Below are positions 1 to 64,000 of a DNA stretch of 64,000 bases, piece after piece (position 1 is the first letter of the stretch; each line of letters begins with the position of its first letter). The notes beneath the pieces are model-generated. The model was given only the letters and a program-made list of their open reading frames with translations, did no database searches and was not told where the DNA came from. Source of the DNA: Candidatus Hydrogenedentota bacterium (GTDB lineage Bacteria; Hydrogenedentota; Hydrogenedentia; Hydrogenedentales; JAEUWI01); the NCBI GenBank assembly GCA_019637335.1, contig JAHBVV010000001.1, positions 186,001-250,000 of the forward strand, read 5' to 3'. The translations under genes were made by a program, and so were the position numbers.

Positions 1-129
1 CGTATAGGCCAGGTGAACCCCGTCGGATTCATCCTTCGGCCCCAGGCCGACGCCGTCCATGATGATAAACAGCAGCGGGCCCGAAAAGGGGGTATAGTTC
101 GGCAGGGGGTTCAGGCTGTACTTGCTCAT
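1..129 (-). CDS. gpmI: 2,3-bisphosphoglycerate-independent phosphoglycerate mutase, N-terminal fragment
   Basis: The first 43 codons are visible; the rest lies beyond the left edge. This glycolytic enzyme interconverts 3- and 2-phosphoglycerate in the cytoplasm with a metal-dependent Ser nucleophile. The segment LLFIIMDGVGLGPKDES (about residues 19-35) is the characteristic first beta strand with the metal-binding Asp in the DG(V/W)G motif. The start ATG is at 129. The catalytic Ser and the rest of the domain are not visible, so completeness cannot be judged. The fragment is short, but the motif and its position near the N-terminus fit this family better than other alkaline-phosphatase-superfamily members. 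Confidence 0.75.
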   Translation of the reverse strand, partial: MSKYSLNPLPNYTPFSGPLLFIIMDGVGLGPKDESDGVHLAYT

Positions 130-330
130 GAAGGCATTCCTGTGGTTAAGGCGGTCGCGCGGGGGCGTCCGAACGGTCGGGGAAAAGGGGCGAAAGCCGG
201 GGAAGAGCGGCGTCCAGCGTCACGCGCGGGGCGACCGGGCGGAACGGGGCGCTGCTCGCCCATGAGTGTAGCGGAGGCGTCGCGCGCGTTTCAAAACATC
301 CCCGATTCGCGGCGGCCCCCGGGCGGGCGT

Positions 331-774
331 TCAGCGCTCGCCGAAAATGGCGTGGAAGTAGTCGGAATTGTCCAGAAGGCGGAGATCGATCGTCCGGAAG
401 GACTCCACTTCCTCGGGCGAGATGGGGGCATCAACGGGCGTCTCATCGGGCTCACCGATCACGTGCAGTTCGGCCTCGGGATGAACCGGGAACGCGCGGT
501 CTCCGGGGGCGTCGGGCGCGCCGTCGCGCGAGAAGAGACGCCCCACGCGTTCGCGGACGAACTGGGTGAGGACGGAAGCCACGTGATCGCGGCGATCCTC
601 GGATTCGCCTTGCAGCATCGTGTGCTGGTCGAGCGCGAGGGCGGCGCCGCAGAAGACGGCGACCATGCCGTTGCACTCGGGGCAGGGTCCCACGATGATG
701 GTGGCGGGGGAGGGCAGCTGAATCCGGCCTTCGGCGGCGCAGTGGGGGCAGGTGATATCAACGGTAACGGGCAT
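331..774 (-). CDS. hypothetical protein with N-terminal zinc ribbon (147 aa)
   Basis: The protein opens with a CPHC (residues 9-12) and CPEC (31-34) pair typical of a four-Cys zinc ribbon. A helical middle section and an acidic, Pro-rich C-terminal region follow. There is no signal peptide and no membrane segment, so it is probably cytoplasmic. The start is the first Met after an in-frame stop. It lies in a same-strand series (gpmI, this gene, lipoprotein, tatA), but gaps of about 150-200 nt argue against tight coupling. A second small zinc-ribbon protein occurs at 47329-47745; the two resemble each other only in the ribbon. Function unknown. Confidence 0.6.
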   Translation of the reverse strand: MPVTVDITCPHCAAEGRIQLPSPATIIVGPCPECNGMVAVFCGAALALDQHTMLQGESEDRRDHVASVLTQFVRERVGRLFSRDGAPDAPGDRAFPVHPEAELHVIGEPDETPVDAPISPEEVESFRTIDLRLLDNSDYFHAIFGER

Positions 775-925
775 GAATTACAAACTCCGTACTACAGGTG
801 CACGGAGTATACCATGCGCCGGTATATCCGGCAAATGGCCCTTGAAATTCGGGTTTTGAGGCGGGCGGAGGGCATGCCGGCGGAGGGGCGGAAGGAGGGC
901 CTGCTTCGGCGCGCCGGCCCGCGAA

Positions 926-1381
926 TCAGCGATCCGCGGCAACAGCGGTCGCGCGCGCCTGAATCGCCTCCAGCAGCGCCTCGGGCTCGCCGGTTTCCTC
1001 GGTCTTGCGGTCGTGCCAGCCGGGGTAGGTGAGCAGGGTCACGCCGTACGTTTGCTTCCGGGTGTCCAGGGCGACCCGGGTGCTGTTGTCGGAGACCGCT
1101 TCAAGATCGATGGTGTACTTGTAGCGATTTGGCTGGAGCAGGCGACGCCGCTCGGGCGTAAGCGCGATGAAGTGGCCGCGCTTGTCCCGCGTGTAGATAT
1201 CCAGTTCCTTTTCGCGCAACACATCCTTGACGGATTGCCAGGTGGCGTCGAAGGGGGCATCGACAACGACGGCGTGGTTCAGGGCGAAACCGGTGGTGTC
1301 GCGTGCGGCATGCGCGCACCCCAGGGGCAGGGTGGCGATGACGAGCAAGACACTGCCGCAAAGGAACTTAGAGCGGTTCAT
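926..1381 (-). CDS. putative exported lipoprotein (151 aa)
   Basis: The Met at 1381 is chosen because it directly precedes a basic residue and hydrophobic signal (MNRSKFLCGS, then VLLVIATLPLGC). An upstream Met at 1492 would put about 37 polar residues before the signal and would run over the tatA terminator hairpin. The cleavage region LPLGC is a weak lipobox, because Pro sits where Leu is usual. The mature part (FDATWQSVKDVLREKELDIYTRDK) looks like one small alpha/beta domain of the kind seen in short exported proteins of unknown function. No catalytic motif is recognisable. Likely periplasmic or membrane-anchored. Confidence 0.6.
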   Translation of the reverse strand: MNRSKFLCGSVLLVIATLPLGCAHAARDTTGFALNHAVVVDAPFDATWQSVKDVLREKELDIYTRDKRGHFIALTPERRRLLQPNRYKYTIDLEAVSDNSTRVALDTRKQTYGVTLLTYPGWHDRKTEETGEPEALLEAIQARATAVAADR

Positions 1382-1450
1382 TTCCGTTCTCCGATGGGTT
1401 GCGGCGATTGTAGCACAGGGTTGGCGGGGGTTCAAGCCGCCGCGCGGGCA

Positions 1451-1493
1451 AAACAGAAAACGGCGCGCGTTCATTTCGGCGTGAACGCGCACC
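1451..1493 (-). terminator. rho-independent terminator downstream of tatA
   Basis: Read on the minus strand, GGTGCGCGTTCA (1493-1482) pairs with TGAACGCGCGCC (1473-1462) across an 8-nt loop. It gives a 12-bp stem with one G-U pair, followed by GTTTTCTGTTTT. It starts about 25 nt after the tatA stop and so ends that transcript. Confidence 0.75.
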
Positions 1494-1517
1494 GTTGCGA
1501 TTACCGGTGGCGGGGGA

Positions 1518-1736
1518 TTACTCCTCCTCCTTCGCCTCGTCCTTTGTCTCGCTCTTCGCGGCGTTGCGCGTCTCGTGCTTGATTTCGTCGGACTTCTCGT
1601 CCGGTTTCACGGCGTCCTTGAATTCGGTGATCGCTTCGCCCAGAGAGCGTCCCACGCCCGAGATCTTGGATCCGCCGAAGAGCAGCAGCACAATAACCAA
1701 TACGATAACCAACTCAGTCATTCCAAAACCAAACAT
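1518..1736 (-). CDS. tatA: Sec-independent protein translocase subunit TatA/TatE
   Basis: This 72-residue inner-membrane protein forms the pore-like component of the twin-arginine pathway that exports folded proteins. Residues 7-20 (TELVIVLVIVLLLF) are the single transmembrane helix. It is followed by the conserved FGGSKISGVGRSLGEAI hinge and amphipathic helix, then a charged Lys/Glu tail. Length and layout match TatA exactly. The gene stands alone with its own terminator. A probable client in this window is the RRDFMK-type signal protein at 51841-52890. Confidence 0.93.
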   Translation of the reverse strand: MFGFGMTELVIVLVIVLLLFGGSKISGVGRSLGEAITEFKDAVKPDEKSDEIKHETRNAAKSETKDEAKEEE

Positions 1737-2003
1737 GGTTTACTCCTGTCCTCTGTGCGACACAGAATTTGGTCCCGGCGCAATGCGGGACATGGGCGCC
1801 ACGCGGCGATGGATCGGGGGGAGCTACCGCCTGCGCGCCTGGAACACGGCCTGCCATTGGCCTTCGCGGTTCCGCGGCGCGCATTACAAAGGCGTGTTTG
1901 CCGGGCGCGGTGCGGGGGGAAGACGTCAGCCAGGGTACAATTCAACACACCCGTCATTATAGACCGTGCCCGAGCACATTACAAGTGGCGAATGAGAGAT
2001 GAT

Positions 2004-2117
2004 CAGCGCAATCGCATCCAAGACCCGATCATGGCGTATGGGCGTAAACTTGAGTCGATACCGAGCCTGGAACCAATCAAAGTGCGCGTGTTGGAGCGCC
2101 GGCATCTCTGGCAAGGT
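2004..2117 (-). repeat. degenerate, truncated copy of the CAGGG-ended MITE
   Basis: It aligns with the first half of the intact copy at 32270. It begins CAGCGCAATCGCAT, continues TATGGGCGTAAACTTGAGTCGAT, and reaches TTGGAGCGCCGGCATCT before similarity stops. The second terminal repeat is missing. The 417-nt stretch 1737-2153 upstream of tatA holds only this remnant and presumably the tatA promoter; no other gene was found in it. Confidence 0.65.
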
Positions 2118-2153
2118 AAGGAAAGCGCCGCGGCGCCGGCGCAGGCGGGCCCG

Positions 2154-2333
2154 TTACTTGCCGCCCATCAGCCCCGGGAAGTCGATCGGGGGCGTGGCGG
2201 TCTCGCCGAAGAAAAGCTTCTGCCCCGCGCCGCCGATGACATCGTCTTCCGCGCCGTCGAGGTCTTCAAGCAGAATCACGCGCTTGGCGGGCTTGTTCCT
2301 GGGGGCATCGGGTTGTATGGGTGACTTGTTCAT
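2154..2333 (-). CDS. small double-glycine peptide (59 aa), function unknown
   Basis: A strong ribosome-binding site (GGAGGA, about 7 nt before the ATG at 2333) supports this short gene. The protein has a basic, Pro-rich N-terminus, then VILLEDLDGAEDD VIGG, then GQKLFFGETATPP and ends LMGGK. The acidic helix-like stretch before a GG pair resembles leader peptides cut by C39-type exporters, and LFFGE is a striking conserved-looking core. It lies just downstream of two further GG-containing peptides (2619-2969), separated from them by a terminator. No processing enzyme or exporter is nearby. Function unknown; the peptide-precursor idea is inference. Confidence 0.55.
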   Translation of the reverse strand: MNKSPIQPDAPRNKPAKRVILLEDLDGAEDDVIGGAGQKLFFGETATPPIDFPGLMGGK

Positions 2334-2540
2334 GATGATTCCTCCATGATGGCCTAACGCCTGTTAAAAGCGATTTTTGTGCCAATTTCCTGTCACTATC
2401 GTAAGGTCTTATAAATTAAACCTTTAGCCCATTCACTGTGGCAATGCGGGATCAATGACTCTCGCAGAACGGGGCCATTCGTGGTTGCGTTTTGCGACCG
2501 AGGCTTCAGGGCGCTACCATGCAGCCGTGCGCGACGGCAC

Positions 2541-2583
2541 AAAAAGCGGGAACGCCGCGACACGATCCCGACGCGGCGTTCCC
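2541..2583 (-). terminator. rho-independent terminator of the GG-peptide transcript
   Basis: GGGAACGCCGCG (2583-2572 read on the minus strand) pairs perfectly with CGCGGCGTTCCC (2559-2548) over a 12-nt loop, followed by GCTTTTT. It lies about 35 nt beyond the stop of the frameshifted peptide at 2619 and makes 2969-2619 a defined short transcription unit. The 285-nt gap 2334-2618 holds nothing else recognised. Confidence 0.8.
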
Positions 2584-2618
2584 TGGCCTGGCGACCCTCC
2601 CCGGGGGCTTCCCACAGG

Positions 2619-2793
2619 CTACCGCCTGCCGCTGGCGTCCAGCGACCTGTAGGCCGGGCTGTACCAGTCGGTGGGCGTGTAGTAGTGGGGGCCCCCCTTC
2701 ACCTGCGCGGCTTCCTCATCCGCTGCATGCCGCGTCGTGGTCGTCTTGACCGCTTCCGCGGTCGCCAGATCGGTAAGAGCAAATGGGACGCAT
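2619..2793 (-). pseudogene. frameshifted small double-glycine peptide
   Basis: An ATG at 2793 overlaps the stop of the preceding peptide gene as TGATG, a typical coupling arrangement. That frame stops after 25 codons. Removing one base at ATTT (about 2780) gives a 57-residue product: MRPFALTDLATAEAVK, then ADEEAAQVKGG, then PHYYTPTDWYSPAYRS. It closely parallels the neighbour, which has EAEQVKGGP. Without the correction the coding frame is the same as that of the upstream gene and follows its TGA directly. It may be recently broken, a sequencing error, or read by frameshifting; the intact promoter-side gene and terminator suggest recent loss. Confidence 0.5.
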
Positions 2794-2969
2794 CAGAAGC
2801 GTACCGAGCCGTCGCCAAACGCGAAGTGGGCGCCGCCGGATTGAACGGAGCGGGACTCGCCGTCGACGCCGTCAAACTTGATATAGGCTGGCCCGCCCTT
2901 TACCTGTTCGGCCTCAACGGGATTCACGGCCATGACTTCTTGAATATCCTGCATCTTGATGTTGCTCAT
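2793..2969 (-). CDS. small double-glycine peptide with Hcp-like and DUF1559-like motifs (58 aa)
   Basis: The start at 2969 is fixed by GAGGAAAG just upstream; a Met further upstream (3056) has none. Residues 1-26 look like a leader: amphipathic, acidic, ending EAEQVKGG. The rest begins PAYIKFDGVDGES, which resembles the first strand of Hcp-type tube proteins. It ends GGAHFAFGDGSVRF, resembling the C-terminal motif of DUF1559 pseudopilin-like proteins of Planctomycetota, although the motif His is Gln/Ser here. Full-length Hcp and DUF1559 proteins are several times longer, so this is not simply either. First gene of a two-peptide unit ended by the terminator at 2541. The 250 nt upstream (2970-3219) hold no gene. 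Function unknown. Confidence 0.6.
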   Translation of the reverse strand: MSNIKMQDIQEVMAVNPVEAEQVKGGPAYIKFDGVDGESRSVQSGGAHFAFGDGSVRF

Positions 2970-3219
2970 CGTGTCTTTCCTCGACCCCGTCGTGGGGCTT
3001 ACTCTTCGTTGGTTCGGATTGAACAGCGCCTCGCCATTCAGACTCACGGCTTGCATAAAGCAGCGATCATGCCAATGGGGCTGTGACGTCGCAAGGGGTT
3101 GTATAACAGAGGCTTAGCGGGTTCCGTGCCGGCGGGTTGGGTGCGGGGGCGAGGCGTATCTGTTCGCCAAATAGTCTCGAAATTGGACTATGGTCCCGAA
3201 ATGGATCCGCGCATATTCG

Positions 3220-4677
3220 TCAGGAAGTCGGTTTCCGGCCCCTCGGAGCGCGGAAGCGGCGGAGGGCGTCCCACAGCAGCAGCCCCCAGACTGGCGCATA
3301 CTCGAGCCAGACCACGCGGTAGTGGAAGAAGTCGGCCTGCCCCCGGGCGTCGAAGTAGAACTTGAGGTAGTAGAGCGGCAGCATGACGGTCAGCAGGAGA
3401 AGCCCGCGGTTTGGAACCAGCACGAGCCAGGGCAGCAGCCAGGCGTAGTACCACGGGAACTGTACGGGGCTGAGCAGAAAGAGCGCGGCGGCCACGGTGC
3501 ACCACCAGGCGGCCAGGTGGCGGCGCTGGTCCAATTCCGCCACTCCGAGCTGGCGCCGCCGCCACACCGACCACCCGCCGGCGCAGGCCAGCGCCGCGAG
3601 CGCAACGCCCGTGATGCCCTTCGCGAGCAGGTGCGCCTCTTGCGGGCCGAGCGGCGATCCGGCAAGGGCGGCGGACCGCGCGCCCAGCCAGGCGATCGCC
3701 ATGAACAGCGCGTCGTTCATCTCCCAGCGCGCGCCATAGGCCACTAGGCCAGCGCCGTTGCCCAGGCCGCCCCAGAGCAGCATCGGCGCGACAAGGGCCA
3801 GCGCCAGGGCCGCGCACAGGAGCACGGCGTACAGAGCGCGGCGCCAGCCCGGGCCGCGGGCGCCCGCCACGATCGGCGCCAGGAGCGCGGGCCAGAATTT
3901 GATGGCCGCGGCGAGGCCCAGGGCGGCGGCGGCGGGGCGTGCGCGCCCGCGCAAGACCAACAGCAGCGCCAGCAACATCGGCGGGACCAACAGCAGATCC
4001 ATGTGCACGCTGTTGTAGCATTCCTTCACGAAGAGCGGATTCCACCAGTAAATCAACACCCGCCACGCGGGAAGATCGAGCGCGCGAAGCAGGCCGATCA
4101 GGATCGCGAACACGGCGCAATCGAGCGCGAAATAGACCAGCCGCAGCCCCCCGATGGACCACGGCGCGGCCCAATGCGCAATCGCGAAGAAGGCCTGCGC
4201 CGCCGGCGGGTAGATCGTGCGCAGGTGTGCGTGGTTCACGCGCGCAATCACGGCGCCCGAATCCGCCGCGAGCGCGGCCAGCTCCGGGTCCGCCACGAGG
4301 CCGTCCCGGATGGCCCCGGGCGCGTGCGCGTAGGGGTTCTGCCCGGATGCCACCACGGCGCCGTCCCAGAGGTAGCGGTAGAAGTCATCTTCCAGCACCG
4401 GGGGGCCGGCGGACGCCGCGATGCGCATCAGGACGCCCGCGGCGAAGATCCACGCAAGCGCGTTGCGCGTTGGCGGGAGGGAGCCGCCGGCCCACACGGC
4501 GGCCAGGTAGACGGCGCCAGCGCCCATCAGGAGCGCGACGAGGAAGGGGATCGGGCGGGCGGCCATGTCGGACCCGTAGGCGAATTCGGGAGCGCGCCAG
4601 GCCAGTAGCGCGCAGGCCGCTACGAGCAGCCCGCCGCACGTGGTGACGATGCCGGCGCGCCCGCGGGCCCGGATCAC
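3220..4677 (-). CDS. GT87-like polyprenol-phosphate-dependent mannosyltransferase family protein (485 aa)
   Basis: This polytopic inner-membrane protein has about ten hydrophobic segments. Near residues 95-120 comes LEDDFYRYLWDG, then GQNPYAH, the acidic loop expected of GT-C glycosyltransferases of the GT87/DUF2029 type, which transfer a hexose from a lipid-linked donor on the outer face. A second landmark is NPLFVKECYNSVHMD. The start is placed at GTG 4677 because it overlaps the stop of the upstream GT4 gene (GTGA), whereas the frame is open far beyond without a plausible start. It is the last gene of the gmd-rmd-hldE2-GT4 operon, suggesting that it adds a sugar to the same glycan. Substrate unknown. 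Confidence 0.75.
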   Translation of the reverse strand: MIRARGRAGIVTTCGGLLVAACALLAWRAPEFAYGSDMAARPIPFLVALLMGAGAVYLAAVWAGGSLPPTRNALAWIFAAGVLMRIAASAGPPVLEDDFYRYLWDGAVVASGQNPYAHAPGAIRDGLVADPELAALAADSGAVIARVNHAHLRTIYPPAAQAFFAIAHWAAPWSIGGLRLVYFALDCAVFAILIGLLRALDLPAWRVLIYWWNPLFVKECYNSVHMDLLLVPPMLLALLLVLRGRARPAAAALGLAAAIKFWPALLAPIVAGARGPGWRRALYAVLLCAALALALVAPMLLWGGLGNGAGLVAYGARWEMNDALFMAIAWLGARSAALAGSPLGPQEAHLLAKGITGVALAALACAGGWSVWRRRQLGVAELDQRRHLAAWWCTVAAALFLLSPVQFPWYYAWLLPWLVLVPNRGLLLLTVMLPLYYLKFYFDARGQADFFHYRVVWLEYAPVWGLLLWDALRRFRAPRGRKPTS

Positions 4678-5786
4678 GGCGCGCGCCCGGCGGCCACCGC
4701 ATGATACACGTTGCAGTACGCGCGCGCCGCCGCCTCCCAGGTGTACGCTTTTGCGCGCGCGAGGCCCGCCGCGCGGAGGGCCGCCGCTTCTTCCGGGTTC
4801 GCGAGAATCGCAACGCACGAGGCCGCCATGCCCGCCAGGTCATCCACGGGGTGCACCCGCGCCGCCTCACCGGCCACCTCGGGCAGCGCGCCGCCGTCCG
4901 AGCAGACCACGGGCGTCCCGCAGGCCATGGCCTCCAGGACGGGCAGCCCGAAGCCTTCAAACCGCGAGGGCCACAGGAGCAGGTCGGCGGCGTTGTAGGC
5001 CAGCACGAGGTCCGGCTCGCTCAGTTGCGTGCGGTGTGCGAGGCGGGGTTCCAGTCCATGCCGGGCGATGAGTTGCTGTTCCTCCGGCGCGAACGTTCCG
5101 CCGACCTTGAGCAGCACAACGTCTTCGGGAAGGGACCGGAAGATCTCCAGCAGGCCGCCGATGTTCTTGTAGGGCAGACAGGTCCCCACGTGGAGTACCA
5201 CGCGCTTGCCTTCCAGCCCGTGCCGCCGCCGGAAGGCGCCCAGGGCGTCGTCGCCGGGGTCCAGAGGCTGAAAGTGCGCCTCCACGGCCTGGGGAATGAC
5301 GCTGGTTCGATCCTCGGAGCAAGCGGCGATGTCGAGGAGCGTGCGGCGGGTAAATTCCGAGACGCAAACCACGTGGGCGCAGCGGGCCAGGGCCTGGGTG
5401 GCCCTGGCGTAGAAATGCCGTCCTGCCCGGCCGCGAAAAATGGAGCGCAGGGAGGGATCGAGGAGGTAGGGCATGAGATCGTGACACGTAACGACGGTGC
5501 GCCGGTAGTTCCACGGGGCGATGCCGTAGGCGTGGTCGTTGTCAATGAGGTGGATGACGTCCGCGCGGCAGCAGGCGAGGCGGGCGGGGTTGAGAAAGCG
5601 CTTCCGCAGCTTCACCCGCTTCGGGTGGGTCGCCGCGCGCCCGCAATCGCCGCCGGGCGCGTCCAGGAGTTGTATCTCGTCGCCCGCGCCGAGCATCGGC
5701 GCCGCGTGGCGCGCGATGGAATACGCCGTGCGCAGGATGCTCGCGCGCCCTTCCTCGGGCACGTAGCCGCCGATCAGGACGCGCAT
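4674..5786 (-). CDS. GT4-family glycosyltransferase (370 aa)
   Basis: A cytoplasmic GT-B fold enzyme that transfers a sugar from a nucleotide donor. The N-terminal domain opens MRVLIGGYVPEEG. The donor-binding domain shows RVVLHVGTCLPYKN (about 210) and the signature LLLWPSRFEGFGLPVLEAMA with the usual E-x7-E spacing, then GTPVVCSDGGALPEV. This pattern is typical of mannosyl- and rhamnosyltransferases of surface polysaccharides. It is 12 nt downstream of the heptose adenylyltransferase and overlaps the following GT87-like gene by 4 nt. With gmd and rmd in the operon, GDP-D-rhamnose or GDP-mannose is a reasonable donor (inference). Confidence 0.85.
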   Translation of the reverse strand: MRVLIGGYVPEEGRASILRTAYSIARHAAPMLGAGDEIQLLDAPGGDCGRAATHPKRVKLRKRFLNPARLACCRADVIHLIDNDHAYGIAPWNYRRTVVTCHDLMPYLLDPSLRSIFRGRAGRHFYARATQALARCAHVVCVSEFTRRTLLDIAACSEDRTSVIPQAVEAHFQPLDPGDDALGAFRRRHGLEGKRVVLHVGTCLPYKNIGGLLEIFRSLPEDVVLLKVGGTFAPEEQQLIARHGLEPRLAHRTQLSEPDLVLAYNAADLLLWPSRFEGFGLPVLEAMACGTPVVCSDGGALPEVAGEAARVHPVDDLAGMAASCVAILANPEEAAALRAAGLARAKAYTWEAAARAYCNVYHAVAAGRAP

Positions 5787-5798
5787 GGGGGCGGGCCG

Positions 5799-6289
5799 CT
5801 ATCCACGGCGGATGCGCTCCACAATCGAGGCCGTGGACTTCGTGAGGTCCCCCGCGATGAGCGCGATGCAGCCGCCGGATTCCTCGATGACGGCGCGCTC
5901 GCGTTCGTTGAGGCCGCCGTGGAGGTGGTGGAGCCCCTTGGCGTAGACATCCGGCTTGAGCGCCCGCAGCACCTCGGCGCAGTCGGGCTGGTCGAAGACG
6001 GTGATGTAGTCGATGCACTCGACGGCGGACAGGACCAGCAATCGCTCCGCCTCGGTGGCGAGGGGACGCCCCGGGCCCTTGACCGCCGCCACGGACGCGT
6101 CGCTATTGACCCCGACAATAAAGACATCGCCCAGGCGGGACGCCTTCAGGAGGAAATCGATGTGGCCGGCGTGCAGTATTTCGAAGCAGCCGTTCGTCCA
6201 GACGATGGTCTTGCTCTGGCGCCGGTAGTGTCCCGCGAGATCGACCAGGCCTTCCAGCGCAATCTGCTTGCTGGATTGCGGAATCGCGC

Positions 6290-6293
<4 letters not shown>
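5799..6293 (-). CDS. hldE: D-glycero-beta-D-manno-heptose 1-phosphate adenylyltransferase
   Basis: A stand-alone version of the C-terminal (RfaE2-type) domain of HldE, which makes ADP-heptose for lipopolysaccharide or S-layer glycans from heptose-1-phosphate and ATP. The nucleotidyltransferase signature WTNGCFEILHAGHIDFL (about residues 32-48, with the HxGH motif) and VGVNSDASVAAVKGPGRP are both clear. At 164 residues it matches single-domain versions; the kinase domain is absent here and must be elsewhere. The ATG overlaps the rmd stop (ATGA). Its place in a glycan operon links it to envelope sugar supply. Confidence 0.88.
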
Positions 6294-8265
<1,972 letters not shown>

Positions 8266-8486
8266 TCAAAGCTGCGCGAGCATGGGGAAACGGCCCGCGC
8301 GCCCTCGCGAAGGAGGGTGGCGCGCACGCCGCGGGGGCGCTCCGGCCCGAATTCCGGGACCGGATCAGGCCGAAAAAAAGACGCGCGTTCACCGGAACGG
8401 ATCCCCGCCCACATATGGCGCGCAGTATAGTGAAAGGCCCGCGCGGATCACAAGGGGGGGGAGGGGGGATGGGCCGCGCGGCGCGG

Positions 8487-9101
8487 TCAGACGGGCCGCG
8501 CCTCGGACAGCAGTTCCTGGAGGCCTCCGACGATCATCTCCACGCCGACGGCCCCAACGAAGAGGGCCATAATGCGCATGAGCACGGCGAAATACTTCGC
8601 GAAGGCCGTCTCCCGGGCGCCCTCGGCGTTCCGGAACACGCCGTAGGCGCAGAGCACGAAGACGATGTTGACGAAAAGCACGCCCGCGATGACGCCCGTT
8701 CCGAGGAGGGCGCCGTGCTTCTCGCCAATCAGGATGCTGACCCAGAGCATCCCGGGGCCCACCATGTAGGGCAGGGCGATTTTGGGGGCCAGGTCGCGGA
8801 CTTCGCCGCGGAAGAGCTGGGTGCTGCCCTCCCCCGCCGTGATGTAGCGGTAGGCGACGTAGAGGTTGATCATCCCGCCGAAGACGCGCAGGGAGCCAAG
8901 GCGGATCTGAAAGACATCCGAAAGGATCGGCTGGCCGGAGATGGCGAACACGACGAAAATGATGAAGGAGTAGAAGCTTGCCCGCAGGTGCACGCGCGTG
9001 AAGCGCTTGAAGTGCATGGTTTCGAACAGCTCCCGGAGGTAGAGGACCTGCGAGAACGGGTTCAGGATGATCAGCATCAGTAGAAAGAGGTTTGTGTCCA
9101 C
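8487..9101 (-). CDS. MarC family integral membrane protein
   Basis: A 204-residue protein with six hydrophobic segments. The first (NLFLLMLIILNPFSQVLYL) contains the conserved N-P of the MarC/UPF0056 family. The later ALPYMVGPGMLWVSIL corresponds to the second half of the family's internal repeat (P-L-xxGPG). The start is GTG at 9101. MarC proteins were once linked to antibiotic resistance, but their true role is unknown. It lies 26 nt downstream of the dctM stop on the same strand and may share that transcript. Confidence 0.8.
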   Translation of the reverse strand: MDTNLFLLMLIILNPFSQVLYLRELFETMHFKRFTRVHLRASFYSFIIFVVFAISGQPILSDVFQIRLGSLRVFGGMINLYVAYRYITAGEGSTQLFRGEVRDLAPKIALPYMVGPGMLWVSILIGEKHGALLGTGVIAGVLFVNIVFVLCAYGVFRNAEGARETAFAKYFAVLMRIMALFVGAVGVEMIVGGLQELLSEARPV

Positions 9102-9127
9102 GTATCTAAAAGTCCTTCACGGCCCGC

Positions 9128-10423
9128 TCAGCGAAACGCCAGATCGCGCAGGAACAGGGCGATGGCGGGGAACAGGACCACGAGCACGGCGGAAAACAGC
9201 AGGATGGCGATGAAGGGCGGCGTGCCCTTCACGATTTCGAGGTAGGGGCGCCGGAATATTGCGATGGCGGTGAAGATGTCGCAGCCGAACGGCGGGGTGG
9301 CCGAGCCGATCGCGACCTGCATCGTGACGACGACGCCGACGAAGACGGGGTCGATCCCGGCCGCCACCGCGATGGGGTGGAATATGGGCGTCAGGATCAG
9401 AATCACCACGATGGGATCCACGAACATGCAACCGATGAAGTACGCGATCGCGATGGCGGCGATGATCGTGTAGTAGCCCGACTCCGCGGTGAGGCCGAGG
9501 CCGTCCGTGATGAGCGCCTGCGGTAGTTCGGCGAAGGAGATGACCCACGAAAACGCCGCGCCCGCGCCGACGAGGACGAAGACGACGGCGGTGACGAGGC
9601 CGGTGTTGGTGGCGATGGCGGGCACGTCCCTGAGGGAGATTTCACGGAACACCAGCACCTCCAGCACGAGCGCGTAGAGCACCGATACGGCCGCCGCCTC
9701 TGTCGGGCTGAACCAGCCCGTGTAAATCCCGCCGATGATGATCAGGGGGAAGCCCAGGGGGAGGATGGCGCGCCGCGCCGCCGCCCGGCGGGCCGGCCAG
9801 TCCTGCCGTTCGAGGCGGGGTATCTTCATCTGGATCGAGCGAATATAGCAATAGACACAAAACAGCAGCAGAATCAGCAGCCCGGGTCCGATGCCCGCGA
9901 GGAAGAGTTCGCCGATGGACGTGCCGGACACGACGCCATAGACGATCATGCCGATGCTCGGCGGGATCAGCAGCGCGATATCGCTCGCGTTGATGATCAG
10001 CGCCGTGGAAAAAGGTGACGAATAGCCGGCCTGCATCAGGCGGGGCCGGAGCGGCCCGCCAATCGCGACGACGGTGGCCTGGGTGGATCCGGAGATGGCC
10101 CCGAAGAGCGTGCAGCTGATCGCGCTCGTTATCGGGAGCCCGCCGCGCAGGTGGCCGGCGAAGGCCATGACCAGGTTGAGGAGGCGGTCCGCCGCCTGGC
10201 CGCGGGTCATGATGTCGGCGGCGAAGATGAACATGGGCACCGCGAGCAGGGCGGCGGGCTTGATACCGCCGATCCACTGCTGGATGACGACGGCGGAGTT
10301 GACCTCGGGGAAGTACAGCAGCAGCACCGCCAGCGCGGAGGCGAGGAGCGGGACTTTCATGGGGTAGCCCAGGAAGAGCAGCCCCAGCATGATCGCGAGT
10401 ATCAACAACGCCATGCCGGTCAT
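9128..10423 (-). CDS. dctM: TRAP transporter large permease subunit DctM
   Basis: The 12-TM sodium-coupled channel subunit of a tripartite ATP-independent periplasmic transporter (431 aa). Typical landmarks are MFIFAADIMTRG, the ISGSTQATVVAIGG loop and the second repeat GCMFVDPIVVILILTPIFHP with ATPPFGCDIFTA. The start overlaps the dctQ stop (ATGA), so the two subunits are translationally coupled. The binding protein is encoded divergently at 11472. The substrate cannot be read from this subunit; the ectoine genes just beyond dctP make an ectoine-type solute possible (inference only). Confidence 0.92.
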   Translation of the reverse strand: MTGMALLILAIMLGLLFLGYPMKVPLLASALAVLLLYFPEVNSAVVIQQWIGGIKPAALLAVPMFIFAADIMTRGQAADRLLNLVMAFAGHLRGGLPITSAISCTLFGAISGSTQATVVAIGGPLRPRLMQAGYSSPFSTALIINASDIALLIPPSIGMIVYGVVSGTSIGELFLAGIGPGLLILLLFCVYCYIRSIQMKIPRLERQDWPARRAAARRAILPLGFPLIIIGGIYTGWFSPTEAAAVSVLYALVLEVLVFREISLRDVPAIATNTGLVTAVVFVLVGAGAAFSWVISFAELPQALITDGLGLTAESGYYTIIAAIAIAYFIGCMFVDPIVVILILTPIFHPIAVAAGIDPVFVGVVVTMQVAIGSATPPFGCDIFTAIAIFRRPYLEIVKGTPPFIAILLFSAVLVVLFPAIALFLRDLAFR

Positions 10424-10974
10424 GGGGCGCCCTCCGCTGTCTTGCCGGCGGCGTCGGCGGCGGCGCTCATGTATTCATCCTTCGTGTCGAAGGCCAGGTA
10501 CACGGCCTCGCGCCGCAGGTTGCGCGCCGCCGTGAGCAGGTACTGGATCCCCGCCATCACCAGGCCGAGGGGCGCGATGAGGTAGACGAGGTACAGGGGA
10601 ACCTGAAGCACCGGGGACACCGAGCCGAGGCGGCGCACCACCAGGGCGTATTCCAGCGCCTGCCACGCCAGGAAGAGCAGCAGCGCCGCCGTGGTCGCCG
10701 CGATGCCGGTCATGATGATCTTCCGCGCGCGGTGGCCCAGGGCGTCGTATATCGCGGTCATGCGGATGTGGCGCCCGCGGCTCGCGCCGTAGCTCAGCCC
10801 GGCAAAGGTCACCAGGACGATCAGGAACTGGCACAGCTCCTCGGTGAACGCGAGGCTCGCGCCCAGAAAGGAACGCGAGATCACGTTCAGGACGGTCAGG
10901 CCCGCGATGGCGAGGATCGCGCCGGCGAGCACGAGTTCCTCCGCCCGCTGTATCAGTCTGAATAAACGCTCCAT
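10420..10974 (-). CDS. dctQ: TRAP transporter small permease subunit DctQ
   Basis: A 184-residue, four-TM protein with the family core NVISRSFLGASLAFTEELCQ (about 30-50) and GASRGRHIRM. DctQ packs against DctM and helps dock the solute-binding protein. First gene of the dctQM(-marC) transcript. Upstream is a 497-nt stretch to dctP filled largely by an inverted dispersed repeat, so promoters for both directions must lie in or beside that repeat. Confidence 0.88.
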   Translation of the reverse strand: MERLFRLIQRAEELVLAGAILAIAGLTVLNVISRSFLGASLAFTEELCQFLIVLVTFAGLSYGASRGRHIRMTAIYDALGHRARKIIMTGIAATTAALLLFLAWQALEYALVVRRLGSVSPVLQVPLYLVYLIAPLGLVMAGIQYLLTAARNLRREAVYLAFDTKDEYMSAAADAAGKTAEGAP

Positions 10975-11085
10975 CGCGAAGCTCCTTGTGTCCGGGCCGC
11001 TCTAAATCGAACCCTATCCGTTTTGCGGGCCGGGATTGGGCATTCCGCTATCCCCGCACAGCATTCGACTGCTACGATCTGAACT

Positions 11086-11352
11086 TAAACCACGAATGGA
11101 CACGAATTCACACGAATGAAGGGACGATTGGATTTATTTGGGGATTCCACGCTGTCTGTCCTGTGTGGCCGAGATTCGAATTCCTTTCAGGCGAACTCGA
11201 AGGGCGCCGGTTTTTCCAGGGCGATGCCCTGGGCTATGCTGCGCTGGCCCTTCGGGCCGAAGAATCCCGCCGATGCGCTTCCGGCGATCCAGTATGCCGT
11301 CCCAAAGTCCAATTCTTCATTCGCGTCCATTCGCGTCCATTCGCGGTTCAAT
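11086..11352. repeat. dispersed repeat element with about 36-bp imperfect terminal inverted repeats
   Basis: The left end contains ACCACGAATGGACACGAAT followed by TCACACGAATGAAG. The right end is its near inverse: CTTCATTCGCGTCCATTC then GCGTCCATTCGCGGTT. Both arms are built from units spaced about 10 nt. The interior includes GGCCCTTCGGGCC, shared with the repeat at 45501-45642. It occupies most of the dctQ/dctP intergenic stretch. Related arms recur at 24.7-25.9 kb and 47.1-47.3 kb. Confidence 0.65.
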
Positions 11353-11471
11353 TCCAATGGGTCTCGGCCAGGGCGACCGTGCATTTTTATCGTGCATTCT
11401 TACGAAATGTATGCTAGAATGGTCCTTATATGCGGACGCCGCGTTCGCGGCGAGAACCCGAAAGGGCCATC

Positions 11472-12515
11472 ATGTTTATTCTGAATCGTACCGGTATTCG
11501 CGCCGGAATGTTGATCTTGGCGGCGATCGCCATCGCCGCCGCGCGCGCGGATACGCCGCAGCAGCACTGGCGCTTCGCCATTGAAGAGACGCAGGGGAGC
11601 GTGCAGGACGCGTACGCGCAGGAGTTCAAGCGGCGCATCGAGGCGGGGTCGGGCGGAGCCATCCGCGTCACCGTCTACCCATACGGGACGCTGGGCACGT
11701 CGGACCAGGTGACCGAACTTCTCGCGATGGATTCCATCCAGTTCGCCATGGCCTCGCCGGGGCACCTGGGCAAGCTCATCCCGGAGGTGCAGGCCTTCCT
11801 GCTTCATTTTCTTCTCACGGACGACGAGACCATCAACAACCGCGCTTTGGGCGATCCGGCGCTCCGCGAGGCCTTCGACGCGATCTATGCCGAGAAGGGG
11901 CTCTCGCTGCTTTCTATCCTGAGCGAGGGCTGGATGGTGTGGACCACGCAGAAGCCGGTTCGCAGGCCGGAGGACTTCGCGGGGGTGAAGATCCGCACGA
12001 TGACGTCGCCATTGCTGCTGGCGGCCTACCGCGCGTACGGCGCGAGCCCGACCCCGCTGCCCTATGGCGAGGTGTACAGCGCGCTGCAATTGAATATGAT
12101 CGACGCGCAGGTGAATCCGGTATTTGCGATACAGGAAATGAGCTTCTACGAGGTGGTCGAGTATATGATCTTCGCGCGGCACGCGCCGTTTGTGACGACG
12201 GCCGTGTCGAACCGTGCCTTTCTCGACGGGCTGCGACCGGCGGACCGCCAGCTCGTGCTGGAGACGATTGACGCGCTTCAGGCCTTCAACCTGGAGACGC
12301 AGCGGAAGTTCAACCTGGAGCGCCTGGACCTGATCCGCGAGCGGAAGCCGTCGATCCAGATCATACCCGAGCTGAGCGAGGACGAGCGGGCGGCGTTCCG
12401 GGAGGCAAGCCGCCCGGTGTACGAGCAGTTCACGCGCCTGGCGGGCCCGCGGGGCGCCGAAATGCTGGAGGCGATACGGGAGGCCGTCGCCCGCGCGTCG
12501 GTCGAGAGCCCGTGA
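11472..12515 (+). CDS. dctP: TRAP transporter substrate-binding protein DctP
   Basis: The start at 11472 gives an immediate signal peptide (MFILNRTGIRAGMLILAA, cut near AARA-DT); an upstream in-frame Met lacks one. The 347-residue protein has the DctP fold with IRVTVYPYGTLGTSDQVTE, FAGVKIRTMTS and PYGEVYSALQLNMIDAQ, which carries the region around the conserved solute-binding Arg. It delivers a carboxylate or zwitterionic solute to DctQM, encoded divergently. Its 3' end faces ectD tail to tail with 88 nt between. Relation to the ectoine-binding proteins TeaA/UehA is possible but not demonstrable by eye. Confidence 0.9.
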   Translation: MFILNRTGIRAGMLILAAIAIAAARADTPQQHWRFAIEETQGSVQDAYAQEFKRRIEAGSGGAIRVTVYPYGTLGTSDQVTELLAMDSIQFAMASPGHLGKLIPEVQAFLLHFLLTDDETINNRALGDPALREAFDAIYAEKGLSLLSILSEGWMVWTTQKPVRRPEDFAGVKIRTMTSPLLLAAYRAYGASPTPLPYGEVYSALQLNMIDAQVNPVFAIQEMSFYEVVEYMIFARHAPFVTTAVSNRAFLDGLRPADRQLVLETIDALQAFNLETQRKFNLERLDLIRERKPSIQIIPELSEDERAAFREASRPVYEQFTRLAGPRGAEMLEAIREAVARASVESP

Positions 12516-12534
12516 GCCGTTCCGGCGCGCCGGC

Positions 12535-12583
12535 AAAAAAGAGGGCGGCGCCAGCCGGAACCGCCCGTGACCGCGCCGCCTCT
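12535..12583 (-). terminator. rho-independent terminator of the ect operon
   Basis: On the minus strand AGAGGCGGCGC pairs with GCGCCGCCCTCT (one bulged C) and is followed by TTTTTT (12540-12535). It begins about 20 nt after the ectD stop. The plus-strand side has no T-run, so it serves the ect operon rather than dctP. Confidence 0.85.
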
Positions 12584-12603
12584 CGTGTTGGGTGTTCATG
12601 GTG

Positions 12604-13539
12604 TCAGGCCACCGAGGCCTCGCCTGGCGTGAACTCCAGGGGCTCGAGGGGCTCCGGCTCGCGGTTGCCCAGGAACCATGGGCGCCGGTGGGCCGCAGCA
12701 AAGGGCTCGACCAGCTGGTTGTTCATGCTGTTGTAGACGAAGAAGACGTTGCTGCGCGGGTAAGGGGTGATATTTCCGTTGGAGCCGTGCATCAGGTTGC
12801 AGTCGAACAGGGTGACCGAGCCGATTGGCCCGCGCGGTACCGCAATGCCGAATTCATTCGCCATCCACTCCAGCTGGGTGTCATTGGGTACGCCGTAGTC
12901 CTGTTTTTTCAGGGACTGCATGTAATGGTCTTCGGGCGTGTAGCCCTCGCACTGGCAGAAGTACTTGTGGGAGCCCGGCATGACCATGAGCGGCCCGTTG
13001 TACTCGTAGTTTGGCGTCAACGAGATGGAGCAGCTCACGGCGCGCATGGAAGGCATCCCGTCCTCGCAGTGCCAGGTCTCGAAATCGCTGTGCCAGTAGA
13101 ATTCCTTGCCGCGAAAGCCCGGCTTGTAGTTGACGCGGCTCTGGTGCAGGTAGACCTCGCCCCCGAGAATCTGCCGGACCATGCCGAGCAGGCGCTGTTC
13201 CGCGGCGAGGCGCTTGAAGGCCTCGCTCACGGTGTGGACCGCGAACACCGATCGTATCTCGCCGCTCAGGGCCTCCGTAATCGCGATTTCGGACTGGCGC
13301 ACCTCCTCGTTGGTGCGGAGCGCGTCCATCTCCTGCTGCATCGCGGCGACTTCGTCGTCGTCGAAAAAGGACTCCAGGTACAGGTAGCCCCGCGCCTCGT
13401 AGCGGGCGAGTGTTTCCGGATCGAGCGGCCCGGCCCCCGCGAAGGGCCCGTCGTGCACGACCGGCTCCTTGCGCTTGAGTATTTCCACCGTCGCTTCACC
13501 GCGCGATGGGTATGTGTCGTCCGTATCCGTATGGTTCAT
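12604..13539 (-). CDS. ectD: ectoine hydroxylase
   Basis: An iron- and 2-oxoglutarate-dependent dioxygenase of the phytanoyl-CoA hydroxylase family that converts ectoine to 5-hydroxyectoine. The EctD signature FYWHSDFETWHCEDGMPSMR (about 147-166) is almost complete and holds His150 and Asp152 of the iron facial triad; the distal His is in NLMHGSNGN. At 311 residues it matches known EctD. It is the last gene of ectABCD, 31 nt after ectC, with a terminator directly downstream. Its presence means that hydroxyectoine is made as well as ectoine. Confidence 0.95.
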   Translation of the reverse strand: MNHTDTDDTYPSRGEATVEILKRKEPVVHDGPFAGAGPLDPETLARYEARGYLYLESFFDDDEVAAMQQEMDALRTNEEVRQSEIAITEALSGEIRSVFAVHTVSEAFKRLAAEQRLLGMVRQILGGEVYLHQSRVNYKPGFRGKEFYWHSDFETWHCEDGMPSMRAVSCSISLTPNYEYNGPLMVMPGSHKYFCQCEGYTPEDHYMQSLKKQDYGVPNDTQLEWMANEFGIAVPRGPIGSVTLFDCNLMHGSNGNITPYPRSNVFFVYNSMNNQLVEPFAAAHRRPWFLGNREPEPLEPLEFTPGEASVA

Positions 13540-13570
13540 CTATCCCTCTCCTTGCCCAGGTGTCATTCTG

Positions 13571-13981
13571 TTATTCGCGCGCCGCGCCGGCAGGCTCGTC
13601 TTCGAGCAGCGGGTAGGCGCCGTCCGCGTCGTGCGTCTCCCGCCCGGTGCAGGGCGGGTTGAAGACGCAGATCATGCGCAGGTTCTTTTTGGCGCGGAGG
13701 ACATGCCGATCATGATCGTCGAGGGCGTACATGACGCCGGGCATGATCACATGCCGTTCGCCGGAGCCCAGATCTTCAAGCTCGCCTTCGCCCTCCACGC
13801 AGAGCACGGCCTCGAGGTGGTTCTTGTACCACATGCGGGTTTCCGTGCCCGCGTAGAGGATGGTCTCGTGGAAGGAGAATCCCATGCCGTCCTCCTTGAG
13901 GAGGAGGCGCCGGCTGACCCAGGTGTCGGCGTGCACCTCGCGGCTGGTTCCGCGCATCGATTCGACGCTTCGGACTATCAA
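13571..13981 (-). CDS. ectC: L-ectoine synthase
   Basis: A cupin-fold enzyme that closes N-gamma-acetyl-diaminobutyrate to ectoine. Diagnostic parts are [18 protein letters not shown], the [15 protein letters not shown] segment and [13 protein letters not shown], which contain the expected metal- and substrate-binding Glu, Tyr and His. The N-terminus [11 protein letters not shown] matches the normal EctC start if translation begins at TTG 13981. That TTG overlaps the ectB stop as TTGA, so the unusual start is explained by translational coupling. It gives 136 residues, the family size. Confidence 0.94.
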
Positions 13982-15309
13982 GCCGTCACCTCCCTCACCC
14001 CGGCGAACTGGCGCGCGTGCTGCGGGAAGGCCTCCAGCGCGGCGGCCAGGCTTTCCTCGATGATTTCGAGGCCGCGCTCGAGCGTTTCCATCTCGATCGT
14101 CAGCGGCGGCAGGAGCTTGAGCACCTGGTCGTCCGCGCCGGACGTCTCGATGACGAGCCCGCGCTTGAACGACTCCCGCGCGATCGCGTTGGCGAGTTCG
14201 GGCGGCGAACATTCCACGCCGAAGATGAGGCCGCGGCCGCGCACGCCCAGGATCCCCGGATACGACTCGCGGAGGCCGTGCAGGAAGCTGCCGGCCACGA
14301 AAGACTTCTCCTTCACCTCGTTGGGGAAGGTGCGGCTGCCCCAGTAGCGTTCGATGGCCTCGGCGGCGGTGACGAACGCGAGGTTGTTCCCGCGGAAGGT
14401 GCCGTTGTGCTCGCCGGGTTTCCATTTGTCGAGGCGGGGCTTCATCAGCACGACCGACATGGGCAGTCCGAAGCCGGAGAGCGACTTCGACAGCGTCACG
14501 ATGTCCGGGTTGATGCCGGCGTCCTCGAAACTGAAGAAGGTTCCGGTGCGCCCGCAGCCGACCTGGATATCGTCGACGATAAAGACGATTTCGTGGTCGT
14601 TGCACAAACGTTCAAGGCGGCGGAGCCAGTCGTAGCTCGCCTCGTTCACGCCGCCCTCGCCCTGAATCGTTTCCACCACCACCGCCGCGGGCTTGTCCAG
14701 GCCGCTGCTGTTGTCCACGAGCATCTTCTCGAAGAACATGAGGGTGTCGAGGTGTTCGCCCAGGTAGCCGTCGTAGGGCATGAAGGTGGTGTGCTGCGGG
14801 TCCACGCCGGCGGCGTCGCGGAAGTGGCTGTTGCCGGTCGCGGCGACCGCGCCCAGGGTCACGCCGTGGAAGCCGTTGGTAAAGGAGACAATATTCGTGC
14901 GCCCGGTGTGGTTTCGGGCGATCTTGAAGGCCGCCTCCACGGCGTTGGTGCCGGTCGGGCCGGTGAACTGGAGCTTGTAGTCCATTTCACGGGGCTTCAG
15001 GATAACGTCCTGCATGGCCTTGATGAAGCGGTGCTTGGCCGTCGTCATCATGTCGAGGCCGTGCGTTACGCCGTTCCGGATGACGTAGTCCAGCAGGGCG
15101 TCTTTGAGAAAGTCGTCGTTGTGGCCGTAGTTCAGCGAGCCGGCGCCCGCCAGAAAGTCGATGTATTCGTTGCCCTGCTCGTCGGTCAGGGTTGCGTTTT
15201 TGGCCTCCGCAAAGACCACCGGAAAGGACCGGCAGTAGCCGCGCACTTCCGATTCGTAGGTTTCGAACAGGTCTCGTTTGTCGCCTGTGCCATTACCATT
15301 GTCACTCAT
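13978..15309 (-). CDS. ectB: diaminobutyrate--2-oxoglutarate transaminase
   Basis: A class III PLP-dependent aminotransferase that makes L-2,4-diaminobutyrate from aspartate semialdehyde and glutamate, the first committed step to ectoine. YCRSFPVVF and [15 protein letters not shown]-like N-terminal motifs, the [10 protein letters not shown] loop, [13 protein letters not shown] and the PLP lysine in [11 protein letters not shown] are all typical of EctB. The start at 15309 gives 443 residues beginning MSDNGNGTG; the longer frame upstream runs into ectA. It is followed by ectC with a 4-nt overlap. Confidence 0.96.
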
Positions 15310-15337
15310 CGTTTTTTTCCTCCTTTTTTCGAGTTGC

Positions 15338-15835
15338 TCACCGCAAGGGCCCCACGCGGAAAAGCGCCTCTGGCTCGTGTTCGCCGCCGCCAAAATGTTC
15401 CGGCTCGAAATAGGCGCGCTCCTCACAGGGAACGCCCAGGCGCTCCGCCAGCCCGCGAAAGAGCCGGCGCGACGCCGTGTTGGACGGGGAGACGGTCGCT
15501 TCGAGGTAGCGCACCGGGACGGGGTCGTCCCGCCCGATGAGTTCCATGAGCAACGCCTGCCCCAGGCCGAGCCCGCGGCCGCGTTCATGCACCCCGATCT
15601 GCCAGATGAAAAGCGTGTCCGTAGCGTCTGGCAGCCGGTAGCCCGCCGCAAAGCCGGCGAGCCCATCGCCATTCTCCGCAACCGCCGTGGTGCGCCCGAA
15701 GTGGGTTGCGAGGAGGGCGTACGCGTACGCGGTATTGACCTCCAGGGGGGGACATTGCTGCACCAGGTCGTGAATTCGCGCCCCGTCCTCGGCGTTCGCG
15801 CGCCGGATCACGAGGGTCTGTTGCGGGGTAGACAT
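15338..15835 (-). CDS. ectA: L-2,4-diaminobutyrate N-gamma-acetyltransferase
   Basis: A GNAT-family acetyltransferase (165 aa) that acetylates diaminobutyrate with acetyl-CoA, the second step of ectoine synthesis. The family hallmark CPPLEVNTAYAYALLATHF is present. The acetyl-CoA-binding region is IGVHERGRGLGLGQALLME, followed by LEATVSPSNTASRRLFRGLA. The start at 15835 follows GGAG by about 6 nt; a longer frame would cover the operator upstream. It is the first gene of ectABCD, 28 nt before ectB. Confidence 0.95.
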   Translation of the reverse strand: MSTPQQTLVIRRANAEDGARIHDLVQQCPPLEVNTAYAYALLATHFGRTTAVAENGDGLAGFAAGYRLPDATDTLFIWQIGVHERGRGLGLGQALLMELIGRDDPVPVRYLEATVSPSNTASRRLFRGLAERLGVPCEERAYFEPEHFGGGEHEPEALFRVGPLR

Positions 15836-15881
15836 AACGCTCCGTTGGTTGTAGTGCCCGGAATCAGAGAGACAAGTCCGT

Positions 15882-15916
15882 GCTACAAAAATCATTTGAA
15901 CTCGAATGATTGTAGC
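15882..15916. promoter_or_regulatory. palindromic operator candidate for EctR at the ectA promoter
   Basis: GCTACAAAAATCATT (15882-15896) and AATGATTGTAGC (15905-15916) form an inverted repeat with an 8-nt centre; the left arm carries three extra bases. It lies between the ectR stop and the ectA start, about 50 nt upstream of ectA. MarR-family EctR regulators are known to repress ect operons at the ectA promoter, so this is the most likely binding site. Direct evidence is only the symmetry and position. Confidence 0.6.
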
Positions 15917-15975
15917 AAAATTCGGATCTTTTCTCAAGGACGGCGTGAATTTGGTCCCCGATTCCCCGTAACCCC

Positions 15976-16512
15976 TTAGCCCAGCGTTTCTTCCAACTCC
16001 GGCACGTCGCCCGTGGCCAACAGCGGAGCCGCTTCGATATCCCGCGCTTCCATAAGATCCACGATTCGCTCCAGCGAAAGGGCGATCGTGTTCTGCTCAC
16101 GCTCGGGGAGCTCGTGAAACGCATTCGCGAAGACATCCTGCAGCGGCGACGGCGCGGATCGCGCAAGCGCTATCCCCGCCTCGGTGGCGCAGATGTGCAC
16201 GAGGCGGCGGTCGTAGGTGCTGCGCTCCCGGCGAACGAGGCCCTTGGATTCAAGGCGATCGAGGATCCCGACCACGGTGCTGTTGCTCACGTGGATCTGG
16301 CGCGCGATGTCTGAGGCGGTCGAGGAGCCGGACTCCACGATCCAAAGCAGTGTCACGAGTTGGGGCGTGGTGATATTGTGGACTGCCGCCAGCTTGCGCG
16401 AGTGGATGTCCACGGCCTGGATGATCCGCCGGAGCGCCCGAAGGATGCGGACGTCAAGCGGGGTGACGGCGGGCCGCGCCGTTTCGCTGGTGGTCGTATG
16501 GGTTTCAGCCAT
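15976..16512 (-). CDS. ectR: MarR-family transcriptional regulator of ectoine synthesis
   Basis: A 178-residue winged-helix regulator. RRIIQAVDIHSRKLAAVHNI begins the dimerisation helices. TPQLVTLLWIVE and SDIARQIHVSNSTVVGILDRL form the helix-turn-helix, followed by the wing GLVRRERSTYDRRLVHI. EctR proteins of methylotrophs and halophiles are of this type and length and sit directly upstream of ectA, as here. The start at 16512 has GGGAGC in front; the longer frame is low-complexity. Upstream, 16513-16764 holds no gene and presumably the ectR promoter. Confidence 0.88.
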   Translation of the reverse strand: MAETHTTTSETARPAVTPLDVRILRALRRIIQAVDIHSRKLAAVHNITTPQLVTLLWIVESGSSTASDIARQIHVSNSTVVGILDRLESKGLVRRERSTYDRRLVHICATEAGIALARSAPSPLQDVFANAFHELPEREQNTIALSLERIVDLMEARDIEAAPLLATGDVPELEETLG

Positions 16513-16764
16513 GGCAAGCTCCCGTGCGGTGTTGGCAACGCTATATGCCGCAATTATAGCCGGAATCCACCCTTCCGCGCCATATGGATTCCCGGGCGGG
16601 TCTCGCACGAACCGGACGGTGCGGGCCTGCGCCCCGGCGGTCGCACGGATCGCGCGGCGCGGTCTCGGTGTGGGGTGAATTGGGGGGGAGTCCGCCCCGG
16701 GGCGGGAAAACGGTTTGCGCAAACGCCGATCAGCGCCCCCCGCTAGTATGCGCTGTATCGCACC

Positions 16765-17331
16765 CTAGAGGACCAGGAGGAGGGCCGTTGCGTCGGCGGC
16801 GAGCACGAGCGCCGCGCAGAGAGCCCGCCGCCGACCCCAGGGAAAGGCCCCGGCAATTGCCATCACGGAGGCCACGGCGAGGGCGACCGTACCCGTTGTG
16901 ACCATGCTGAAGGCGGGAAATTGCGCCCAGTAGGATGGGGAATCCAGAACATTCGCGGGGATGGCGGCCCGATTGAGCCAGAAGAGGCCCAACGAGAAGA
17001 GCAGCAACCCCGTCGAGGCCACGACGAGCGCGGCCATCTCGCGGCGTATGCTGCGGCGCGCGCGGCGATCCTCGCCCGAACTGCTTGCAATCTCCACCAG
17101 CTTCTCCCGAACACTCGCGTCCGGGTCGGCCGCCGTCACGAGCCCGTGCCGGTGGCAGAACACGCCTTCGCGGTCTTTCCAGCTGACGAGCACGCGCTGC
17201 TCGTCCTGATGATGGAGGCGGAGTTCCCGGTCCCGCGCGATACAGTTCAGCCACGCGTCGCGCGACATCACCAACCCACACGGGCCGGCCCCCGCGATTG
17301 TGGCTGCGTCATTTTCGTGGGGCATGGTCAT
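16765..17331 (-). CDS. hypothetical membrane protein (188 aa)
   Basis: The N-terminal half (MTMPHENDAATIAG to SWKDREGVFC) is soluble and contains two Cys-rich spots (GPCGLVMSRDAWLNCIARD and VFCHRHG). A basic RRARRSIRREMA patch precedes three or four hydrophobic segments to the C-terminus. It is thus a cytoplasmic domain on a membrane anchor. The start is 7 nt after the stop of the lipoprotein gene, so the two are probably one transcript. Function not recognised. Confidence 0.6.
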   Translation of the reverse strand: MTMPHENDAATIAGAGPCGLVMSRDAWLNCIARDRELRLHHQDEQRVLVSWKDREGVFCHRHGLVTAADPDASVREKLVEIASSSGEDRRARRSIRREMAALVVASTGLLLFSLGLFWLNRAAIPANVLDSPSYWAQFPAFSMVTTGTVALAVASVMAIAGAFPWGRRRALCAALVLAADATALLLVL

Positions 17332-17338
17332 AACCCTG

Positions 17339-17848
17339 CTACCCTTCCTGGCGAACCAGCCGTATCTCCCCCAGAGACAACGTGCGTTTATTCTGCTCGA
17401 AACGAACGGGAATTTCCACCCGCCCGTATCCGCCCATATCGAACTCAAATATCACGGCCAATGGACCCTCCCGGTCCCGGCGGCCCCGGTGGGCTTCACC
17501 CGGGCAACCCGTTACATACCGGAACGCTATCTCGCCTCCCGCTCCCGTCTCTCCATCATACACCAGCCGGTCTCCCGCCCGGATCGCCACCGCCACACCG
17601 GATACCGGCTCGCCCGTGGCGCCGTCCACAATGGCGCCACTGAAATCGACCACGTGACGGCACGGGCCGCCGAGTCCGGCGCACCCCGCCAGGCCAGACA
17701 GCGCCGCGGCAGCCGCCAGGCGCCGGCCCCACCGGCCTATACCCGCGGGGGCAAAACGCCAATCCAGTCGCCGCAACGGCAAGCCTCCAACTGCGCGCCG
17801 CACGGCACAAGCCGCGCATACTGCGCAAAGTACCAGACATAATAACAT
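17339..17848 (-). CDS. putative lipoprotein with carboxypeptidase-regulatory-like domain
   Basis: The mature part begins after a clear lipobox, LAAAAALSGLAGC. The following VDFSGAIVDGATGEPVSGVAVAI is the opening strand pair of a CarboxypepD_reg / transthyretin-like beta sandwich. EFDMGGYGRVEIPVRFE closes the fold. The start is uncertain: ATG 17848 gives two hydrophobic stretches before the lipobox, and a GTG about 20 codons later (VGGLPLRR) would give a more normal signal. The frame also runs upstream into a MITE, which argues against any earlier start. Probably periplasmic, partner of the membrane protein downstream. Confidence 0.55.
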   Translation of the reverse strand: MLLCLVLCAVCAACAVRRAVGGLPLRRLDWRFAPAGIGRWGRRLAAAAALSGLAGCAGLGGPCRHVVDFSGAIVDGATGEPVSGVAVAIRAGDRLVYDGETGAGGEIAFRYVTGCPGEAHRGRRDREGPLAVIFEFDMGGYGRVEIPVRFEQNKRTLSLGEIRLVRQEG

Positions 17849-17874
17849 TGATCGCGCCGCTTGGCAACTGTCCT

Positions 17875-18080
17875 CAGGGCAATCGCATTTAAACCTCCAC
17901 CTCGAGCCGAGCGCCACATGGACTACCTTAAATGTTAAGAAGGGCGCGTGTTGGAGCGCTGGCATCCTTGCCGGCACAGATGCCGGCGCTCCAAAACGCT
18001 CACTATCGTTGATTCAAGGTTCCAAATCGACTCAAGTTTACGCCCATATACCGAGATCGAGTTTAAATGCGATTGCCCTG
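17875..18080 (+). mobile_element. MITE copy 1 (206 bp, CAGGG ends, 10-bp target duplication)
   Basis: The ends are CAGGGCAATCGCATTTAAAC and its perfect inverse GTTTAAATGCGATTGCCCTG. Flanks are CAACTGTCCT and CAACTGTCAT, a 10-bp target duplication with one mismatch. The interior carries a hairpin (TTGGAGCGCTGGCATC paired with GATGCCGGCGCTCCAA) and no coding capacity. Same orientation as copy 2 at 19674. Confidence 0.85.
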
Positions 18081-18120
18081 CAACTGTCATGCGCCGGAAA
18101 ATTGACGCCGCCCTGGTTCG

Positions 18121-19527
18121 TCAGTTGTCCCCGATTTCCACTGCGGGTTCGGGCAGGTTCCGATCAATCTCGTCCAGTCGGTAGCCAAAGCCGCTGCCGG
18201 CGATGGAATCCAGCCGCACGACGCCCTCGCGACGGCGGTAGAGCCCGGGATGCACCTTCGCCTCGGGCAGGCTGGCGTCCGGGTAGAACTGCATCGCGTT
18301 CGTTTCCACGCCCATGATCGTGCCGGCGTGCGCCGCGAGAAGGACATGCGGGATCTGCGCGATCATGGGATTCGTCAGATCCTGCACCATGAGCGTCATG
18401 CCGTGCGCTTTCGCCCAGCACAGGCTCAGCAGGGCGCCCGTCTGTGTCTTGCAGGTCTTGAGCGCAACGCCGGTCCAGCCCAGCGATCGCCCGAGCCGGA
18501 CCAGTTCCCAATCGTGCGCGCTTTCGTCCATGAAAAGGGGTTTCCGGCTCGAAACGCTGTGGACATCGATCCGGTTCGCTTCCAGATCGTAGGGGAAGGG
18601 CTGTTCGACGTACAGCAGCATCCCGCAAATGCGCGGGTGCTCCATGATCAACCGATCCAGTATGACATTCACGTAGGTCGGATCCGTCACCGTGCAATTA
18701 AAATCCGTTGTAAGCCAAACCACCCCCTCCTCAATCGCAATCGCGCCCACATCGACAATCCGCTTGTAGTCCCAGGCCGCATCCGTGCCGCAGAGCTTGA
18801 TCTTCAGGCACATGAGCCCGTCCGTCCGGATCCACTCGCGGAGAAAGACGGGGTAATTGTCTTTTGGCATTTCGATATCCGGCTCAAAGGGATCCAGCGG
18901 GTCTTTCCCGCCCACAAGGTGCCAGGCCGGCAGTTCCATCTTTGCGGGGCGGATGAGAAAGTCCGCGGGGTATTTTCCCGCGAAGGACACGTCGCTGTTC
19001 TCCGCCGGCGCCAGCCACGCCGAAAGGTCCCGGTTCATATACTGCGCGTTGTAGGTCGCGTAGGTGGGCGCGTCGTTGAGGTTGCCATAGGCGTCGTGCA
19101 GGGCGATGTCGTAGGCCGAGCAGCACACGAGCGCCGCGAGCCAGGGCATGGGCTCGCCGCCGCGTTCCGCGTTGAACTCCGCGACCAGCGCTGGCAGGCG
19201 ATCGTGGAGAAAGGCCTGGCCTACCTCGATCGGGTGGCCGTAAACGTCGAAATCCGCCCAGGCCGCCGCGAGCAGTTCGCTGAAGGCCATCAGCGCGGCC
19301 TCGCGCTCGGCGTAGGGCAGCGCGCTGGGCCACACCCAGTTCGCGCTCAGCGGCGTCTCGCCCCAGCCGGACGCCCGGCGGCGATCGCGGCCGGCCACTT
19401 CGATCCGGACCCGCGCGCACTGGATATGGGTTGAAACCGCGGCGCCGAACTTGAGCGGCACCCGCAAGGTGCAGGGAATGTAGTACAGGCTCGCCGCCAG
19501 GGGGCGGGCGTCGGTTGACTTGGACAT
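18121..19527 (-). CDS. enolase-superfamily protein, mandelate racemase/muconate lactonizing type (468 aa)
   Basis: It has the two-domain plan: an N-terminal capping domain (SLYYIPCTLRVPLKFGAAVS) and a beta-barrel with metal ligands and acid/base residues at strand ends. Visible are CLKIKLCG (K-x-K), LTTDFNCTVTD (Asp ligand), YVEQPF (Glu ligand), FMDESAHD (Asp/Glu ligand) and VALKTCKTQTG (opposite Lys). This fits dehydration or racemisation of an acid sugar or related carboxylate. The protein is longer than usual for the family (about 370-400), with extra loops. It is alone on its strand between two MITE copies. Substrate unknown. Confidence 0.78.
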   Translation of the reverse strand: MSKSTDARPLAASLYYIPCTLRVPLKFGAAVSTHIQCARVRIEVAGRDRRRASGWGETPLSANWVWPSALPYAEREAALMAFSELLAAAWADFDVYGHPIEVGQAFLHDRLPALVAEFNAERGGEPMPWLAALVCCSAYDIALHDAYGNLNDAPTYATYNAQYMNRDLSAWLAPAENSDVSFAGKYPADFLIRPAKMELPAWHLVGGKDPLDPFEPDIEMPKDNYPVFLREWIRTDGLMCLKIKLCGTDAAWDYKRIVDVGAIAIEEGVVWLTTDFNCTVTDPTYVNVILDRLIMEHPRICGMLLYVEQPFPYDLEANRIDVHSVSSRKPLFMDESAHDWELVRLGRSLGWTGVALKTCKTQTGALLSLCWAKAHGMTLMVQDLTNPMIAQIPHVLLAAHAGTIMGVETNAMQFYPDASLPEAKVHPGLYRRREGVVRLDSIAGSGFGYRLDEIDRNLPEPAVEIGDN

Positions 19528-19673
19528 GGGATCACACTTTCCTGGGCCGCGGCCGGCGGGCGGCGCGGAATCCAATACGAGAACTGCCACGGAGGCCAGC
19601 AGTTTGCCACGCGAATGGCTTGTACTACAATTTCCGGGAGATTGCCGGCGGGTGCGGCGCCGGGTAATGGGCA

Positions 19674-19901
19674 CAGGGCAATCGCATTTAAACTTCCAAC
19701 TCGACCCGAACGCCACATGAACCACCTTCAGTGTTCAAGAGGGCGCGTGTTGGAGCGCTGGCATTTCGCCTGCGGCGAATCCCTGACCTGGCCGGCACAG
19801 ATGCCGGCGCTCCAAAGCGCTCACTATCGTTGATTCAAGGTTCCAAATCGACTCAAGTTTACGCCCATATACCGAGATCGAGTTTAAATGCGATTGCCCT
19901 G
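19674..19901 (+). mobile_element. MITE copy 2 (228 bp)
   Basis: Same 20-bp ends as copy 1. Flanks GTAATGGGCA and GCAATGGGCG match at 8 of 10 positions, a decayed target duplication. It differs from copy 1 mainly by an extra segment beside the central hairpin (TTTCGCCTGCGGCGAA) that copy 3 also carries. With copy 1 it brackets the enolase-superfamily gene in direct orientation. Confidence 0.85.
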
Positions 19902-20017
19902 GCAATGGGCGCGGTTTGCATACCCGCCGGAAATCTGGTTTACTCAGATCCGTACCGCGCGCCCCCGCGGTGTTCCGGGTTGCTGAATGCCGGCGGGTGC
20001 CGGTTGGGGATTCGCCC

Positions 20018-21079
20018 ATGTTTCAAACGGCCCCCGCATCGCGAGACGCCGTCTCCGCCGCGCTGAATGGTTCCCCCGGCTGCCACACGCCGGTCGGCCC
20101 CCTCGCTGTCCATTCCTGCGCGCGCTTCGCCGGGGTCACGCTCCGGGATTACACGCTGAACGCCGCGACGCTGGCCGATTGCGTCGTTCGGTACTACGAG
20201 CGTTTCGGGCCCGATGCGGTTTGGGTTTCCGCGGACACGTGGGTCACGGCGGAGGCCATGGGCGCGCGCGTGGCGTTCCCCGGAGCAGATCTGCCGCTGG
20301 GCGGGGCCGGCGATCCGCTCGTGCGGTCGCCCGGCGACATTGATCGGCTCCCCCCGCCGGATCCCGGGGCGCGCGGGCGCCAGCCGCTGATGCTCGAAGC
20401 CTTGGGCCGGGTACGCGCGGCGATTGGCAACGACGCCTTCATCGTCGCGTGTTTCGATCAGTATCCGTTCTCGCTCGCCTGCGCCCTCATGGGCATCCAG
20501 CCGGTCATGACAAAGGTCATCGAGGATCCGGGTTTCGTCGAGGCGCTGATGGAGCGGGGCCTGGAGCACGGGATCGCCTACGCCCGCGCCCTGGCCGATG
20601 CGGGGGCCGACATGCTCAGCGGCGGCGACTCCCCGGCGGGGCTGATCGGGCCCGCGCTGTACGCCCAGTGCGCGCTTCCCTTCGAGCAGCGGCTTATCGC
20701 GGGCGTGCAGGCCTCGTGCGCGATCCCGGTCTCGCTGCATATCTGCGGCAACGCGATGCCCATACTGGACGGCATGGCCGCATCCGGCGCGTCCGTCCTG
20801 GAGTTGGATCACCTCACCGACCTGGGAATGGCCTGCGATGTCGCGGGCCCGGAGATCGCCCTGTGGGGCAACCTCGATCCCATCGGCGTCCTCGCGCAAG
20901 GCAGTCCGGACGCCGTTCGCCAGGCCGCATGGAACGCGCTCGAAACCGTGCGAAGCCGGGGCCACCGGCGCTTCGTGCTCAGTTCCGGATGCACGCTGGC
21001 CCCCGACACACCCCCGGAAAACCTCGACGCCCTGCGCCAGGCCGCCCGGGAATTCGATCAGGAGAACAACGCCCCATGA
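20018..21079 (+). CDS. uroporphyrinogen decarboxylase-fold methyltransferase (MtaA/CmuA-like, 353 aa)
   Basis: A TIM-barrel protein of the URO-D superfamily. VSLHICGNA (His-x-Cys) and SSGCTLAPDTPPENL (Cys) form the zinc site seen in methylcobamide-dependent methyltransferases, which true haem-pathway HemE lacks; this makes a corrinoid methyltransferase or related role more likely than haem synthesis. The start at 20018 follows the MITE and repeat-derived upstream sequence. It overlaps the next gene by 4 nt (ATGA), so the two act together. In related bacteria such genes often sit beside sugar-type oxidoreductases; the substrate is unknown. Confidence 0.75.
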   Translation: MFQTAPASRDAVSAALNGSPGCHTPVGPLAVHSCARFAGVTLRDYTLNAATLADCVVRYYERFGPDAVWVSADTWVTAEAMGARVAFPGADLPLGGAGDPLVRSPGDIDRLPPPDPGARGRQPLMLEALGRVRAAIGNDAFIVACFDQYPFSLACALMGIQPVMTKVIEDPGFVEALMERGLEHGIAYARALADAGADMLSGGDSPAGLIGPALYAQCALPFEQRLIAGVQASCAIPVSLHICGNAMPILDGMAASGASVLELDHLTDLGMACDVAGPEIALWGNLDPIGVLAQGSPDAVRQAAWNALETVRSRGHRRFVLSSGCTLAPDTPPENLDALRQAAREFDQENNAP

Positions 21080-22161
21080 GCAAGAAACTTGGTGTACTTA
21101 TCCACGGCGCGGGCTGGGTGGCCTCCCAGCACATCCAGGCCTTCCAGAAGAACCCCCACACCGAAGTCCGCGCCATCTCGAGCCGCACCCTGGAGAGCGC
21201 CCGGAATCGCGCCGCGGAGTTCGGCCTCGACGTGCCCTGTCATATCGATTACAAGGCGGCCCTCGAACAGCCGGACATCGACATTGTGGCGGTGTGCACC
21301 CCGCAGCACCTCCATCCCGAAAACACCATCGCCGCCGCCCGCGCCGGAAAACACATCGTGATTGAAAAACCCGCCGCCATGACCCTCGGGGACGCTCGCG
21401 CGATGCGGGACGCGGTGCGGGAGGCCGGGGTGCGCACCGTCGTGAGTTTTGTGTTGCGCTGGAACCCCCTGTTCCAGGCAATCAAGTCCCGGATCGCGGC
21501 AGACGCCATCGGGCGGGTCTACTGCGTCGAAACGGACTACCAGAGCTACGCCGGGGACTGGTGGGGCGGATACGGGCTGGGGCGGCAGAAGGAACTCGGC
21601 GGCAGCGCCTTTCTCGTGGCGGGTTGCCACGCGATCGACGCGCTGCGCTGGTTCGCCGCGCCGGGAGAGTTCGAGGCCGCCACCCCGGTGGAAGTGTTTG
21701 CGTGCCAGGGCGGCCTGCGCGGCCAGTCCACGGCGCAGTACAACCCGATCACGGGCGACTGGCACGAAGGCGAGCCGCTCGAATACCCCGGCGTCGAAAT
21801 GGCCTTCGTCCGCTTCGACAATGGCGTTATCGGCAAGGTCTCCGTCAATTTCGAGTGCATCCAGCCCTACGCCTTCCCCGTCCGCATTTTCGGCGATCGC
21901 GGGACCATTCGCGACAACCAGCTGTGGGCGCCCGCGGGCGCGGCAACGCCCGGCTGGGAGACCATCCCAGGAATCACCCCGGATAGCGCGGACGTCACGC
22001 ACCATCCCTTCCAGGCGCAGATCGATCACTTCGTCGGCTGCATTCAGGAGGGCCGGGAGTCGCACTGCAACCTCGAGGACGCGCTGCGTACGCACGAAGT
22101 GATCTTCGCCGCGCAACGCTGTAACGAGACCGGCCGATCCGTCTCGCTCCCCCTGCCATAA
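21076..22161 (+). CDS. Gfo/Idh/MocA family NAD(P)-dependent oxidoreductase (361 aa)
   Basis: The N-terminal Rossmann domain has VLIHGAGWVASQHIQAF (residues 6-22), then AVCTPQHLHPENTIAA and the EKPAA motif (about 96). The C-terminal domain contains GGSAFLVAGCHAIDALRWF, with the His region commonly at the active site. The family oxidises or reduces sugars, inositols and related polyols. Translationally coupled to the MtaA-like gene by ATGA. Complete length; substrate unknown. Confidence 0.85.
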   Translation: MSKKLGVLIHGAGWVASQHIQAFQKNPHTEVRAISSRTLESARNRAAEFGLDVPCHIDYKAALEQPDIDIVAVCTPQHLHPENTIAAARAGKHIVIEKPAAMTLGDARAMRDAVREAGVRTVVSFVLRWNPLFQAIKSRIAADAIGRVYCVETDYQSYAGDWWGGYGLGRQKELGGSAFLVAGCHAIDALRWFAAPGEFEAATPVEVFACQGGLRGQSTAQYNPITGDWHEGEPLEYPGVEMAFVRFDNGVIGKVSVNFECIQPYAFPVRIFGDRGTIRDNQLWAPAGAATPGWETIPGITPDSADVTHHPFQAQIDHFVGCIQEGRESHCNLEDALRTHEVIFAAQRCNETGRSVSLPLP

Positions 22162-22222
22162 GGCGGCGCACATTGCGGCCCGCCGGGCGCGTTGTTAGAA
22201 TGCGCGCAGGAGGATCGAAGGC

Positions 22223-22855
22223 ATGTATGAGGAACTGGACCAGACCATCGCCGCGCTGGAGAACACGTCCGCCGGCTGGGTCAACCGGCGCGACGCGGCC
22301 GCGGCGCTGGGCGAGTATATCCGCCGCGCCCGCGCGGCGCTCGAAGCACACGCAAACGAGAAGGACGTCGACGTGCGCGGCAGCGTCGTGGAGGCCCTCA
22401 AGACCGCCGCTTCGCCCGCCGCGCCCGCGGCCACCTCCGCGACGCCGGCTCCGCCCACCATGCGAGAACTGGCCCGCGCGTGCTACCGGAAGTCGCGCCG
22501 CGAAGTAAAGCCCGAGGGCGACGGCTTCGTGGTCCGCGTCCAGGCGCGGGACGGGCGCGCGCAGGACGTTCGCATCGACCGCACCACGCAGGCGGACGGC
22601 CGCGAAATCATCCGCGTTTCGACGGAATGCGCCGCGGCGGACCCCGAAACCATCGCCTGGGCCATCCGCAACCACGCCCGCTTCACGTACTGCGCGTTCT
22701 GCGTGGAGGAGCGCGGCGGGGTGGAACGCCTCATTCTTGCGTGTAATTTCGAGCCCGACCTCGTCTCGCCCGCCCAGGTGAAGAACGCGGTGAAGGAAGC
22801 GGCCCACTACGGCGACTGGCTGGAAAAGAAGCTCACCGGCCAGGACGAACACTGA
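22223..22855 (+). CDS. hypothetical protein (210 aa)
   Basis: GAGGATCG lies a suitable distance before the ATG. The N-terminal 65 residues look like two HEAT-like helices (WVNRRDAAAALGEYIRRARAAL). An Ala/Pro linker (about 65-85) leads to an alpha/beta C-terminal domain (REIIRVSTECAAADPETIAW to YGDWLEKKL) with the feel of YbjN or type III secretion chaperone folds. No catalytic residues or signal. Convergent with the pseudo-protease, 19 nt apart. Function unknown. Confidence 0.65.
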   Translation: MYEELDQTIAALENTSAGWVNRRDAAAALGEYIRRARAALEAHANEKDVDVRGSVVEALKTAASPAAPAATSATPAPPTMRELARACYRKSRREVKPEGDGFVVRVQARDGRAQDVRIDRTTQADGREIIRVSTECAAADPETIAWAIRNHARFTYCAFCVEERGGVERLILACNFEPDLVSPAQVKNAVKEAAHYGDWLEKKLTGQDEH

Positions 22856-22874
22856 CGCGGGGCGCCGCGCGCGA

Positions 22875-23675
22875 TCAGTCGGTCTTATAGGCCGGAGCCT
22901 GTTTTGCGATCTCGAGGATGTCGGCGCCGGGTATGACGACGCTGGCCATGTTCATGTCGTATTCGTCATGAACCCCCATTCCGTTGGGGCCGTTGCCGCG
23001 CAGGATGCGCGTGACGTTGATGCCGAGGCAGGCGCCGCTCGTGAGAAACACCGGCGTCCCCATGCCGCTGTATTCGCCGAGAATATACGTGAGCCGCGGG
23101 CGCTCCTGCACCGCGCCGATACGCATCACATTCGCCGTGGCCAGCCGCTGCGCCACCTTTCCGAGGCGGTGCAAGGTGACCACCTCGTCGAAGGCCTGGG
23201 CCGTCGCCCCGCCGGACAGGTCCACATAGGCCTGCGGCGCGTCGGGCTTCGTCACCGGACGCAGGAAGGCCAGATCCAGGTCGCGGTCGCGCAGCACGAT
23301 CTCCGCATCCACTTCCTGCTCCCCGTGCAACGCCTTCAGCCCGGTGATCTCCGTCTTGCTGCTGTAGCCGTCCTCGCCCGCGAACATGTCGTCCATCCAC
23401 GACGAGGGATCCGTGTGCATCAGCGAGGTGACCATCAGCCCTTCCGGCGAGATCACCGTCGCGGTAACCTCCTGCGTGAACTCGCTCACATCGGTCCCGT
23501 ATTCCGGCATGGTGTAGCTCTGTTTGACCGTCAGCTTCACCTGCACAACCGCGGCGCCGTTTTTCGCGACGATCGCGCGCATCGCCTCGGCCACGGGATC
23601 CGCGCCCGCCCATCCGGGCAATAGCACCGCCGCCGCAACCAGGGCCCATCCCGCCCGCATCCATGGATTTCGCAT
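22875..23675 (-). CDS. exported trypsin-like fold protein lacking the catalytic serine (266 aa)
   Basis: GAGGAAGC precedes ATG 23675, and a signal peptide (WALVAAAVLLPGWAGA) follows. The sequence EVTATVISPEGLMVTSLMH resembles the GSGVIIDPDGYILTNNHV strand of S1C/HtrA proteases, and DLAFLRPV the Asp strand. Where GNSGGP is expected the protein has GMGTPVFLTSGACLG, so the serine nucleophile is absent. It is therefore probably a periplasmic binding or regulatory pseudo-protease. Located 16 nt after the rluD-like gene on the same strand. Confidence 0.6.
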   Translation of the reverse strand: MRNPWMRAGWALVAAAVLLPGWAGADPVAEAMRAIVAKNGAAVVQVKLTVKQSYTMPEYGTDVSEFTQEVTATVISPEGLMVTSLMHTDPSSWMDDMFAGEDGYSSKTEITGLKALHGEQEVDAEIVLRDRDLDLAFLRPVTKPDAPQAYVDLSGGATAQAFDEVVTLHRLGKVAQRLATANVMRIGAVQERPRLTYILGEYSGMGTPVFLTSGACLGINVTRILRGNGPNGMGVHDEYDMNMASVVIPGADILEIAKQAPAYKTD

Positions 23676-23691
23676 CGTTTGCTTCCTCTTG

Positions 23692-24678
23692 TTACGCCCC
23701 AGGCGTCGCATTGGACTCGTGGTAGCGGCGCAGGCCATCCAGCGCGCGCTGAAAATCTTCCGGCGGCGGCGCCGTAAAGGTCAGCCGCTCTCCTGTTTTC
23801 GGGTGGGTCACGCCGAGGCGTTCCGCGTGAAGCGCCTGGCCGATGAGGCCGTACAGCGCGGCGCGGAGGTCGTCCGGAATAATCCAGTTTCGATACTCAT
23901 GCTCGCCGTACACGGGATCGCCCAGGACCGGGCGGCCCGCGAAGCGCATGTGCACGCGGATCTGGTGGGTGCGGCCGGTCTCCAGCTGCAGGCCCACCAG
24001 GGACGCGATCCCGAAGCGCTCCAGCACCTCAAAATTCGTCACGGCCTCCTTGGCGCGGATCCCGGTCACGGCCATGCGGCTCCGGTCGCTCAGGCTCCGC
24101 CCGATGTTCGCGTTCACGCGGCCGCGTTCCTCCTGAAACTCGCCGCGCACCAGGCAGAGGTAGCGCCGATCGAAGGTGTGCGCCGCCGCCTGGGCCGCGA
24201 GATGGCGAAAGGCCGGCTCGTTCTTCGCCACCACCATCACGCCCGAAGTGTCCCGGTCCAGCCGGTGCACGATGCCCGGCCGGGTCATGTCCTCGCCCGC
24301 GCGCCTGAAATCGGGGCAGTGATACAGTATCGCGTTCACCAGCGTGCCCGTGTGGTGGCCCGGCGCCGGATGCACCACCATGCCGGGCGCCTTATTCACC
24401 ATCACGAGGTCTTCGTCCTCGTACAGGATTTCGAGGGGAATGTTCTCCGGCTCCGGCCAGGCCGACGGGGCCGGCGGCAGATCCACCGTGATCGCGTCGC
24501 CCTCGCTCAGCACGCGGCCCGGCTTGGTGCACGGCGCGCCGTTGAGCATGACGCGCTCGTCCTTGATCAGCTTCTTGAGGTACGAGCGCGTCGCATCCTC
24601 CACCGCCTCCGCGAGAAACACATCGAGCCGGAGGCCCGCATGCTCCTCCCCGGCGTTTATTTCAACCAATTCACTCAA
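23692..24678 (-). CDS. rluD: RluA/RluD-family 23S rRNA pseudouridine synthase
   Basis: An N-terminal S4 RNA-binding domain (GLRLDVFLAEAVEDATRSYL to ERVMLNG) is joined to a RluA-type catalytic domain with GIVHRLDRDTSGVMVVAK, whose second Asp is the nucleophile. VHPAPGHHTGTLVNAILYH and ETGRTHQIRVHM complete the signature. RluD modifies helix 69 of 23S rRNA. The frame is open to an ATG at 24720, but that start falls inside a dispersed repeat. TTG 24678, preceded by AAAGG, gives the usual N-terminal length and is preferred. RluC-like specificity is less likely given the S4 domain and spacing. Confidence 0.85.
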   Translation of the reverse strand: MSELVEINAGEEHAGLRLDVFLAEAVEDATRSYLKKLIKDERVMLNGAPCTKPGRVLSEGDAITVDLPPAPSAWPEPENIPLEILYEDEDLVMVNKAPGMVVHPAPGHHTGTLVNAILYHCPDFRRAGEDMTRPGIVHRLDRDTSGVMVVAKNEPAFRHLAAQAAAHTFDRRYLCLVRGEFQEERGRVNANIGRSLSDRSRMAVTGIRAKEAVTNFEVLERFGIASLVGLQLETGRTHQIRVHMRFAGRPVLGDPVYGEHEYRNWIIPDDLRAALYGLIGQALHAERLGVTHPKTGERLTFTAPPPEDFQRALDGLRRYHESNATPGA

Positions 24679-24720
24679 GAGGCATAACCTTTTTGGTAAC
24701 CGTTTAACCGTCTGAAGCAT

Positions 24721-25997
24721 AGAAAATTTTCAACCACGAATGAACACGAATAAGAGAGACTATTGACCGGGTTCGAAGACTCAAATGGAACGATAACAGG
24801 TCCACCTTTAAGCCTTTGTAACATTCTAGCCGCCTGAAGCAGCAACGCGCGGAAACAGCACGAACGGACCGTTAACGTACGAGGAAGCGATGCAAAGGAT
24901 CGCGGACATTTCTGTCCGCGGCAGGACGAGCACAAGACATCTCGTGATCGCTGCGTATGTGAAGAGGCGCGGGTCGCCAATGCTTTCCGCTCCTGGTGAC
25001 GCCGGGATCCTATTCCAAACCACTTACGTCACTTCATTTCCCGAGCTCCCGTTGCCGCGGACGTGCCGAAGGTCCGCCGAGGCGGAAATGTCCACGATCC
25101 CGCTATTCACGCCGGTCTTGCCCGGGAATCGCCTCCAAGGCGGTGGGTGCTTCATTCCGCTAAAGTGTTACAAAGAATTAAGAATGGATTCCAGCTCCGG
25201 AAGTTTCCGATCAATTCGTGCCAATTCGTGTGCATTCGTGGTTCAATATCCTGGTTGCGGCCAGCGGCTGCGCCGGGTTCTTTGTGCTCTTTGTACTACT
25301 ATCCGTCAACTTCTTGTTTTTTCTGCAAGTTCTTTCGCTCAAGATCCATATAACCGTTTGTTGTAAAAGCATTTACGAAGCGAAAAATCCAGGGAGAATC
25401 TCCGGGCCGTTCCACAAGTGTCGTGGTCGAAATTCTTTTCTTGCCCACGGATTACACCGATGACACGGATTGAAGCGACACCCGAACCAATCGAGAAGAA
25501 GCAGCCCGCCACCCGATCAACCCCGCTAAAATTCCGATGCTGAACAATCCGATCAGGCTGCCTTGGAAACAGCACGCAGCCGCCTGCACACCCCAACGAC
25601 CGAAATCATTTTCTATTCTCTTTCCGTGTCATCAGTGCAATCCGTGGGCACAATTCTTGATCACCGCCCGCGGCTGCTCCCGATGCATTCGTGTGCATTG
25701 GTGTTCATTCGTGGTTAAGAATGCGCTCTCGATCATCCACCCAATCCATCTGCGTACCAGAAATCACCCTATGCGCTCTCTGCGTTCTCTGCGGTTAAAG
25801 CTATTCTCTTTTTTTTCTTCGTGGCCTTCGTGCCCTTCGTGGTGCTCAATTCCTTGGTTGCGGCCAGCGGCTGCCCCGTGTCCATTCGTGGTTAAGCCGC
25901 TACTCAACTTCAGGCGGCTGAAGTTTTGCCCCTTTTGTAACACGGCGCTGACCAATGAAACGCCCGCGACGACACCCGCCTCCCCTACGCGCCGGCA
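24721..25997. repeat. 1.28-kb mosaic of dispersed repeats, no gene
   Basis: The stretch has no credible gene. Arms of ACCACGAATGAACACGAAT (about 24733) and ATTCGTGTGCATTCGTGGTT (about 25224) face each other. 24822-24895 (TAGCCGCCTGAAG onward) recurs at 46545. 24900-25035 recurs inverted at about 46880-47005, and 25575-25735 recurs directly at 47012-47160 with few differences. From 25770 come CTCTGCGTTCTCTGCGG and a run of CTTCGTGG / ATTCGTGG units spaced about 10 nt. GGTTGCGGCCAGCGGCTG appears twice internally. Confidence 0.75.
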
Positions 25998-26465
25998 TCA
26001 CCCGTGAATCTCGCGGAAGTGCATCACCGCCGCCATGAAATCGTCGCCGAGAAACTGCGGGAGAAACGGCTCCTCGTCGTCCTCGTCCTCCTCCGCCGCG
26101 CGCGCCGCGACCTGGCCTATGGCCTCCGCCAGCAGCGCGGCCATGGTGTCCCAGAGATCGCGCCGATCCTTCCAGAAAGCCGCATCCGCTTCGAGCAGGG
26201 CGACGATCAGATCGCCCTCGTGCGCCGCCGCCTTCATGAACGGGTCGCCCTCCATCCGCGCGATCGCGAGCGGCACGGTAAACCGGAGGCTGACGCCCCA
26301 CCGGATCAGTTGCAGCAACTCTCCCGGCGTCAGGCGGCGCACCGGCTTGGTCGCCAGCGCGAACGCGTGCGGCGGTGCGTCGTACTCGTCTATCTCAAAA
26401 CGCCAGTCCCCGCCCTCCAACTCGGCGAGCGAGCGGTGTGTGTCGAAATCAATGGGATTGTCCAT
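25998..26465 (-). CDS. hypothetical protein (155 aa)
   Basis: ATG 26465 is preceded by AGGACC and chosen over an upstream in-frame Met with no ribosome-binding site. The protein is mostly helical after an N-terminal beta part (EGGDWRFEIDEYD). It has a recognisable LTPGELLQLIRWGVSL segment and a very acidic stretch (AARAAEEDEDDEEPFLPQF). No signal or membrane segment. No family recognised. Divergent from the sialidase gene. Confidence 0.55.
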   Translation of the reverse strand: MDNPIDFDTHRSLAELEGGDWRFEIDEYDAPPHAFALATKPVRRLTPGELLQLIRWGVSLRFTVPLAIARMEGDPFMKAAAHEGDLIVALLEADAAFWKDRRDLWDTMAALLAEAIGQVAARAAEEDEDDEEPFLPQFLGDDFMAAVMHFREIHG

Positions 26466-26732
26466 GGCAGGTCCTGTGTGTGCGCCGGCCCCCGGCGCCG
26501 CCGAATGACGTATCATACCACGAATACGCGCCTGCGCCGAACCCTGCGCCGCGGCGGCCGATCCGTGCTACAATGCTCCACACGGCGCGTGACGCGCTGG
26601 ATAGCCCCCGGGATACCGCTTTCATCCCCGCCGGCGGCCATTCATCTCCCATTATTGACCCCGCCGGCGGCTAGAACGCACATCCCCGCGCGGCGCGACG
26701 CCTGTTGGACAACGCACCCAGGAAGGACTCCC

Positions 26733-27911
26733 ATGATCGCCCGTCTACTCTCCTGCCTCGCCCTCGCCGCCGCATTCGCCGCGCCCGCCCTCGAAAGCGA
26801 GCTCATTTTCCCCATGAACCCGATGCACAACCACGGATCGAGCATCGTGGAGACGCCGGAGGGCGACCTCATTGCGTGCTGGTTCCACGGCACGGGCGAG
26901 CGCAAGTCCGACGATGTGGTGATCCAGGGAGCGCGCAAGCGCCAGGGCGCGGATACGTGGAGCGAGCCCTTCCTGATGGCGGATACGCCCGATCTGCCGG
27001 ACTGCAATCCGGTGCTGTTCATCGACCCCCGCGGCACGCTCTGGCTCTTCTGGATCGCCGTCCAGGACAACGAGTGGGGCGGGTCCCTCCTGAAATACCG
27101 CACCGCCGCGAACTACCAGAACGACGGGCCGCCCGAATGGGACTGGCAGGACGTCATCCACACGCGCCCGCTCAATCTGGAGCCGAAAATGAACGCCACG
27201 CTCGACCAGCTCGAGACGGAGATGGCGGATCTCCTTGCGGGCGCCCCGCGAATTCAGGGATTGATCCAGCAACTCCGCGACACGCTCCCAATCAAGATCC
27301 ACCGGCGGCTGGGCTGGATGACGCGGATCAAGCCGATTATGACCAGCGAAAACCGGATGATGCTCGGGCTCTATTCCGACGTTTGGAACTCGTCGCTGGC
27401 GGTCTTCACCGAGGATTGGGGCCAGACCTGGACCACCGGGGAACCCGCGCTCACCATGCAGCTCGGCAACATCCAGCCGGCCTTCGCCCAGCGCAAAAAT
27501 GGCGAGATCGTGATGTACATGCGGGACAACGGCCTCCCGAAGAAGATCCGCCAGGCGGTCTCCAACGACGGCGGCGTGACCTGGGGGCCGGTCACCGCGA
27601 TGGACATTCCCAATCCCGGGGCATCGGTGGATGTGCTCGTGTTGCAAAGCGGCCACTGGGCCCTGATCTGCAACGACGCGGACGGGCGGCACATCGCGAC
27701 GGTGTATCTTTCGGAGGACGAAGGGCAGACCTGGCCGGTTTCCAGACGGATCGAAGACTTCGAGAAGGACGCCGGTTCCGCCTCGTATTTCGCACTGATT
27801 CAGGGGAAAGACGGCGTGATTCACACGACGTATTCCTACAAGAACGCGGACACGCCCGGATCCGCGATCAAGCATGTCGCGTTTGACGAGGGGTGGATCC
27901 GGGGCGAGTAA
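26733..27911 (+). CDS. secreted sialidase/BNR-repeat glycosidase-like protein (392 aa)
   Basis: AGGAAGGAC precedes the ATG and a signal peptide follows (LLSCLALAAAFAAPA). The beta-propeller is marked by Asp-boxes: TEDWGQTW, SNDGGVTW and SEDEGQTW. The N-terminal HNHGSSIVETPEGDLIACWF is the strand usually carrying the first Arg region in exo-sialidase-like proteins. It would act in the periplasm or outside on host- or algal-type glycans. Many BNR proteins of this kind in environmental bacteria are annotated exo-alpha-sialidase without tested activity. Confidence 0.82.
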   Translation: MIARLLSCLALAAAFAAPALESELIFPMNPMHNHGSSIVETPEGDLIACWFHGTGERKSDDVVIQGARKRQGADTWSEPFLMADTPDLPDCNPVLFIDPRGTLWLFWIAVQDNEWGGSLLKYRTAANYQNDGPPEWDWQDVIHTRPLNLEPKMNATLDQLETEMADLLAGAPRIQGLIQQLRDTLPIKIHRRLGWMTRIKPIMTSENRMMLGLYSDVWNSSLAVFTEDWGQTWTTGEPALTMQLGNIQPAFAQRKNGEIVMYMRDNGLPKKIRQAVSNDGGVTWGPVTAMDIPNPGASVDVLVLQSGHWALICNDADGRHIATVYLSEDEGQTWPVSRRIEDFEKDAGSASYFALIQGKDGVIHTTYSYKNADTPGSAIKHVAFDEGWIRGE

Positions 27912-27981
27912 GCCCCGCCCACGCGCCGCCTTGCGCCTGAAAATGGACCATGCCCGCTCCCGGTCTACAGGAGGGCATGCC

Positions 27982-28386
27982 ATGAACATGAACACACTCG
28001 CGCGGGGTGAACGGTGGATGACGCCGGCGGAGAAACGCCTGAACCGCCGTTTCGTAACAAGGGTCGCGCGCCAACTGCGCGCCCGGGGGGTGGCGGACTC
28101 TCCCATGCTGTGCCTGCGCATCGGGGACGTCGCCGTCACATGGATCCTCGCGCGACGTCTGGAAGCGGCCCTCGCGCCGGATCCCGCCGCGCAGTCCCCC
28201 GCCGTCGCGACCCCCGCCCAGGCCGACGCCATCGGCAAGAACCGGGAGCGCCTGCGGAAGTCGGTCAAGGAGCTCGAGGAGTTCTGCGAACGCAACGGCG
28301 CCCCGGTCGAAACAGGCCTGGCCGACATCGTGCGGCCCATGCTGCGCAATGTGGAGGGCGCGGGCCTGTTTTCCCCGGACCGGTGA
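27982..28386 (+). CDS. hypothetical protein (134 aa)
   Basis: GGAGGG precedes the ATG. The protein is basic and helical in the first half (AEKRLNRRFVTRVARQLRAR) and has an Ala/Pro linker and a second helical pair (NRERLRKSVKELEEFCE). No signal peptide. The layout superficially recalls small terminase-like or DNA-binding proteins but no motif is decisive. The 333 nt that follow contain only palindromic repeats. Confidence 0.55.
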   Translation: MNMNTLARGERWMTPAEKRLNRRFVTRVARQLRARGVADSPMLCLRIGDVAVTWILARRLEAALAPDPAAQSPAVATPAQADAIGKNRERLRKSVKELEEFCERNGAPVETGLADIVRPMLRNVEGAGLFSPDR

Positions 28387-28410
28387 TGGCCGGGGATGGC
28401 CAAACATAAT

Positions 28411-28458
28411 GTAGGATAGCCGTCCCGGCTGTCCGGACAGGCGGGACGCCTATCCTAC
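28411..28458. repeat. 48-bp near-perfect palindrome, REP-like
   Basis: GTAGGATAGCCGTCCCGGCT with GTCC, mirrored by GGAC and AGGCGGGACGCCTATCCTAC; 22 of 24 arm positions pair. The right arm recurs at about 28622-28652 and the left arm at 46803-46826. The intergenic stretch 28387-28719 holds these plus a short inverted match (28498-28530) to the repeat ending at 53960, and no gene. Confidence 0.75.
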
Positions 28459-28719
28459 TTTGCCCGTGACTTCTTTTGGACAGGCGCTTATGACGCGTTG
28501 CGTCACCCATTGAGGATGAAATGCTGCTCCTGACTGTTGGCGATCAACTGAAGTCCCGCACCCACAAGCCTTCGCGGCGGAGCCGCGGAGCTTGAGGGTG
28601 GCACCCGTGGCTCCTCTTGAAATCTCGGGACAGGCGGGACGCCTATCCTACTCTGCGTATCTGTAGGCATGGCGCGGGCCGCCTTGCAACCGCGCGGCTC
28701 CATATGCGATACCATCCAC

Positions 28720-29151
28720 ATGAAACCGTTCATCGTGCTAGTCATCGCCGCCCTTGCCCTCGCCGGGTGCGCGTCGAATCCGAAACCGGATGGTCCGCCG
28801 GTCGTGCGCGAACTGCTCACGACCGGCTACTGCAAGTGCGGGCGCTGCACCAACTGGCGCCACACCCTCTTCCTCCGGCGCACGGTCATCAAGGACGGCC
28901 CCAGCAAGGGCGATCGCAAAAAGGTGCGCAAGACCGCCAGCGGCAAGATGGCGAAGGTCGGCACCATCGCCGCCGACACCAGCGTATACCCCTTCGGGAC
29001 GATTATGTACATTCCCGGCTACGGCTACGGCGAAGTGCAGGATGTCGGCGGGGCCATCAAGGGCCAGCACATCGATCTTTTCTTCAAGAAGCACGAGACC
29101 GCCCTGAAATGGGGCAAGCAGCGCAAGCAGGTCCAGATCTGGTTCCCCTGA
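28720..29151 (+). CDS. 3D-domain lipoprotein, RlpA/MltA-type double-psi beta barrel (143 aa)
   Basis: The start at 28720 begins a lipoprotein signal (MKPFIVLVIAALALAGC) with the lipobox LAGC. The mature domain has ATGYCKCGRC-like LTTGYCKCGRCTNW. The three Asp residues of the 3D domain appear in AADTSVYPFGT, EVQDVGGAIKG and HIDLFF, the pattern of MltA C-terminal and YabE/RpfB-like 3D domains that act on peptidoglycan. Probably a periplasmic lipid-anchored cell-wall enzyme. Repeats lie directly upstream. Confidence 0.82.
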   Translation: MKPFIVLVIAALALAGCASNPKPDGPPVVRELLTTGYCKCGRCTNWRHTLFLRRTVIKDGPSKGDRKKVRKTASGKMAKVGTIAADTSVYPFGTIMYIPGYGYGEVQDVGGAIKGQHIDLFFKKHETALKWGKQRKQVQIWFP

Positions 29152-29214
29152 GCGCCCGCGGACTGAACCCGCTTCGGGTTGCGCGCGCGATCCCCAACCG
29201 AAAAGGACGATCCC

Positions 29215-29757
29215 ATGCTGGAAGATTCTCCACTCAAACATAAACGCATCCTGATCATCGCCGGCGAGATCTACGAAGATCTGGAGCTCTGGTACCCGAA
29301 GCTCCGCCTGGAGGAGGCGGGCGCGGCCGTGACCGTGGCCGGGCCGGAGGCGGGCGTGAAATACGCCGGTAAACACGGCTACCCCTGCGTTTCCGACGCC
29401 CGCATCGACGCCATGCTGGAGGCGGATTTTGACGGGCTTATCGTGCCCGGCGGCTTCATGCCCGACGCCCTGCGCCGCGATCCGGCGCTCCTCAAGCTCG
29501 TGTCGGATTTCGCGGCGGCGGGCAAGCTGGTGGCGGCCATCTGCCACGGTGGCTGGATACCGATCTCGGCGAAGGTTTACCGCGGCGTCCGCGTGACCGG
29601 ATCGCCGGGCATCAAGGACGACCTGGAGAACGCCGGCGCCCTCTTCGAAGACGCCCCGGTCGTGGTTGATCGCCACTTCATTTCCAGCCGCCGCCCCGGC
29701 GATCTGCCGGACTTCTGCCGCGCCATCATCGCCTTTCTCGCGGCCTGGCAGCCCTGA
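29215..29757 (+). CDS. DJ-1/PfpI family protein (180 aa)
   Basis: A class I glutamine-amidotransferase-like fold. RILIIAGEIYEDLELWYP carries the conserved Glu. AAICHGGW holds the nucleophile-elbow Cys-His of PfpI/YhbO proteins, and LIVPGGFMPDALR precedes it. Members act as deglycases, chaperones or intracellular proteases; which applies here is unknown. AAAAGGACG lies ahead of the ATG. Closely followed by a GT4 gene, perhaps co-transcribed. Confidence 0.85.
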   Translation: MLEDSPLKHKRILIIAGEIYEDLELWYPKLRLEEAGAAVTVAGPEAGVKYAGKHGYPCVSDARIDAMLEADFDGLIVPGGFMPDALRRDPALLKLVSDFAAAGKLVAAICHGGWIPISAKVYRGVRVTGSPGIKDDLENAGALFEDAPVVVDRHFISSRRPGDLPDFCRAIIAFLAAWQP

Positions 29758-29768
29758 ACGAAGGGGCC

Positions 29769-30938
29769 ATGCCCGATCCCGCCGACAGAGGGCCGCACGT
29801 CCTGATGATCGGGGCCTTTCCGCCCCAGGCCCAGGGCATTCCCGGCTATTGCGGGGCCCTGGCGGCCGCGATCGGCCGGCGCGCGACGATCCGCGCCCTG
29901 GGCTTCCGGGCCATGTATCCCCCGTGGCTCTTCCCGGGCGTGAAGGCGGCCAACGACCCCACCAGCGCGGCCCCGGAGGCCCCGGGCCTCACCGTGACGC
30001 ACGCGCTGGCCTGGTACAACCCGCTCGGCTGGATCCGGCATGCGTGGCGCGCGCCGGCGGATGTCGTCCATATCCAGTGGTGGAGCCTGCCGCTGTTTCC
30101 GGTCTGCCTGACCTTCGCGCTGGCGGCAAGGATACGGAGGCTGGCCGTGGTGCTGACGGTCCACAACGTCCATCCCCACGAACCGAGCCGGGGCTTCACC
30201 ATCGCCAGCCGCATCCTCTACCGCCTCGCCGATCACCTCATCGTGCACAGCAAGACGAACCGCGAACAACTCTGCGCCAGCGGGACGATCGCGCGCGACC
30301 ACGTTTCCTGCATTCCCATGGGCGCCGACGATGGCCCGATCACGCCGCCGGATCGCCCGACCGCCCGCGCCACGCTCGATCTGCCCGAAGACGCCGAGGT
30401 GGTGCTATTCTTCGGCACGATCCGCCCGTACAAGGGGCTGCGCGATTTGCTGCGCGCCGCCGCGACCGCCCGAAAATCGCTGCCGCGCCTTCATCTCGTG
30501 ATCGCGGGCAAGCCCTGGGAAGACTGGGCGCCCCTCGACGGCCTGATTCACGACCTGGGTCTGGGCGATTGCGTGCGCGCACGGCTGAAATACCTCCCGG
30601 AAGCCGATTTGCCGCCGATTCTTGCCGCCGCGGATCTCGCCGTGCTGCCCTACACGCATTTCGACGCGCAGAGCGCGGCCGGATCGCGCCTGATCGCCGC
30701 CGGGTTGCCGCTGGTCGTCACCGATACCGGCGGCTTGCCGGAGCTTGTGCAGCACGATCCTCGCTGGGTGGCGCCCCCGAACGATCCCGAGGCCCTCGCG
30801 GCGCGGATCGTGGCGTACTTCACCGATCCCGCCGCCGCCGAGGCCTTCCGCGATATTGCCGGCAGGACCCGCGCGGCGATGTCGTGGGACGGCGCGGCGG
30901 AGGCGCACCTTCGGCTCTACAGGGCGCTGCGGACGTAG
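29769..30938 (+). CDS. GT4-family glycosyltransferase (389 aa)
   Basis: A GT-B glycosyltransferase with an N-terminal HVLMIGAFPPQAQGIPGYCG and the middle strand DVVHIQWWSLPLFPV. LTVHNVHPHEPS is typical of this subgroup. The donor domain has LFFGTIRPYKGLRDLL (about 217) and AVLPYTHFDAQSAAGSRLI instead of the common E-x7-E, then AAGLPLVVTDTGGLPELV. AAGGGG precedes the ATG, 11 nt after the PfpI stop. The acceptor is unknown; a polysaccharide role is likely. Confidence 0.83.
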   Translation: MPDPADRGPHVLMIGAFPPQAQGIPGYCGALAAAIGRRATIRALGFRAMYPPWLFPGVKAANDPTSAAPEAPGLTVTHALAWYNPLGWIRHAWRAPADVVHIQWWSLPLFPVCLTFALAARIRRLAVVLTVHNVHPHEPSRGFTIASRILYRLADHLIVHSKTNREQLCASGTIARDHVSCIPMGADDGPITPPDRPTARATLDLPEDAEVVLFFGTIRPYKGLRDLLRAAATARKSLPRLHLVIAGKPWEDWAPLDGLIHDLGLGDCVRARLKYLPEADLPPILAAADLAVLPYTHFDAQSAAGSRLIAAGLPLVVTDTGGLPELVQHDPRWVAPPNDPEALAARIVAYFTDPAAAEAFRDIAGRTRAAMSWDGAAEAHLRLYRALRT

Positions 30939-30948
30939 GCGCTGCGGG

Positions 30949-32169
30949 CTATTTCGCGGCGCCGGTCGCCACCATATCGAGCACGAGCCGTTTATCCGGC
31001 GAGCCCGATCCCGCCACCGTCGCTTTCGAGGCCGCCGGCGGGCGCTCCGGGTCGTAGTATTCCGGGCGGATCTCGTTCAACGCGGTGGAGGTGTCGTCCG
31101 CCGTCACGTAGTACGTAGCCTTGATCATGTGCCTGAAATCGCCGCCCAGCGGTTCCAGCACCGCCTTCAACTGCGCGAAGATATCGTGCACCTGGCCGGC
31201 GGCATCCAGGGTTTTCCGCGCGGTGAAGCCCTGGGTGTAAATCCGCACCGGGCTGTTCACGATCGCGTAGCGGCAGTAGACCGGCGACCGCGCCACCTCG
31301 GGCGGCCAGCGGTGCTCGACCGGGTCCGCGCTTTCCGGGGCGCCCGGGATCCACGCGATCAGCTCGATCTCCGTGGGGATGCCGTTCAGCCAGTCCACAA
31401 AGGTCATCGCGGGCGCGGTGGCGTCCGGATAAAACGCCGCCATTACCGCTTCCGCCTCCGCCACGCCGGACGCGGGTTTCATGAAGGCCTTCAGGTGCAC
31501 CACGTGCTCCGCGGACAACCCGTTCAGCGCAAGCACCTCGTGCAGCTGGTCCATCGTGCCCTTTGACGCGACGACTAGGTCTTGCGTATCCATCTCGGCC
31601 ATGCCGGAAATGTAGAGCGCCCGGCCTTTCGGCAATACCGCCACGTGCGCCGCGCCGTTTCGCGCGGGGATCGCGCCGCTCGTGTGCCGCAGCACGGCCT
31701 CCGGCGCGCGATCATCCGCCACGGCCGCGATCGCGTCGGCCGCGACCAGCGCCGCCGGGTCCGCCAGCGCCGAAACAACCCAGGTCACCGCCGGGTGCGC
31801 GCCATCGCCCAGGCGGCCCTTCAGGCGCGCGGCCGCCTCCCCCACCAGCGCGTCCGACGTGACGTACATGTTCAGCCGCGCGATCGCGTCGAGGCTGGAA
31901 CCCACTTCGCCCAGGATCGACGACAGGTTTGCGACGAGCCGGTCGAGCTGCGCGTCGAGCGTATCGCCCGCGATCACGCCCGACGCGTCCACCGGGAGAA
32001 GTTGCGCCGTGTGCGCGAGCGCCCGATCTTCAACGACCACCGCCGCCGCCAGGCCCGTCTCCGGGTCGACCGAAACGGCGCGGGTCCCTTGCGCCTGGAC
32101 GGCCAGCGCGCTCACGCCCAGCCCCACAACCACGCCGAACATCCGGGAGATGCTTCGATTTCCATGCAT
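30949..32169 (-). CDS. exported protein with three tandem RidA/YjgF-like domains (406 aa)
   Basis: The start at 32169 gives a signal peptide (MFGVVVGLGVSALAVQA). Three RidA-like repeats follow. The first is about 40-140 (AQLDRLVANLSSILGEVGSS), the second about 165-275 (LYISGMAEMDTQDLVVASKG and TVDWL-like FVDWLNGIPTEIELIAWI), the third about 300-400 (IYTQGFTARKTLDAAGQVHD and HMIKATYYVTADD). RidA proteins are trimers whose active sites lie between subunits, so a three-domain chain could fold as one pseudo-trimer. Export is unusual, since RidA imine deaminases act in the cytoplasm. The catalytic Arg is not conserved in every repeat as far as can be seen. Function unknown. Confidence 0.7.
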   Translation of the reverse strand: MHGNRSISRMFGVVVGLGVSALAVQAQGTRAVSVDPETGLAAAVVVEDRALAHTAQLLPVDASGVIAGDTLDAQLDRLVANLSSILGEVGSSLDAIARLNMYVTSDALVGEAAARLKGRLGDGAHPAVTWVVSALADPAALVAADAIAAVADDRAPEAVLRHTSGAIPARNGAAHVAVLPKGRALYISGMAEMDTQDLVVASKGTMDQLHEVLALNGLSAEHVVHLKAFMKPASGVAEAEAVMAAFYPDATAPAMTFVDWLNGIPTEIELIAWIPGAPESADPVEHRWPPEVARSPVYCRYAIVNSPVRIYTQGFTARKTLDAAGQVHDIFAQLKAVLEPLGGDFRHMIKATYYVTADDTSTALNEIRPEYYDPERPPAASKATVAGSGSPDKRLVLDMVATGAAK

Positions 32170-32269
32170 GATGTCATTCCTGCCTCGTTGCGTTTCATTA
32201 CAGCGTAAGCGCCGATGATATACCACGGCGGCGGGCGGGGCCAAGCGGCGATCGCGGGGCCGTTGGCGG

Positions 32270-32497
32270 CAGGGCAATCGCATTTAAACTCGACCTCGGT
32301 ATATGGGCGTAAACTTGAGTCGATTTGGAACCTTGAATCAACGATAGTGAGCGTTTTGGAGCGCCGGCATCTGTGCCGGCAAGGTCCGGGATTCGCCGCA
32401 GGCGAAATGCCAGCGCGCCAACACGCGCCCCTTATAACATTGAAGGTGGTTCATGTGGCGCCCGGCTCGAGTTGGAAGTTTAAATGGGATTGCCCTG
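32270..32497 (-). mobile_element. MITE copy 3 (228 bp) with perfect 10-bp target duplication
   Basis: It is inverted relative to copies 1 and 2. The ends are CAGGGCAATCGCATTTAAAC and AGTTTAAATGGGATTGCCCTG minus one changed base. It is flanked on both sides by CCGTTGGCGG, an exact 10-bp duplication indicating the most recent insertion. No coding capacity. It sits between the triple-RidA gene and rlmI, about 75 nt before the rlmI start, and may affect its promoter. Confidence 0.9.
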
Positions 32498-32573
32498 CCG
32501 TTGGCGGGCTTTGCGCGGTCGTGCTATACTTCCGGCCTCCCAACCGCGCCCCCGCCATGAGGTTCCTGTCGCC

Positions 32574-33710
32574 ATGTCCAGCGAAATCCGCACCGCCACC
32601 CTGAAGCCCCGCGAAGAACGCCGCCTCCAGCGCGGCCATCTGTGGGCCTACCGCACCGAGTTCGACAAGCTCCCGGAACTGGAGGACGGCGAACTGGTGG
32701 ACGTATATACGGGCCACCGGCGCTTTGTCGGGCGGGGCTTCTACCAGGCCCAGGGCGGCATCGCGGTGCGTCTCCTGGCCCGCCGGCAGGATGCGATCGG
32801 CGCGGACTTCTTCCGGGAGCGCATCGGCGCCGCGCGCGCACTCCGCGAGCGACTCTTTCCGGGAGCGCAAGCCTACCGCTGGGTTTTCGGCGAGAGCGAC
32901 GGCCTGCCCGGGCTCGTGGCGGACCGCTTCGGCGGGACCGTGACCGTGCAGTCTTCGTGCGCGTTTTACCGGCCCTGGATGGACGCCATCGCCGGGGCCT
33001 TTCTGTCCAACGAAGGCGTCACGGGCGTGCGCGTGCAGGTGGCGTATGACGTGGTGACGCAGGGGGAAATTCCCGAGACCCTCGCCTTTGAACTCGAGGG
33101 GATGCAGGTGCGGCTGCGGCTCGAAGGCGCGCAGAAGACCGGCATGTTCCTCGACCAGCGCCTCAACCGCCTGGCGACCGCTCCCTTCGCGCCGGGCGCC
33201 CGCGTGTTCGACGGCCACTGCCACCTCGGGCTCTGGGCCTGCCACGCCGCCCGCGCCGGGGCCCGCGAGATCATCGCGGCGGACAGCGCCGAGGCCGCGA
33301 TCGCGCTCGCCCGCGAAAACGCCGAGGCCAATGGCCTCGCGGACGCGATCGATTTCCGCCACGGCGATGTTGAAGCGGTGCTGGAAGCGGAGGAACCGTT
33401 CGACCTCGTGATCATCGATCCGCCGGCCTTCGCGAAGAGCCGCGGCCTGGCCAAGAAGGCGGCAAACCGCTACCTGGCGCTCAACCAGGCGGCCATCCGC
33501 GCGACCCGGCCCGGCGGACTTCTATTCACGTCGTCGTGCTCCCACTTCGTGCCGCCGGCCGACTTTCTCGACATCCTCAAGCGGGCCGCGGCCGCCGAGA
33601 AGCGATCCGCCCAGCTGCTGGAGTTGCGGGGGGCGAGTCCGGATCATCCGGTGCTCCTGAGCATGCCGGAAACCAATTATCTCAAGTGCGCGGTGCTCCA
33701 TATCGCGTGA
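32574..33710 (+). CDS. rlmI: 23S rRNA (cytosine-C5)-methyltransferase, RlmI family
   Basis: The 378-residue protein has an N-terminal PUA-like part (RRLQRGHLWAYRTEFDKLP), the middle SDGLPGLVADRFG and a SAM-dependent domain. That domain has GARVFDGHCHLGLWACHAA (motif I region), FDLVIIDPPAFAKSR (motif IV) and TSSCSHFV with the catalytic Cys. KTGMFLDQRLNR is characteristic of the YccW/RlmI group, which methylates C1962 of 23S rRNA. The start at 32574 matches the normal N-terminus; the frame upstream runs into the MITE. Confidence 0.88.
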   Translation: MSSEIRTATLKPREERRLQRGHLWAYRTEFDKLPELEDGELVDVYTGHRRFVGRGFYQAQGGIAVRLLARRQDAIGADFFRERIGAARALRERLFPGAQAYRWVFGESDGLPGLVADRFGGTVTVQSSCAFYRPWMDAIAGAFLSNEGVTGVRVQVAYDVVTQGEIPETLAFELEGMQVRLRLEGAQKTGMFLDQRLNRLATAPFAPGARVFDGHCHLGLWACHAARAGAREIIAADSAEAAIALARENAEANGLADAIDFRHGDVEAVLEAEEPFDLVIIDPPAFAKSRGLAKKAANRYLALNQAAIRATRPGGLLFTSSCSHFVPPADFLDILKRAAAAEKRSAQLLELRGASPDHPVLLSMPETNYLKCAVLHIA

Positions 33711-33785
33711 TGCGGGCAATGCGAAGCCGCCGTCCACTTTCATCCTTACTGGGTGGCGCAACTCGTCATATGCGGCTGCTCCACT

Positions 33786-33944
33786 CAGAAAAAACGCCTC
33801 GGCATCACCACAACTGGCTCATAAAAACCAGATTACAGCAACTCTCCCAAGGAAGCGGCAAAGGCTGGGAGCGCAGGCGTCCCCGCCTGCCAGGCGGCGA
33901 AGCCGCCGTCCACTTTCATCCTAAACGGGCGCCACAATGCGGCA
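33786..33944 (+). repeat. dispersed repeat, copy A (about 160 bp)
   Basis: GCCTCGGCATCACCACAACT through GGCTGGGAGCGCAGGCGTCC to GCCGCCGTCCACTTTCATCC recurs with few differences at 53809-53965. A shortened piece (GAAGCCGCCGTCCACTTTCA) also occurs just upstream at 33724. The core GGGAGCGCAGGCG...CGCCTGC is a hairpin related to those at 39780, 42789 and inside the MITE. The 408-nt stretch 33711-34118 otherwise holds no gene. Confidence 0.75.
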
Positions 33945-34118
33945 CGAAGGCCAGCACCACATTCTCTTCGCGCTCCTTCTTGAAAGTACGGACGGGGACC
34001 CGGGGAGCGTGCACGACACTTGTACTGCTTTCGGTATGCGCTGGCATGCGCTGGCATGCGCCGCCTCGCTTCGCTATACTCGCCGGATACACCAGACCAA
34101 CGCACGAGAGGAGCTTTC

Positions 34119-35522
34119 ATGCGCAGCGTACGCGATTTCGGGGCTATCGGGGATGGCGTGGCGGACGATACCGCCGCAATCCAGCATGCCATTCAGGAGA
34201 ACGTCAACGAGGTGGTGTTCCCCCCCGGCAACTACCGCATCACGAAGACCATCACCATCGACCTGGCCACAACCGGTTTTGTCAGCCTCGCCGGCAGCGG
34301 CGGGACCGCGAAGATCCTCATGGAGGGGGCCGGCCCCGCGCTCGACTTCCGCGGCAACCACGGCGGCACGGCGGGCCCGGAGACCTTCCAGGACGGCATC
34401 TGGGCGCGCGAGCGCATGCCGCTGGTGCAGGGCCTCGAGATCGAAGGGCGCCACCCCGAGGCGGACGGCATCCATTGCCACCAGACCGCGATGAGCACCT
34501 TTGAAAGCGTGCTCCTGCGGAAACTCCGCCACGGCATCCACCTCACGGAGCGCGCGCGGAACGTCCTCATCAGCCACTGCCACATCTACGACAACAGCGG
34601 CGTGGGCGTGTTTCTCGATCACGTGAACCTGCACCAGATCATTGTCGCGAGCAGCCACATCAGCTACAACAAGCTTTCGGGCATCAAGATCCTCAACGGC
34701 GAAGTCCGCAACGTGCAGATCACGGGCAACGACATCGAATACAACTACGACCGGCATGTTTCGGAAGGCGCGCCCGCAAGCGCGGAGATCTGGATCGAGA
34801 CCACCGGCGAGAAGGCCACCATCCGCGAAGGGACCATCGCGAGCAACACCATCCAGTCGCGCTTTTCGCCAGGCGGCGCGAATATCCGCTTCATCAGCCG
34901 CCCCGAAGCCAACCTGCACGCGGGCCTCTTCGCCATCAGCGGGAACCTCATCGGCAGCCAGGAAACCAATATCGACCTGGTGTCGGCGCGGGGCGTATCG
35001 ATATCCGGCAACGTGATCTACAGCGGCCACCAGCGCAACCTGCGGGCGACCAATTGCCGGAGCATTGCGGTTGCCGGGAACACTTTCGATCACAACGGCG
35101 ATTACCTGCCGAAGGAACTGGCCACGGGCATCACGTTTGACGGCTGCACCGACTGCACGCTGACCGGCTCCATCATTCACGACGCCTTTGCGGGAGAGCA
35201 CACCGTGAACACCCCGGTGACGCTGGAACGGAAGGGGCTGGTTGAGATCATCGGATGCCAACGAATGACCGTTAGCGCCTGCCAGATCCTGGACCCAGGC
35301 CTGCCGGGAATCTACCTCGATTCCTGCGATCTGGTGAACATCCAGGGTTGCTCGATCCTCGATTCCCGCGAAGAAAACAAGATGCCCCACGCCATCCACT
35401 GGACCGGCCCCGGCCAGGCCAACCAGATCGGAAACTGCACGCTCGGCCAGGGCGGCGCGGGGGCCATCAACGCGGCGGCGGAGGCGAACGTGAAGGTCGG
35501 GGACAACGTGGAAGTGGCGTAA
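34119..35522 (+). CDS. right-handed parallel beta-helix protein, pectate-lyase-superfamily type (467 aa)
   Basis: The N-terminus RSVRDFGAIGDGVADDTAAI is the classic start of the pectate lyase/glycosyl hydrolase 28-like N-cap. NEVVFPPGNYRITKTITI, then repeated coils such as LISHCHIYDNSGVGVFLDHV and VQITGNDIEYNYD, follow to residue ~450. No signal peptide is visible, which is odd for a polysaccharide-binding protein and also occurs in phage tailspikes. GAGAGGAGC gives a strong ribosome-binding site. Substrate and catalytic residues cannot be assigned by eye. Confidence 0.8.
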   Translation: MRSVRDFGAIGDGVADDTAAIQHAIQENVNEVVFPPGNYRITKTITIDLATTGFVSLAGSGGTAKILMEGAGPALDFRGNHGGTAGPETFQDGIWARERMPLVQGLEIEGRHPEADGIHCHQTAMSTFESVLLRKLRHGIHLTERARNVLISHCHIYDNSGVGVFLDHVNLHQIIVASSHISYNKLSGIKILNGEVRNVQITGNDIEYNYDRHVSEGAPASAEIWIETTGEKATIREGTIASNTIQSRFSPGGANIRFISRPEANLHAGLFAISGNLIGSQETNIDLVSARGVSISGNVIYSGHQRNLRATNCRSIAVAGNTFDHNGDYLPKELATGITFDGCTDCTLTGSIIHDAFAGEHTVNTPVTLERKGLVEIIGCQRMTVSACQILDPGLPGIYLDSCDLVNIQGCSILDSREENKMPHAIHWTGPGQANQIGNCTLGQGGAGAINAAAEANVKVGDNVEVA

Positions 35523-35611
35523 TCTGAAAGCGGATAACCCGGCCGCGGTTCCGCCGGGATCGGGTATACTGAGCGTATAAAACGACAGGGAGCAGATGCG
35601 CTTTCGATACC

Positions 35612-36568
35612 ATGATTGAACACACCATTACATTGCACGGGCCCGGCGCTGGCGGCGGCAAACCAAGGCCAGCCGCCGCGGCCCCGCTGCTGTCCGTGCT
35701 GGAGCCCGCGCTCCGGGACAATCTTCGCCTGGCCTTTTTCTCGTCCAGCCGCATCAAAGGTCGCCCGTCCCGCCCGTTGCAGAAGGCGTGGGCGATCCGC
35801 CTCGCCGGGCTGCGCGCGGGCCAGGACGGCGCGACCGTGCTGGTCTTCGAGGCCCCCACGCTGGGCGAAGCCGCGCCAGCGCTCTACGATCAGCGCGATC
35901 TGTGGGACGACGCGCCGGGCCCCGACGAAACCGCGCTTGATCTTCTGGGGTATACGCTCGCCGACATCGGCGCCCGCCTGGATACGAGTAACCGGTTCGA
36001 TCTCCCGCTCCTGCGCCGGATCCACCAGTTTCGGCGGGCGCTGGATCACGGGGTTTCCCGCATCACGATCAGCGGCCAGCGCCGGGCGCCGCGCCGGGAT
36101 ATACCGGCGATCGAACAACCGCTGATCGAAGCGGTGGGCCGGTTGATCAGCACGACCCCATCGCCGCGCCGCGTCCGGGTTCAGGGCGTTCTCGACATGG
36201 TGCGCTGCAGCGATCGCGTGTTTGAGGTCGAGACGGGCGGCGGCGAGCGCCTGCGCGCGGTCTGGACGCCCATGGACCTGGCGCCGCTCAAGGAATACCT
36301 GAACACGGGGGTGCTTATCGAGGGAGACGCCAGTTTTCGCCCCAATGGCAAGGTGCTGCGTGTGGATGTGGACGCGATCCGGCCGGCGCTTCCGGAAGAC
36401 GCGTTTTTCTCCGTGCTGCCCCGGCCCGAGCCCAATCCGGCGCAAGCGGCGCATTTGCCTGACCGCGGTTCGCGGGCGAATGGCGGCCTGGCTTCCCTGG
36501 CCGGGGCCTGGCCCGGGGATGAGTCCGCCGAAGAACTGCTTGCGACCCTGGCGGACCTCGGGCGGTGA
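35612..36568 (+). CDS. hypothetical protein, probable partner (antitoxin candidate) of the PIN protein (318 aa)
   Basis: The N-terminal half is Pro/Ala-rich and helical. A middle segment is RRIHQFRRALDHGVSRITIS. The C-terminal part (about 195-265) reads VQGVLDMVRCSDRVFEVE, then LNTGVLIEGDASFRPNGKVL and RVDVDAI, a compact beta domain that recurs in large proteins encoded beside PIN toxins. Its stop overlaps the GTG of the PIN gene (GTGA), as in VapBC-type pairs. At 318 residues it is far larger than a usual antitoxin. No adjacent ribosome-binding site is seen, though a 7-codon reading frame with GGGAGC overlaps the start and might couple translation. Confidence 0.6.
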   Translation: MIEHTITLHGPGAGGGKPRPAAAAPLLSVLEPALRDNLRLAFFSSSRIKGRPSRPLQKAWAIRLAGLRAGQDGATVLVFEAPTLGEAAPALYDQRDLWDDAPGPDETALDLLGYTLADIGARLDTSNRFDLPLLRRIHQFRRALDHGVSRITISGQRRAPRRDIPAIEQPLIEAVGRLISTTPSPRRVRVQGVLDMVRCSDRVFEVETGGGERLRAVWTPMDLAPLKEYLNTGVLIEGDASFRPNGKVLRVDVDAIRPALPEDAFFSVLPRPEPNPAQAAHLPDRGSRANGGLASLAGAWPGDESAEELLATLADLGR

Positions 36569-37023
36569 GCGAGCCCCCCAATTACATGTTGGATACGGGG
36601 CTGGTGCTGCATATCGTGCGCGGTTCCGCCGCCTTTCAGGCAATTGACACGATATACCAACTTACTCAGTCCCGATTCCGCCCCTTGATATGCGTCGTAA
36701 CGCGCGGGGAAATTCGCGCCATCGCATACCGGCGCGGCTGGGGTGAGAAAAAGCTCCGGGAACTGGACGCGCTGCTGGATAAACTCGTATACATTGACAT
36801 TAGCGATCCGGCGGTTATCGAAGCGTACGCCCGGCTGAGCGCATGCGCCACGGAGCGCGGCTGGGCGCTTCACAGCCAGAAGAACGATCTGTGGATAGCC
36901 GCCGCCGCACAAGTGACCGGATCCGTCTTGCTCACCATGGACCACGATTTCACCAGCGCGCATGAGGACGGCCTTATCAAGCGTGTACTGTTCGATCACG
37001 TAACCGGCGCGGTCGTGCCGTAG
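36565..37023 (+). CDS. PIN-domain ribonuclease, VapC-like toxin (152 aa)
   Basis: The acidic active-site residues are in order: Asp in YMLDTGLVLH (about residue 10), Glu in VVTRGEIRAIAY, Asp in SQKNDLWIAAAA and Asp in LLTMDHDF. This is the full PIN set for metal-dependent RNA cleavage. The start codon is GTG overlapping the partner's stop, hence coupled translation. The 152 residues are slightly longer than typical VapC. Target RNA unknown. Confidence 0.82.
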   Translation: MSEPPNYMLDTGLVLHIVRGSAAFQAIDTIYQLTQSRFRPLICVVTRGEIRAIAYRRGWGEKKLRELDALLDKLVYIDISDPAVIEAYARLSACATERGWALHSQKNDLWIAAAAQVTGSVLLTMDHDFTSAHEDGLIKRVLFDHVTGAVVP

Positions 37024-37054
37024 ACACGTTTTCGCACGAGGGAGTAAGGATTCC

Positions 37055-37966
37055 ATGGATACATTGTTTTCCGCGCGCGGATTCGCCGTGCTGGTCGCCC
37101 TTGTTGTGGCCCTGTTCGCCCCCGGGCAGGAGCGCGATCCCAACCTGCCAGCGGACTATGAGGCGAGCCTGGCGGCGATGTCCGCCGCGTTCGCGGGGGG
37201 CGCGCTCGAACTGGAAGATGGAACGAAGCTTGCCTGGCATATTCGCGACGGGGATGGGCCGAACCTGGTGCTGATTCCCGGGAGCTGGGGCGACTACCTG
37301 AGCTTCAACCGCTTCGTACCCCATCTCGACGCGAACCTGCGCATCATCATCATTGAGCTGCGCGGGCACGGCGACAGCGGCAATCACCAGATGGGCGCCA
37401 CGATGGCCGATCTGGCGGACGATGTCATGCGCGTGGTGGCGCATCTCGGCCTGGACCGCTACTACTTGGGCGGCCACAGCATCGGCGGCATGCTCGCCGT
37501 CGAAATCGCCGGACGCGCGCCGGAAGGCCTGGCGGGCGCCATCCCGATGGAGGGCTGGACGCACCACACGGTCCAGTTCAACGCCTTTGGCCACCTCGGG
37601 CCGTTTCCGTCCACGCCGGCCGTCGCCGCGGAGCGCGCCGCCAACCGCGACCGCGGCCAGGCGCGCCTCACGCCGGAGGAGATCCGGGATTTCGCATCCA
37701 TCTGGCGGAAGTGGGACGGGTACGAGGCGCTCCTGGCGACCTCAACACCGATGCTGCAACTCTGGGGCGATCGCGGGCAGAAGGAGCGGCCCGGGCGCGC
37801 CATGATGCAGATCCCGGACCGCGAAAACATCCAGATCTTCTGGATTCCGAACGCCTCGCACGCGCACCTCGTGGAGCAGCCCGAAGCCGGGGCCCAGGCC
37901 GTGAACGCGTTTATTCGCTCGGTGGAGGCGCAGGCGGCAGCAGGTGCTCCCGCAGAAAGTCCATGA
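37055..37966 (+). CDS. exported alpha/beta hydrolase (303 aa)
   Basis: A signal peptide (RGFAVLVALVVALFAPG) precedes an alpha/beta hydrolase core: LVLIPGSWGDYLSFN oxyanion region, IIELRGHGDSG, and the nucleophile elbow YLGGHSIGGMLA (Ser about 145). His is in PNASHAHLVEQPE. The family includes esterases and haloperoxidase-like enzymes; the substrate is unknown. Its last 56 nt overlap the 3' end of the convergent esterase gene. It starts 31 nt after the PIN stop. Confidence 0.8.
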   Translation: MDTLFSARGFAVLVALVVALFAPGQERDPNLPADYEASLAAMSAAFAGGALELEDGTKLAWHIRDGDGPNLVLIPGSWGDYLSFNRFVPHLDANLRIIIIELRGHGDSGNHQMGATMADLADDVMRVVAHLGLDRYYLGGHSIGGMLAVEIAGRAPEGLAGAIPMEGWTHHTVQFNAFGHLGPFPSTPAVAAERAANRDRGQARLTPEEIRDFASIWRKWDGYEALLATSTPMLQLWGDRGQKERPGRAMMQIPDRENIQIFWIPNASHAHLVEQPEAGAQAVNAFIRSVEAQAAAGAPAESP

Positions 37967-39677
37967 TCAGGGCGTCGCGCGCTTCGCCACGGCCCTCGAA
38001 GCCGCACGCCACCACGCAGGGGACTCCCGCCGCATCCAGCTTCTCCTTCAGGGCGAAGCCGAAGCGCGGGTGGTGTATCCCCACGCGCAGCGAGGTCACC
38101 GGCGCGTCCGCCGCGCTGTTGTAGGTCATGAGGACGGGCGGATCGTCCGGGGTGATGTGTGTGATCGGCGCTGTCTCTTCGAAGAGGCGGTACTTTTCCT
38201 CGGGCAGGTTGTCGATCTCGCTCGACTTGACGCCAAACAGGTAGCCCAGCGCGGGATGCTCCCAGGTGGCCATCTCGGGGATCAGCGCGCGGACGTAGCG
38301 TGGGTCGTAGGAGGCCTGCCCGTTCTCCGCGGCGATGCACGCGAGCCGGCTCGACTCGCGAAGCACGGGATCGGTGTTGTCGGGGTCCGCCAGGTCCTCG
38401 TGGAAGCCGAGCCAGAGCGACAGGCCCGCGCCGGCGGAATCTCCGTTCGCCGCGATGCGCGCGGGGTCGATGTTCCATTCCGCCGCGCGGTGGCGCAGGT
38501 ACTGGATCGCCCGCGCCGCGTCGTGAAACGGGACCGGCGCCATGACCTCATCGGTCAGCCGGTAGGTGATCGCCGCAACGGAGATGCCGGATTCCAGGCA
38601 GGCCGCCAGCAGCCGGTTGCTCACCTTCTTGTTGCCGCCCCGGAAGCCCCCGCCGTGGATGGAGACGAGGAGCGGCGTGGGGGAGTCCGACGGCGCGAGC
38701 CACACGTCCATCACGTTGCGCCCGTGCGGACCGTAGGCGACGTTGGCACGGGTAGGCGCGACCACCGGCACAAACGGGGCCTCGGGCTGCGGCTTCAGGA
38801 GCGTCTCCCGCAGGAACGCCAGCGCGGCCGACCAGGCTTCGTCGCGCACGGCCGCCGAACCGCGGAGGTTGTGGCCGCCCGCCTCAAAGAGCAGCAGGCG
38901 GCTCTCCGGGCGCACGGCCTTCATGGCCTCGTACATCCGCTCCGACTGCTTCCAGTACACGGTGCGGTCGTCCTTGCAATGCGCGAGCAGCATCGGCGCG
39001 TCGCCCGTGGACACGTGGTAGTAGGGCGAGGCCTGACGCCAGACCGCGCTTTCCGGGGAGAAGGGCTCCCCGATCCAGGCGCCGTTCGTCCTCCGTTTCT
39101 CCGGATTGTTCTCGTTCTCGTTGCTCTCGCGAAAGCGCTCGATGAAATCGAAGACCCCGGCATAGGTCACGGCGGCCTGCACCCGGCTGGAGACCCCGGC
39201 GTTGCCGCCATCGCCCTCCAGGTCGGGGTGATCCGATACCGCCAGCATCGCCGCCAGATGCCCGCCCGCCGACTGGCCAAACGCGCCGATCCGCGCGGGG
39301 TCGATGGAGAGCAGCCCGGCCTTCGCGCGCAGGAACCGGACCGCCGCCTTGGTGTCGTGCACCGCCGCCGGAAACGGATGCTCCGGCCAGCCGCGGTACC
39401 CGATGCTCGCCGCCGCGAAGCCCGCCTCCGCAAAACGCCGCGCGGTGTCCCCGAATCTGTCCTTGACCTGCGGGCGGAATCCCCCGCCGGGAATAACCAC
39501 AATGCAGGGGACGGGTTCCGGCGTCGAGGCGGGAACATAAAGGTCCAGCAGGAGGGTCGCTTCGCCATAAGCGGCGAAGGGCAGGCTCCGGTAGACCGAG
39601 ACGGCGCCGTCGAGCGGCTCGGGCGCGGGAAGGTCGGCGGCGAAAAGCGCGATGGCGGGCAGGAGCAGGGCAATCAT
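37911..39677 (-). CDS. exported tandem alpha/beta hydrolase (two esterase domains, 588 aa)
   Basis: After a signal peptide (MIALLLPAIALFAADL) come two BD-FAE/acetyl-esterase-like domains. Domain 1 (about 20-300) has VVIPGGGFRP and IGAFGQSAGGHLAAM; the Asp region is CKDDRTVYW and His is in GGHNLRG. Domain 2 (about 305-585) has SIHGGGFRGGN and IAANGDSAGAGLSLWL. Both nucleophile serines are present, so each half may be active. This suggests a bifunctional periplasmic carbohydrate esterase. Fused duplicates of this kind are uncommon, and the two halves are clearly diverged. Confidence 0.78.
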   Translation of the reverse strand: MIALLLPAIALFAADLPAPEPLDGAVSVYRSLPFAAYGEATLLLDLYVPASTPEPVPCIVVIPGGGFRPQVKDRFGDTARRFAEAGFAAASIGYRGWPEHPFPAAVHDTKAAVRFLRAKAGLLSIDPARIGAFGQSAGGHLAAMLAVSDHPDLEGDGGNAGVSSRVQAAVTYAGVFDFIERFRESNENENNPEKRRTNGAWIGEPFSPESAVWRQASPYYHVSTGDAPMLLAHCKDDRTVYWKQSERMYEAMKAVRPESRLLLFEAGGHNLRGSAAVRDEAWSAALAFLRETLLKPQPEAPFVPVVAPTRANVAYGPHGRNVMDVWLAPSDSPTPLLVSIHGGGFRGGNKKVSNRLLAACLESGISVAAITYRLTDEVMAPVPFHDAARAIQYLRHRAAEWNIDPARIAANGDSAGAGLSLWLGFHEDLADPDNTDPVLRESSRLACIAAENGQASYDPRYVRALIPEMATWEHPALGYLFGVKSSEIDNLPEEKYRLFEETAPITHITPDDPPVLMTYNSAADAPVTSLRVGIHHPRFGFALKEKLDAAGVPCVVACGFEGRGEARDALIMDFLREHLLPPAPPPSE

Positions 39678-39779
39678 GGCCGGGGTATCCTGGGGTTGAG
39701 GTGAACCAGAGGCATTGGTAACACTTTAGCGGTCTGAAGTGCGGAACAGTATGTGTTTTTACTAATGGAGCCGGTGTGC

Positions 39780-39935
39780 ATGGAGCGCCGGCGGCCCGCC
39801 GGCTTTGCACCGAAGGTGCAAGAATACGTTGCCGGGGTCCTCCGACGACACGCGGCTTCTGATGCAACGGTAGCATTTCCAGAATGCTGTATTGCGCCGG
39901 TGGCGCAATCTGCCGGCGAGCCGCCGGCGCTCCAT
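39780..39935. repeat. 156-bp hairpin-rich element with 15-bp perfect inverted ends
   Basis: Ends ATGGAGCGCCGGCGG and CCGCCGGCGCTCCAT are exact inverses. Nested hairpins lie inside (GCCGGCGGCCCGCCGGC, TTTGCACCGAAGGTGCAA, TTGCGCCGGTGGCGCAA). The flanking GGTAACACTTTAGCGGTCTG (39716) belongs to the GTAACATTTTAGCCGCCTG motif found at 24822 and 46536. The 460-nt stretch 39678-40137 holds no gene; the heparinase promoter is probably near its right end. Confidence 0.7.
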
Positions 39936-40137
39936 AGATCAACGTAGTCTTTATTCAGCAAGTCGCTCTGGTTTGGCCACTGTACTTCGTTCGGCTAGAG
40001 TGATACAGGCATTGTAGAACGCCGCCCGCCGGGCGTCAATGGGCTTGTGCGCTCTGCCGTTCCCGCCGGGCGTGATCTCGCGCCCGCCGCTCGTCTACAC
40101 TGCCCCCGAATCAACACCCCGCCAACCGGAGCGCCCC

Positions 40138-42627
40138 ATGTCCCTTTCCGTGCTTGCATCCCTGCTCTCCATCGCCGCCGCCGCGCAGTGGCAACACCCC
40201 GCCGGCCAGATCACCGACGCCACGCTCGAGGGCGTGCGCGAGAAGGTCGCGGCGCACGCGTGGGCGCGGGAGGTCTACGACTCGCACCGGCGCGCGGCGC
40301 AGCCGTGGGTCGATTTGTCTTCCGAGGAACTCCGCCGGATCTTCCCCGTCGAGGGCGGCAATGTGTACCACAATTTCTCGTGCCCGGACGACCGGGTCAC
40401 CCTGCAATTCGATCCGTTCAACCCCGACGCCTTCACCTGCGGCACGTGCGGGAATGCGTTTCCGCCGGAGGCCGATTCCGGGGTCTATGAGCCGGGGGAC
40501 CGCTACCACGGCGATCTCTATGACGGCTGGATCTGCCTGTTCCACATCACGCTGACGCAGCGGCTGGTGGAGATGGCGGCGATCGGGCGGCTGGAGGGCG
40601 ACGCGCGGCTCCTGGATCGCGCAGAGGAAATTCTGCTGCTCTACGCGGAGCGCATCCAGGCCATGCCGTGGCGCCCGGGCAAGGGTATTTCGCCGGAGGC
40701 CGAGACTTTCCGGCAGTATGGCAGCATCTTCACCTACCACCGCGAGGGCGACAACAAGATCCTGGCGGATCTCGCGCAGACCTACGAGCTCCTGCGCGAC
40801 CGCATGACGCCGGAGGACCGGGAGGCCGTGGAGACCCACCTCCTCCAGCGCATGCTGGACGACGTCATGCTGGAGCCGTACTACGTGTATGATCATAACA
40901 ACATCTACCAGTGGCACCGGACCATCGCGCAGGCGGCGCTGGCGCTGGAGCGCGAGGATCTCATCGACTGGGTCTTCGGCTTTGGCGCGTATGACGCCGC
41001 GCATTTGTCGGAGCACCGGAGCATGAGCCGCATCCTGGCGGCGCACTTCAACGAGGACGGCGCCTTCTGGGAGCTGGCGTCGGGCTACCACCTCTACCCG
41101 GTCAGCTACCTCTGCGAGTTCGCCGTGCTCTCGCACCACCTCGCCCGGATGGACCCGGACCGCTTCCCGCCGGAACAGTACGACCTGACCCGCCGCGAGA
41201 GCCCGGGCGGGCGGGTCATCCACAACGCGCTCACGTGGTTCTTGTCCATGGCCATGCCGGACCGGAGCATGACCATCGTCGGGGATTCGACGAAGGCCCG
41301 CGCCGGGATGGACAGCTACGCCTGGACCGGCGAGGTGGGCTACCGCTACTTCGGGATCGAGGCCGTCGGGGACTACCCGCGTCTCCGCGAAGGCCGGCGC
41401 ACCTGGGATGGCCTGCTGCACGGCGCGCCGGAAATCCACCAACACGAAACGCCCTACACCAGCTCCCACCTCTCCAGCGGGTGGGTGTCCCTGCGCGGCG
41501 AATGGAACGGCGAGCGCGTCTGGGCGGGGATCAACGCGCTCATTAAAGGCGGCGGGCACCAGCACGCCGACCACCTCACGTTGACCCACTTCGCGCAGGG
41601 GGAGCTGCTCGCGCTGGAAAAGAGCGTGCCCTACAACGAGCAGAACCTCCGCGTGCTCGGCACGCTCACTCCCGCGCACAACACCGTCACCGTGGATTTC
41701 GAGTCCGGACCGCAGGGCGAGGCCCTCACCCCCGAACAGACCCCCATTATCCGGTACTTCCACGCCGGCCCCGAGGTCCAGTTCGCGGAGGTACACGGCG
41801 ATCGCCTGTACGACCAGACCTCGGTCTACCGCCGCTCCGTGGCGATTATCGAGGATGTGATCGTGGACCTGTTCCGCGTCGAGGGCGGCGAGACGCACGA
41901 CTGGATCGTGAACCATGCGGGGATCGCGCCCGCGCTTTCGCTGGATACGGCGGCGGGCGATTTCGAGCCGAAGGCGTGGCTGGCGAACGGTTCGGGGACG
42001 GTCCGGGCGGCCGCCACGGGCGATGACTGGTCTGCGGAATGGCCGGTCAACGGGGCCACGTCCCGCCTGACCATGGTCGGCGCGCCGGAGACCCGGGTGT
42101 ACGCCCTGGAGACCTACCCGCTCAACAACGCCGTGATCACCGAGGCCTTTCCGCCCACCCAGACGCTGTGCGTGCGGCGCACCGAGACCGCGCCCTTCCT
42201 CGCCGTGTGGGACGCCTGGAAAGACCGCCCCAACGTAAAGCGCGTGCTCCCCGCAACGGACCGGTCCGACGCCGTGCTTGTGGAGACCGCCGCACACACC
42301 TGGCGCATCGCCTTCGGCCCCGGAGCCGCCACGTTCCCGGACGGGGTCCGCATCGAAACCGACGCCGCCTTCACCGCGCTGCGCGATCGCGACGCCGTAA
42401 CCGTCATCGGCGCGACGGCGATCGCCATCGAGGGCCCGAGCGCGCGCGGGCGGATCACATTGCCGGAACCGGCGTCCCTGAGCGCCGTGTGGCGCGGCGG
42501 CGCGCCCGTGCTGGCGGTCACGGGCGACATTGCCCACGATACCCGCGGTGGCGTCGATCATCCCCGCCCGGCCCCGCCCGTGCGGCCCGAAATCACCGGA
42601 GACTGGTTCGCGGCGGGCGGCGGCTGA
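40138..42627 (+). CDS. heparinase II/III-family polysaccharide lyase (829 aa)
   Basis: Signal-like N-terminus MSLSVLASLLSIAAAA is preceded by CGGAGC. The N-terminal alpha/alpha toroid (about 30-420) includes YDHNNIYQWHRTIAQAA and FWELASGYHLYPVSYLCEF, with the Tyr/His pattern expected at the active site. The following beta-sandwich domain has INALIKGGGHQHADHLTLTHF, matching the heparinase II/III signature around the metal site. It is probably exported to cleave uronic-acid polysaccharides. Long but complete for PL15/PL17/PL21-like proteins; the substrate is unresolved. Confidence 0.82.
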   Translation: MSLSVLASLLSIAAAAQWQHPAGQITDATLEGVREKVAAHAWAREVYDSHRRAAQPWVDLSSEELRRIFPVEGGNVYHNFSCPDDRVTLQFDPFNPDAFTCGTCGNAFPPEADSGVYEPGDRYHGDLYDGWICLFHITLTQRLVEMAAIGRLEGDARLLDRAEEILLLYAERIQAMPWRPGKGISPEAETFRQYGSIFTYHREGDNKILADLAQTYELLRDRMTPEDREAVETHLLQRMLDDVMLEPYYVYDHNNIYQWHRTIAQAALALEREDLIDWVFGFGAYDAAHLSEHRSMSRILAAHFNEDGAFWELASGYHLYPVSYLCEFAVLSHHLARMDPDRFPPEQYDLTRRESPGGRVIHNALTWFLSMAMPDRSMTIVGDSTKARAGMDSYAWTGEVGYRYFGIEAVGDYPRLREGRRTWDGLLHGAPEIHQHETPYTSSHLSSGWVSLRGEWNGERVWAGINALIKGGGHQHADHLTLTHFAQGELLALEKSVPYNEQNLRVLGTLTPAHNTVTVDFESGPQGEALTPEQTPIIRYFHAGPEVQFAEVHGDRLYDQTSVYRRSVAIIEDVIVDLFRVEGGETHDWIVNHAGIAPALSLDTAAGDFEPKAWLANGSGTVRAAATGDDWSAEWPVNGATSRLTMVGAPETRVYALETYPLNNAVITEAFPPTQTLCVRRTETAPFLAVWDAWKDRPNVKRVLPATDRSDAVLVETAAHTWRIAFGPGAATFPDGVRIETDAAFTALRDRDAVTVIGATAIAIEGPSARGRITLPEPASLSAVWRGGAPVLAVTGDIAHDTRGGVDHPRPAPPVRPEITGDWFAAGGG

Positions 42628-42788
42628 TTCGCGCGCACGGCAAAGGTCCGGTGAACGGCATCGTCCCGCAGCTTTGCGTCTCGTAGGAGAATGCCTCCAA
42701 CTGTCCATTTGGTGATAGTTCAGCGGATTGAAGCTGGCTTGATTCCTCGACGGCACAATCCCGCGCCGCAACGGAAGTGCGGACCAAT

Positions 42789-42830
42789 GGGAGCGCGGGC
42801 GGCCCGCCCGCAACGCGCCGTAGGCGCGAA
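42789..42830. repeat. REP-like hairpin in the heparinase/tail-protein gap
   Basis: GGGAGCGCGGGCGGCCCGCC with CGC, followed by GCGCCGTAGGCGCG, the same layout as at 46737 (GGGAGCGCGGGCGGGCCCGC then GCGCCGAAGGCGC). The 405-nt gap 42628-43032 holds this repeat and a GC-rich remnant; no gene was found in it. Confidence 0.55.
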
Positions 42831-43032
42831 TCTGATATGCGGCGGTAGTCCGGGTCCAACCTGCCCCCCAATCATACATGCCGATACGGTAAACACCTCC
42901 AGGCGCCTTCGGTGCAATGCCGGCGGGCGCACGTTTTGGCGCAGGCGCGGTCCGGCCCGCCCGAAAAAGTGCAATGGCCCATCCCTATAAGCAGGCGCTT
43001 TGTCAAAGGCAACCCCCAAGGAGGAAACCGCC

Positions 43033-43713
43033 ATGCCCGTCAGCCTCGGATCGCACCCCCGCCACCTCGAAGAACTCCGCATCGGAGGCGGATACGGATC
43101 CGCCCCCGACGGCGGCGCCGACTTCGATCGCGCCGGGAACATCGCCGCCAGCGGCAGCCTCGACCTCGGCGGGCCAGCCGCCTTCGAAAGCGACGTCACG
43201 GTCGCCGGCGACTTCGCCGTCACCGGCGTCGACACCACCTGGAGCGCCTACCTCCCCGCAAGTCTCGGCATGCCCGACCCCGCCCTCCCCTGCGGCCCCG
43301 TCACCCCCGTAAGCTGGCGCAACTTCCACGTCGCCACGCCCACCCTCGCCTTCGACCCCAACAACCCCGAAGCCGCCTACTTCCAGTTCCGCCTGCCCCC
43401 GGCCTACGACGGCCGCCCCCTCACCTTCACCATCGAATGGAGCGCACAAGCCGGCACAGGGGGCGATGTGCGGTGGGGGGTTCTACCAATTTCATTCAGT
43501 AACGGAAGCAACTTTGTCGTAACCGGCACTACGACTTTTGTGAACACAACGCTCGGCACATTGGAGACTCTTCATATCACTGAAATCAGTTCCACGCCGC
43601 TGGACTGCGCTTCTGAAACGCTAAATACTGTCAGAATCATCAGATTAAGCAACGATGGGGCAGATACATTTGATGCAGACGCACTTCTTCTCGGGATTGG
43701 AATCTCACTTTGA
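43033..43713 (+). CDS. tail-fibre-like protein with abrupt internal base-composition change (226 aa)
   Basis: AAGGAGG before the ATG is near-ideal. The N-terminal third (DGGADFDRAGNIAASGSLDL to GDFAVTGVDTTW) reads like beta-structured phage tail or adhesin stalk. The C-terminal part (YFQFRLPPAYDGRPLTFTIE to FDADALLLGIGISL) looks like a jelly-roll-type domain of tail proteins. Codons up to about 43470 are strongly GC-rich; from VLPISFSNGS onward the DNA becomes about half AT although the domain continues. This points to replacement of the 3' part. The last 9 nt overlap the convergent methyltransferase gene. Exact function unknown. Confidence 0.6.
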   Translation: MPVSLGSHPRHLEELRIGGGYGSAPDGGADFDRAGNIAASGSLDLGGPAAFESDVTVAGDFAVTGVDTTWSAYLPASLGMPDPALPCGPVTPVSWRNFHVATPTLAFDPNNPEAAYFQFRLPPAYDGRPLTFTIEWSAQAGTGGDVRWGVLPISFSNGSNFVVTGTTTFVNTTLGTLETLHITEISSTPLDCASETLNTVRIIRLSNDGADTFDADALLLGIGISL

Positions 43714-44529
43714 GAGATCATCAGTGTGCGTGTAAATCCCACTTGCCCGCCAACTCACACCCTTGTACGACGAAATATGTACGTTACGAAACTTTTCTGG
43801 CGGAAACCAACCACGTACGCGACTTTCAGAAATGAATTCTACTTGGGGCGCATTCAGCTTATCGAAGACATTGAGCACGTTCCGTTCAAACGACAGGCGC
43901 CTGAAGTTGCTGAAGTACTCGTAGTAGGGAAGCATCTGAAGCGGGAACAGATAGAGCGAGTAGATTGGCAAGTAAAGCACAGAGGTTAAGATCTTCGAAA
44001 TAAGCAGGAGGGCACGAGTACTGGCGTTTCGAAGCGCAATTCGTCGAAGCCTCTCGATGAGAAACTCCGCAATCCAGTTCCCCTCCTTGCTGTACACCCA
44101 CAGAATCAATCTGCCATTCTGCTTCAAGTGCCGCACAAGGTTTGCAACGGTCGAGTCAGGACTATCCGTATGATGTACCACCCCAATAGAGAAAACTACA
44201 TCGAAGTTCTCCTGCAAATCCATCACCGCAATATCTGCCTCAAGAAACTGAACATTCGTAAGGTCTGAGTTCCTTTCTGCGGCAACTTCCACTGCATTAA
44301 GATCGACAGCAACTATTCGCTTGCAGTATGGAGCAACGAAAGATGTGTGCTGTCCGCCGCCACAGCCTGCTTCCAAAACTGTCTTGCCACGGAAATCCTC
44401 CAATTTGTTCGGAGAAATCCATTCTTCAAACAGAAACAACTCCTCATCACGAAAGGCTTTCCATTGCTCCAACCACTTGCTCTGCTTTTCTTGAGCCACG
44501 CTGCATCTCCGCCCCATATATTTGGTCAC
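43705..44529 (-). CDS. class I SAM-dependent methyltransferase (274 aa), AT-rich
   Basis: Motif I is KTVLEAGCGGGQHTSFVAPY (about 50-70), followed by RIVAVDLNAVEVAAER and DVVFSIGVVHHTDSPDST, a typical small-molecule or glycan methyltransferase core. A hydrophobic helix region (LLISKILTSVLYLPIYSLYL) suggests membrane association. Base composition is visibly lower in GC than flanking genes, indicating acquisition. It lies tail to tail with the tail-like gene and head-to-tail with a second methyltransferase; a joint role in modifying a surface glycan or lipid is plausible. Confidence 0.75.
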   Translation of the reverse strand: MTKYMGRRCSVAQEKQSKWLEQWKAFRDEELFLFEEWISPNKLEDFRGKTVLEAGCGGGQHTSFVAPYCKRIVAVDLNAVEVAAERNSDLTNVQFLEADIAVMDLQENFDVVFSIGVVHHTDSPDSTVANLVRHLKQNGRLILWVYSKEGNWIAEFLIERLRRIALRNASTRALLLISKILTSVLYLPIYSLYLFPLQMLPYYEYFSNFRRLSFERNVLNVFDKLNAPQVEFISESRVRGWFPPEKFRNVHISSYKGVSWRASGIYTHTDDLSK

Positions 44530-44550
44530 GCATATAACATGCGGAAAATA

Positions 44551-45264
44551 TCATTCCTTCAGCAGCCTGGCCACAAAATGCAATCGCCGATCACAGAGGC
44601 AGGTCAGTGGCCAAGAATAAAGCCCAAGCGAAAGCTTCAGCGCGTCTTCTCGCAACCCCGAAGATTTAAATGCTTTCTCCCAATTATCCCATGACCAGTA
44701 ATCGTACTTCAGACCTACCCCGTGGCCTCTGTTTCCCAGCCAGTCCATAACTGTGAGCTCGAGTCTATCGAGTTTGTTGTGAGCGATATGATCCTTGACA
44801 ATTACTCCATAGCGTGAAACTCTTGTCATTTCTAGCATCAACTGAACCGGAGCTTCAGTGTGATGTAGAACGTCGGATGCCATACAGTAGTCCCAAGATT
44901 CGTCATCACAAGGAATTGTCTTACCATCAAACTGCAAAGTCAGAATCTGTCGTTCTGGCCACATGAATACGTCTAGGCCGGTTATCCTGAGATCGGGTCT
45001 GAGTTCCAGCACCTTTGAAGCTAGCCATCCATTTCCCGATCCCACATCCAGTACGGTCGAACCTTTCGGAAGTAGCTTGGCAAAGATCTCTGCCAATCGC
45101 ATTGTCCTCCGCGACATTACGTAACGACTATGAAGTTTTGCTAGCTGAACTTCCCATCCAACTGTTCTGTTCTTCCCCTTGGCCTTCAAGCGATTCTCCT
45201 CGCCATATTCTAAGCTATCGAAACCGAAATGACTCACACGGATTCTGGTTTCTTCGAGAAGCAC
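44551..45264 (-). CDS. class I SAM-dependent methyltransferase (237 aa), AT-rich
   Basis: STVLDVGSGNGWLASKVLEL is motif I, followed by ITGLDVFMWPERQ and DYCMASDVLHHTEAPVQLM, a Methyltransf_11/25-like core. The C-terminal part is aromatic-rich (LKYDYWSWDNWEKAFKSSGL). It is 21 nt upstream of the other methyltransferase on the same strand and shares its AT-rich codon use, so the two probably arrived together. The substrate is unknown. Confidence 0.75.
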   Translation of the reverse strand: MLLEETRIRVSHFGFDSLEYGEENRLKAKGKNRTVGWEVQLAKLHSRYVMSRRTMRLAEIFAKLLPKGSTVLDVGSGNGWLASKVLELRPDLRITGLDVFMWPERQILTLQFDGKTIPCDDESWDYCMASDVLHHTEAPVQLMLEMTRVSRYGVIVKDHIAHNKLDRLELTVMDWLGNRGHGVGLKYDYWSWDNWEKAFKSSGLREDALKLSLGLYSWPLTCLCDRRLHFVARLLKE

Positions 45265-45500
45265 CTGGGGTTGCGCTCGTGCCTCGGTTCACCACAAGCT
45301 ATCAACTGTCGCTCCTACGGGGCCGGATGCCGCCACAAACCTTGGAAATCTCCAACAAACAATTGTTTATGATATCGCACTTCCATCTATTGTCTTCTAG
45401 TTTTTTTCGCAAGAATGGGGTGCAGGTTTGGTACTACCGATGCTTTTCTGTAGTGCAGACCGTATATCCGGCAGAAGAGCCGGATGCCAGCGCACGCTTT

Positions 45501-45642
45501 CGGCCCGAAGGGCCAACGCAGTTTTCAGCCCCGGGCAACGCCCGGGGATTGAGCTGAGTCACCACTGCGCTGCCCTTTCACGGCGGGAATGTGGCGTCCC
45601 CGGGTTGCCCGGGGCTGGGAGCTGCACTGGCCCTTCGGGCCG
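45501..45642. repeat. 142-bp inverted-repeat element with about 45-bp imperfect arms
   Basis: Left arm CGGCCCGAAGGGCCAACGCA then AGCCCCGGGCAACGCCCGGG is mirrored by CCCCGGGTTGCCCGGGGCTG and CACTGGCCCTTCGGGCCG. The core GGCCCTTCGGGCC also appears in the element at 11086. The stretch 45265-46000 contains this element, a second partial copy near 45740, and then the cspA leader region; no gene was found. Confidence 0.65.
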
Positions 45643-46000
45643 ACAGACCAGTCGATACGATTTCACCAACAGAGGCCCCAGACGGCGTACATAGGCCGTT
45701 CGGGGCGGGCTTTCAGCCCTCACGTAATATCGATTCCCTTGCCCCGGGCCATGCTGCGCAGGCCCTTTCGTGAATTCTGCGTCCTTGTATGGCGCCGGGG
45801 TTTCGGCGCCAGGCGGCGCGCGCCCGCGGGCGGCCCGGTCGGGCCGGGTTTTCGGGGGAATAAGTAATTATTTAAAGCAATAGTATTTTGTCCCAAAAGA
45901 TGGTATACTTTTCGGACGGGCGAGAGGAACCTATCCACCGGGAACCTTGCATGTGCGTTACATGGCGCCCGAACAAACACTGAAGCAAAAGGAAAATAGA

Positions 46001-46201
46001 ATGCCAATCGGTACCGTAAAATTCTTCAACGAAACCAAAGGTTTTGGTTTTATTCAGCCCGAAGGCGGCGGCGACGACCTGTTCATCCACATTTCGAACA
46101 TCGACCGCTCCGAAGGCACGCTGACGGAAGGCCAGAAGGTTTCGTATGAAGTCGGCCAGGGCCGCAAGGGCCAGGAAGCCCGGGAAGTTCGCTCCGCGTA
46201 A
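46001..46201 (+). CDS. cspA: cold-shock domain protein
   Basis: A 66-residue single OB-fold RNA/DNA-binding protein: [20 protein letters not shown] with RNP1 (KGFGFI) and DLFIHISNI with RNP2. The start at 46001 follows AAAGGAAA at the normal spacing; an upstream in-frame Met is not plausible. Csp proteins act as RNA chaperones and often have long 5' leaders; about 100 nt of moderately AT-rich sequence precede this gene. Followed at about 300 nt by a very strong terminator. Confidence 0.96.
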
Positions 46202-46498
46202 CGGCACTTGCCGCCGCAGCATAGTTTAATCCGTGTATCTTGTGGAACGCCGAGGGGCGGGGCCCGTCCCCGCCGCCAGTTCAGGCGTTCGCATACCCGT
46301 GGCAATACCCATCGTCCCTGCATCGCACGGCGGCGCGGGGTGTTTCCTGCGAACGGGCCCGGCCAGGTGGAGGCGGGCGCCCCGAGCACGAGCACTTCCG
46401 CGCAGGCTGTTTAAGCCGAAGGCATGGCGCTGTATTGAGCAGTTGAAGGCGCGGGTCACCCCAGCCGGGGCGGCCGGCGAGAAACACCGATTACCCGG

Positions 46499-46534
46499 AG
46501 CCGGGAGGATTTCTATCCTCCCGGCTTCTTCGTT
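46499..46534 (+). terminator. strong rho-independent terminator downstream of cspA
   Basis: AGCCGGGAGGAT, a TTCT loop and ATCCTCCCGGCT form a perfect 12-bp stem, followed by TCTTCGTTT. It lies 298 nt after the cspA stop. The intervening stretch holds no gene, so cspA mRNA may have a long 3' tail; the T-run is imperfect. Confidence 0.75.
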
Positions 46535-46535
46535 T

Positions 46536-47287
46536 CCGGGTAACATTTTAGCCGCCTGAAGCGGCAACGCGCGGAAACAGCGCGAACAGACCGTTACTAT
46601 ACGAGGAAGCGCGGCAAAATGAGCCGGCTTTCCCCAGGAAACCGGCGGCATCGCTCACAATCCTGACATTCCGAGGTCTGGTCAGCCCGAAAATAATCGT
46701 CGTCGCCCGATACGGCAACGTGAGAGCGCAAACCGGGAGCGCGGGCGGGCCCGCCCGCATCGCGCCGAAGGCGCAATGCATCGCGGACACCCCGCGGCAA
46801 ATGTAGGATAGCCGTCCCGGCTGTCCACCGCGCCGCAAGGCGCGCCAGGATCGCGGTCATTCATGTCCGCGGCATCGGGAGCTCGGGAAATAAAGCGACG
46901 TAAGTGGTTTGGAATAGAATCCCCGCGACCCCGGGAGCGGAAAGCATTGGGGACCCGCTCCTCTTCACGTACACATCGATCACGAGATGTCTTGCGCTCG
47001 TCCTGCACGCAGCCGCCTGCACACCCCAACGACCGAAATCATTTTCTATTTTCTATCCGTGTCATCAGTGCAATCCGTGGGCACAATTCTTGATCACCGC
47101 CCGCGGCCGCTCCCGATGCATTCGTGTGCATTGGTGTTCATTCGTGGTTAAGAACGCGCTCTCTGCGTTCTCTGCGGTTAAAGCTATTCTCTGTTTCTCT
47201 TCGTGCCCTTTGTGCCCTTCGTGGTGATCATTTCTTTGGTTGCGCCCAGAGGCTGCGCTGTGTTCATTCGTGGTTGAAAAACTTCTT
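46536..47287. repeat. second mosaic of the dispersed repeat family
   Basis: 46536-46612 repeats 24822-24895 (GTAACATTTTAGCCGCCTGA, then CGCGGAAACAGCGCGAACAG). 46737-46830 holds REP-like hairpins including GTAGGATAGCCGTCCCGGCT. About 46880-47005 is an inverted copy of 24900-25035 (GACGTAAGTGGTTTGGAATA). 47012-47160 is a near-identical direct copy of 25575-25735. It ends with CTTCGTGCCC / CTTCGTGGTG / ATTCGTGGTTG units spaced about 10 nt. No gene. Confidence 0.75.
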
Positions 47288-47328
47288 TGCTTCAAACGCC
47301 TAAACGGTTACGTTTCCGGCGGGCGCAA

Positions 47329-47745
47329 TCAGGACAGGACGAACCAGAGAAATGCGGCGGCGGCGATGAGGGCGGCCGCGCCGATGCCGATGACCTTGCG
47401 GCGGGCCTCGCGCCGGCGCGCCTTAAACCGGGCTTCCACTTCGGGGGGAACGGCGTTCAGCACCGCGTTGTCGACGATGGCCTCGTTCTGTATGAGGCTG
47501 GCGACCTGCTCCTCCACGTGGGGTTCGGCTGGATCGTCCCACGCGGCTTCGGCGGCCGCGCTGTAAGCGCCGAAGCGGATGGGTTTCCCGCCCTCCTGGA
47601 GGTCGTTCAGCGCGGTGGATTCGGCCCGCGGCCCGATCGGAAGCGCGCCGACCGGCTGCCCGCAGACGGGGCACGGCTGCCCGGACCCGAGCGATTCCTC
47701 AACAGTGACCGACTTTCCACAGGCGGCGCATTGCATGGCAATCAT
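47329..47745 (-). CDS. zinc-ribbon protein with C-terminal membrane anchor (138 aa)
   Basis: Two CxxC pairs at the N-terminus (MQCAACGKS and PCPVCGQPVG) form a zinc ribbon. A polar middle follows (EEQVASLIQNEAIVDNAVL), then a basic stretch and a single C-terminal transmembrane helix (VIGIGAAALIAAAAFLWFVL). The start is taken at 47745 with GAGGG upstream; Met 47736 is an alternative. It follows the WD40 kinase gene on the same strand with a 111-nt gap. A tail-anchored protein facing the cytoplasm; function unknown. Confidence 0.6.
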   Translation of the reverse strand: MIAMQCAACGKSVTVEESLGSGQPCPVCGQPVGALPIGPRAESTALNDLQEGGKPIRFGAYSAAAEAAWDDPAEPHVEEQVASLIQNEAIVDNAVLNAVPPEVEARFKARRREARRKVIGIGAAALIAAAAFLWFVLS

Positions 47746-47856
47746 AGCTTCAACCCTCGCTGCGTGGTAGCTGTCCGCCCCGGATTGCACAATCTCCCTT
47801 ACCGATTAGTGTACCGGCTCCGGCAAAAAACGGCAACCGTTTTTCGCGGGCGCGCG

Positions 47857-50800
47857 CTAGCCCGCGTGGGTCAGCAGCCACTCCTGGTAGCGGTGCAGCT
47901 CCCAGAGGCGGAAGCGGGCCTCCCAGGTCATGCTGGCGTCGCCGGGAAGGTCCGAGGCCCGGAAGGGAATCGCCGACCAGGTCCGCGTGGTGTTGTCGCC
48001 GGACGCCGTAATGATCGCCTCGCCGTCGGGGCTGAAGGACGCGTTGAGAATGCCGCCGCCGGGATCTTCCAGCGATACCAGCAGGGAGCCGTCCAGCGCG
48101 TTCCATACCATCGCCGTCTTGTCGGCGGAGGCGGTGACGATGCGGGAGCCGTCGGGGCTGAAGGCCGCGCTCAGGATCTCCTGGGTATGGCCCTCGAGCG
48201 TGGCCAGGAGTTCGCCCGATCCCGCGTCCCAGACCTTGGCGGTTTCATCGCGCGACACCGTCGCGGCGCGGGAGCCGTCGGGGCTGAACAGCGCGTTCAT
48301 CACGCTGTCGCTATGCCCTTCAAGCGTGTGCAGGAGCGCGCCATCGGCCACGTTCCAGAGCTTGGCGGTCCCGTCGAGAGAGGCCGTGATCGCGCGCGAC
48401 CCGTCGGGGCTGAACGCCGTGCTGACCACGGCGTCGATGTGGCCGGTCAGCGTGTTCAGCAGCGCGCCATTCTCGGCGTTCCAGAGCCTCGCGGTCTTGT
48501 CGTGGGAGGAAGTGGCGATAAGCGAGCCGTCCGGGCTGAAGGTGGCCCGTTCGATCGCGCCGGTGTGGCCCTCAAGCGAAGCGAGAAGCGCGCCGCCCTC
48601 CGCGCTCCAGATCCGCGCGGTGTTGTCTCCCGAGGCGGTCACGATGCGCGTGTTGTCCGGGCTGAAATCCGCGCTGTTGACGTCGCCCGCGTGCCCTTCC
48701 AGCGTCAGCTGGAGCGCGCCGCCCTCCACATCCCAAACCTTTACCGTCTGGTCGCGCGACGTCGTGACAAACTGGCGGCGGTCCGGGGAGAAGGCGGCCC
48801 TCGTCACGCCTTCCACGCGCCCCGCGACATTGTCCTCCTCCGGGGCCTTCGCCGCCAGCCGGGGCACGCTCCAGATCCGCGCTGTCTTGTCCTCGGACGC
48901 GGTGACCACGCTCGCGCTGTCCGGGCTGAAGCCGGCGCTCCAGACTTCCCCGGAGTGGCCCATCAACACGGCCACCTGCTTCCCGTCGATGGCGTCCCAG
49001 ACCTTCGCGCTACGGTCGCGGGACGCGGTGACGATGAAGCGCCCATCCGGGCTGAACTGCGCGGTTTCTATCGAGAGGTCGTGGCCGTCGATCGTGGTGA
49101 TAAGGTGGTAGTCGGACATGTCCCATATGCGCACCGACTTGTCCCAGGCCAGGGTCGCCAGGCGCTTGCCGTCCGCGCTGAAGGAGACGTTCCAGATCTC
49201 GTCGGAATGCCCGATGAGCGTCGCCAGCTCGCGCCCGTTCGCCGCGTTCCACACCTTCGCCGTGTTGTCCTTCGACGCCGTCACGATCCGCTCGCCGTCC
49301 GGGCTGAAGGCGGCGTACATCACCCCGTACGCGTGCCCCCTCAGGGTCAGCTGCAGCGCGCCGGACCCCGTGTCCCAGACCCGCGCCGTCCGGTCCCACG
49401 AGGCCGTCACAACCCGCCCGCCATCGGGGCTGAAGTTGGCGTTCTCCACGGTCTCGCTGTGCCCGTCGAAAGTGCGCACAAGTTTTCCGCTGCGGGCCTC
49501 CCAGAGCCGCGCCTGGTCATCGGCCGCGATGAGCACCAGGGCGCCGTCGGGGCTGAACGCCGCCCCGGCGACATCGGCCTCGCCCTCCAGCGTGGAGAGG
49601 AGCACGCCGCGGGCCGTGTCCCACACCTTGACGCTGAGATCCCAGGAAACCGTGAGCAGGCGTTTCCCGTCCCGGCTGAAGGCCACGCTCCAGATCTTTT
49701 CGGCATGGCCCTTCAGGGTGAATTGCAGGGTGCCGTTGGCCACGCTCCAGAGGCGCGCGTCATTGCCGGCGATGGTGACGATCCGGGCGCCGTCGGGGCT
49801 GAACGCCGCGCCAAGCACCCGATCCTCGTGGCCTTCAAGCACGCGGAGCGACTGGTAGCACTGGTTGAGGAAATAGCCCCATTCCCAGTTGCGGTATTCC
49901 TCGCTGGCCGCCCAGAGTATCCGCCGCGCCAGCGGATACTGACGCTGGTTGATCTTGCTGCTCGCAAGCTGGATGCTCGAATAGTACGACTGGACCTCGG
50001 CGATCTTGCGCTGGCGCTCGGACTCATTGCGCTCCTCCTCCACCGCCGCACGCTGGCGCTGGGCCTCGGCTTCCGCCTCCCGGGCGTGGTCGCGCTCGGC
50101 ATTCGCGATCCGCTGCTGCTCGATGGCCACGTTGCGGGCGTGCGTTATCTGCATCACGTAAACGCCCGACACGAGCGCCCCCAGTACAATGAACGCCACG
50201 CCAACGTAGATGGCGGACCGGTACCGCTGCAAAAACCGCGACATCAGGTCCGTTGTCGAGTAGACATAGGCGTTCACCAGCGCGCCCGACTGGAAGCGCG
50301 TCACCTCGTCCGCAAGCTCCTTGGCGGATGCGTAGCGCTCGGACGGGCTCTTCCGCATGGCGCGCTCGCAGATGGCGGCCAGCTCCATGGGGGTGTCCGG
50401 CTCAACCTGGCGGATCGGAACCGGATCCTCGTAGATCACATGCGTGATCAGGTCCTTCACGGTCTTCGCCTTGAAGGGCAGCCGGCCCGTGAGGATTTCA
50501 TACAACACGACGCCGAGGCTGTAGATGTCCGAGCGCTCGTCGATCTTGTCGGTGTGGCCCAGGGCCTGCTCCGGGGGCATGTACGCGGGCGTGCCCAGCA
50601 GCTGCCCGTAATTGGTCTTCGCCGACTTGATCTCGCTGCCCAGGTTCATCGACATGATGGACTGCTCGATGACGCTCGCGTGGGCGTCGTGCCCCTTGCG
50701 CGCCTTCGCAAGCCCCCAGTCCAGAACCACCGTCTCGCCGAACTCGCCGACCATTACGTTCGCCGGCTTGATGTCCCGGTGCACCACGTGGCGGCTGTGC

Positions 50801-51591
50801 GCGTACGCGATCGCGTTGCAGAGGTCGATAAAATGAGGCAGCAGCGCCAGCCGCTCGCGGATCGACTTGGAATCCCGGATCGCACGGGAAAGGCTCCGCC
50901 CGCGCACGAGCTTCATCGTGTAGTAGAGCGTGCCGTCCTTCCGGTGGCCCAATTCGTACACCGGCACGATCGACGGGTGCTCCAGCTGGCCCGTAATCCG
51001 GGCCTCCTGGAGAAACCGCGCTATCACCGCCGTCGAAAAGCGGATCGGGCTGGCCTCGCTCGGCGCCGTGCCCTCGGGCGCGTCCGTCGAGCCCATGTGC
51101 GGCAACAACTCCTTAAGCGCGATGTCACGGCCCAGGTATTCGTCGTGAACCATCAGGATCCGGCCCATGCCCCCGCGCGCGTGCTCCGACTGGTGCGTGT
51201 AACGCCCGGAATTCTCGATGACCCCGGGCACTTCCTCGGGCTTCTCGTCCTTAAGGGGAATCGTGACTTCCGGGGCCGCCGAAAGCTGCACCGTCCCCGA
51301 ATCCGTGAGGCGCACCGTGCCACGGAAGGTGTTCTGGATGCCCTCTTCGCCCCCGAAAGACTCCAGCGCCGCGAAACTGTCGCCGTTGTGCGCGGCCACG
51401 GCCTCGTTCACCAGCCGCTCCAGGAGCTCCTGGTCCTTCCGTTGCAGCGCGTTGGACTCCACGAGACGCGTCGGGATATCGCGGCTGGGATCCGTTGCCC
51501 AGGCCCCGGCGACATCCATCAACTGGGCCGGCGAGACCTTGTTCAACTGCACCGCGAATACTCCGAAAAGGAGATTGTGGTCTCGTTTCAT
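47857..51591 (-). CDS. membrane Ser/Thr protein kinase with 15 WD40 repeats (1244 aa)
   Basis: Order of parts: N-terminal region 1-125; kinase domain about 130-435 with glycine loop GGMGRI, Lys160 in DIALKEL, catalytic loop HRDIKPAN (271-278), DWG in place of DFG (291-293) and GTPAYMPPEQ; one transmembrane helix at 459-480; a charged coiled coil 485-535. Fifteen WD40 repeats run from about 583 to the end, each like GHxxxVxxAxFSPDGxxxVT ending in V/LW. Fifteen repeats would make two seven-bladed propellers with one spare or degenerate. The layout puts the kinase in the cytoplasm and the propellers probably in the periplasm. Such PknB-like fusions are typical of Planctomycetota and relatives. 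The start at 51591 excludes a low-complexity extension. Confidence 0.9.
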   Translation of the reverse strand: MKRDHNLLFGVFAVQLNKVSPAQLMDVAGAWATDPSRDIPTRLVESNALQRKDQELLERLVNEAVAAHNGDSFAALESFGGEEGIQNTFRGTVRLTDSGTVQLSAAPEVTIPLKDEKPEEVPGVIENSGRYTHQSEHARGGMGRILMVHDEYLGRDIALKELLPHMGSTDAPEGTAPSEASPIRFSTAVIARFLQEARITGQLEHPSIVPVYELGHRKDGTLYYTMKLVRGRSLSRAIRDSKSIRERLALLPHFIDLCNAIAYAHSRHVVHRDIKPANVMVGEFGETVVLDWGLAKARKGHDAHASVIEQSIMSMNLGSEIKSAKTNYGQLLGTPAYMPPEQALGHTDKIDERSDIYSLGVVLYEILTGRLPFKAKTVKDLITHVIYEDPVPIRQVEPDTPMELAAICERAMRKSPSERYASAKELADEVTRFQSGALVNAYVYSTTDLMSRFLQRYRSAIYVGVAFIVLGALVSGVYVMQITHARNVAIEQQRIANAERDHAREAEAEAQRQRAAVEEERNESERQRKIAEVQSYYSSIQLASSKINQRQYPLARRILWAASEEYRNWEWGYFLNQCYQSLRVLEGHEDRVLGAAFSPDGARIVTIAGNDARLWSVANGTLQFTLKGHAEKIWSVAFSRDGKRLLTVSWDLSVKVWDTARGVLLSTLEGEADVAGAAFSPDGALVLIAADDQARLWEARSGKLVRTFDGHSETVENANFSPDGGRVVTASWDRTARVWDTGSGALQLTLRGHAYGVMYAAFSPDGERIVTASKDNTAKVWNAANGRELATLIGHSDEIWNVSFSADGKRLATLAWDKSVRIWDMSDYHLITTIDGHDLSIETAQFSPDGRFIVTASRDRSAKVWDAIDGKQVAVLMGHSGEVWSAGFSPDSASVVTASEDKTARIWSVPRLAAKAPEEDNVAGRVEGVTRAAFSPDRRQFVTTSRDQTVKVWDVEGGALQLTLEGHAGDVNSADFSPDNTRIVTASGDNTARIWSAEGGALLASLEGHTGAIERATFSPDGSLIATSSHDKTARLWNAENGALLNTLTGHIDAVVSTAFSPDGSRAITASLDGTAKLWNVADGALLHTLEGHSDSVMNALFSPDGSRAATVSRDETAKVWDAGSGELLATLEGHTQEILSAAFSPDGSRIVTASADKTAMVWNALDGSLLVSLEDPGGGILNASFSPDGEAIITASGDNTTRTWSAIPFRASDLPGDASMTWEARFRLWELHRYQEWLLTHAG

Positions 51592-51840
51592 CAAGGAAAA
51601 CCTGTGCTTGCGCAATGTGAACCGGATGCGCGGGGGCGGCGGCGGACGCCTGTCTCCCCGGGCGCGCCGGCCAGACTTCGAACTATACGTGCGGGCATCC
51701 CGCGGCAACGCGCTGCCAGGGAATGCTTCGGCTGCCCGGATTGCCCCATTTTACTCCACGCGGCGGGTTCATGCGAAACCGGGCGGGGCCATCGGCGCCC
51801 GGCTGCGGCGCACCCGCCGCCCCGCGTCTCCCGCGCGGCG

Positions 51841-52890
51841 TTAGGCTGGTCGCGGCGCGCCCGCCACAAGGTACCTATCCAGCCAGGCGAGAATAAGTTC
51901 CCGCATTTCGGGCAGTTCCTCGTGGCGGCAGTCGTAAAGCCGGATCTCACAATCCTCGCTTTTGCCATATTGCGCATACAGCGGCGCCAGGTGATCCCGC
52001 ACCCGCTCCACCCCAGCCGGCGGCGTCAGGCCGTCCTCCCGCCCGTTCAGGCTCAGGCGCGGGCGCGGCACAATCAGCTCGTTAATCTGGTGGGTCTGAA
52101 AATGCTTGAGGAGCGACGGCACGTAGTAGTAAATCCCGTGGCGCCCGAGCCCGTTCGTCTCAATGAGCGCCTCGAAGTCCGTCAGGCAGCACAGGTCCAT
52201 GCAGCAGCGGATCCGCTCGTCCAGCGCCGCCATCCACCAGGATTTGGTCGAGCCCATGGAGATGCCGAAAGACCCGATCCGCGACGTGTCCACTTCGGGC
52301 CGGGTGCAGAGGTAGTTGAGCGCCTGCCACTCGTCGAACAGCATCATGCCGAAAAGCACCTGGCCATACCAGAGCATCTTCTTGAAGGTGTCGCTCTCGC
52401 CATTCCCGCCGTTGTCCGGATAGGGCGCGCGCTCGCCGAAGCACCAGCTGTCGATCGCCAGCGCGACGATGCCCTTCTCAGCGTAGACGGGCGCATAGGC
52501 CGGCATCGCGCGCGTTCCCTTCAGCAACTCATCCTTCCCCACGAAGTAGTCGCCGCCGTGCCAGTGGTGGTAGAGGATTGCCGGGGCCTTCTCCGCGCGC
52601 TTGTCCGGCAGGAGAAGATACGCCGGAACGGTCTCGACGCCGTTCAGTTCCAGGTCGAGATGTTCGAGTGTGAAGCCGTCGTGCTGCTCCACCTTCTTCA
52701 GCGTCGCCACCGGCGGCTGCTTTTCCGGCAGGTCGCCCAGCAGCGACCACAGCAGCTTCCGGCACTCCGCCTGATACGCCCGGAATTCTTCAGGAGTCTT
52801 CGGTTGCGCGGCCATGGCGCCCTCGCTCGCCAGCACCGACAGCGCACCCGCCGCCGCGCCGGCCTTCATGAAATCTCTGCGGTTGAACAT
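51841..52890 (-). CDS. Tat-exported alpha/beta hydrolase, dienelactone-hydrolase/acetylxylan-esterase-like (349 aa)
   Basis: The start at 52890 gives a twin-arginine signal, NRRDFMKAGAAAGALSVLA. The hydrolase core has ILYHHWHGGDYFVGKDELL, the nucleophile elbow GSFGISMGSTKSWW (Ser about 210), Asp in LSLNGREDGLTPP and His in YDCRHEELPEM. It belongs to the cluster of secreted esterase-like proteins in which the Tat signal is common. It would cleave acyl or other ester groups from a glycan or small molecule; substrate unknown. Confidence 0.82.
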   Translation of the reverse strand: MFNRRDFMKAGAAAGALSVLASEGAMAAQPKTPEEFRAYQAECRKLLWSLLGDLPEKQPPVATLKKVEQHDGFTLEHLDLELNGVETVPAYLLLPDKRAEKAPAILYHHWHGGDYFVGKDELLKGTRAMPAYAPVYAEKGIVALAIDSWCFGERAPYPDNGGNGESDTFKKMLWYGQVLFGMMLFDEWQALNYLCTRPEVDTSRIGSFGISMGSTKSWWMAALDERIRCCMDLCCLTDFEALIETNGLGRHGIYYYVPSLLKHFQTHQINELIVPRPRLSLNGREDGLTPPAGVERVRDHLAPLYAQYGKSEDCEIRLYDCRHEELPEMRELILAWLDRYLVAGAPRPA

Positions 52891-52968
52891 GGGAGTCTCC
52901 AGCAAACCCGAAGGCCCCATCCTACGCCAACAGGAAGCGAGAGATCACACCGGGCGGCGTGCAGGCGC

Positions 52969-53205
52969 TCAGTGAAGCGCCTCGACGAGAACGCGGTGCT
53001 TCCGCGGGGGCGGGGGCATGTCCAGTTTCTGCAAACTTTCCAGGTGGAGGTCGAGCGCCTCGCAGGCGTGATTAAACGCTTCGGGCAAGGTTCGCCCGCT
53101 CGTAACGATGTCGGGAATGTCGCTGAACGCGACGACATACGCCGGGTCTTGCGGCGCGTAGGTTACCGTGAACACGTAACCGCGGTACTCATGGGTCGTT
53201 GTCAT
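52969..53205 (-). CDS. hicB: HicB-family antitoxin (78 aa)
   Basis: A short HicB: YRGYVFTVTYAPQDPAYVVA, then FSDIPDIVTSGRTLPEAFNHACEALDLHL is the partial RNase H-like fold that blocks HicA. The start at 53205 overlaps the end of hicA by 17 nt, giving coupled translation. There is no C-terminal DNA-binding domain, so regulation would rely on another feature. A longer frame upstream lies inside hicA and is not used. Confidence 0.85.
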   Translation of the reverse strand: MTTTHEYRGYVFTVTYAPQDPAYVVAFSDIPDIVTSGRTLPEAFNHACEALDLHLESLQKLDMPPPPRKHRVLVEALH

Positions 53206-53437
53206 CTCGCAATAGCTCCAATAGTCTTCGGATGTCGGACGGGTGGCAGGTTCGGCGGCCGCCATGAGGCTTCACCAACGTCAGAAGCCGACCATCCGCC
53301 CGGTGGAAGGTACAATGACTGCCCCGCTGATTGAACAGGACAAACCCTTCGTACTTGAGCAAGGCCTCCACCTGGCTGAACCGGATGGCGCCGGGATTAT
53401 TCCGCATTTGGTCGAATAGTTTTTGTCGCCGCGTCAT
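53189..53437 (-). CDS. hicA: HicA-family mRNA interferase toxin (82 aa)
   Basis: A dsRBD-like fold: RFSQVEALLKYEGFVLFNQR, then GSHCTFHRADG carrying the catalytic His (G-S-H), and HPSDIRRLLELL. HicA cleaves mRNA independently of ribosomes and is held inactive by HicB encoded directly after it. Gene order hicA-hicB and size are typical. The pair stands next to a KilA-N remnant and a dispersed repeat. Confidence 0.87.
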   Translation of the reverse strand: MTRRQKLFDQMRNNPGAIRFSQVEALLKYEGFVLFNQRGSHCTFHRADGRLLTLVKPHGGRRTCHPSDIRRLLELLRDDNDP

Positions 53438-53808
53438 CCTGGCTTCCCATCACGGTGCTGTCGCCCACGCCAACGGCCAGCGTCATTGTAGCATTTCCAG
53501 TTCTGGGTGCGCGGCTGAAAATGGACAACGCTGTGCCTCGGACAAGTGATCAAACTTGCACGTGCTGGCCTTCAGCCGGGGCCGACACGGTCAAACTTTT
53601 TTCTGCTTCCCATGTTTATTGGCCCAACGGAACGTGCCGCGCGATCCCGCGTCCCATGGGTCGAAGACCCCTGGGAAGCGGGTTCGTGCGCTCGTTGGAC
53701 ATGCGGGTGGCTTGCGCACGAACCTGACTTTGCGGGGCTTCGCCCCGGCGAAAGTCGGGATCGCGCGGCAAATTGCTCACGCCTTTTCGGTAATATCAGA
53801 ACTACGCT

Positions 53809-53965
53809 GAAAAAACACCTCGGCATCACCACAACTGCTTCATGCAAACTAGATTACAGCATCTCTCCCAGGGAAGCGGCAAAGGCTGGGAGCGCAGGCG
53901 TCCCCGCCTGCCAGGCGGCGAAGCCGCCGTCCATTTTCATCCTTAACGGGTGACGCGAAGCGTCA
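53809..53965 (+). repeat. dispersed repeat, copy B
   Basis: Near-identical to 33786-33944 (AAAGGCTGGGAGCGCAGGCG, GAAGCCGCCGTCCATTTTCA). It ends AACGGGTGACGCGAAGCGTC. A short inverted match to this right end lies at 28498-28530. The 690-nt stretch 53438-54127 holds this repeat, an upstream segment with no recognised gene, and the KilA-N remnant. Confidence 0.75.
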
Positions 53966-53985
53966 TGAAAGGCTGTACCTGTTGT

Positions 53986-54110
53986 CTAAGCCAGCGTGAC
54001 TTTGAAGATGGTGAATTCGCCACAATTAAATCCCAAGTCGTTCAGCAATTCCCATATGCCCAGGAACTCGATGAAGTCTCGATTGCACAACCATCCACAC
54101 GCAGCATACC
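53986..54110 (-). pseudogene. C-terminal or internal remnant of a KilA-N domain protein
   Basis: The minus strand encodes CNRDFIEFLGIWELLNDLGF followed by a dozen residues (NCGEFTIFKVTLA) and a stop. The first part matches the KilA-N pattern (RNRDTxEFLGxWExLxNPxF) of phage antirepressor-type proteins, but the following family sequence is absent. It has no start of its own. It adjoins the dispersed repeat, suggesting a deleted prophage or mobile gene. Confidence 0.45.
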
Positions 54111-54127
54111 CCACCACGCCGCCCAAA

Positions 54128-54862
54128 TCACGCCCCGCCGGGCGCCTTCCGCCACACCCCCACCACGGTCTTACCGAGGCGGTGGCCGAACAGGGGATCG
54201 ATCCGCACCGACGCGGGAACCAGGATGCGGTCCCAGATCCGTACCTGGCGCGCCGTGGGCATGGATTGGCGCAGAAGGAAGCGGTTGGCGGCGGAAGCCA
54301 GGCAGCCGGCCGCGTCGAGGTAGAAGATCCGCTCCGCCACCAGGTCGGGCGGCGCGGCGGCGCGGAGCGTACGGCGGCTGTAGCGCCGGTAATGGCCGAT
54401 GGCCGTATCAAAGGGGCTGTACAGGAACGGATGCGCGGGCGCGACGACGATCAGGCGTCCGCCATCGGCCAGGTGGGACGCGGCCCGGGCGAGTTCCTCC
54501 TCATCGCGCGCGATATGCTCCAGCACGTCCACGTAGAGCACGGTGTCGAAGCGCCGGCCCGGGTCGACATCGGCGATTGTGCCCCGGATGGTCTCGGCGG
54601 GCGCCGGTAGCGGGCGCTCGGCCAGCGTGGCTTCGAGCGCGGCCAGCAGATCGGGGTCGGGCTCCAGGCAACACCAGCACGCGCACTGCTCGGACGCCAG
54701 CGCGCGCGATGTCTCCCCGATGCCCGCGCCGACCTCCAGCACGCGCCCACCGATCCACGGGCCGAGCGTGCACTGGAGATAGCGTTTCCAGTTCAACGCA
54801 CGCCCAAATAGCGCAAGCTCGGCCCCGGGGTACGTGTGCGGGGATGCTTCACCCGCGCACAT
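54128..54862 (-). CDS. class I SAM-dependent methyltransferase (244 aa)
   Basis: Motif I is GGRVLEVGAGIGETSRALA (about 38-56), then CLEPDPDLLAALEATL, the acidic LYVDVLEHIARDEEEL and LADGGRLIVVAPAHPFLYSP. This pattern belongs to Methyltransf_11/23 proteins common in polysaccharide clusters. The start at 54862 overlaps the GT2 gene's 3' end by 14 nt; the long frame upstream is only the shadow of that gene. It is likely to act with the GT2 partner on a lipid-linked sugar. Confidence 0.78.
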   Translation of the reverse strand: MCAGEASPHTYPGAELALFGRALNWKRYLQCTLGPWIGGRVLEVGAGIGETSRALASEQCACWCCLEPDPDLLAALEATLAERPLPAPAETIRGTIADVDPGRRFDTVLYVDVLEHIARDEEELARAASHLADGGRLIVVAPAHPFLYSPFDTAIGHYRRYSRRTLRAAAPPDLVAERIFYLDAAGCLASAANRFLLRQSMPTARQVRIWDRILVPASVRIDPLFGHRLGKTVVGVWRKAPGGA

Positions 54863-55826
54863 GCACGCACCCCTCAACGAAGTGGACGTAATCCCGGCGG
54901 GGCAGAAATCCCGTGCCGCTCCGGTTCTGCAGCACGAGGAAAGACGCGAACCCCGCGAGGTAGAGCATCTGCAGCAGCGCCACGGCGGCAAGCCCGGCGG
55001 CGGCCGCGGCCCAGAGAGGCGCCCACGCCTGATCGAGCGCGTGGCCCGCCACAAGCGCGGCCGCCGCGGCCAGGCTCAGGCCCAGCAGCGCCGCGGTGGA
55101 AACCAGCAGGCGCACGGCGACAATATCCCCATAGACCGAGATGGCGCACAGCCCGTGCATCACCAGGGCGACAAAGTTCATCCGCGAATGCCCCGCCAGC
55201 CGCCGCGCGCGATCGAGGGGGATGGAACGGTTCGGGATGCGCGCGTGGTAGACCGACGCCGCGTAGTGGTTCCACGTTTCCATGACCGCGCCAAGCCGCT
55301 CGACGTGGGCGCGCGGCACGATGCTGAAATTGCCGACCTCGATAGTCCGCCCGACGAGGATCCGGTGCATCGCCTTGTAGATCGCGTAGAACCCGCGGAA
55401 GAGCGGGCCCTCCACCCGGCGGCGGCGGCGCGCGAAGATCACGTCCGCGTGCGGATCGTCCCGAAACGCGCGAACAAGCGCCACGGCCCCGGCGGGCGGA
55501 TCCTCGCCGTCGGCGTCCATCACCACAACCGCCTCGCACGGCAGGTGCTCGGCAATGTACGCCAGCCCGATCGCGATCGCGCGCTGGTGGCCCAGGTTGC
55601 GCCGGAGCCGAAGCACATCCACCGGCAACGGGCCAACCAGGCCCGCCAGGAAGTCCGGCGGCATGGGCTCGGTCGAGGCATCGTCCACGATGAGAACCCG
55701 CGCGGAGATTCCCGCAGCCGACAGCGCCGCCGACAGATCCGGGATCAGCAGCGCAAGCGACGCCCACTCGTTAAACGCGGGCATGCACACCACAATGGGC
55801 GCGTTTTTGGTTTCGTGCTCGGCCAT
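54849..55826 (-). CDS. GT2-family glycosyltransferase with C-terminal membrane helices (325 aa)
   Basis: The GT-A domain opens VVCMPAFNEWASLALLIPDL, with VLIVDDASTE and the DxD-like VVVMDADGEDPP (about 120). HSRMNFVALVMHGLCAISVY begins the linker to two or three C-terminal membrane helices. This is the layout of dolichyl-/undecaprenyl-phosphate sugar synthases (GtrB, DPM1 type), which load a sugar onto a lipid carrier in the inner membrane. The start at 55826 has GGAGGGACC upstream. Product unknown; the downstream methyltransferase overlaps it. Confidence 0.83.
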   Translation of the reverse strand: MAEHETKNAPIVVCMPAFNEWASLALLIPDLSAALSAAGISARVLIVDDASTEPMPPDFLAGLVGPLPVDVLRLRRNLGHQRAIAIGLAYIAEHLPCEAVVVMDADGEDPPAGAVALVRAFRDDPHADVIFARRRRRVEGPLFRGFYAIYKAMHRILVGRTIEVGNFSIVPRAHVERLGAVMETWNHYAASVYHARIPNRSIPLDRARRLAGHSRMNFVALVMHGLCAISVYGDIVAVRLLVSTAALLGLSLAAAAALVAGHALDQAWAPLWAAAAAGLAAVALLQMLYLAGFASFLVLQNRSGTGFLPRRDYVHFVEGCVHVRG

Positions 55827-55901
55827 ACGGCGATCGGTCCCTCCGGGAAGTGGCCCGCGCACCGTATACCGCCGCCGCCCCCGCGATCAACCGCGCGGCA
55901 C

Positions 55902-56582
55902 TCAGCCCGCAAGGGCTCGCGCCACCTCGGCCACACGCGCGCCCAGGTTCCGGGCCCCGTCAAGGCCGGGCTTGTCCTGCGCGATGCTGTCGTCGACATT
56001 CCAGAACGCCACGCCGACGCGGCCCGACGGCTTGCCGTCGCCCACCAGGATCATGTCCTGGCACATCAGCGCCGCCTGGATCGACTGGATCGTCAGCTCC
56101 TGACCGCCGTTCCGCGCGCCGCCCACCGCCACCACCCCCGCCACCTTGTTGCGCAGGGTGAAGCCGTCCTTACGGAAGGCCATGCAGCGATCGAGAAACG
56201 CCTTGCACAGCGCGCTCATGTTGCTGAAATACACCGGCGACCCCACGAGGATTGCGCCTACGGCCGGATCGGCCAGCTTCTTCGCGATCGCCGGAAAGTC
56301 GTCCGCCTCCCCATCGCGCAGCGGCAGGCCGGCGGCGAGCTGCGCCGGAATGCTGAGCCCGCCCAGCTCGATCAGTTCGACCTCGACGCCCGCCTGCTCT
56401 TTCGCGGCATCCAGGCAGGCCTGGAGCGCGGCGGCGGTCGTCTTGCCCTTCCGCGGGCTGCAATTCACGGCGATGATCTTCATCACCGGCGCGGATTCCT
56501 GCGCCCCGGCGCCCAGCGCCCCAACCACGGCCACGGCGCCCGCCGCGCCCATCATTTCCCTGCGTCCCATTTCGTGTGACAT
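55902..56582 (-). CDS. Tat-exported flavodoxin/NADPH-dependent FMN reductase family protein (226 aa)
   Basis: The N-terminus MGRREMMGAAGAVAVVGALG resembles a short twin-arginine signal, though the second motif residues (RREMMG) are not ideal. The core MKIIAVNCSPRKGKTTAAAL is the FMN phosphate-binding loop of the flavodoxin-like fold, and AILVGSPVYFSNMSALCKAF the second FMN loop. The start at 56582 is favoured by GGGAG spacing. Related iron-sulfur flavoproteins move electrons. It is 29 nt after the ArsR gene, which probably controls it. Confidence 0.75.
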   Translation of the reverse strand: MSHEMGRREMMGAAGAVAVVGALGAGAQESAPVMKIIAVNCSPRKGKTTAAALQACLDAAKEQAGVEVELIELGGLSIPAQLAAGLPLRDGEADDFPAIAKKLADPAVGAILVGSPVYFSNMSALCKAFLDRCMAFRKDGFTLRNKVAGVVAVGGARNGGQELTIQSIQAALMCQDMILVGDGKPSGRVGVAFWNVDDSIAQDKPGLDGARNLGARVAEVARALAG

Positions 56583-56611
56583 GGCGAACATCTCCCTGGC
56601 GCGGCGCGCGG

Positions 56612-56929
56612 CTACAAGGCCGCGAACTGCGCCTCGGCGTTGGATTTGAGCACCCCCTCAATGCAAGAAAAAAGGCTCGTCGCGCACGGAACCTTCAGCG
56701 TGTAAAACACCTGGAGGCCCCGCTTCTCGTCCGCCACCAGCCCCGCGGACTTCAGCACGCTCAGGTGCTTCGACACCGTCGACATGTCCGCGCCGATCAT
56801 GTCCGTCAGCTCGCAGACGCACTTTTCGCCCGCGGCAAGCTCGTCAATGATAAGCAGGCGCGACGGATGGGCCATGGCCTTGAGTATCCGCGCCCGCGCT
56901 TCGTATCGGGCTCTGGTCTTGGCATCCAT
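56612..56929 (-). CDS. ArsR/SmtB-family transcriptional repressor (105 aa)
   Basis: A winged helix-turn-helix: ILKAMAHPSRLLIIDELA, the metal-site motif KCVCELTDMIGADMSTVSKH and HLSVLKSAGLVADEKRG. The CVC pair in helix alpha3 is the thiol site of ArsR-type sensors. A further Cys near the C-terminus (VPCATSLFSCIEG) fits families that sense metalloids or thiol stress. AGGAGAG precedes the ATG. First gene of a two-gene unit with the flavodoxin-like gene. Confidence 0.88.
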   Translation of the reverse strand: MDAKTRARYEARARILKAMAHPSRLLIIDELAAGEKCVCELTDMIGADMSTVSKHLSVLKSAGLVADEKRGLQVFYTLKVPCATSLFSCIEGVLKSNAEAQFAAL

Positions 56930-57017
56930 GGCGCTCTCCTTGGCTTATTGGTAGTTTAGCCAAGTAATGGGGGTTTGTCAAGCGTCGATTCTGGTGAGTT
57001 CGGTGTGGCGTGCGGCG

Positions 57018-59696
57018 CTATTTGTATTCGCGAAAGCTGGCCAGCAGCCCTTCAAAGGATTTCGGCTGGTATTTCTCGAAATTGAGCTGATCCACGTAGA
57101 CAAAGTCATACGTGGTATCGGGCTGAGAGGCATTAATATCCTCGCACCACTGGCGAAGCCGCGCCATCTTCTGGGGCAACTCCAGCTCCTCACGCCCCTT
57201 CGTCTCCACGACCACCACGCGGCCATCGGACAGCTTCACCAGAAAGTCAGGTATATAATTCGAGATGTCGCCGCTCGCCTTCACGTAATCCAGCCGAAAG
57301 TTCACGGCCAGATAGTTTTTTGCATACGATACGACTTCATCACAGGATTCGAGGAAATTGGCAAATTCCAGCTCAAAGACACTGTCGCCGATGATCCGGT
57401 TGAACACGCTCTTGCGCGGCAACATGTAGCCCTGGTCCTTCGCGACGAAAGGCCGGGTGTTCCGCAACTTGATGCTGTCCCGGATCTCCGCGTTTCCCTT
57501 ATCGCGCACCGTGAGCGCATTAATGGCCTTCTTGAACGTCTCAATGGTCGTCATTACGGCGTCCGTCTCGGAAAGGTTCCGCATCGTATTCGGCGATTCC
57601 AGATCGACCGCTTCGCCAAACAAGGCGTCCCGCACGAAGGCTTTGACCCTGGGATAGATCGCGTCGTAGCCGCTGAAGAGCTTCAACTCCTTCATGATGG
57701 TCTGTGCGAAATACGCAATGACACTCCGATAATCGCCCGCGGCCGCGCCATCCAGCACGGTCGTGTGGGTGATCTGGCCGTCGGTAATATCCCGAAACAC
57801 GATCTCGCGCTGTTCCTCGGCGGTGAACTCGCGATACGGCACGGGGGCGCATTGCAGCATATCCGGGGAGAGCTCGGACAGGTTCTTGTACTCGCGGTAA
57901 ACGCGCGGACCCAGGACGGGGATTTCAATGTCGAGAGCGTCCAGGTCCTTCTGCGCGTTTTCCCGGTCCACCTCCACGACCAGCGGGGTTTTCGCCGCCG
58001 TGCCCGCGCCCATGGCGGATCGCTCCAGTTCCACGCCCTCGGCCTGAATCGACTCGACGAATTCCATGAAGGCGTCCGTGCCCACCACGCTGACGTACTC
58101 CGGCACATCCGGCGCGTACATCTTGCGCAGGCCCCGGCCCAGGGTCTGCTCGGGCAGGATATTGCTCTTGGCGGAATACGCGCGCAGGCCCACGATGGTG
58201 GTCACGTTGCGCACGTCCCAGCCTTCCTTGAGCATCAGCACGGATACGATAGCCTTGTAGGGGCTGTCCGCGCTGTCGATCTCGTTGGCTTCCTTGCGCA
58301 GCTTGTCCAGCTCTTCCTTATTTTTGCCCGAGGCCGCCTCGGAAATCTCCCCATTGTTCTTCGTGTGGATGACCATCACGCCATCCTTCAAATCGGGGTA
58401 GCGGCCCTCCAGGTAATCCTTCACCTCGTCACAATTGCGCGTATCGTCCGTCATCACGAACAAAATGGCCTTCCGGCCGACTTTCTTGTGCTCTTCGTAG
58501 GCCTTGCGCCATTCCACCACGCCCAACTCGATGTAATCGGCGTATTTTTCGGTATATTTCGCGCTCGTGTGCTCCTGGAGCTTTGCGCGGCTTGCCGCGT
58601 CGGGCAGTACGGGGTGTTTCACCACGTTCTGGCGGATCGCCTCCACCAGCGGGTAGTCGGCCACCGTCTGAACGAAAATCGCGCCGTTGTTGTGTTTGGG
58701 CGTCGCCGTCACGTCGAGCTGGAGGCTCAGCTTGTCGCCCTTCTGCAGCAGGCGGTTGTGGATGTCCTCGATGGACTTGAACCACGCCAGCTTCGCGTCG
58801 TGGATGTGGTGGGCCTCGTCGTTGATGACCATGAGCTCGTCGATATCGCGTACGATCATGCCCAGGTCCACCGCCGAGTCGGTGGTCTGGCCCTTGGGCC
58901 GCGGGCCGAGGAAATAGTCCATCGTGTCTTCGTCGTCCGGCGAAGGCGGGATGTCCTCGCCCGTGTAGACCCGGTGGATATTGGTCAGGAAGATGTTGCC
59001 CGTCGGGCGCGTCACGCGCACGTTGTCTTGCACGTGAAGCGTCAACTGGAAGTCGTCGCGCCAGTTCCGCCCGTCGAAGCCGTTGTCCGGCACCACCGGA
59101 TCGGAAAAGAAGATGCGCAGCCCCTGAAAATCGCGGTAGACTCGATCCAGCACAATAATATTGGGCGCGATCACCAGGAAATTCCGGGAAAGCTCGGATT
59201 CCGGCTCATAGAGCTTGTGATAGAAGCTCCAGGCCAGCGCCAGGCTCATTACCTTCGTTTTGCCCGTGCCCGTGGCCATTTTGATGACATAGCGCCGCCA
59301 GGTTTCGTCGAACATGCCCGCCGAAACCAGCCCGCTGCCGTCATAGCGCATGAGGTCGAACTTGTCCTTCGCCCCCGCCACATCGTAGAGGTAGACGATG
59401 GTTTCCAGGGCCTCCCGCTGGGCGAAGTAATACGCAAACTCGATATCCGGGGCCTTGTACTGCGGGATCAGGTGTGGCTCCACGAACCACCAGTTCAACA
59501 GGCTCCGGCTCGTTTCGGTCGCCGCCGCGTAGCCACTGTCGCGGAAGGCCTTCACCTCCCGGCGGAGCTGCGCCACCAGCGGCGGCATGAGCTTGTCCAT
59601 GCTCGTTTCGCGCAGGGCCTCGTCGGCCGGAAACCAGCGGACCTCGGGGTCCAGGATGGCGTGGGGGGAGTCGGGGAAGTTGGGGTGGAGGGCCAT
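57018..59696 (-). CDS. type III restriction-modification system helicase/endonuclease subunit Res (892 aa)
   Basis: A superfamily 2 helicase fused to a nuclease. Walker A is KMATGTGKTKVM (140-147) and the DEAH box INDEAHHIHD (293-296). Later helicase motifs include DVTATPKHNNG, LKEGWDVRNVTTIVGL and EQTLGRGLRKM. The C-terminal PD-(D/E)xK nuclease is NYIPDFLVKLSDGRVVVVETKG (about 820-842). Type III Res translocates or slides along DNA with Mod and cuts near unmethylated sites. It is the last gene of the mod-to-res series, separated from mod by three other genes. The length is typical. The stretch 59697-59796 is non-coding. Confidence 0.92.
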   Translation of the reverse strand: MALHPNFPDSPHAILDPEVRWFPADEALRETSMDKLMPPLVAQLRREVKAFRDSGYAAATETSRSLLNWWFVEPHLIPQYKAPDIEFAYYFAQREALETIVYLYDVAGAKDKFDLMRYDGSGLVSAGMFDETWRRYVIKMATGTGKTKVMSLALAWSFYHKLYEPESELSRNFLVIAPNIIVLDRVYRDFQGLRIFFSDPVVPDNGFDGRNWRDDFQLTLHVQDNVRVTRPTGNIFLTNIHRVYTGEDIPPSPDDEDTMDYFLGPRPKGQTTDSAVDLGMIVRDIDELMVINDEAHHIHDAKLAWFKSIEDIHNRLLQKGDKLSLQLDVTATPKHNNGAIFVQTVADYPLVEAIRQNVVKHPVLPDAASRAKLQEHTSAKYTEKYADYIELGVVEWRKAYEEHKKVGRKAILFVMTDDTRNCDEVKDYLEGRYPDLKDGVMVIHTKNNGEISEAASGKNKEELDKLRKEANEIDSADSPYKAIVSVLMLKEGWDVRNVTTIVGLRAYSAKSNILPEQTLGRGLRKMYAPDVPEYVSVVGTDAFMEFVESIQAEGVELERSAMGAGTAAKTPLVVEVDRENAQKDLDALDIEIPVLGPRVYREYKNLSELSPDMLQCAPVPYREFTAEEQREIVFRDITDGQITHTTVLDGAAAGDYRSVIAYFAQTIMKELKLFSGYDAIYPRVKAFVRDALFGEAVDLESPNTMRNLSETDAVMTTIETFKKAINALTVRDKGNAEIRDSIKLRNTRPFVAKDQGYMLPRKSVFNRIIGDSVFELEFANFLESCDEVVSYAKNYLAVNFRLDYVKASGDISNYIPDFLVKLSDGRVVVVETKGREELELPQKMARLRQWCEDINASQPDTTYDFVYVDQLNFEKYQPKSFEGLLASFREYK

Positions 59697-59796
59697 GGCT
59701 TACGGGAGCAACTTTCCTGTTAGGGCCGGACTGGTTGTTTCTATAGAGCCGAAGCCGAGTTCGTAGACGCCCAGAACGCGCTTAAACCTTCGCGCG

Positions 59797-60162
59797 TCAA
59801 ATTTCATCCTCGTACTCCCCTAACGCTTCTCGTATAGCTTTTTCGAATCGCTCCGGATCCCGATGGTATACTTTCGCCGTATCCATCACCCGTTTGAGGA
59901 GGTCGCGATCATCCAAAGCCAAGTGCTCAAACCTGATCGATTCCTGAATTTTCTCTTCACTAAATTGTCCAAATAGCTGCCCAAAGGCGGCGTCTAGAAA
60001 CGCCGATGAGAGCGGAGAAACATTGCGAAACGAGACAGAAACAGGCGCATTACGATTTAGTGCCGCACGAATTCTCGAAAAGACTTTGTCGCCATCCCCG
60101 GACGCTACGCAAATCGAACTGGCCACCACGTCATACACAGATATTGCCTCTACACGCCTCAC
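59797..60162 (-). CDS. STAS-like DUF4325-type protein (121 aa)
   Basis: Start GTG 60162 is preceded by AGGAG at 7 nt. The core VSVSFRNVSPLSSAFLDAAF (about 42-61), GQLFGQFSEEKIQESIRF and DRDLLKRVMDTAKVYHRDPE match the DUF4325 pattern, a STAS-like alpha/beta fold. STAS-like proteins usually regulate by binding ATPases or other partners. It is AT-richer than res and lies 70 nt after the 317-residue gene, within the R-M locus. The role there is unknown. Confidence 0.7.
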   Translation of the reverse strand: MRRVEAISVYDVVASSICVASGDGDKVFSRIRAALNRNAPVSVSFRNVSPLSSAFLDAAFGQLFGQFSEEKIQESIRFEHLALDDRDLLKRVMDTAKVYHRDPERFEKAIREALGEYEDEI

Positions 60163-60231
60163 CCAATCGCTCCTAAGCCGATGCTACCAGGCTTTCCGTT
60201 GCCCTGGAGAACCGATGGCAAAATGACGGTG

Positions 60232-61185
60232 TTACTCTTCGGCGTTCGCAAACCGAACCGCTACATAAGATTCCGATGCCGAAATGGCATCTTCGTGTTC
60301 AGACTGCGTAACCAGAAGTGTCGCCAGAACGGACTCACCCCAGTGGAACGTTTTCAAATCCTTCTTCGCCTGGTTCGAAAGAGTTCCCCTTATCAACTCA
60401 TCGCCGGTTCTGAGCTCGAACCGCTCCTGTTCAATGTTTCCACCTACTAGTTCTCCATACCTGTCAATTGTCTCTTGGCGTACTTGTACTTGCGCCAGCC
60501 ATTCAGCTCTGTGTCTCGCTTGATGTGGACTCAAGCGCATCGTCTCATTGCGGTCTTTGTGGCGCATTGAAAGACCAACGTTCTGTTTCGCCAAGAGATC
60601 GATGATCGCCGTATAGTGACTTTTTACGCGAGAATGTGACAGAAGATCGAGTGATTCGACCGATGGTTCATCGTCGCCCAGCAGTAGACAAACCGCCTGC
60701 AACGCTTCCTCGGGGTTGCTCTCCAGTACCTGATCGTCAGCCTTCACGTCGGAAACCTTTACCCGAAACCCGAAGGAGCCTTCGACAAAGCTCGGTTGAA
60801 CATAGAGCCGATTGGCAGTTGAAACCTCTTTCGGAACTCTGGCCCGTTTCGTCGTGGAACCCATTCGAGCCTGACCGACGGCATAAGATAGGGCTTGAAG
60901 CTTTTCGAGAAAAACACCCAAAAGCTGCGCGGGTATTTCGTGCCCTCTAAGCGGTTCACCAGCCAAAACAAAATCCGCAGACGCATTGCCATCATATAGC
61001 TCCGCCGCTCGTAATTCCTCCCGCAGTTCTGCCTCGTGTGCCACAATGGATTCGAGATTGGCCTGCCCCGCAAATCCGAAATCTCCACCTTCGCACAGCG
61101 CTTGTTTGATTTCAAGCAATTCATTCAGCTGTTGCCGAATTTCAACAGCGTGCCTGCGACCATCATAAACTGCCGAATTCATCAT
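60232..61185 (-). CDS. uncharacterised protein embedded in the type III R-M locus (317 aa)
   Basis: The ATG at 61185 overlaps the stop of the nucleotidyltransferase-like gene (ATGATGA), showing coupled translation. Residues 1-70 are predicted helical (EIRQQLNELLEIKQALCEGG). A mixed middle domain contains EIPAQLLGVFLEKLQALSYA and RLYVQPSFVEGSFGFRVKV. The C-terminal 80 residues (RYGELVGGNIEQERFELRTG to DAISASESYVAVRF) look like a small beta barrel. No nuclease, helicase or HEPN R-x4-6-H motif is evident. Codon use is AT-richer than mod or res. Function unknown; context suggests phage defence or control of R-M. Confidence 0.65.
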   Translation of the reverse strand: MMNSAVYDGRRHAVEIRQQLNELLEIKQALCEGGDFGFAGQANLESIVAHEAELREELRAAELYDGNASADFVLAGEPLRGHEIPAQLLGVFLEKLQALSYAVGQARMGSTTKRARVPKEVSTANRLYVQPSFVEGSFGFRVKVSDVKADDQVLESNPEEALQAVCLLLGDDEPSVESLDLLSHSRVKSHYTAIIDLLAKQNVGLSMRHKDRNETMRLSPHQARHRAEWLAQVQVRQETIDRYGELVGGNIEQERFELRTGDELIRGTLSNQAKKDLKTFHWGESVLATLLVTQSEHEDAISASESYVAVRFANAEE

Positions 61186-61754
61186 GGCGTCGTCCTTTTT
61201 GCCGAAACACTGGGAGCGATTGAGGCATCTCCAAGCACAAGCGAAACAAATCCTTTTTCGCGGCCAGGTCCGGGTGTCCCGTTGGGGGCCACGGTTCCCC
61301 GGGTGCTCCCAAACCACTTCCGCCAGTATAGCCGTTGTCTCTCGAAAACGCCAAAGAACCTGTTACTTGGGTCGCAACATGGAACTAGAAATGTGTGGCA
61401 GCCATATTTCTCCTTCGTGTCTTCACGCCCATGGAGCAATTGTCTCACTACATTCTGTTGGTCGATAAATAACGCGTTGAGCAAGTCGATCTCCACAAAT
61501 GTCACCACATCGACATCGTCCGGATCTGCCTTGTCGGTAACATAGGAGCCGTCTACCCATTGAGTTGCGGCAGACAAGACGACTTCCGCCTCATCGCGGA
61601 GTTTCTTGAATCCGTCAAAGAGCACCCTCCTTTGCGACGAATTGGGGAATGCATCCACGAACTTCTCTTTAAACACGCCCTCGTCACACACATACACACC
61701 ATCGAGCAGCAATCCATGCGGATCGAAGTCCGGTATCATCCCCGTTTCACTCAT
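61182..61754 (-). CDS. DUF6932-type nucleotidyltransferase-like protein (190 aa)
   Basis: [20 protein letters not shown] precedes [20 protein letters not shown] (about 66-85), the G-S ... D-x-D pattern of minimal nucleotidyltransferases. The following [18 protein letters not shown] is family-like. The start overlaps the mod stop (ATGA), and its own stop overlaps the next gene, so mod, this gene and the 317-residue protein are translated as one chain. Minimal nucleotidyltransferases often act as antitoxins or toxins that modify a partner. The assignment to DUF6932 is by memory of its motif and is moderate. Confidence 0.68.
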
Positions 61755-64000
61755 GTTCTTACCTCCACAATCGTCATCGTGTCATTCCCGAAGATATCCA
61801 CCACCTTCACCGCGATCTTCCGCGGCCCCGGCGGGCATTCGTGGGCGACGCTTTTGAGCTCCAGGCTCCGGTCCTTCCGCGTCCGGAAGCTCTGCCATTC
61901 GTTCTCGAAGACGTAGTCGCCGGTCCAGACCTCCTCGTATTCCACGATCTCGCCCTGGGGCGGCTCCGCGCCCTCCAGGTGGCCCTGGCCGGGCAGCGGG
62001 CGCGCTACGCGGATGAGTTCGCGCTTGCTCTCGAAGTCGAAATCCACCGACCAGTAATCGATCCAGTCGGTCCAGTGATCGGTCAGCACCTCGCGCTTGA
62101 TGACGCCCTTCGCGTTCTTGGTCAGCTTCACGATCTGGCCCTTTTCCACCACGATCCGGCTGCCCGTCTTCTTCTTGCCCAGGGCCTCCTCCGCCCGGGC
62201 GATGGAATCCTGGGAGTAGAACACGGAGAAATCGGTCAGCTCCACCGCCACCGTGGGGGATTTGGTCTTGGTCCCCTTGGTCACGTGGGGCTTCACCTCG
62301 ATGAAGGACACATCGTGGAAGACCACCTGGTTCTTCTCCACCGCCCGCTTGTCGAAGACCTCCGCCGGGATGTATTTCGGCTGGATATCGATGCCCTTGG
62401 CCTTCGCCTCGTCCAGCACGTTGGGGAAAAGCCCCATTTCGAATTCGAAGCCGAGGATGTCCACCTTGGTCACATGCTTCTTGCGGCATTCCAGGATGAT
62501 TTCCTCCACGAAGAGGCGCGTCACCGGCAGGTTCACCGGCCCCACCGCCACGAGCCGCCCCGCCTTCTTCCCGTGGAAATGCTCGAACTGGGTGATCGGC
62601 TCGGCCTGGTACGCGCGCAGGATCAGCGCCAGGAAATCCGCCTCCCGCTCCGCCAGTTGGCGCCGCTGCTCCTCCTCCCGCAGGTTCGGGTTCACCCCGA
62701 TGTAGTGCTGCCGCTCGTATTTGCCCAGGTTCAATATCTCGAAGGCGCGGTAGTCCTTGCCCTCCGCCTTCAGCGAACGCTGCACCCCGATCATCCGCTT
62801 CCGCGTCGTGTGAATCCCGAATTTCCCCAGGTCGCTCGCGATCCACTTCCGCCCCAGCTTCTCCGCCACCGCCGCCGTAGTCCCGGATCCGCAGAAGAAA
62901 TCCGCCACGAGATCGCCGGGGTTGGAGGAGGCGTTGATGATGCGCTCGAGGAGGGCCTCGGGTTTCTGGGTGGGGTACTTCAAGAGCTCCGCGTTTTTTC
63001 CCTTTAGGAGCTTTATGTCCACCCACAGGTTAGTAATCAATTGCCCTTCATAAGAATCGAGATAGACTTTCCTGTAGACTTGCTTATTCTTGTCCTTTGG
63101 ATAGTAGATTAGCCCCTGACCATCTAGCTCCTCCATCTTTTTTCGGGAATAACGCCACCCATTGGCTGGTGTCTTGTAACCTTTAAAGTCATAGTACAGA
63201 TTAGGCCTATACGTTGGACTTCCGCATACGTTAAGCATGAACCTACGACCATCTGGATCGGACTTGGTAAACATCTGATCAACATAGTCTGGATCGGGTT
63301 CCATATATACCTGATTCCAAATGGGAGCATCGGATTTGGAATATAGGTAGATTGTATCTGTGTTTACCGACATCTTGTTCATATTGCTGAGCGCGGAACC
63401 GCCTTTGCGCTTCCAAATAATCTCGTTGACAAGTTTCTCATCACCGAACACCTCGCTCAGTACCTGTCGGATGTGGCTGTTCACCCGCCAATCGCAATGC
63501 ACATAAATACTCCCATCCTCCGCAAGCAAGTCCCGCATGAGCACGAGCCGCTCGTAGATCATGGCGATGAAGGAGTCTGCACCCTTTCCCCAGGTGTCTC
63601 GGTACGCGATTTCCTCGAGGATATTGGGCTTCTTGGTGAAGGTGTCAGAGGTCCCGTCGAAAGACGGGATTTCGATGTCCATGGAGAAGTCGGCGCCCAC
63701 GTCGAAGGGCGGGTCGATGTAGATGAGCTTGAGGCCGCCCTGGGCTTCGATTTCCTCGCGGAGGGGGCCGTTTTTCAGGCTGGAGAGGATGAGCTTGTTG
63801 TCGCCCCAGATGAGCTTGTTGGTCCAGCCCTGGAGCTGGCGCCCGCGCGCGTCGAACATGTCGAGCTGGGGGTCGGTGTCCTCCGGCTTTTCGGCGCGCG
63901 GCTCGTCCACCTGCTCGATGACCTGAAAGGGGAGGACGATATTGCAGACCTCGCCCGACTTGCCATTCCAGACCAGCTCCACCTCGCGCTTGTCTTCAAA
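61751..64000 (-). CDS. type III restriction-modification system DNA methyltransferase Mod (C-terminal 749 residues; gene continues past the window)
   Basis: A beta-class adenine/cytosine-N methyltransferase. The reading frame is open to base 64000; a GTG at 63982 could be misread as a start, but upstream codons ([11 protein letters not shown]) continue in family-like sequence. Motif [16 protein letters not shown] comes first, then [20 protein letters not shown] target-recognition segment follows (about 63440-63000 in DNA), then motif [22 protein letters not shown] long C-terminal part binds partner or DNA. It methylates the recognition site and pairs with Res at 57018. The recognition segment is visibly AT-richer than the rest. 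First gene of the coupled defence series. Confidence 0.9.

Follow-up and report, generated by a model that had tools for sequence, protein, structure and literature searches.

Exchange of fibre tips is already known from phage fibres and, more recently, from cellular fibres of the bacterium Bdellovibrio bacteriovorus. According to the relevant passages of the Bdellovibrio report, members of the mosaic adhesive trimer (MAT) superfamily are cellular fibres in which the N-terminal end is conserved while the C-terminal tip is exchanged: behind a signal peptide come a conserved domain, about 130 aa in length, and then a long shaft, 21 paralogues occur in one genome, some of the tips are beta-sandwiches, and one member binds prey glycans (PMC10769870). 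For the exchange of phage tail fibres and receptor-binding proteins, e.g. in Alteromonas phages, recombination between relatives has been proposed (PMC10579305). A further point of reference is provided by the surface polysaccharide loci of Enterobacteriales, for which horizontal transfer of whole loci and of their parts is described together with relaxed purifying selection (PMC7305143).

The locus considered here lies in a stretch of 64,000 nucleotides from the genome of an uncultured Hydrogenedentota bacterium, which we refer to as the window. In it, a low-GC tract that varies between species takes in the 3' part of a fibre-like protein's gene together with one or two modification genes next to it. 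Literature searches recovered nothing joining Hydrogenedentota to tail fibres and nothing on the fibre gene itself, and likewise nothing joining Hydrogenedentota, methyltransferases and carbohydrate-binding.

The composition break and the low-GC tract

Sliding-window GC is 0.63-0.73 up to position 43400 and falls to 0.46-0.53 over 43400-45500. Two-state segmentation places the limits of the low-GC part as follows:

43481 to 45467, strand not applicable: low-GC tract (GC 0.478), beginning at codon 150 of the fibre gene and ending past the second methyltransferase gene, MT2

Within the fibre gene the best single GC step comes after nucleotide 447 of 678 (43479/43480), i.e. between codons 149 and 150, and takes GC from 0.718 to 0.455 (z 6.7). 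An earlier, sequence-only reading of this DNA had described a tail-like gene that is GC-rich over its first two thirds and then drops, with low GC persisting through two opposite-strand methyltransferases to about 45460; both statements are borne out by the positions of the step and of the tract end, and the calculated composition shows a sharp break in place of a smooth change. Among 269 genes, called by a simple in-house script in the window and 20 further stretches of 20 kb from elsewhere in this genome (together 464 kb out of 7.16 Mb), the step of the fibre gene ranks first, and steps of at least 0.2 occur in only two. Since segmentation finds other low-GC tracts inside the window (24656-25819, 59710-61797 and 62976-63690), low GC alone is not unique there, and what stands out is the sharp step within a gene. 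A strong internal step is also present in a gene on the minus strand at 61751-63982 (z -5.0, GC 0.52/0.63).

A shift of composition within a few bases is what might be expected of an assembly chimera joining two sources within the fibre gene, but the same codon break, with an intact reading frame, recurs in three independent genomes. An assembly join at the break is therefore unlikely, and we accord it hardly any probability at all.

The fibre-like protein and its family

The gene in which the tract begins and its first module are placed as follows:

43033 to 43713, plus strand: gene of a fibre-like protein of 226 aa, with an N-terminal module (codons 1-69) and a predicted CBM35/CBM6-like beta-sandwich (codons 70-226)
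43033 to 43239, plus strand: N-terminal module, HPR.LEELRIGGGYGS.PDGG.DFD..GNI, with a low-confidence structure and common to proteins with other C-terminal ends

A Shine-Dalgarno-like AAGGAGG is found directly upstream of the gene. On direct reading the N-terminus of the protein is not hydrophobic and there is no evident signal peptide, and the protein has no Pfam, PHROG or NCBIfam match at E up to 1. In the AlphaFold2 model the N-terminal module, which is about 65-70 aa long and whose motif may also be written PRYLEELRIGGGYGS.PDGG.DFD..GNI, mostly has pLDDT values of 36-52, and residues 71-226 form a confident beta domain mostly above 80. The best match of residues 69-226 to a solved structure is the CBM35 domain 2w1w_A (Z 13.1, rmsd 2.5, 126 aligned residues, 6% identity), with many CBM35/CBM6 entries tied within Z 1 of it; as modelled, the C-terminal domain has a CBM35/CBM6-like two-sheet beta-sandwich fold. 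Membership of a curated CBM sequence family was considered and rejected, there being no Pfam family at E up to 1, and a PDB sequence search with the profile of alignment A1 (see below) returned nothing of weight (best E 0.39). Residues 145-155 are a single strand in the model, and the composition break at codon 149/150 thus cuts through a beta strand and does not coincide with the edge of a domain.

Matches to the fibre protein occur in 38 of the 100 genomes searched. Near-full-length copies number ten, namely the window's own (G000) and those of G001, G002, G003, G006, G007, G008, G015, G021 and G032; the gene of G028, which carries a long insertion, matches in two pieces and was excluded from alignment A1 and from all analyses built on it. 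Most of the remaining matching genomes align only over about residues 4-64, and hence one N-terminal module is combined with different C-terminal ends across genera. From the 38 matching genomes 26 proteins were inspected, ten being included in alignment A1 (the window's among them) and 11 in alignment A2. At least two C-terminal types are found on the module: the sandwich type of the window and a type B, which ends in a WYLFVEDDGT motif and whose members mostly have a hydrophobic N-terminus. The type B family consists of uncharacterised Hydrogenedentota proteins (L068, L069, L071, L073-L077 and others). Its model is poor (pLDDT 62) and its best structural match, to Bdellovibrio fibre beta-helices, is weak (Z 5.9). 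In the eight proteins scanned with type B or other ends, neither the module nor the ends gave a Pfam match, the sole exception being a sub-cutoff CBM_4_9 match in G029; PHROG matches to tail families in G042 and G029 sit in the middle parts of these proteins.

Of the 70 genomes searched for the sandwich domain, 12 have it (E 0.01 or better), in every case at loci of the fibre family except for G041, where the match is weak and partial. A scan of the genome collection with the alignment yielded 11 loci, most of them from Hydrogenedentota/Hydrogenedentes, and a scan with the single sequence yielded 58 candidate stretches, none of which was confirmed as a relative. In its own genome the fibre gene is single-copy, with one match to the 5' module. 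Paralogues sharing this module and differing in their 3' ends, for which the earlier reading had suggested a search, are thus absent from the genome, and the same 5' module with different 3' ends is seen between genera only.

The designation of the gene as tail-like holds by shape, as the top matches among predicted structures include phage proteins, and does not extend to sequence families, in which the protein has no match. The N-terminal repeats and the type B relatives are fibre-like in look and an uncultured Caudovirales protein heads the BFVD matches of the model (TM 0.63, E 4e-13, 20% identity), all of which would suit a true phage or prophage tail gene undergoing exchange of tail tips between phages. 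Against this, the genes tested near the fibre gene, coding for esterase, heparinase-like, cold-shock and small zinc-ribbon-like proteins, include no phage hallmark or prophage gene, and a WD40 kinase (WD40 by direct reading) also lies nearby; in other genomes the neighbours are metabolic or glycan genes. Moreover, PHROG gave no match, the 25 candidate stretches from an IMG/VR search with A1 include no confirmed relative, tblastn of the protein found no match in 50,697 phage records, and the contractile sheath PF04984 was not found in the genome (the control was positive in 3 of 14 genomes). Membership of the phage tail fibres was accordingly rejected, as resemblance of fold is by itself insufficient where these searches found no phage structural genes or homologues, and we regard a phage tail gene as very improbable.

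The adjoining genes and variation among relatives

Two methyltransferase genes lie in the remainder of the tract:

43705 to 44529, minus strand: MT1, class I SAM-dependent methyltransferase (Pfam Methyltransf_11, E 4.8e-18), start codon uncertain
44551 to 45264, minus strand: MT2, class I SAM-dependent methyltransferase (Pfam Methyltransf_11, E 1.2e-8), start uncertain, with homology beginning at about residue 36-41

MT1 is convergent with the fibre gene and overlaps it by 9 nt. METHYLTRANSFERASES (MT1, MT2) are both class I SAM enzymes of the small-molecule type, and the models listed for them are only class I models of small-molecule, tRNA and protein type. A role as DNA methylases or in restriction-modification was rejected, no DNA methylase family domain being among these models; as enzymes of the small-molecule type, MT1 and MT2 are not DNA modification genes. 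The earlier reading of both genes as methyltransferases is thus borne out, and its proposed cassette would bring modification genes other than DNA modifiers. Among 386 genomes, MT1 was found in five (E 1e-40 or better), at only 34-37% identity in two of them; MT2 was found in nine of 70 (E 1e-8 or better), and its tree lacks resolution. In G042 homologues of both lie within 5 kb of each other, with GT2 and asparagine-synthase-type genes between them, and in G065, G048 and G038 MT2 is near asparagine-synthase-type, carbamoyltransferase, GT2 or DUF2142 genes. This genomic context, in which homologues from other families keep company with GT2, Asn_synthase, DUF2142 and carbamoyltransferase genes, points to a putative role of MT1 and MT2 in glycan modification.

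The genus was sampled at species level, with four species: G000 (the window) and G001, G002 and G003. The step scan places the break at codon 150 in G001 (z 3.7) and at codon 144 in G003, which is equivalent to 150 after a 6-codon gap (z 3.7), and finds a weak break at codon 115 in G002 (z 2.4). Segmentation has the tract start at alignment codons 149.6, 150.3 and 149 in G000, G001 and G003, and at 166 in G002. Thus, the break is at the same codon in three of the four species. The six full-length relatives outside the genus have no strong step (absolute z 1.3-2.7). In one of these six, of the same family and another genus (G006), low GC starts only from the last fibre codons and an unnamed convergent ORF lies behind (L066 3592-4154), the contig ending at that low-GC stretch.

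Protein diversity within the genus is 0.267 over residues 70-149 and 0.602 over residues 150-226, a contrast measured between species, whereas six genomes from other genera have nearly equal values for the two parts (0.648 and 0.660); past the break, members of the genus thus differ almost like different families. The change-point of genus diversity is at residue 156 (0 of 5000 permutations), and the excess of residues 150-226 over residues 70-149, with outgroup diversity subtracted, likewise gave 0 of 10000. Unlinked branch lengths for the two domain halves are preferred to proportional ones by lnL 30.9 for 16 parameters, and AIC agrees, whereas BIC favours proportional lengths (6336 vs 6355). 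The trees of both halves group the genus (91/97 and, for the 3' part, 95/98) and no conflict of topology was found between them; given this grouping of the 3' part, a donor would have been a close relative. The whole fibre gene aligns across families with its 3' end included, and judged by such alignment the 3' tip is homologous and no foreign end of a novel kind.

The genes behind the fibre gene also differ. In G000 and G001 the low-GC set consists of MT1 and MT2 in the same order, convergent with the fibre gene; in G002 it consists of an MT2 homologue in the same direction as the fibre gene followed by an arylsulfotransferase (ASST), and in G003 of an MT2 homologue alone. The ASST-like gene of G002 (L060 2975-4270) has a GC of 0.49; in G003 it is missing from the interval that separates MT2 from the DapA-like gene. 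The fibre unit occupies three sites, at HEP in G000, at an ADH-ADH-aldolase operon in G001 and, in both G002 and G003, at a DapA-like gene. In G001 the AXE-HEP pair is without the unit, the ADH-aldolase operons of G000 and G002 are on stretches apart from it, and the fibre gene is a single match per genome. Between G000 and G001, the identity of flanking genes is 70% (HEP), 78% (AXE), 77% (transporter), 85 and 90% (ADH) and 93% (aldolase), and that of the tract 53% (fibre 3' part), 63% (MT1) and 45% (MT2). At 80-93% identity across G000, G001 and G002, the operon with its two dehydrogenase genes and its class II aldolase gene (L059 5853-6572 and L159 9102-9818) is conserved much more strongly than the rest of the genes compared. 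In the window, repeats lie to either side of the unit:

42715 to 42927, strand not applicable: intergenic dispersed repeat of about 210 bp, left of the unit, with at least six further copies at 83-85% in the genome
45443 to 45704, strand not applicable: palindromic repeat, likewise intergenic and dispersed, where the low-GC tract ends on the right, with 43-nt arms that are 86% complementary and pieces that recur at 17 further places of the genome

The idea that the 3' end was replaced by a cassette therefore survives in part: it accords with the sharp break, its recurrence at one codon in three of four species, the rise of diversity and the varying adjoining genes, and it is tempered by a 3' end that is homologous to the domain of other families and groups with its genus, and by a break inside a strand. 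Similarly, the opposite case, a whole gene conserved as one unit among relatives, applies insofar as the gene aligns across families and breaks down within the genus, where the 3' part is hypervariable and the adjoining genes vary.

Four-fold sites compared between G000 and G001 are identical at 0.30 against 0.24 by chance in the fibre 3' part (n=23), 0.30 against 0.25 in MT1 (n=61) and 0.26 against 0.25 in MT2 (n=39), with excesses over chance of 0.08, 0.06 and 0.01, respectively. GC3 of the tract is 0.44-0.58 in G000/G001, as against 0.73-0.90 in the HEP and AXE genes, and 0.42-0.55 in G002/G003, as against 0.71-0.75 in two other genes; overall, the tract has a GC of about 0.48 in each of the four species, irrespective of that of the host. 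One import into the ancestor of the genus, followed by vertical descent with fast evolution of the 3' end and the methyltransferases and retention of low GC, would account for a break that is common to the genus and absent, by the step scan, from the six outside relatives, for a 3' part monophyletic for the genus, and for the order of MT1 and MT2 kept in G000 and G001. However, with synonymous sites of the tract nearly saturated between species its composition would be expected to have come close to that of the host, and yet GC3 is still low; gene content and orientation also differ between G000/G001 and G002/G003. A single old import thus does not explain the tract, and we consider it a fairly unlikely history.

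The best reading of these data is that something holds the GC of the tract low, either repeated import of low-GC alleles, which we prefer, or a special local regime. The latter would dispense with import and exchange and invoke a different local equilibrium, e.g. relaxed selection or weak biased gene conversion combined with an AT bias of mutation, or selection in favour of AT-rich DNA that can be silenced. Fast evolution of the tract and its uniform GC in hosts of differing value are in line with such an equilibrium, and, reportedly, AT-rich accessory DNA can be favoured (PMC6519830). Nevertheless, such a regime does not readily account for a border at one codon that lies within a domain and recurs at this position in three species, and other genes at 66-70% identity hold a high GC3 of 0.71-0.90. 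We therefore deem a local equilibrium quite unlikely.

Proposed exchange and comparison with known systems

A short sequence next to the break is a candidate for the point at which recombination enters:

43465 to 43478, plus strand: candidate crossover anchor, a 14-nt run GATGTGCGGTGGGG coding for DVRWG, identical in G000, G001 and G002

It is the longest stretch identical in these three species, extends to 17 nt between G001 and G002, and ends one base before the break; G003 has no exact copy. Runs of at least 14 nt arose in 198 of 5000 column shuffles, which is borderline, and the match of position was noticed post hoc.

Repeated exchange is the reading that we favour, as a proposal. We put at about even the chance that we are dealing with a surface-fibre locus, small and mobile, whose hypervariable tip and glycan-modification genes are repeatedly exchanged near a short motif. 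The fibre protein would be displayed outside the cell, which for a protein of this N-terminus is a guess, and would bind a glycan, as we infer; the adjoining methyltransferases, and the ASST in one species, would decorate surface glycans. Homologous recombination might enter the tract near the conserved GDVRWG motif and exit beyond the modification genes, and the tract would be replaced again and again from a pool of low-GC alleles. Such replacement is proposed to keep its composition low despite synonymous turnover. No donor of the tract was found, and among the four species no strain-level exchange was seen. A more specific version, which we hold to be unlikely, is a cellular, non-phage specificity cassette in which half of a glycan-binding domain and glycan-methylating or -sulfating enzymes are replaced together via a short in-domain anchor, the unit also moving between sites. 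If true, a cell would change its surface glycan and the fibre reading that glycan in one step.

In the predicted fold of residues 69-226 the tip resembles CBM35/CBM6 modules; it differs from them in its 6% identity, in the lack of a Pfam CBM match and in having no enzyme attached, and its ligand binding is putative. With the polysaccharide loci of Enterobacteriales (PMC7305143) the locus shares a dynamic behaviour, whereas those are large synthesis loci and here a single fibre gene travels with one to three low-GC genes. As in phage tail-fibre exchange (PMC10579305), a proximal part is conserved and a distal part exchanged, but there is no phage context here, methyltransferases take the place of a chaperone in the block, and the break lies off the domain border.

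The likeness to the MATs of Bdellovibrio would be that of a non-phage fibre-type protein whose N-terminal module is combined with differing C-terminal ends, here between genera. Membership of the MAT superfamily was rejected on two features, since on direct reading the protein shows neither an evident signal peptide nor the 130-aa domain, its module being about half that length at roughly 65-70 aa. Unlike the MATs, the fibre protein is short, single-copy and without an evident signal peptide, its variability starts inside the tip domain, and its unit includes methyltransferase genes, of which the passages on MATs make no mention. If the proposed exchange is true, what would be new relative to phage and Bdellovibrio fibres is that the exchanged block starts inside a binding domain and includes modification genes, and that it does so in a little-known phylum. 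Persistent low GC at synonymous saturation, together with a border at one codon, would then help to tell, in bacteria that have not been cultured, whether exchange is still going on or an import took place long ago.
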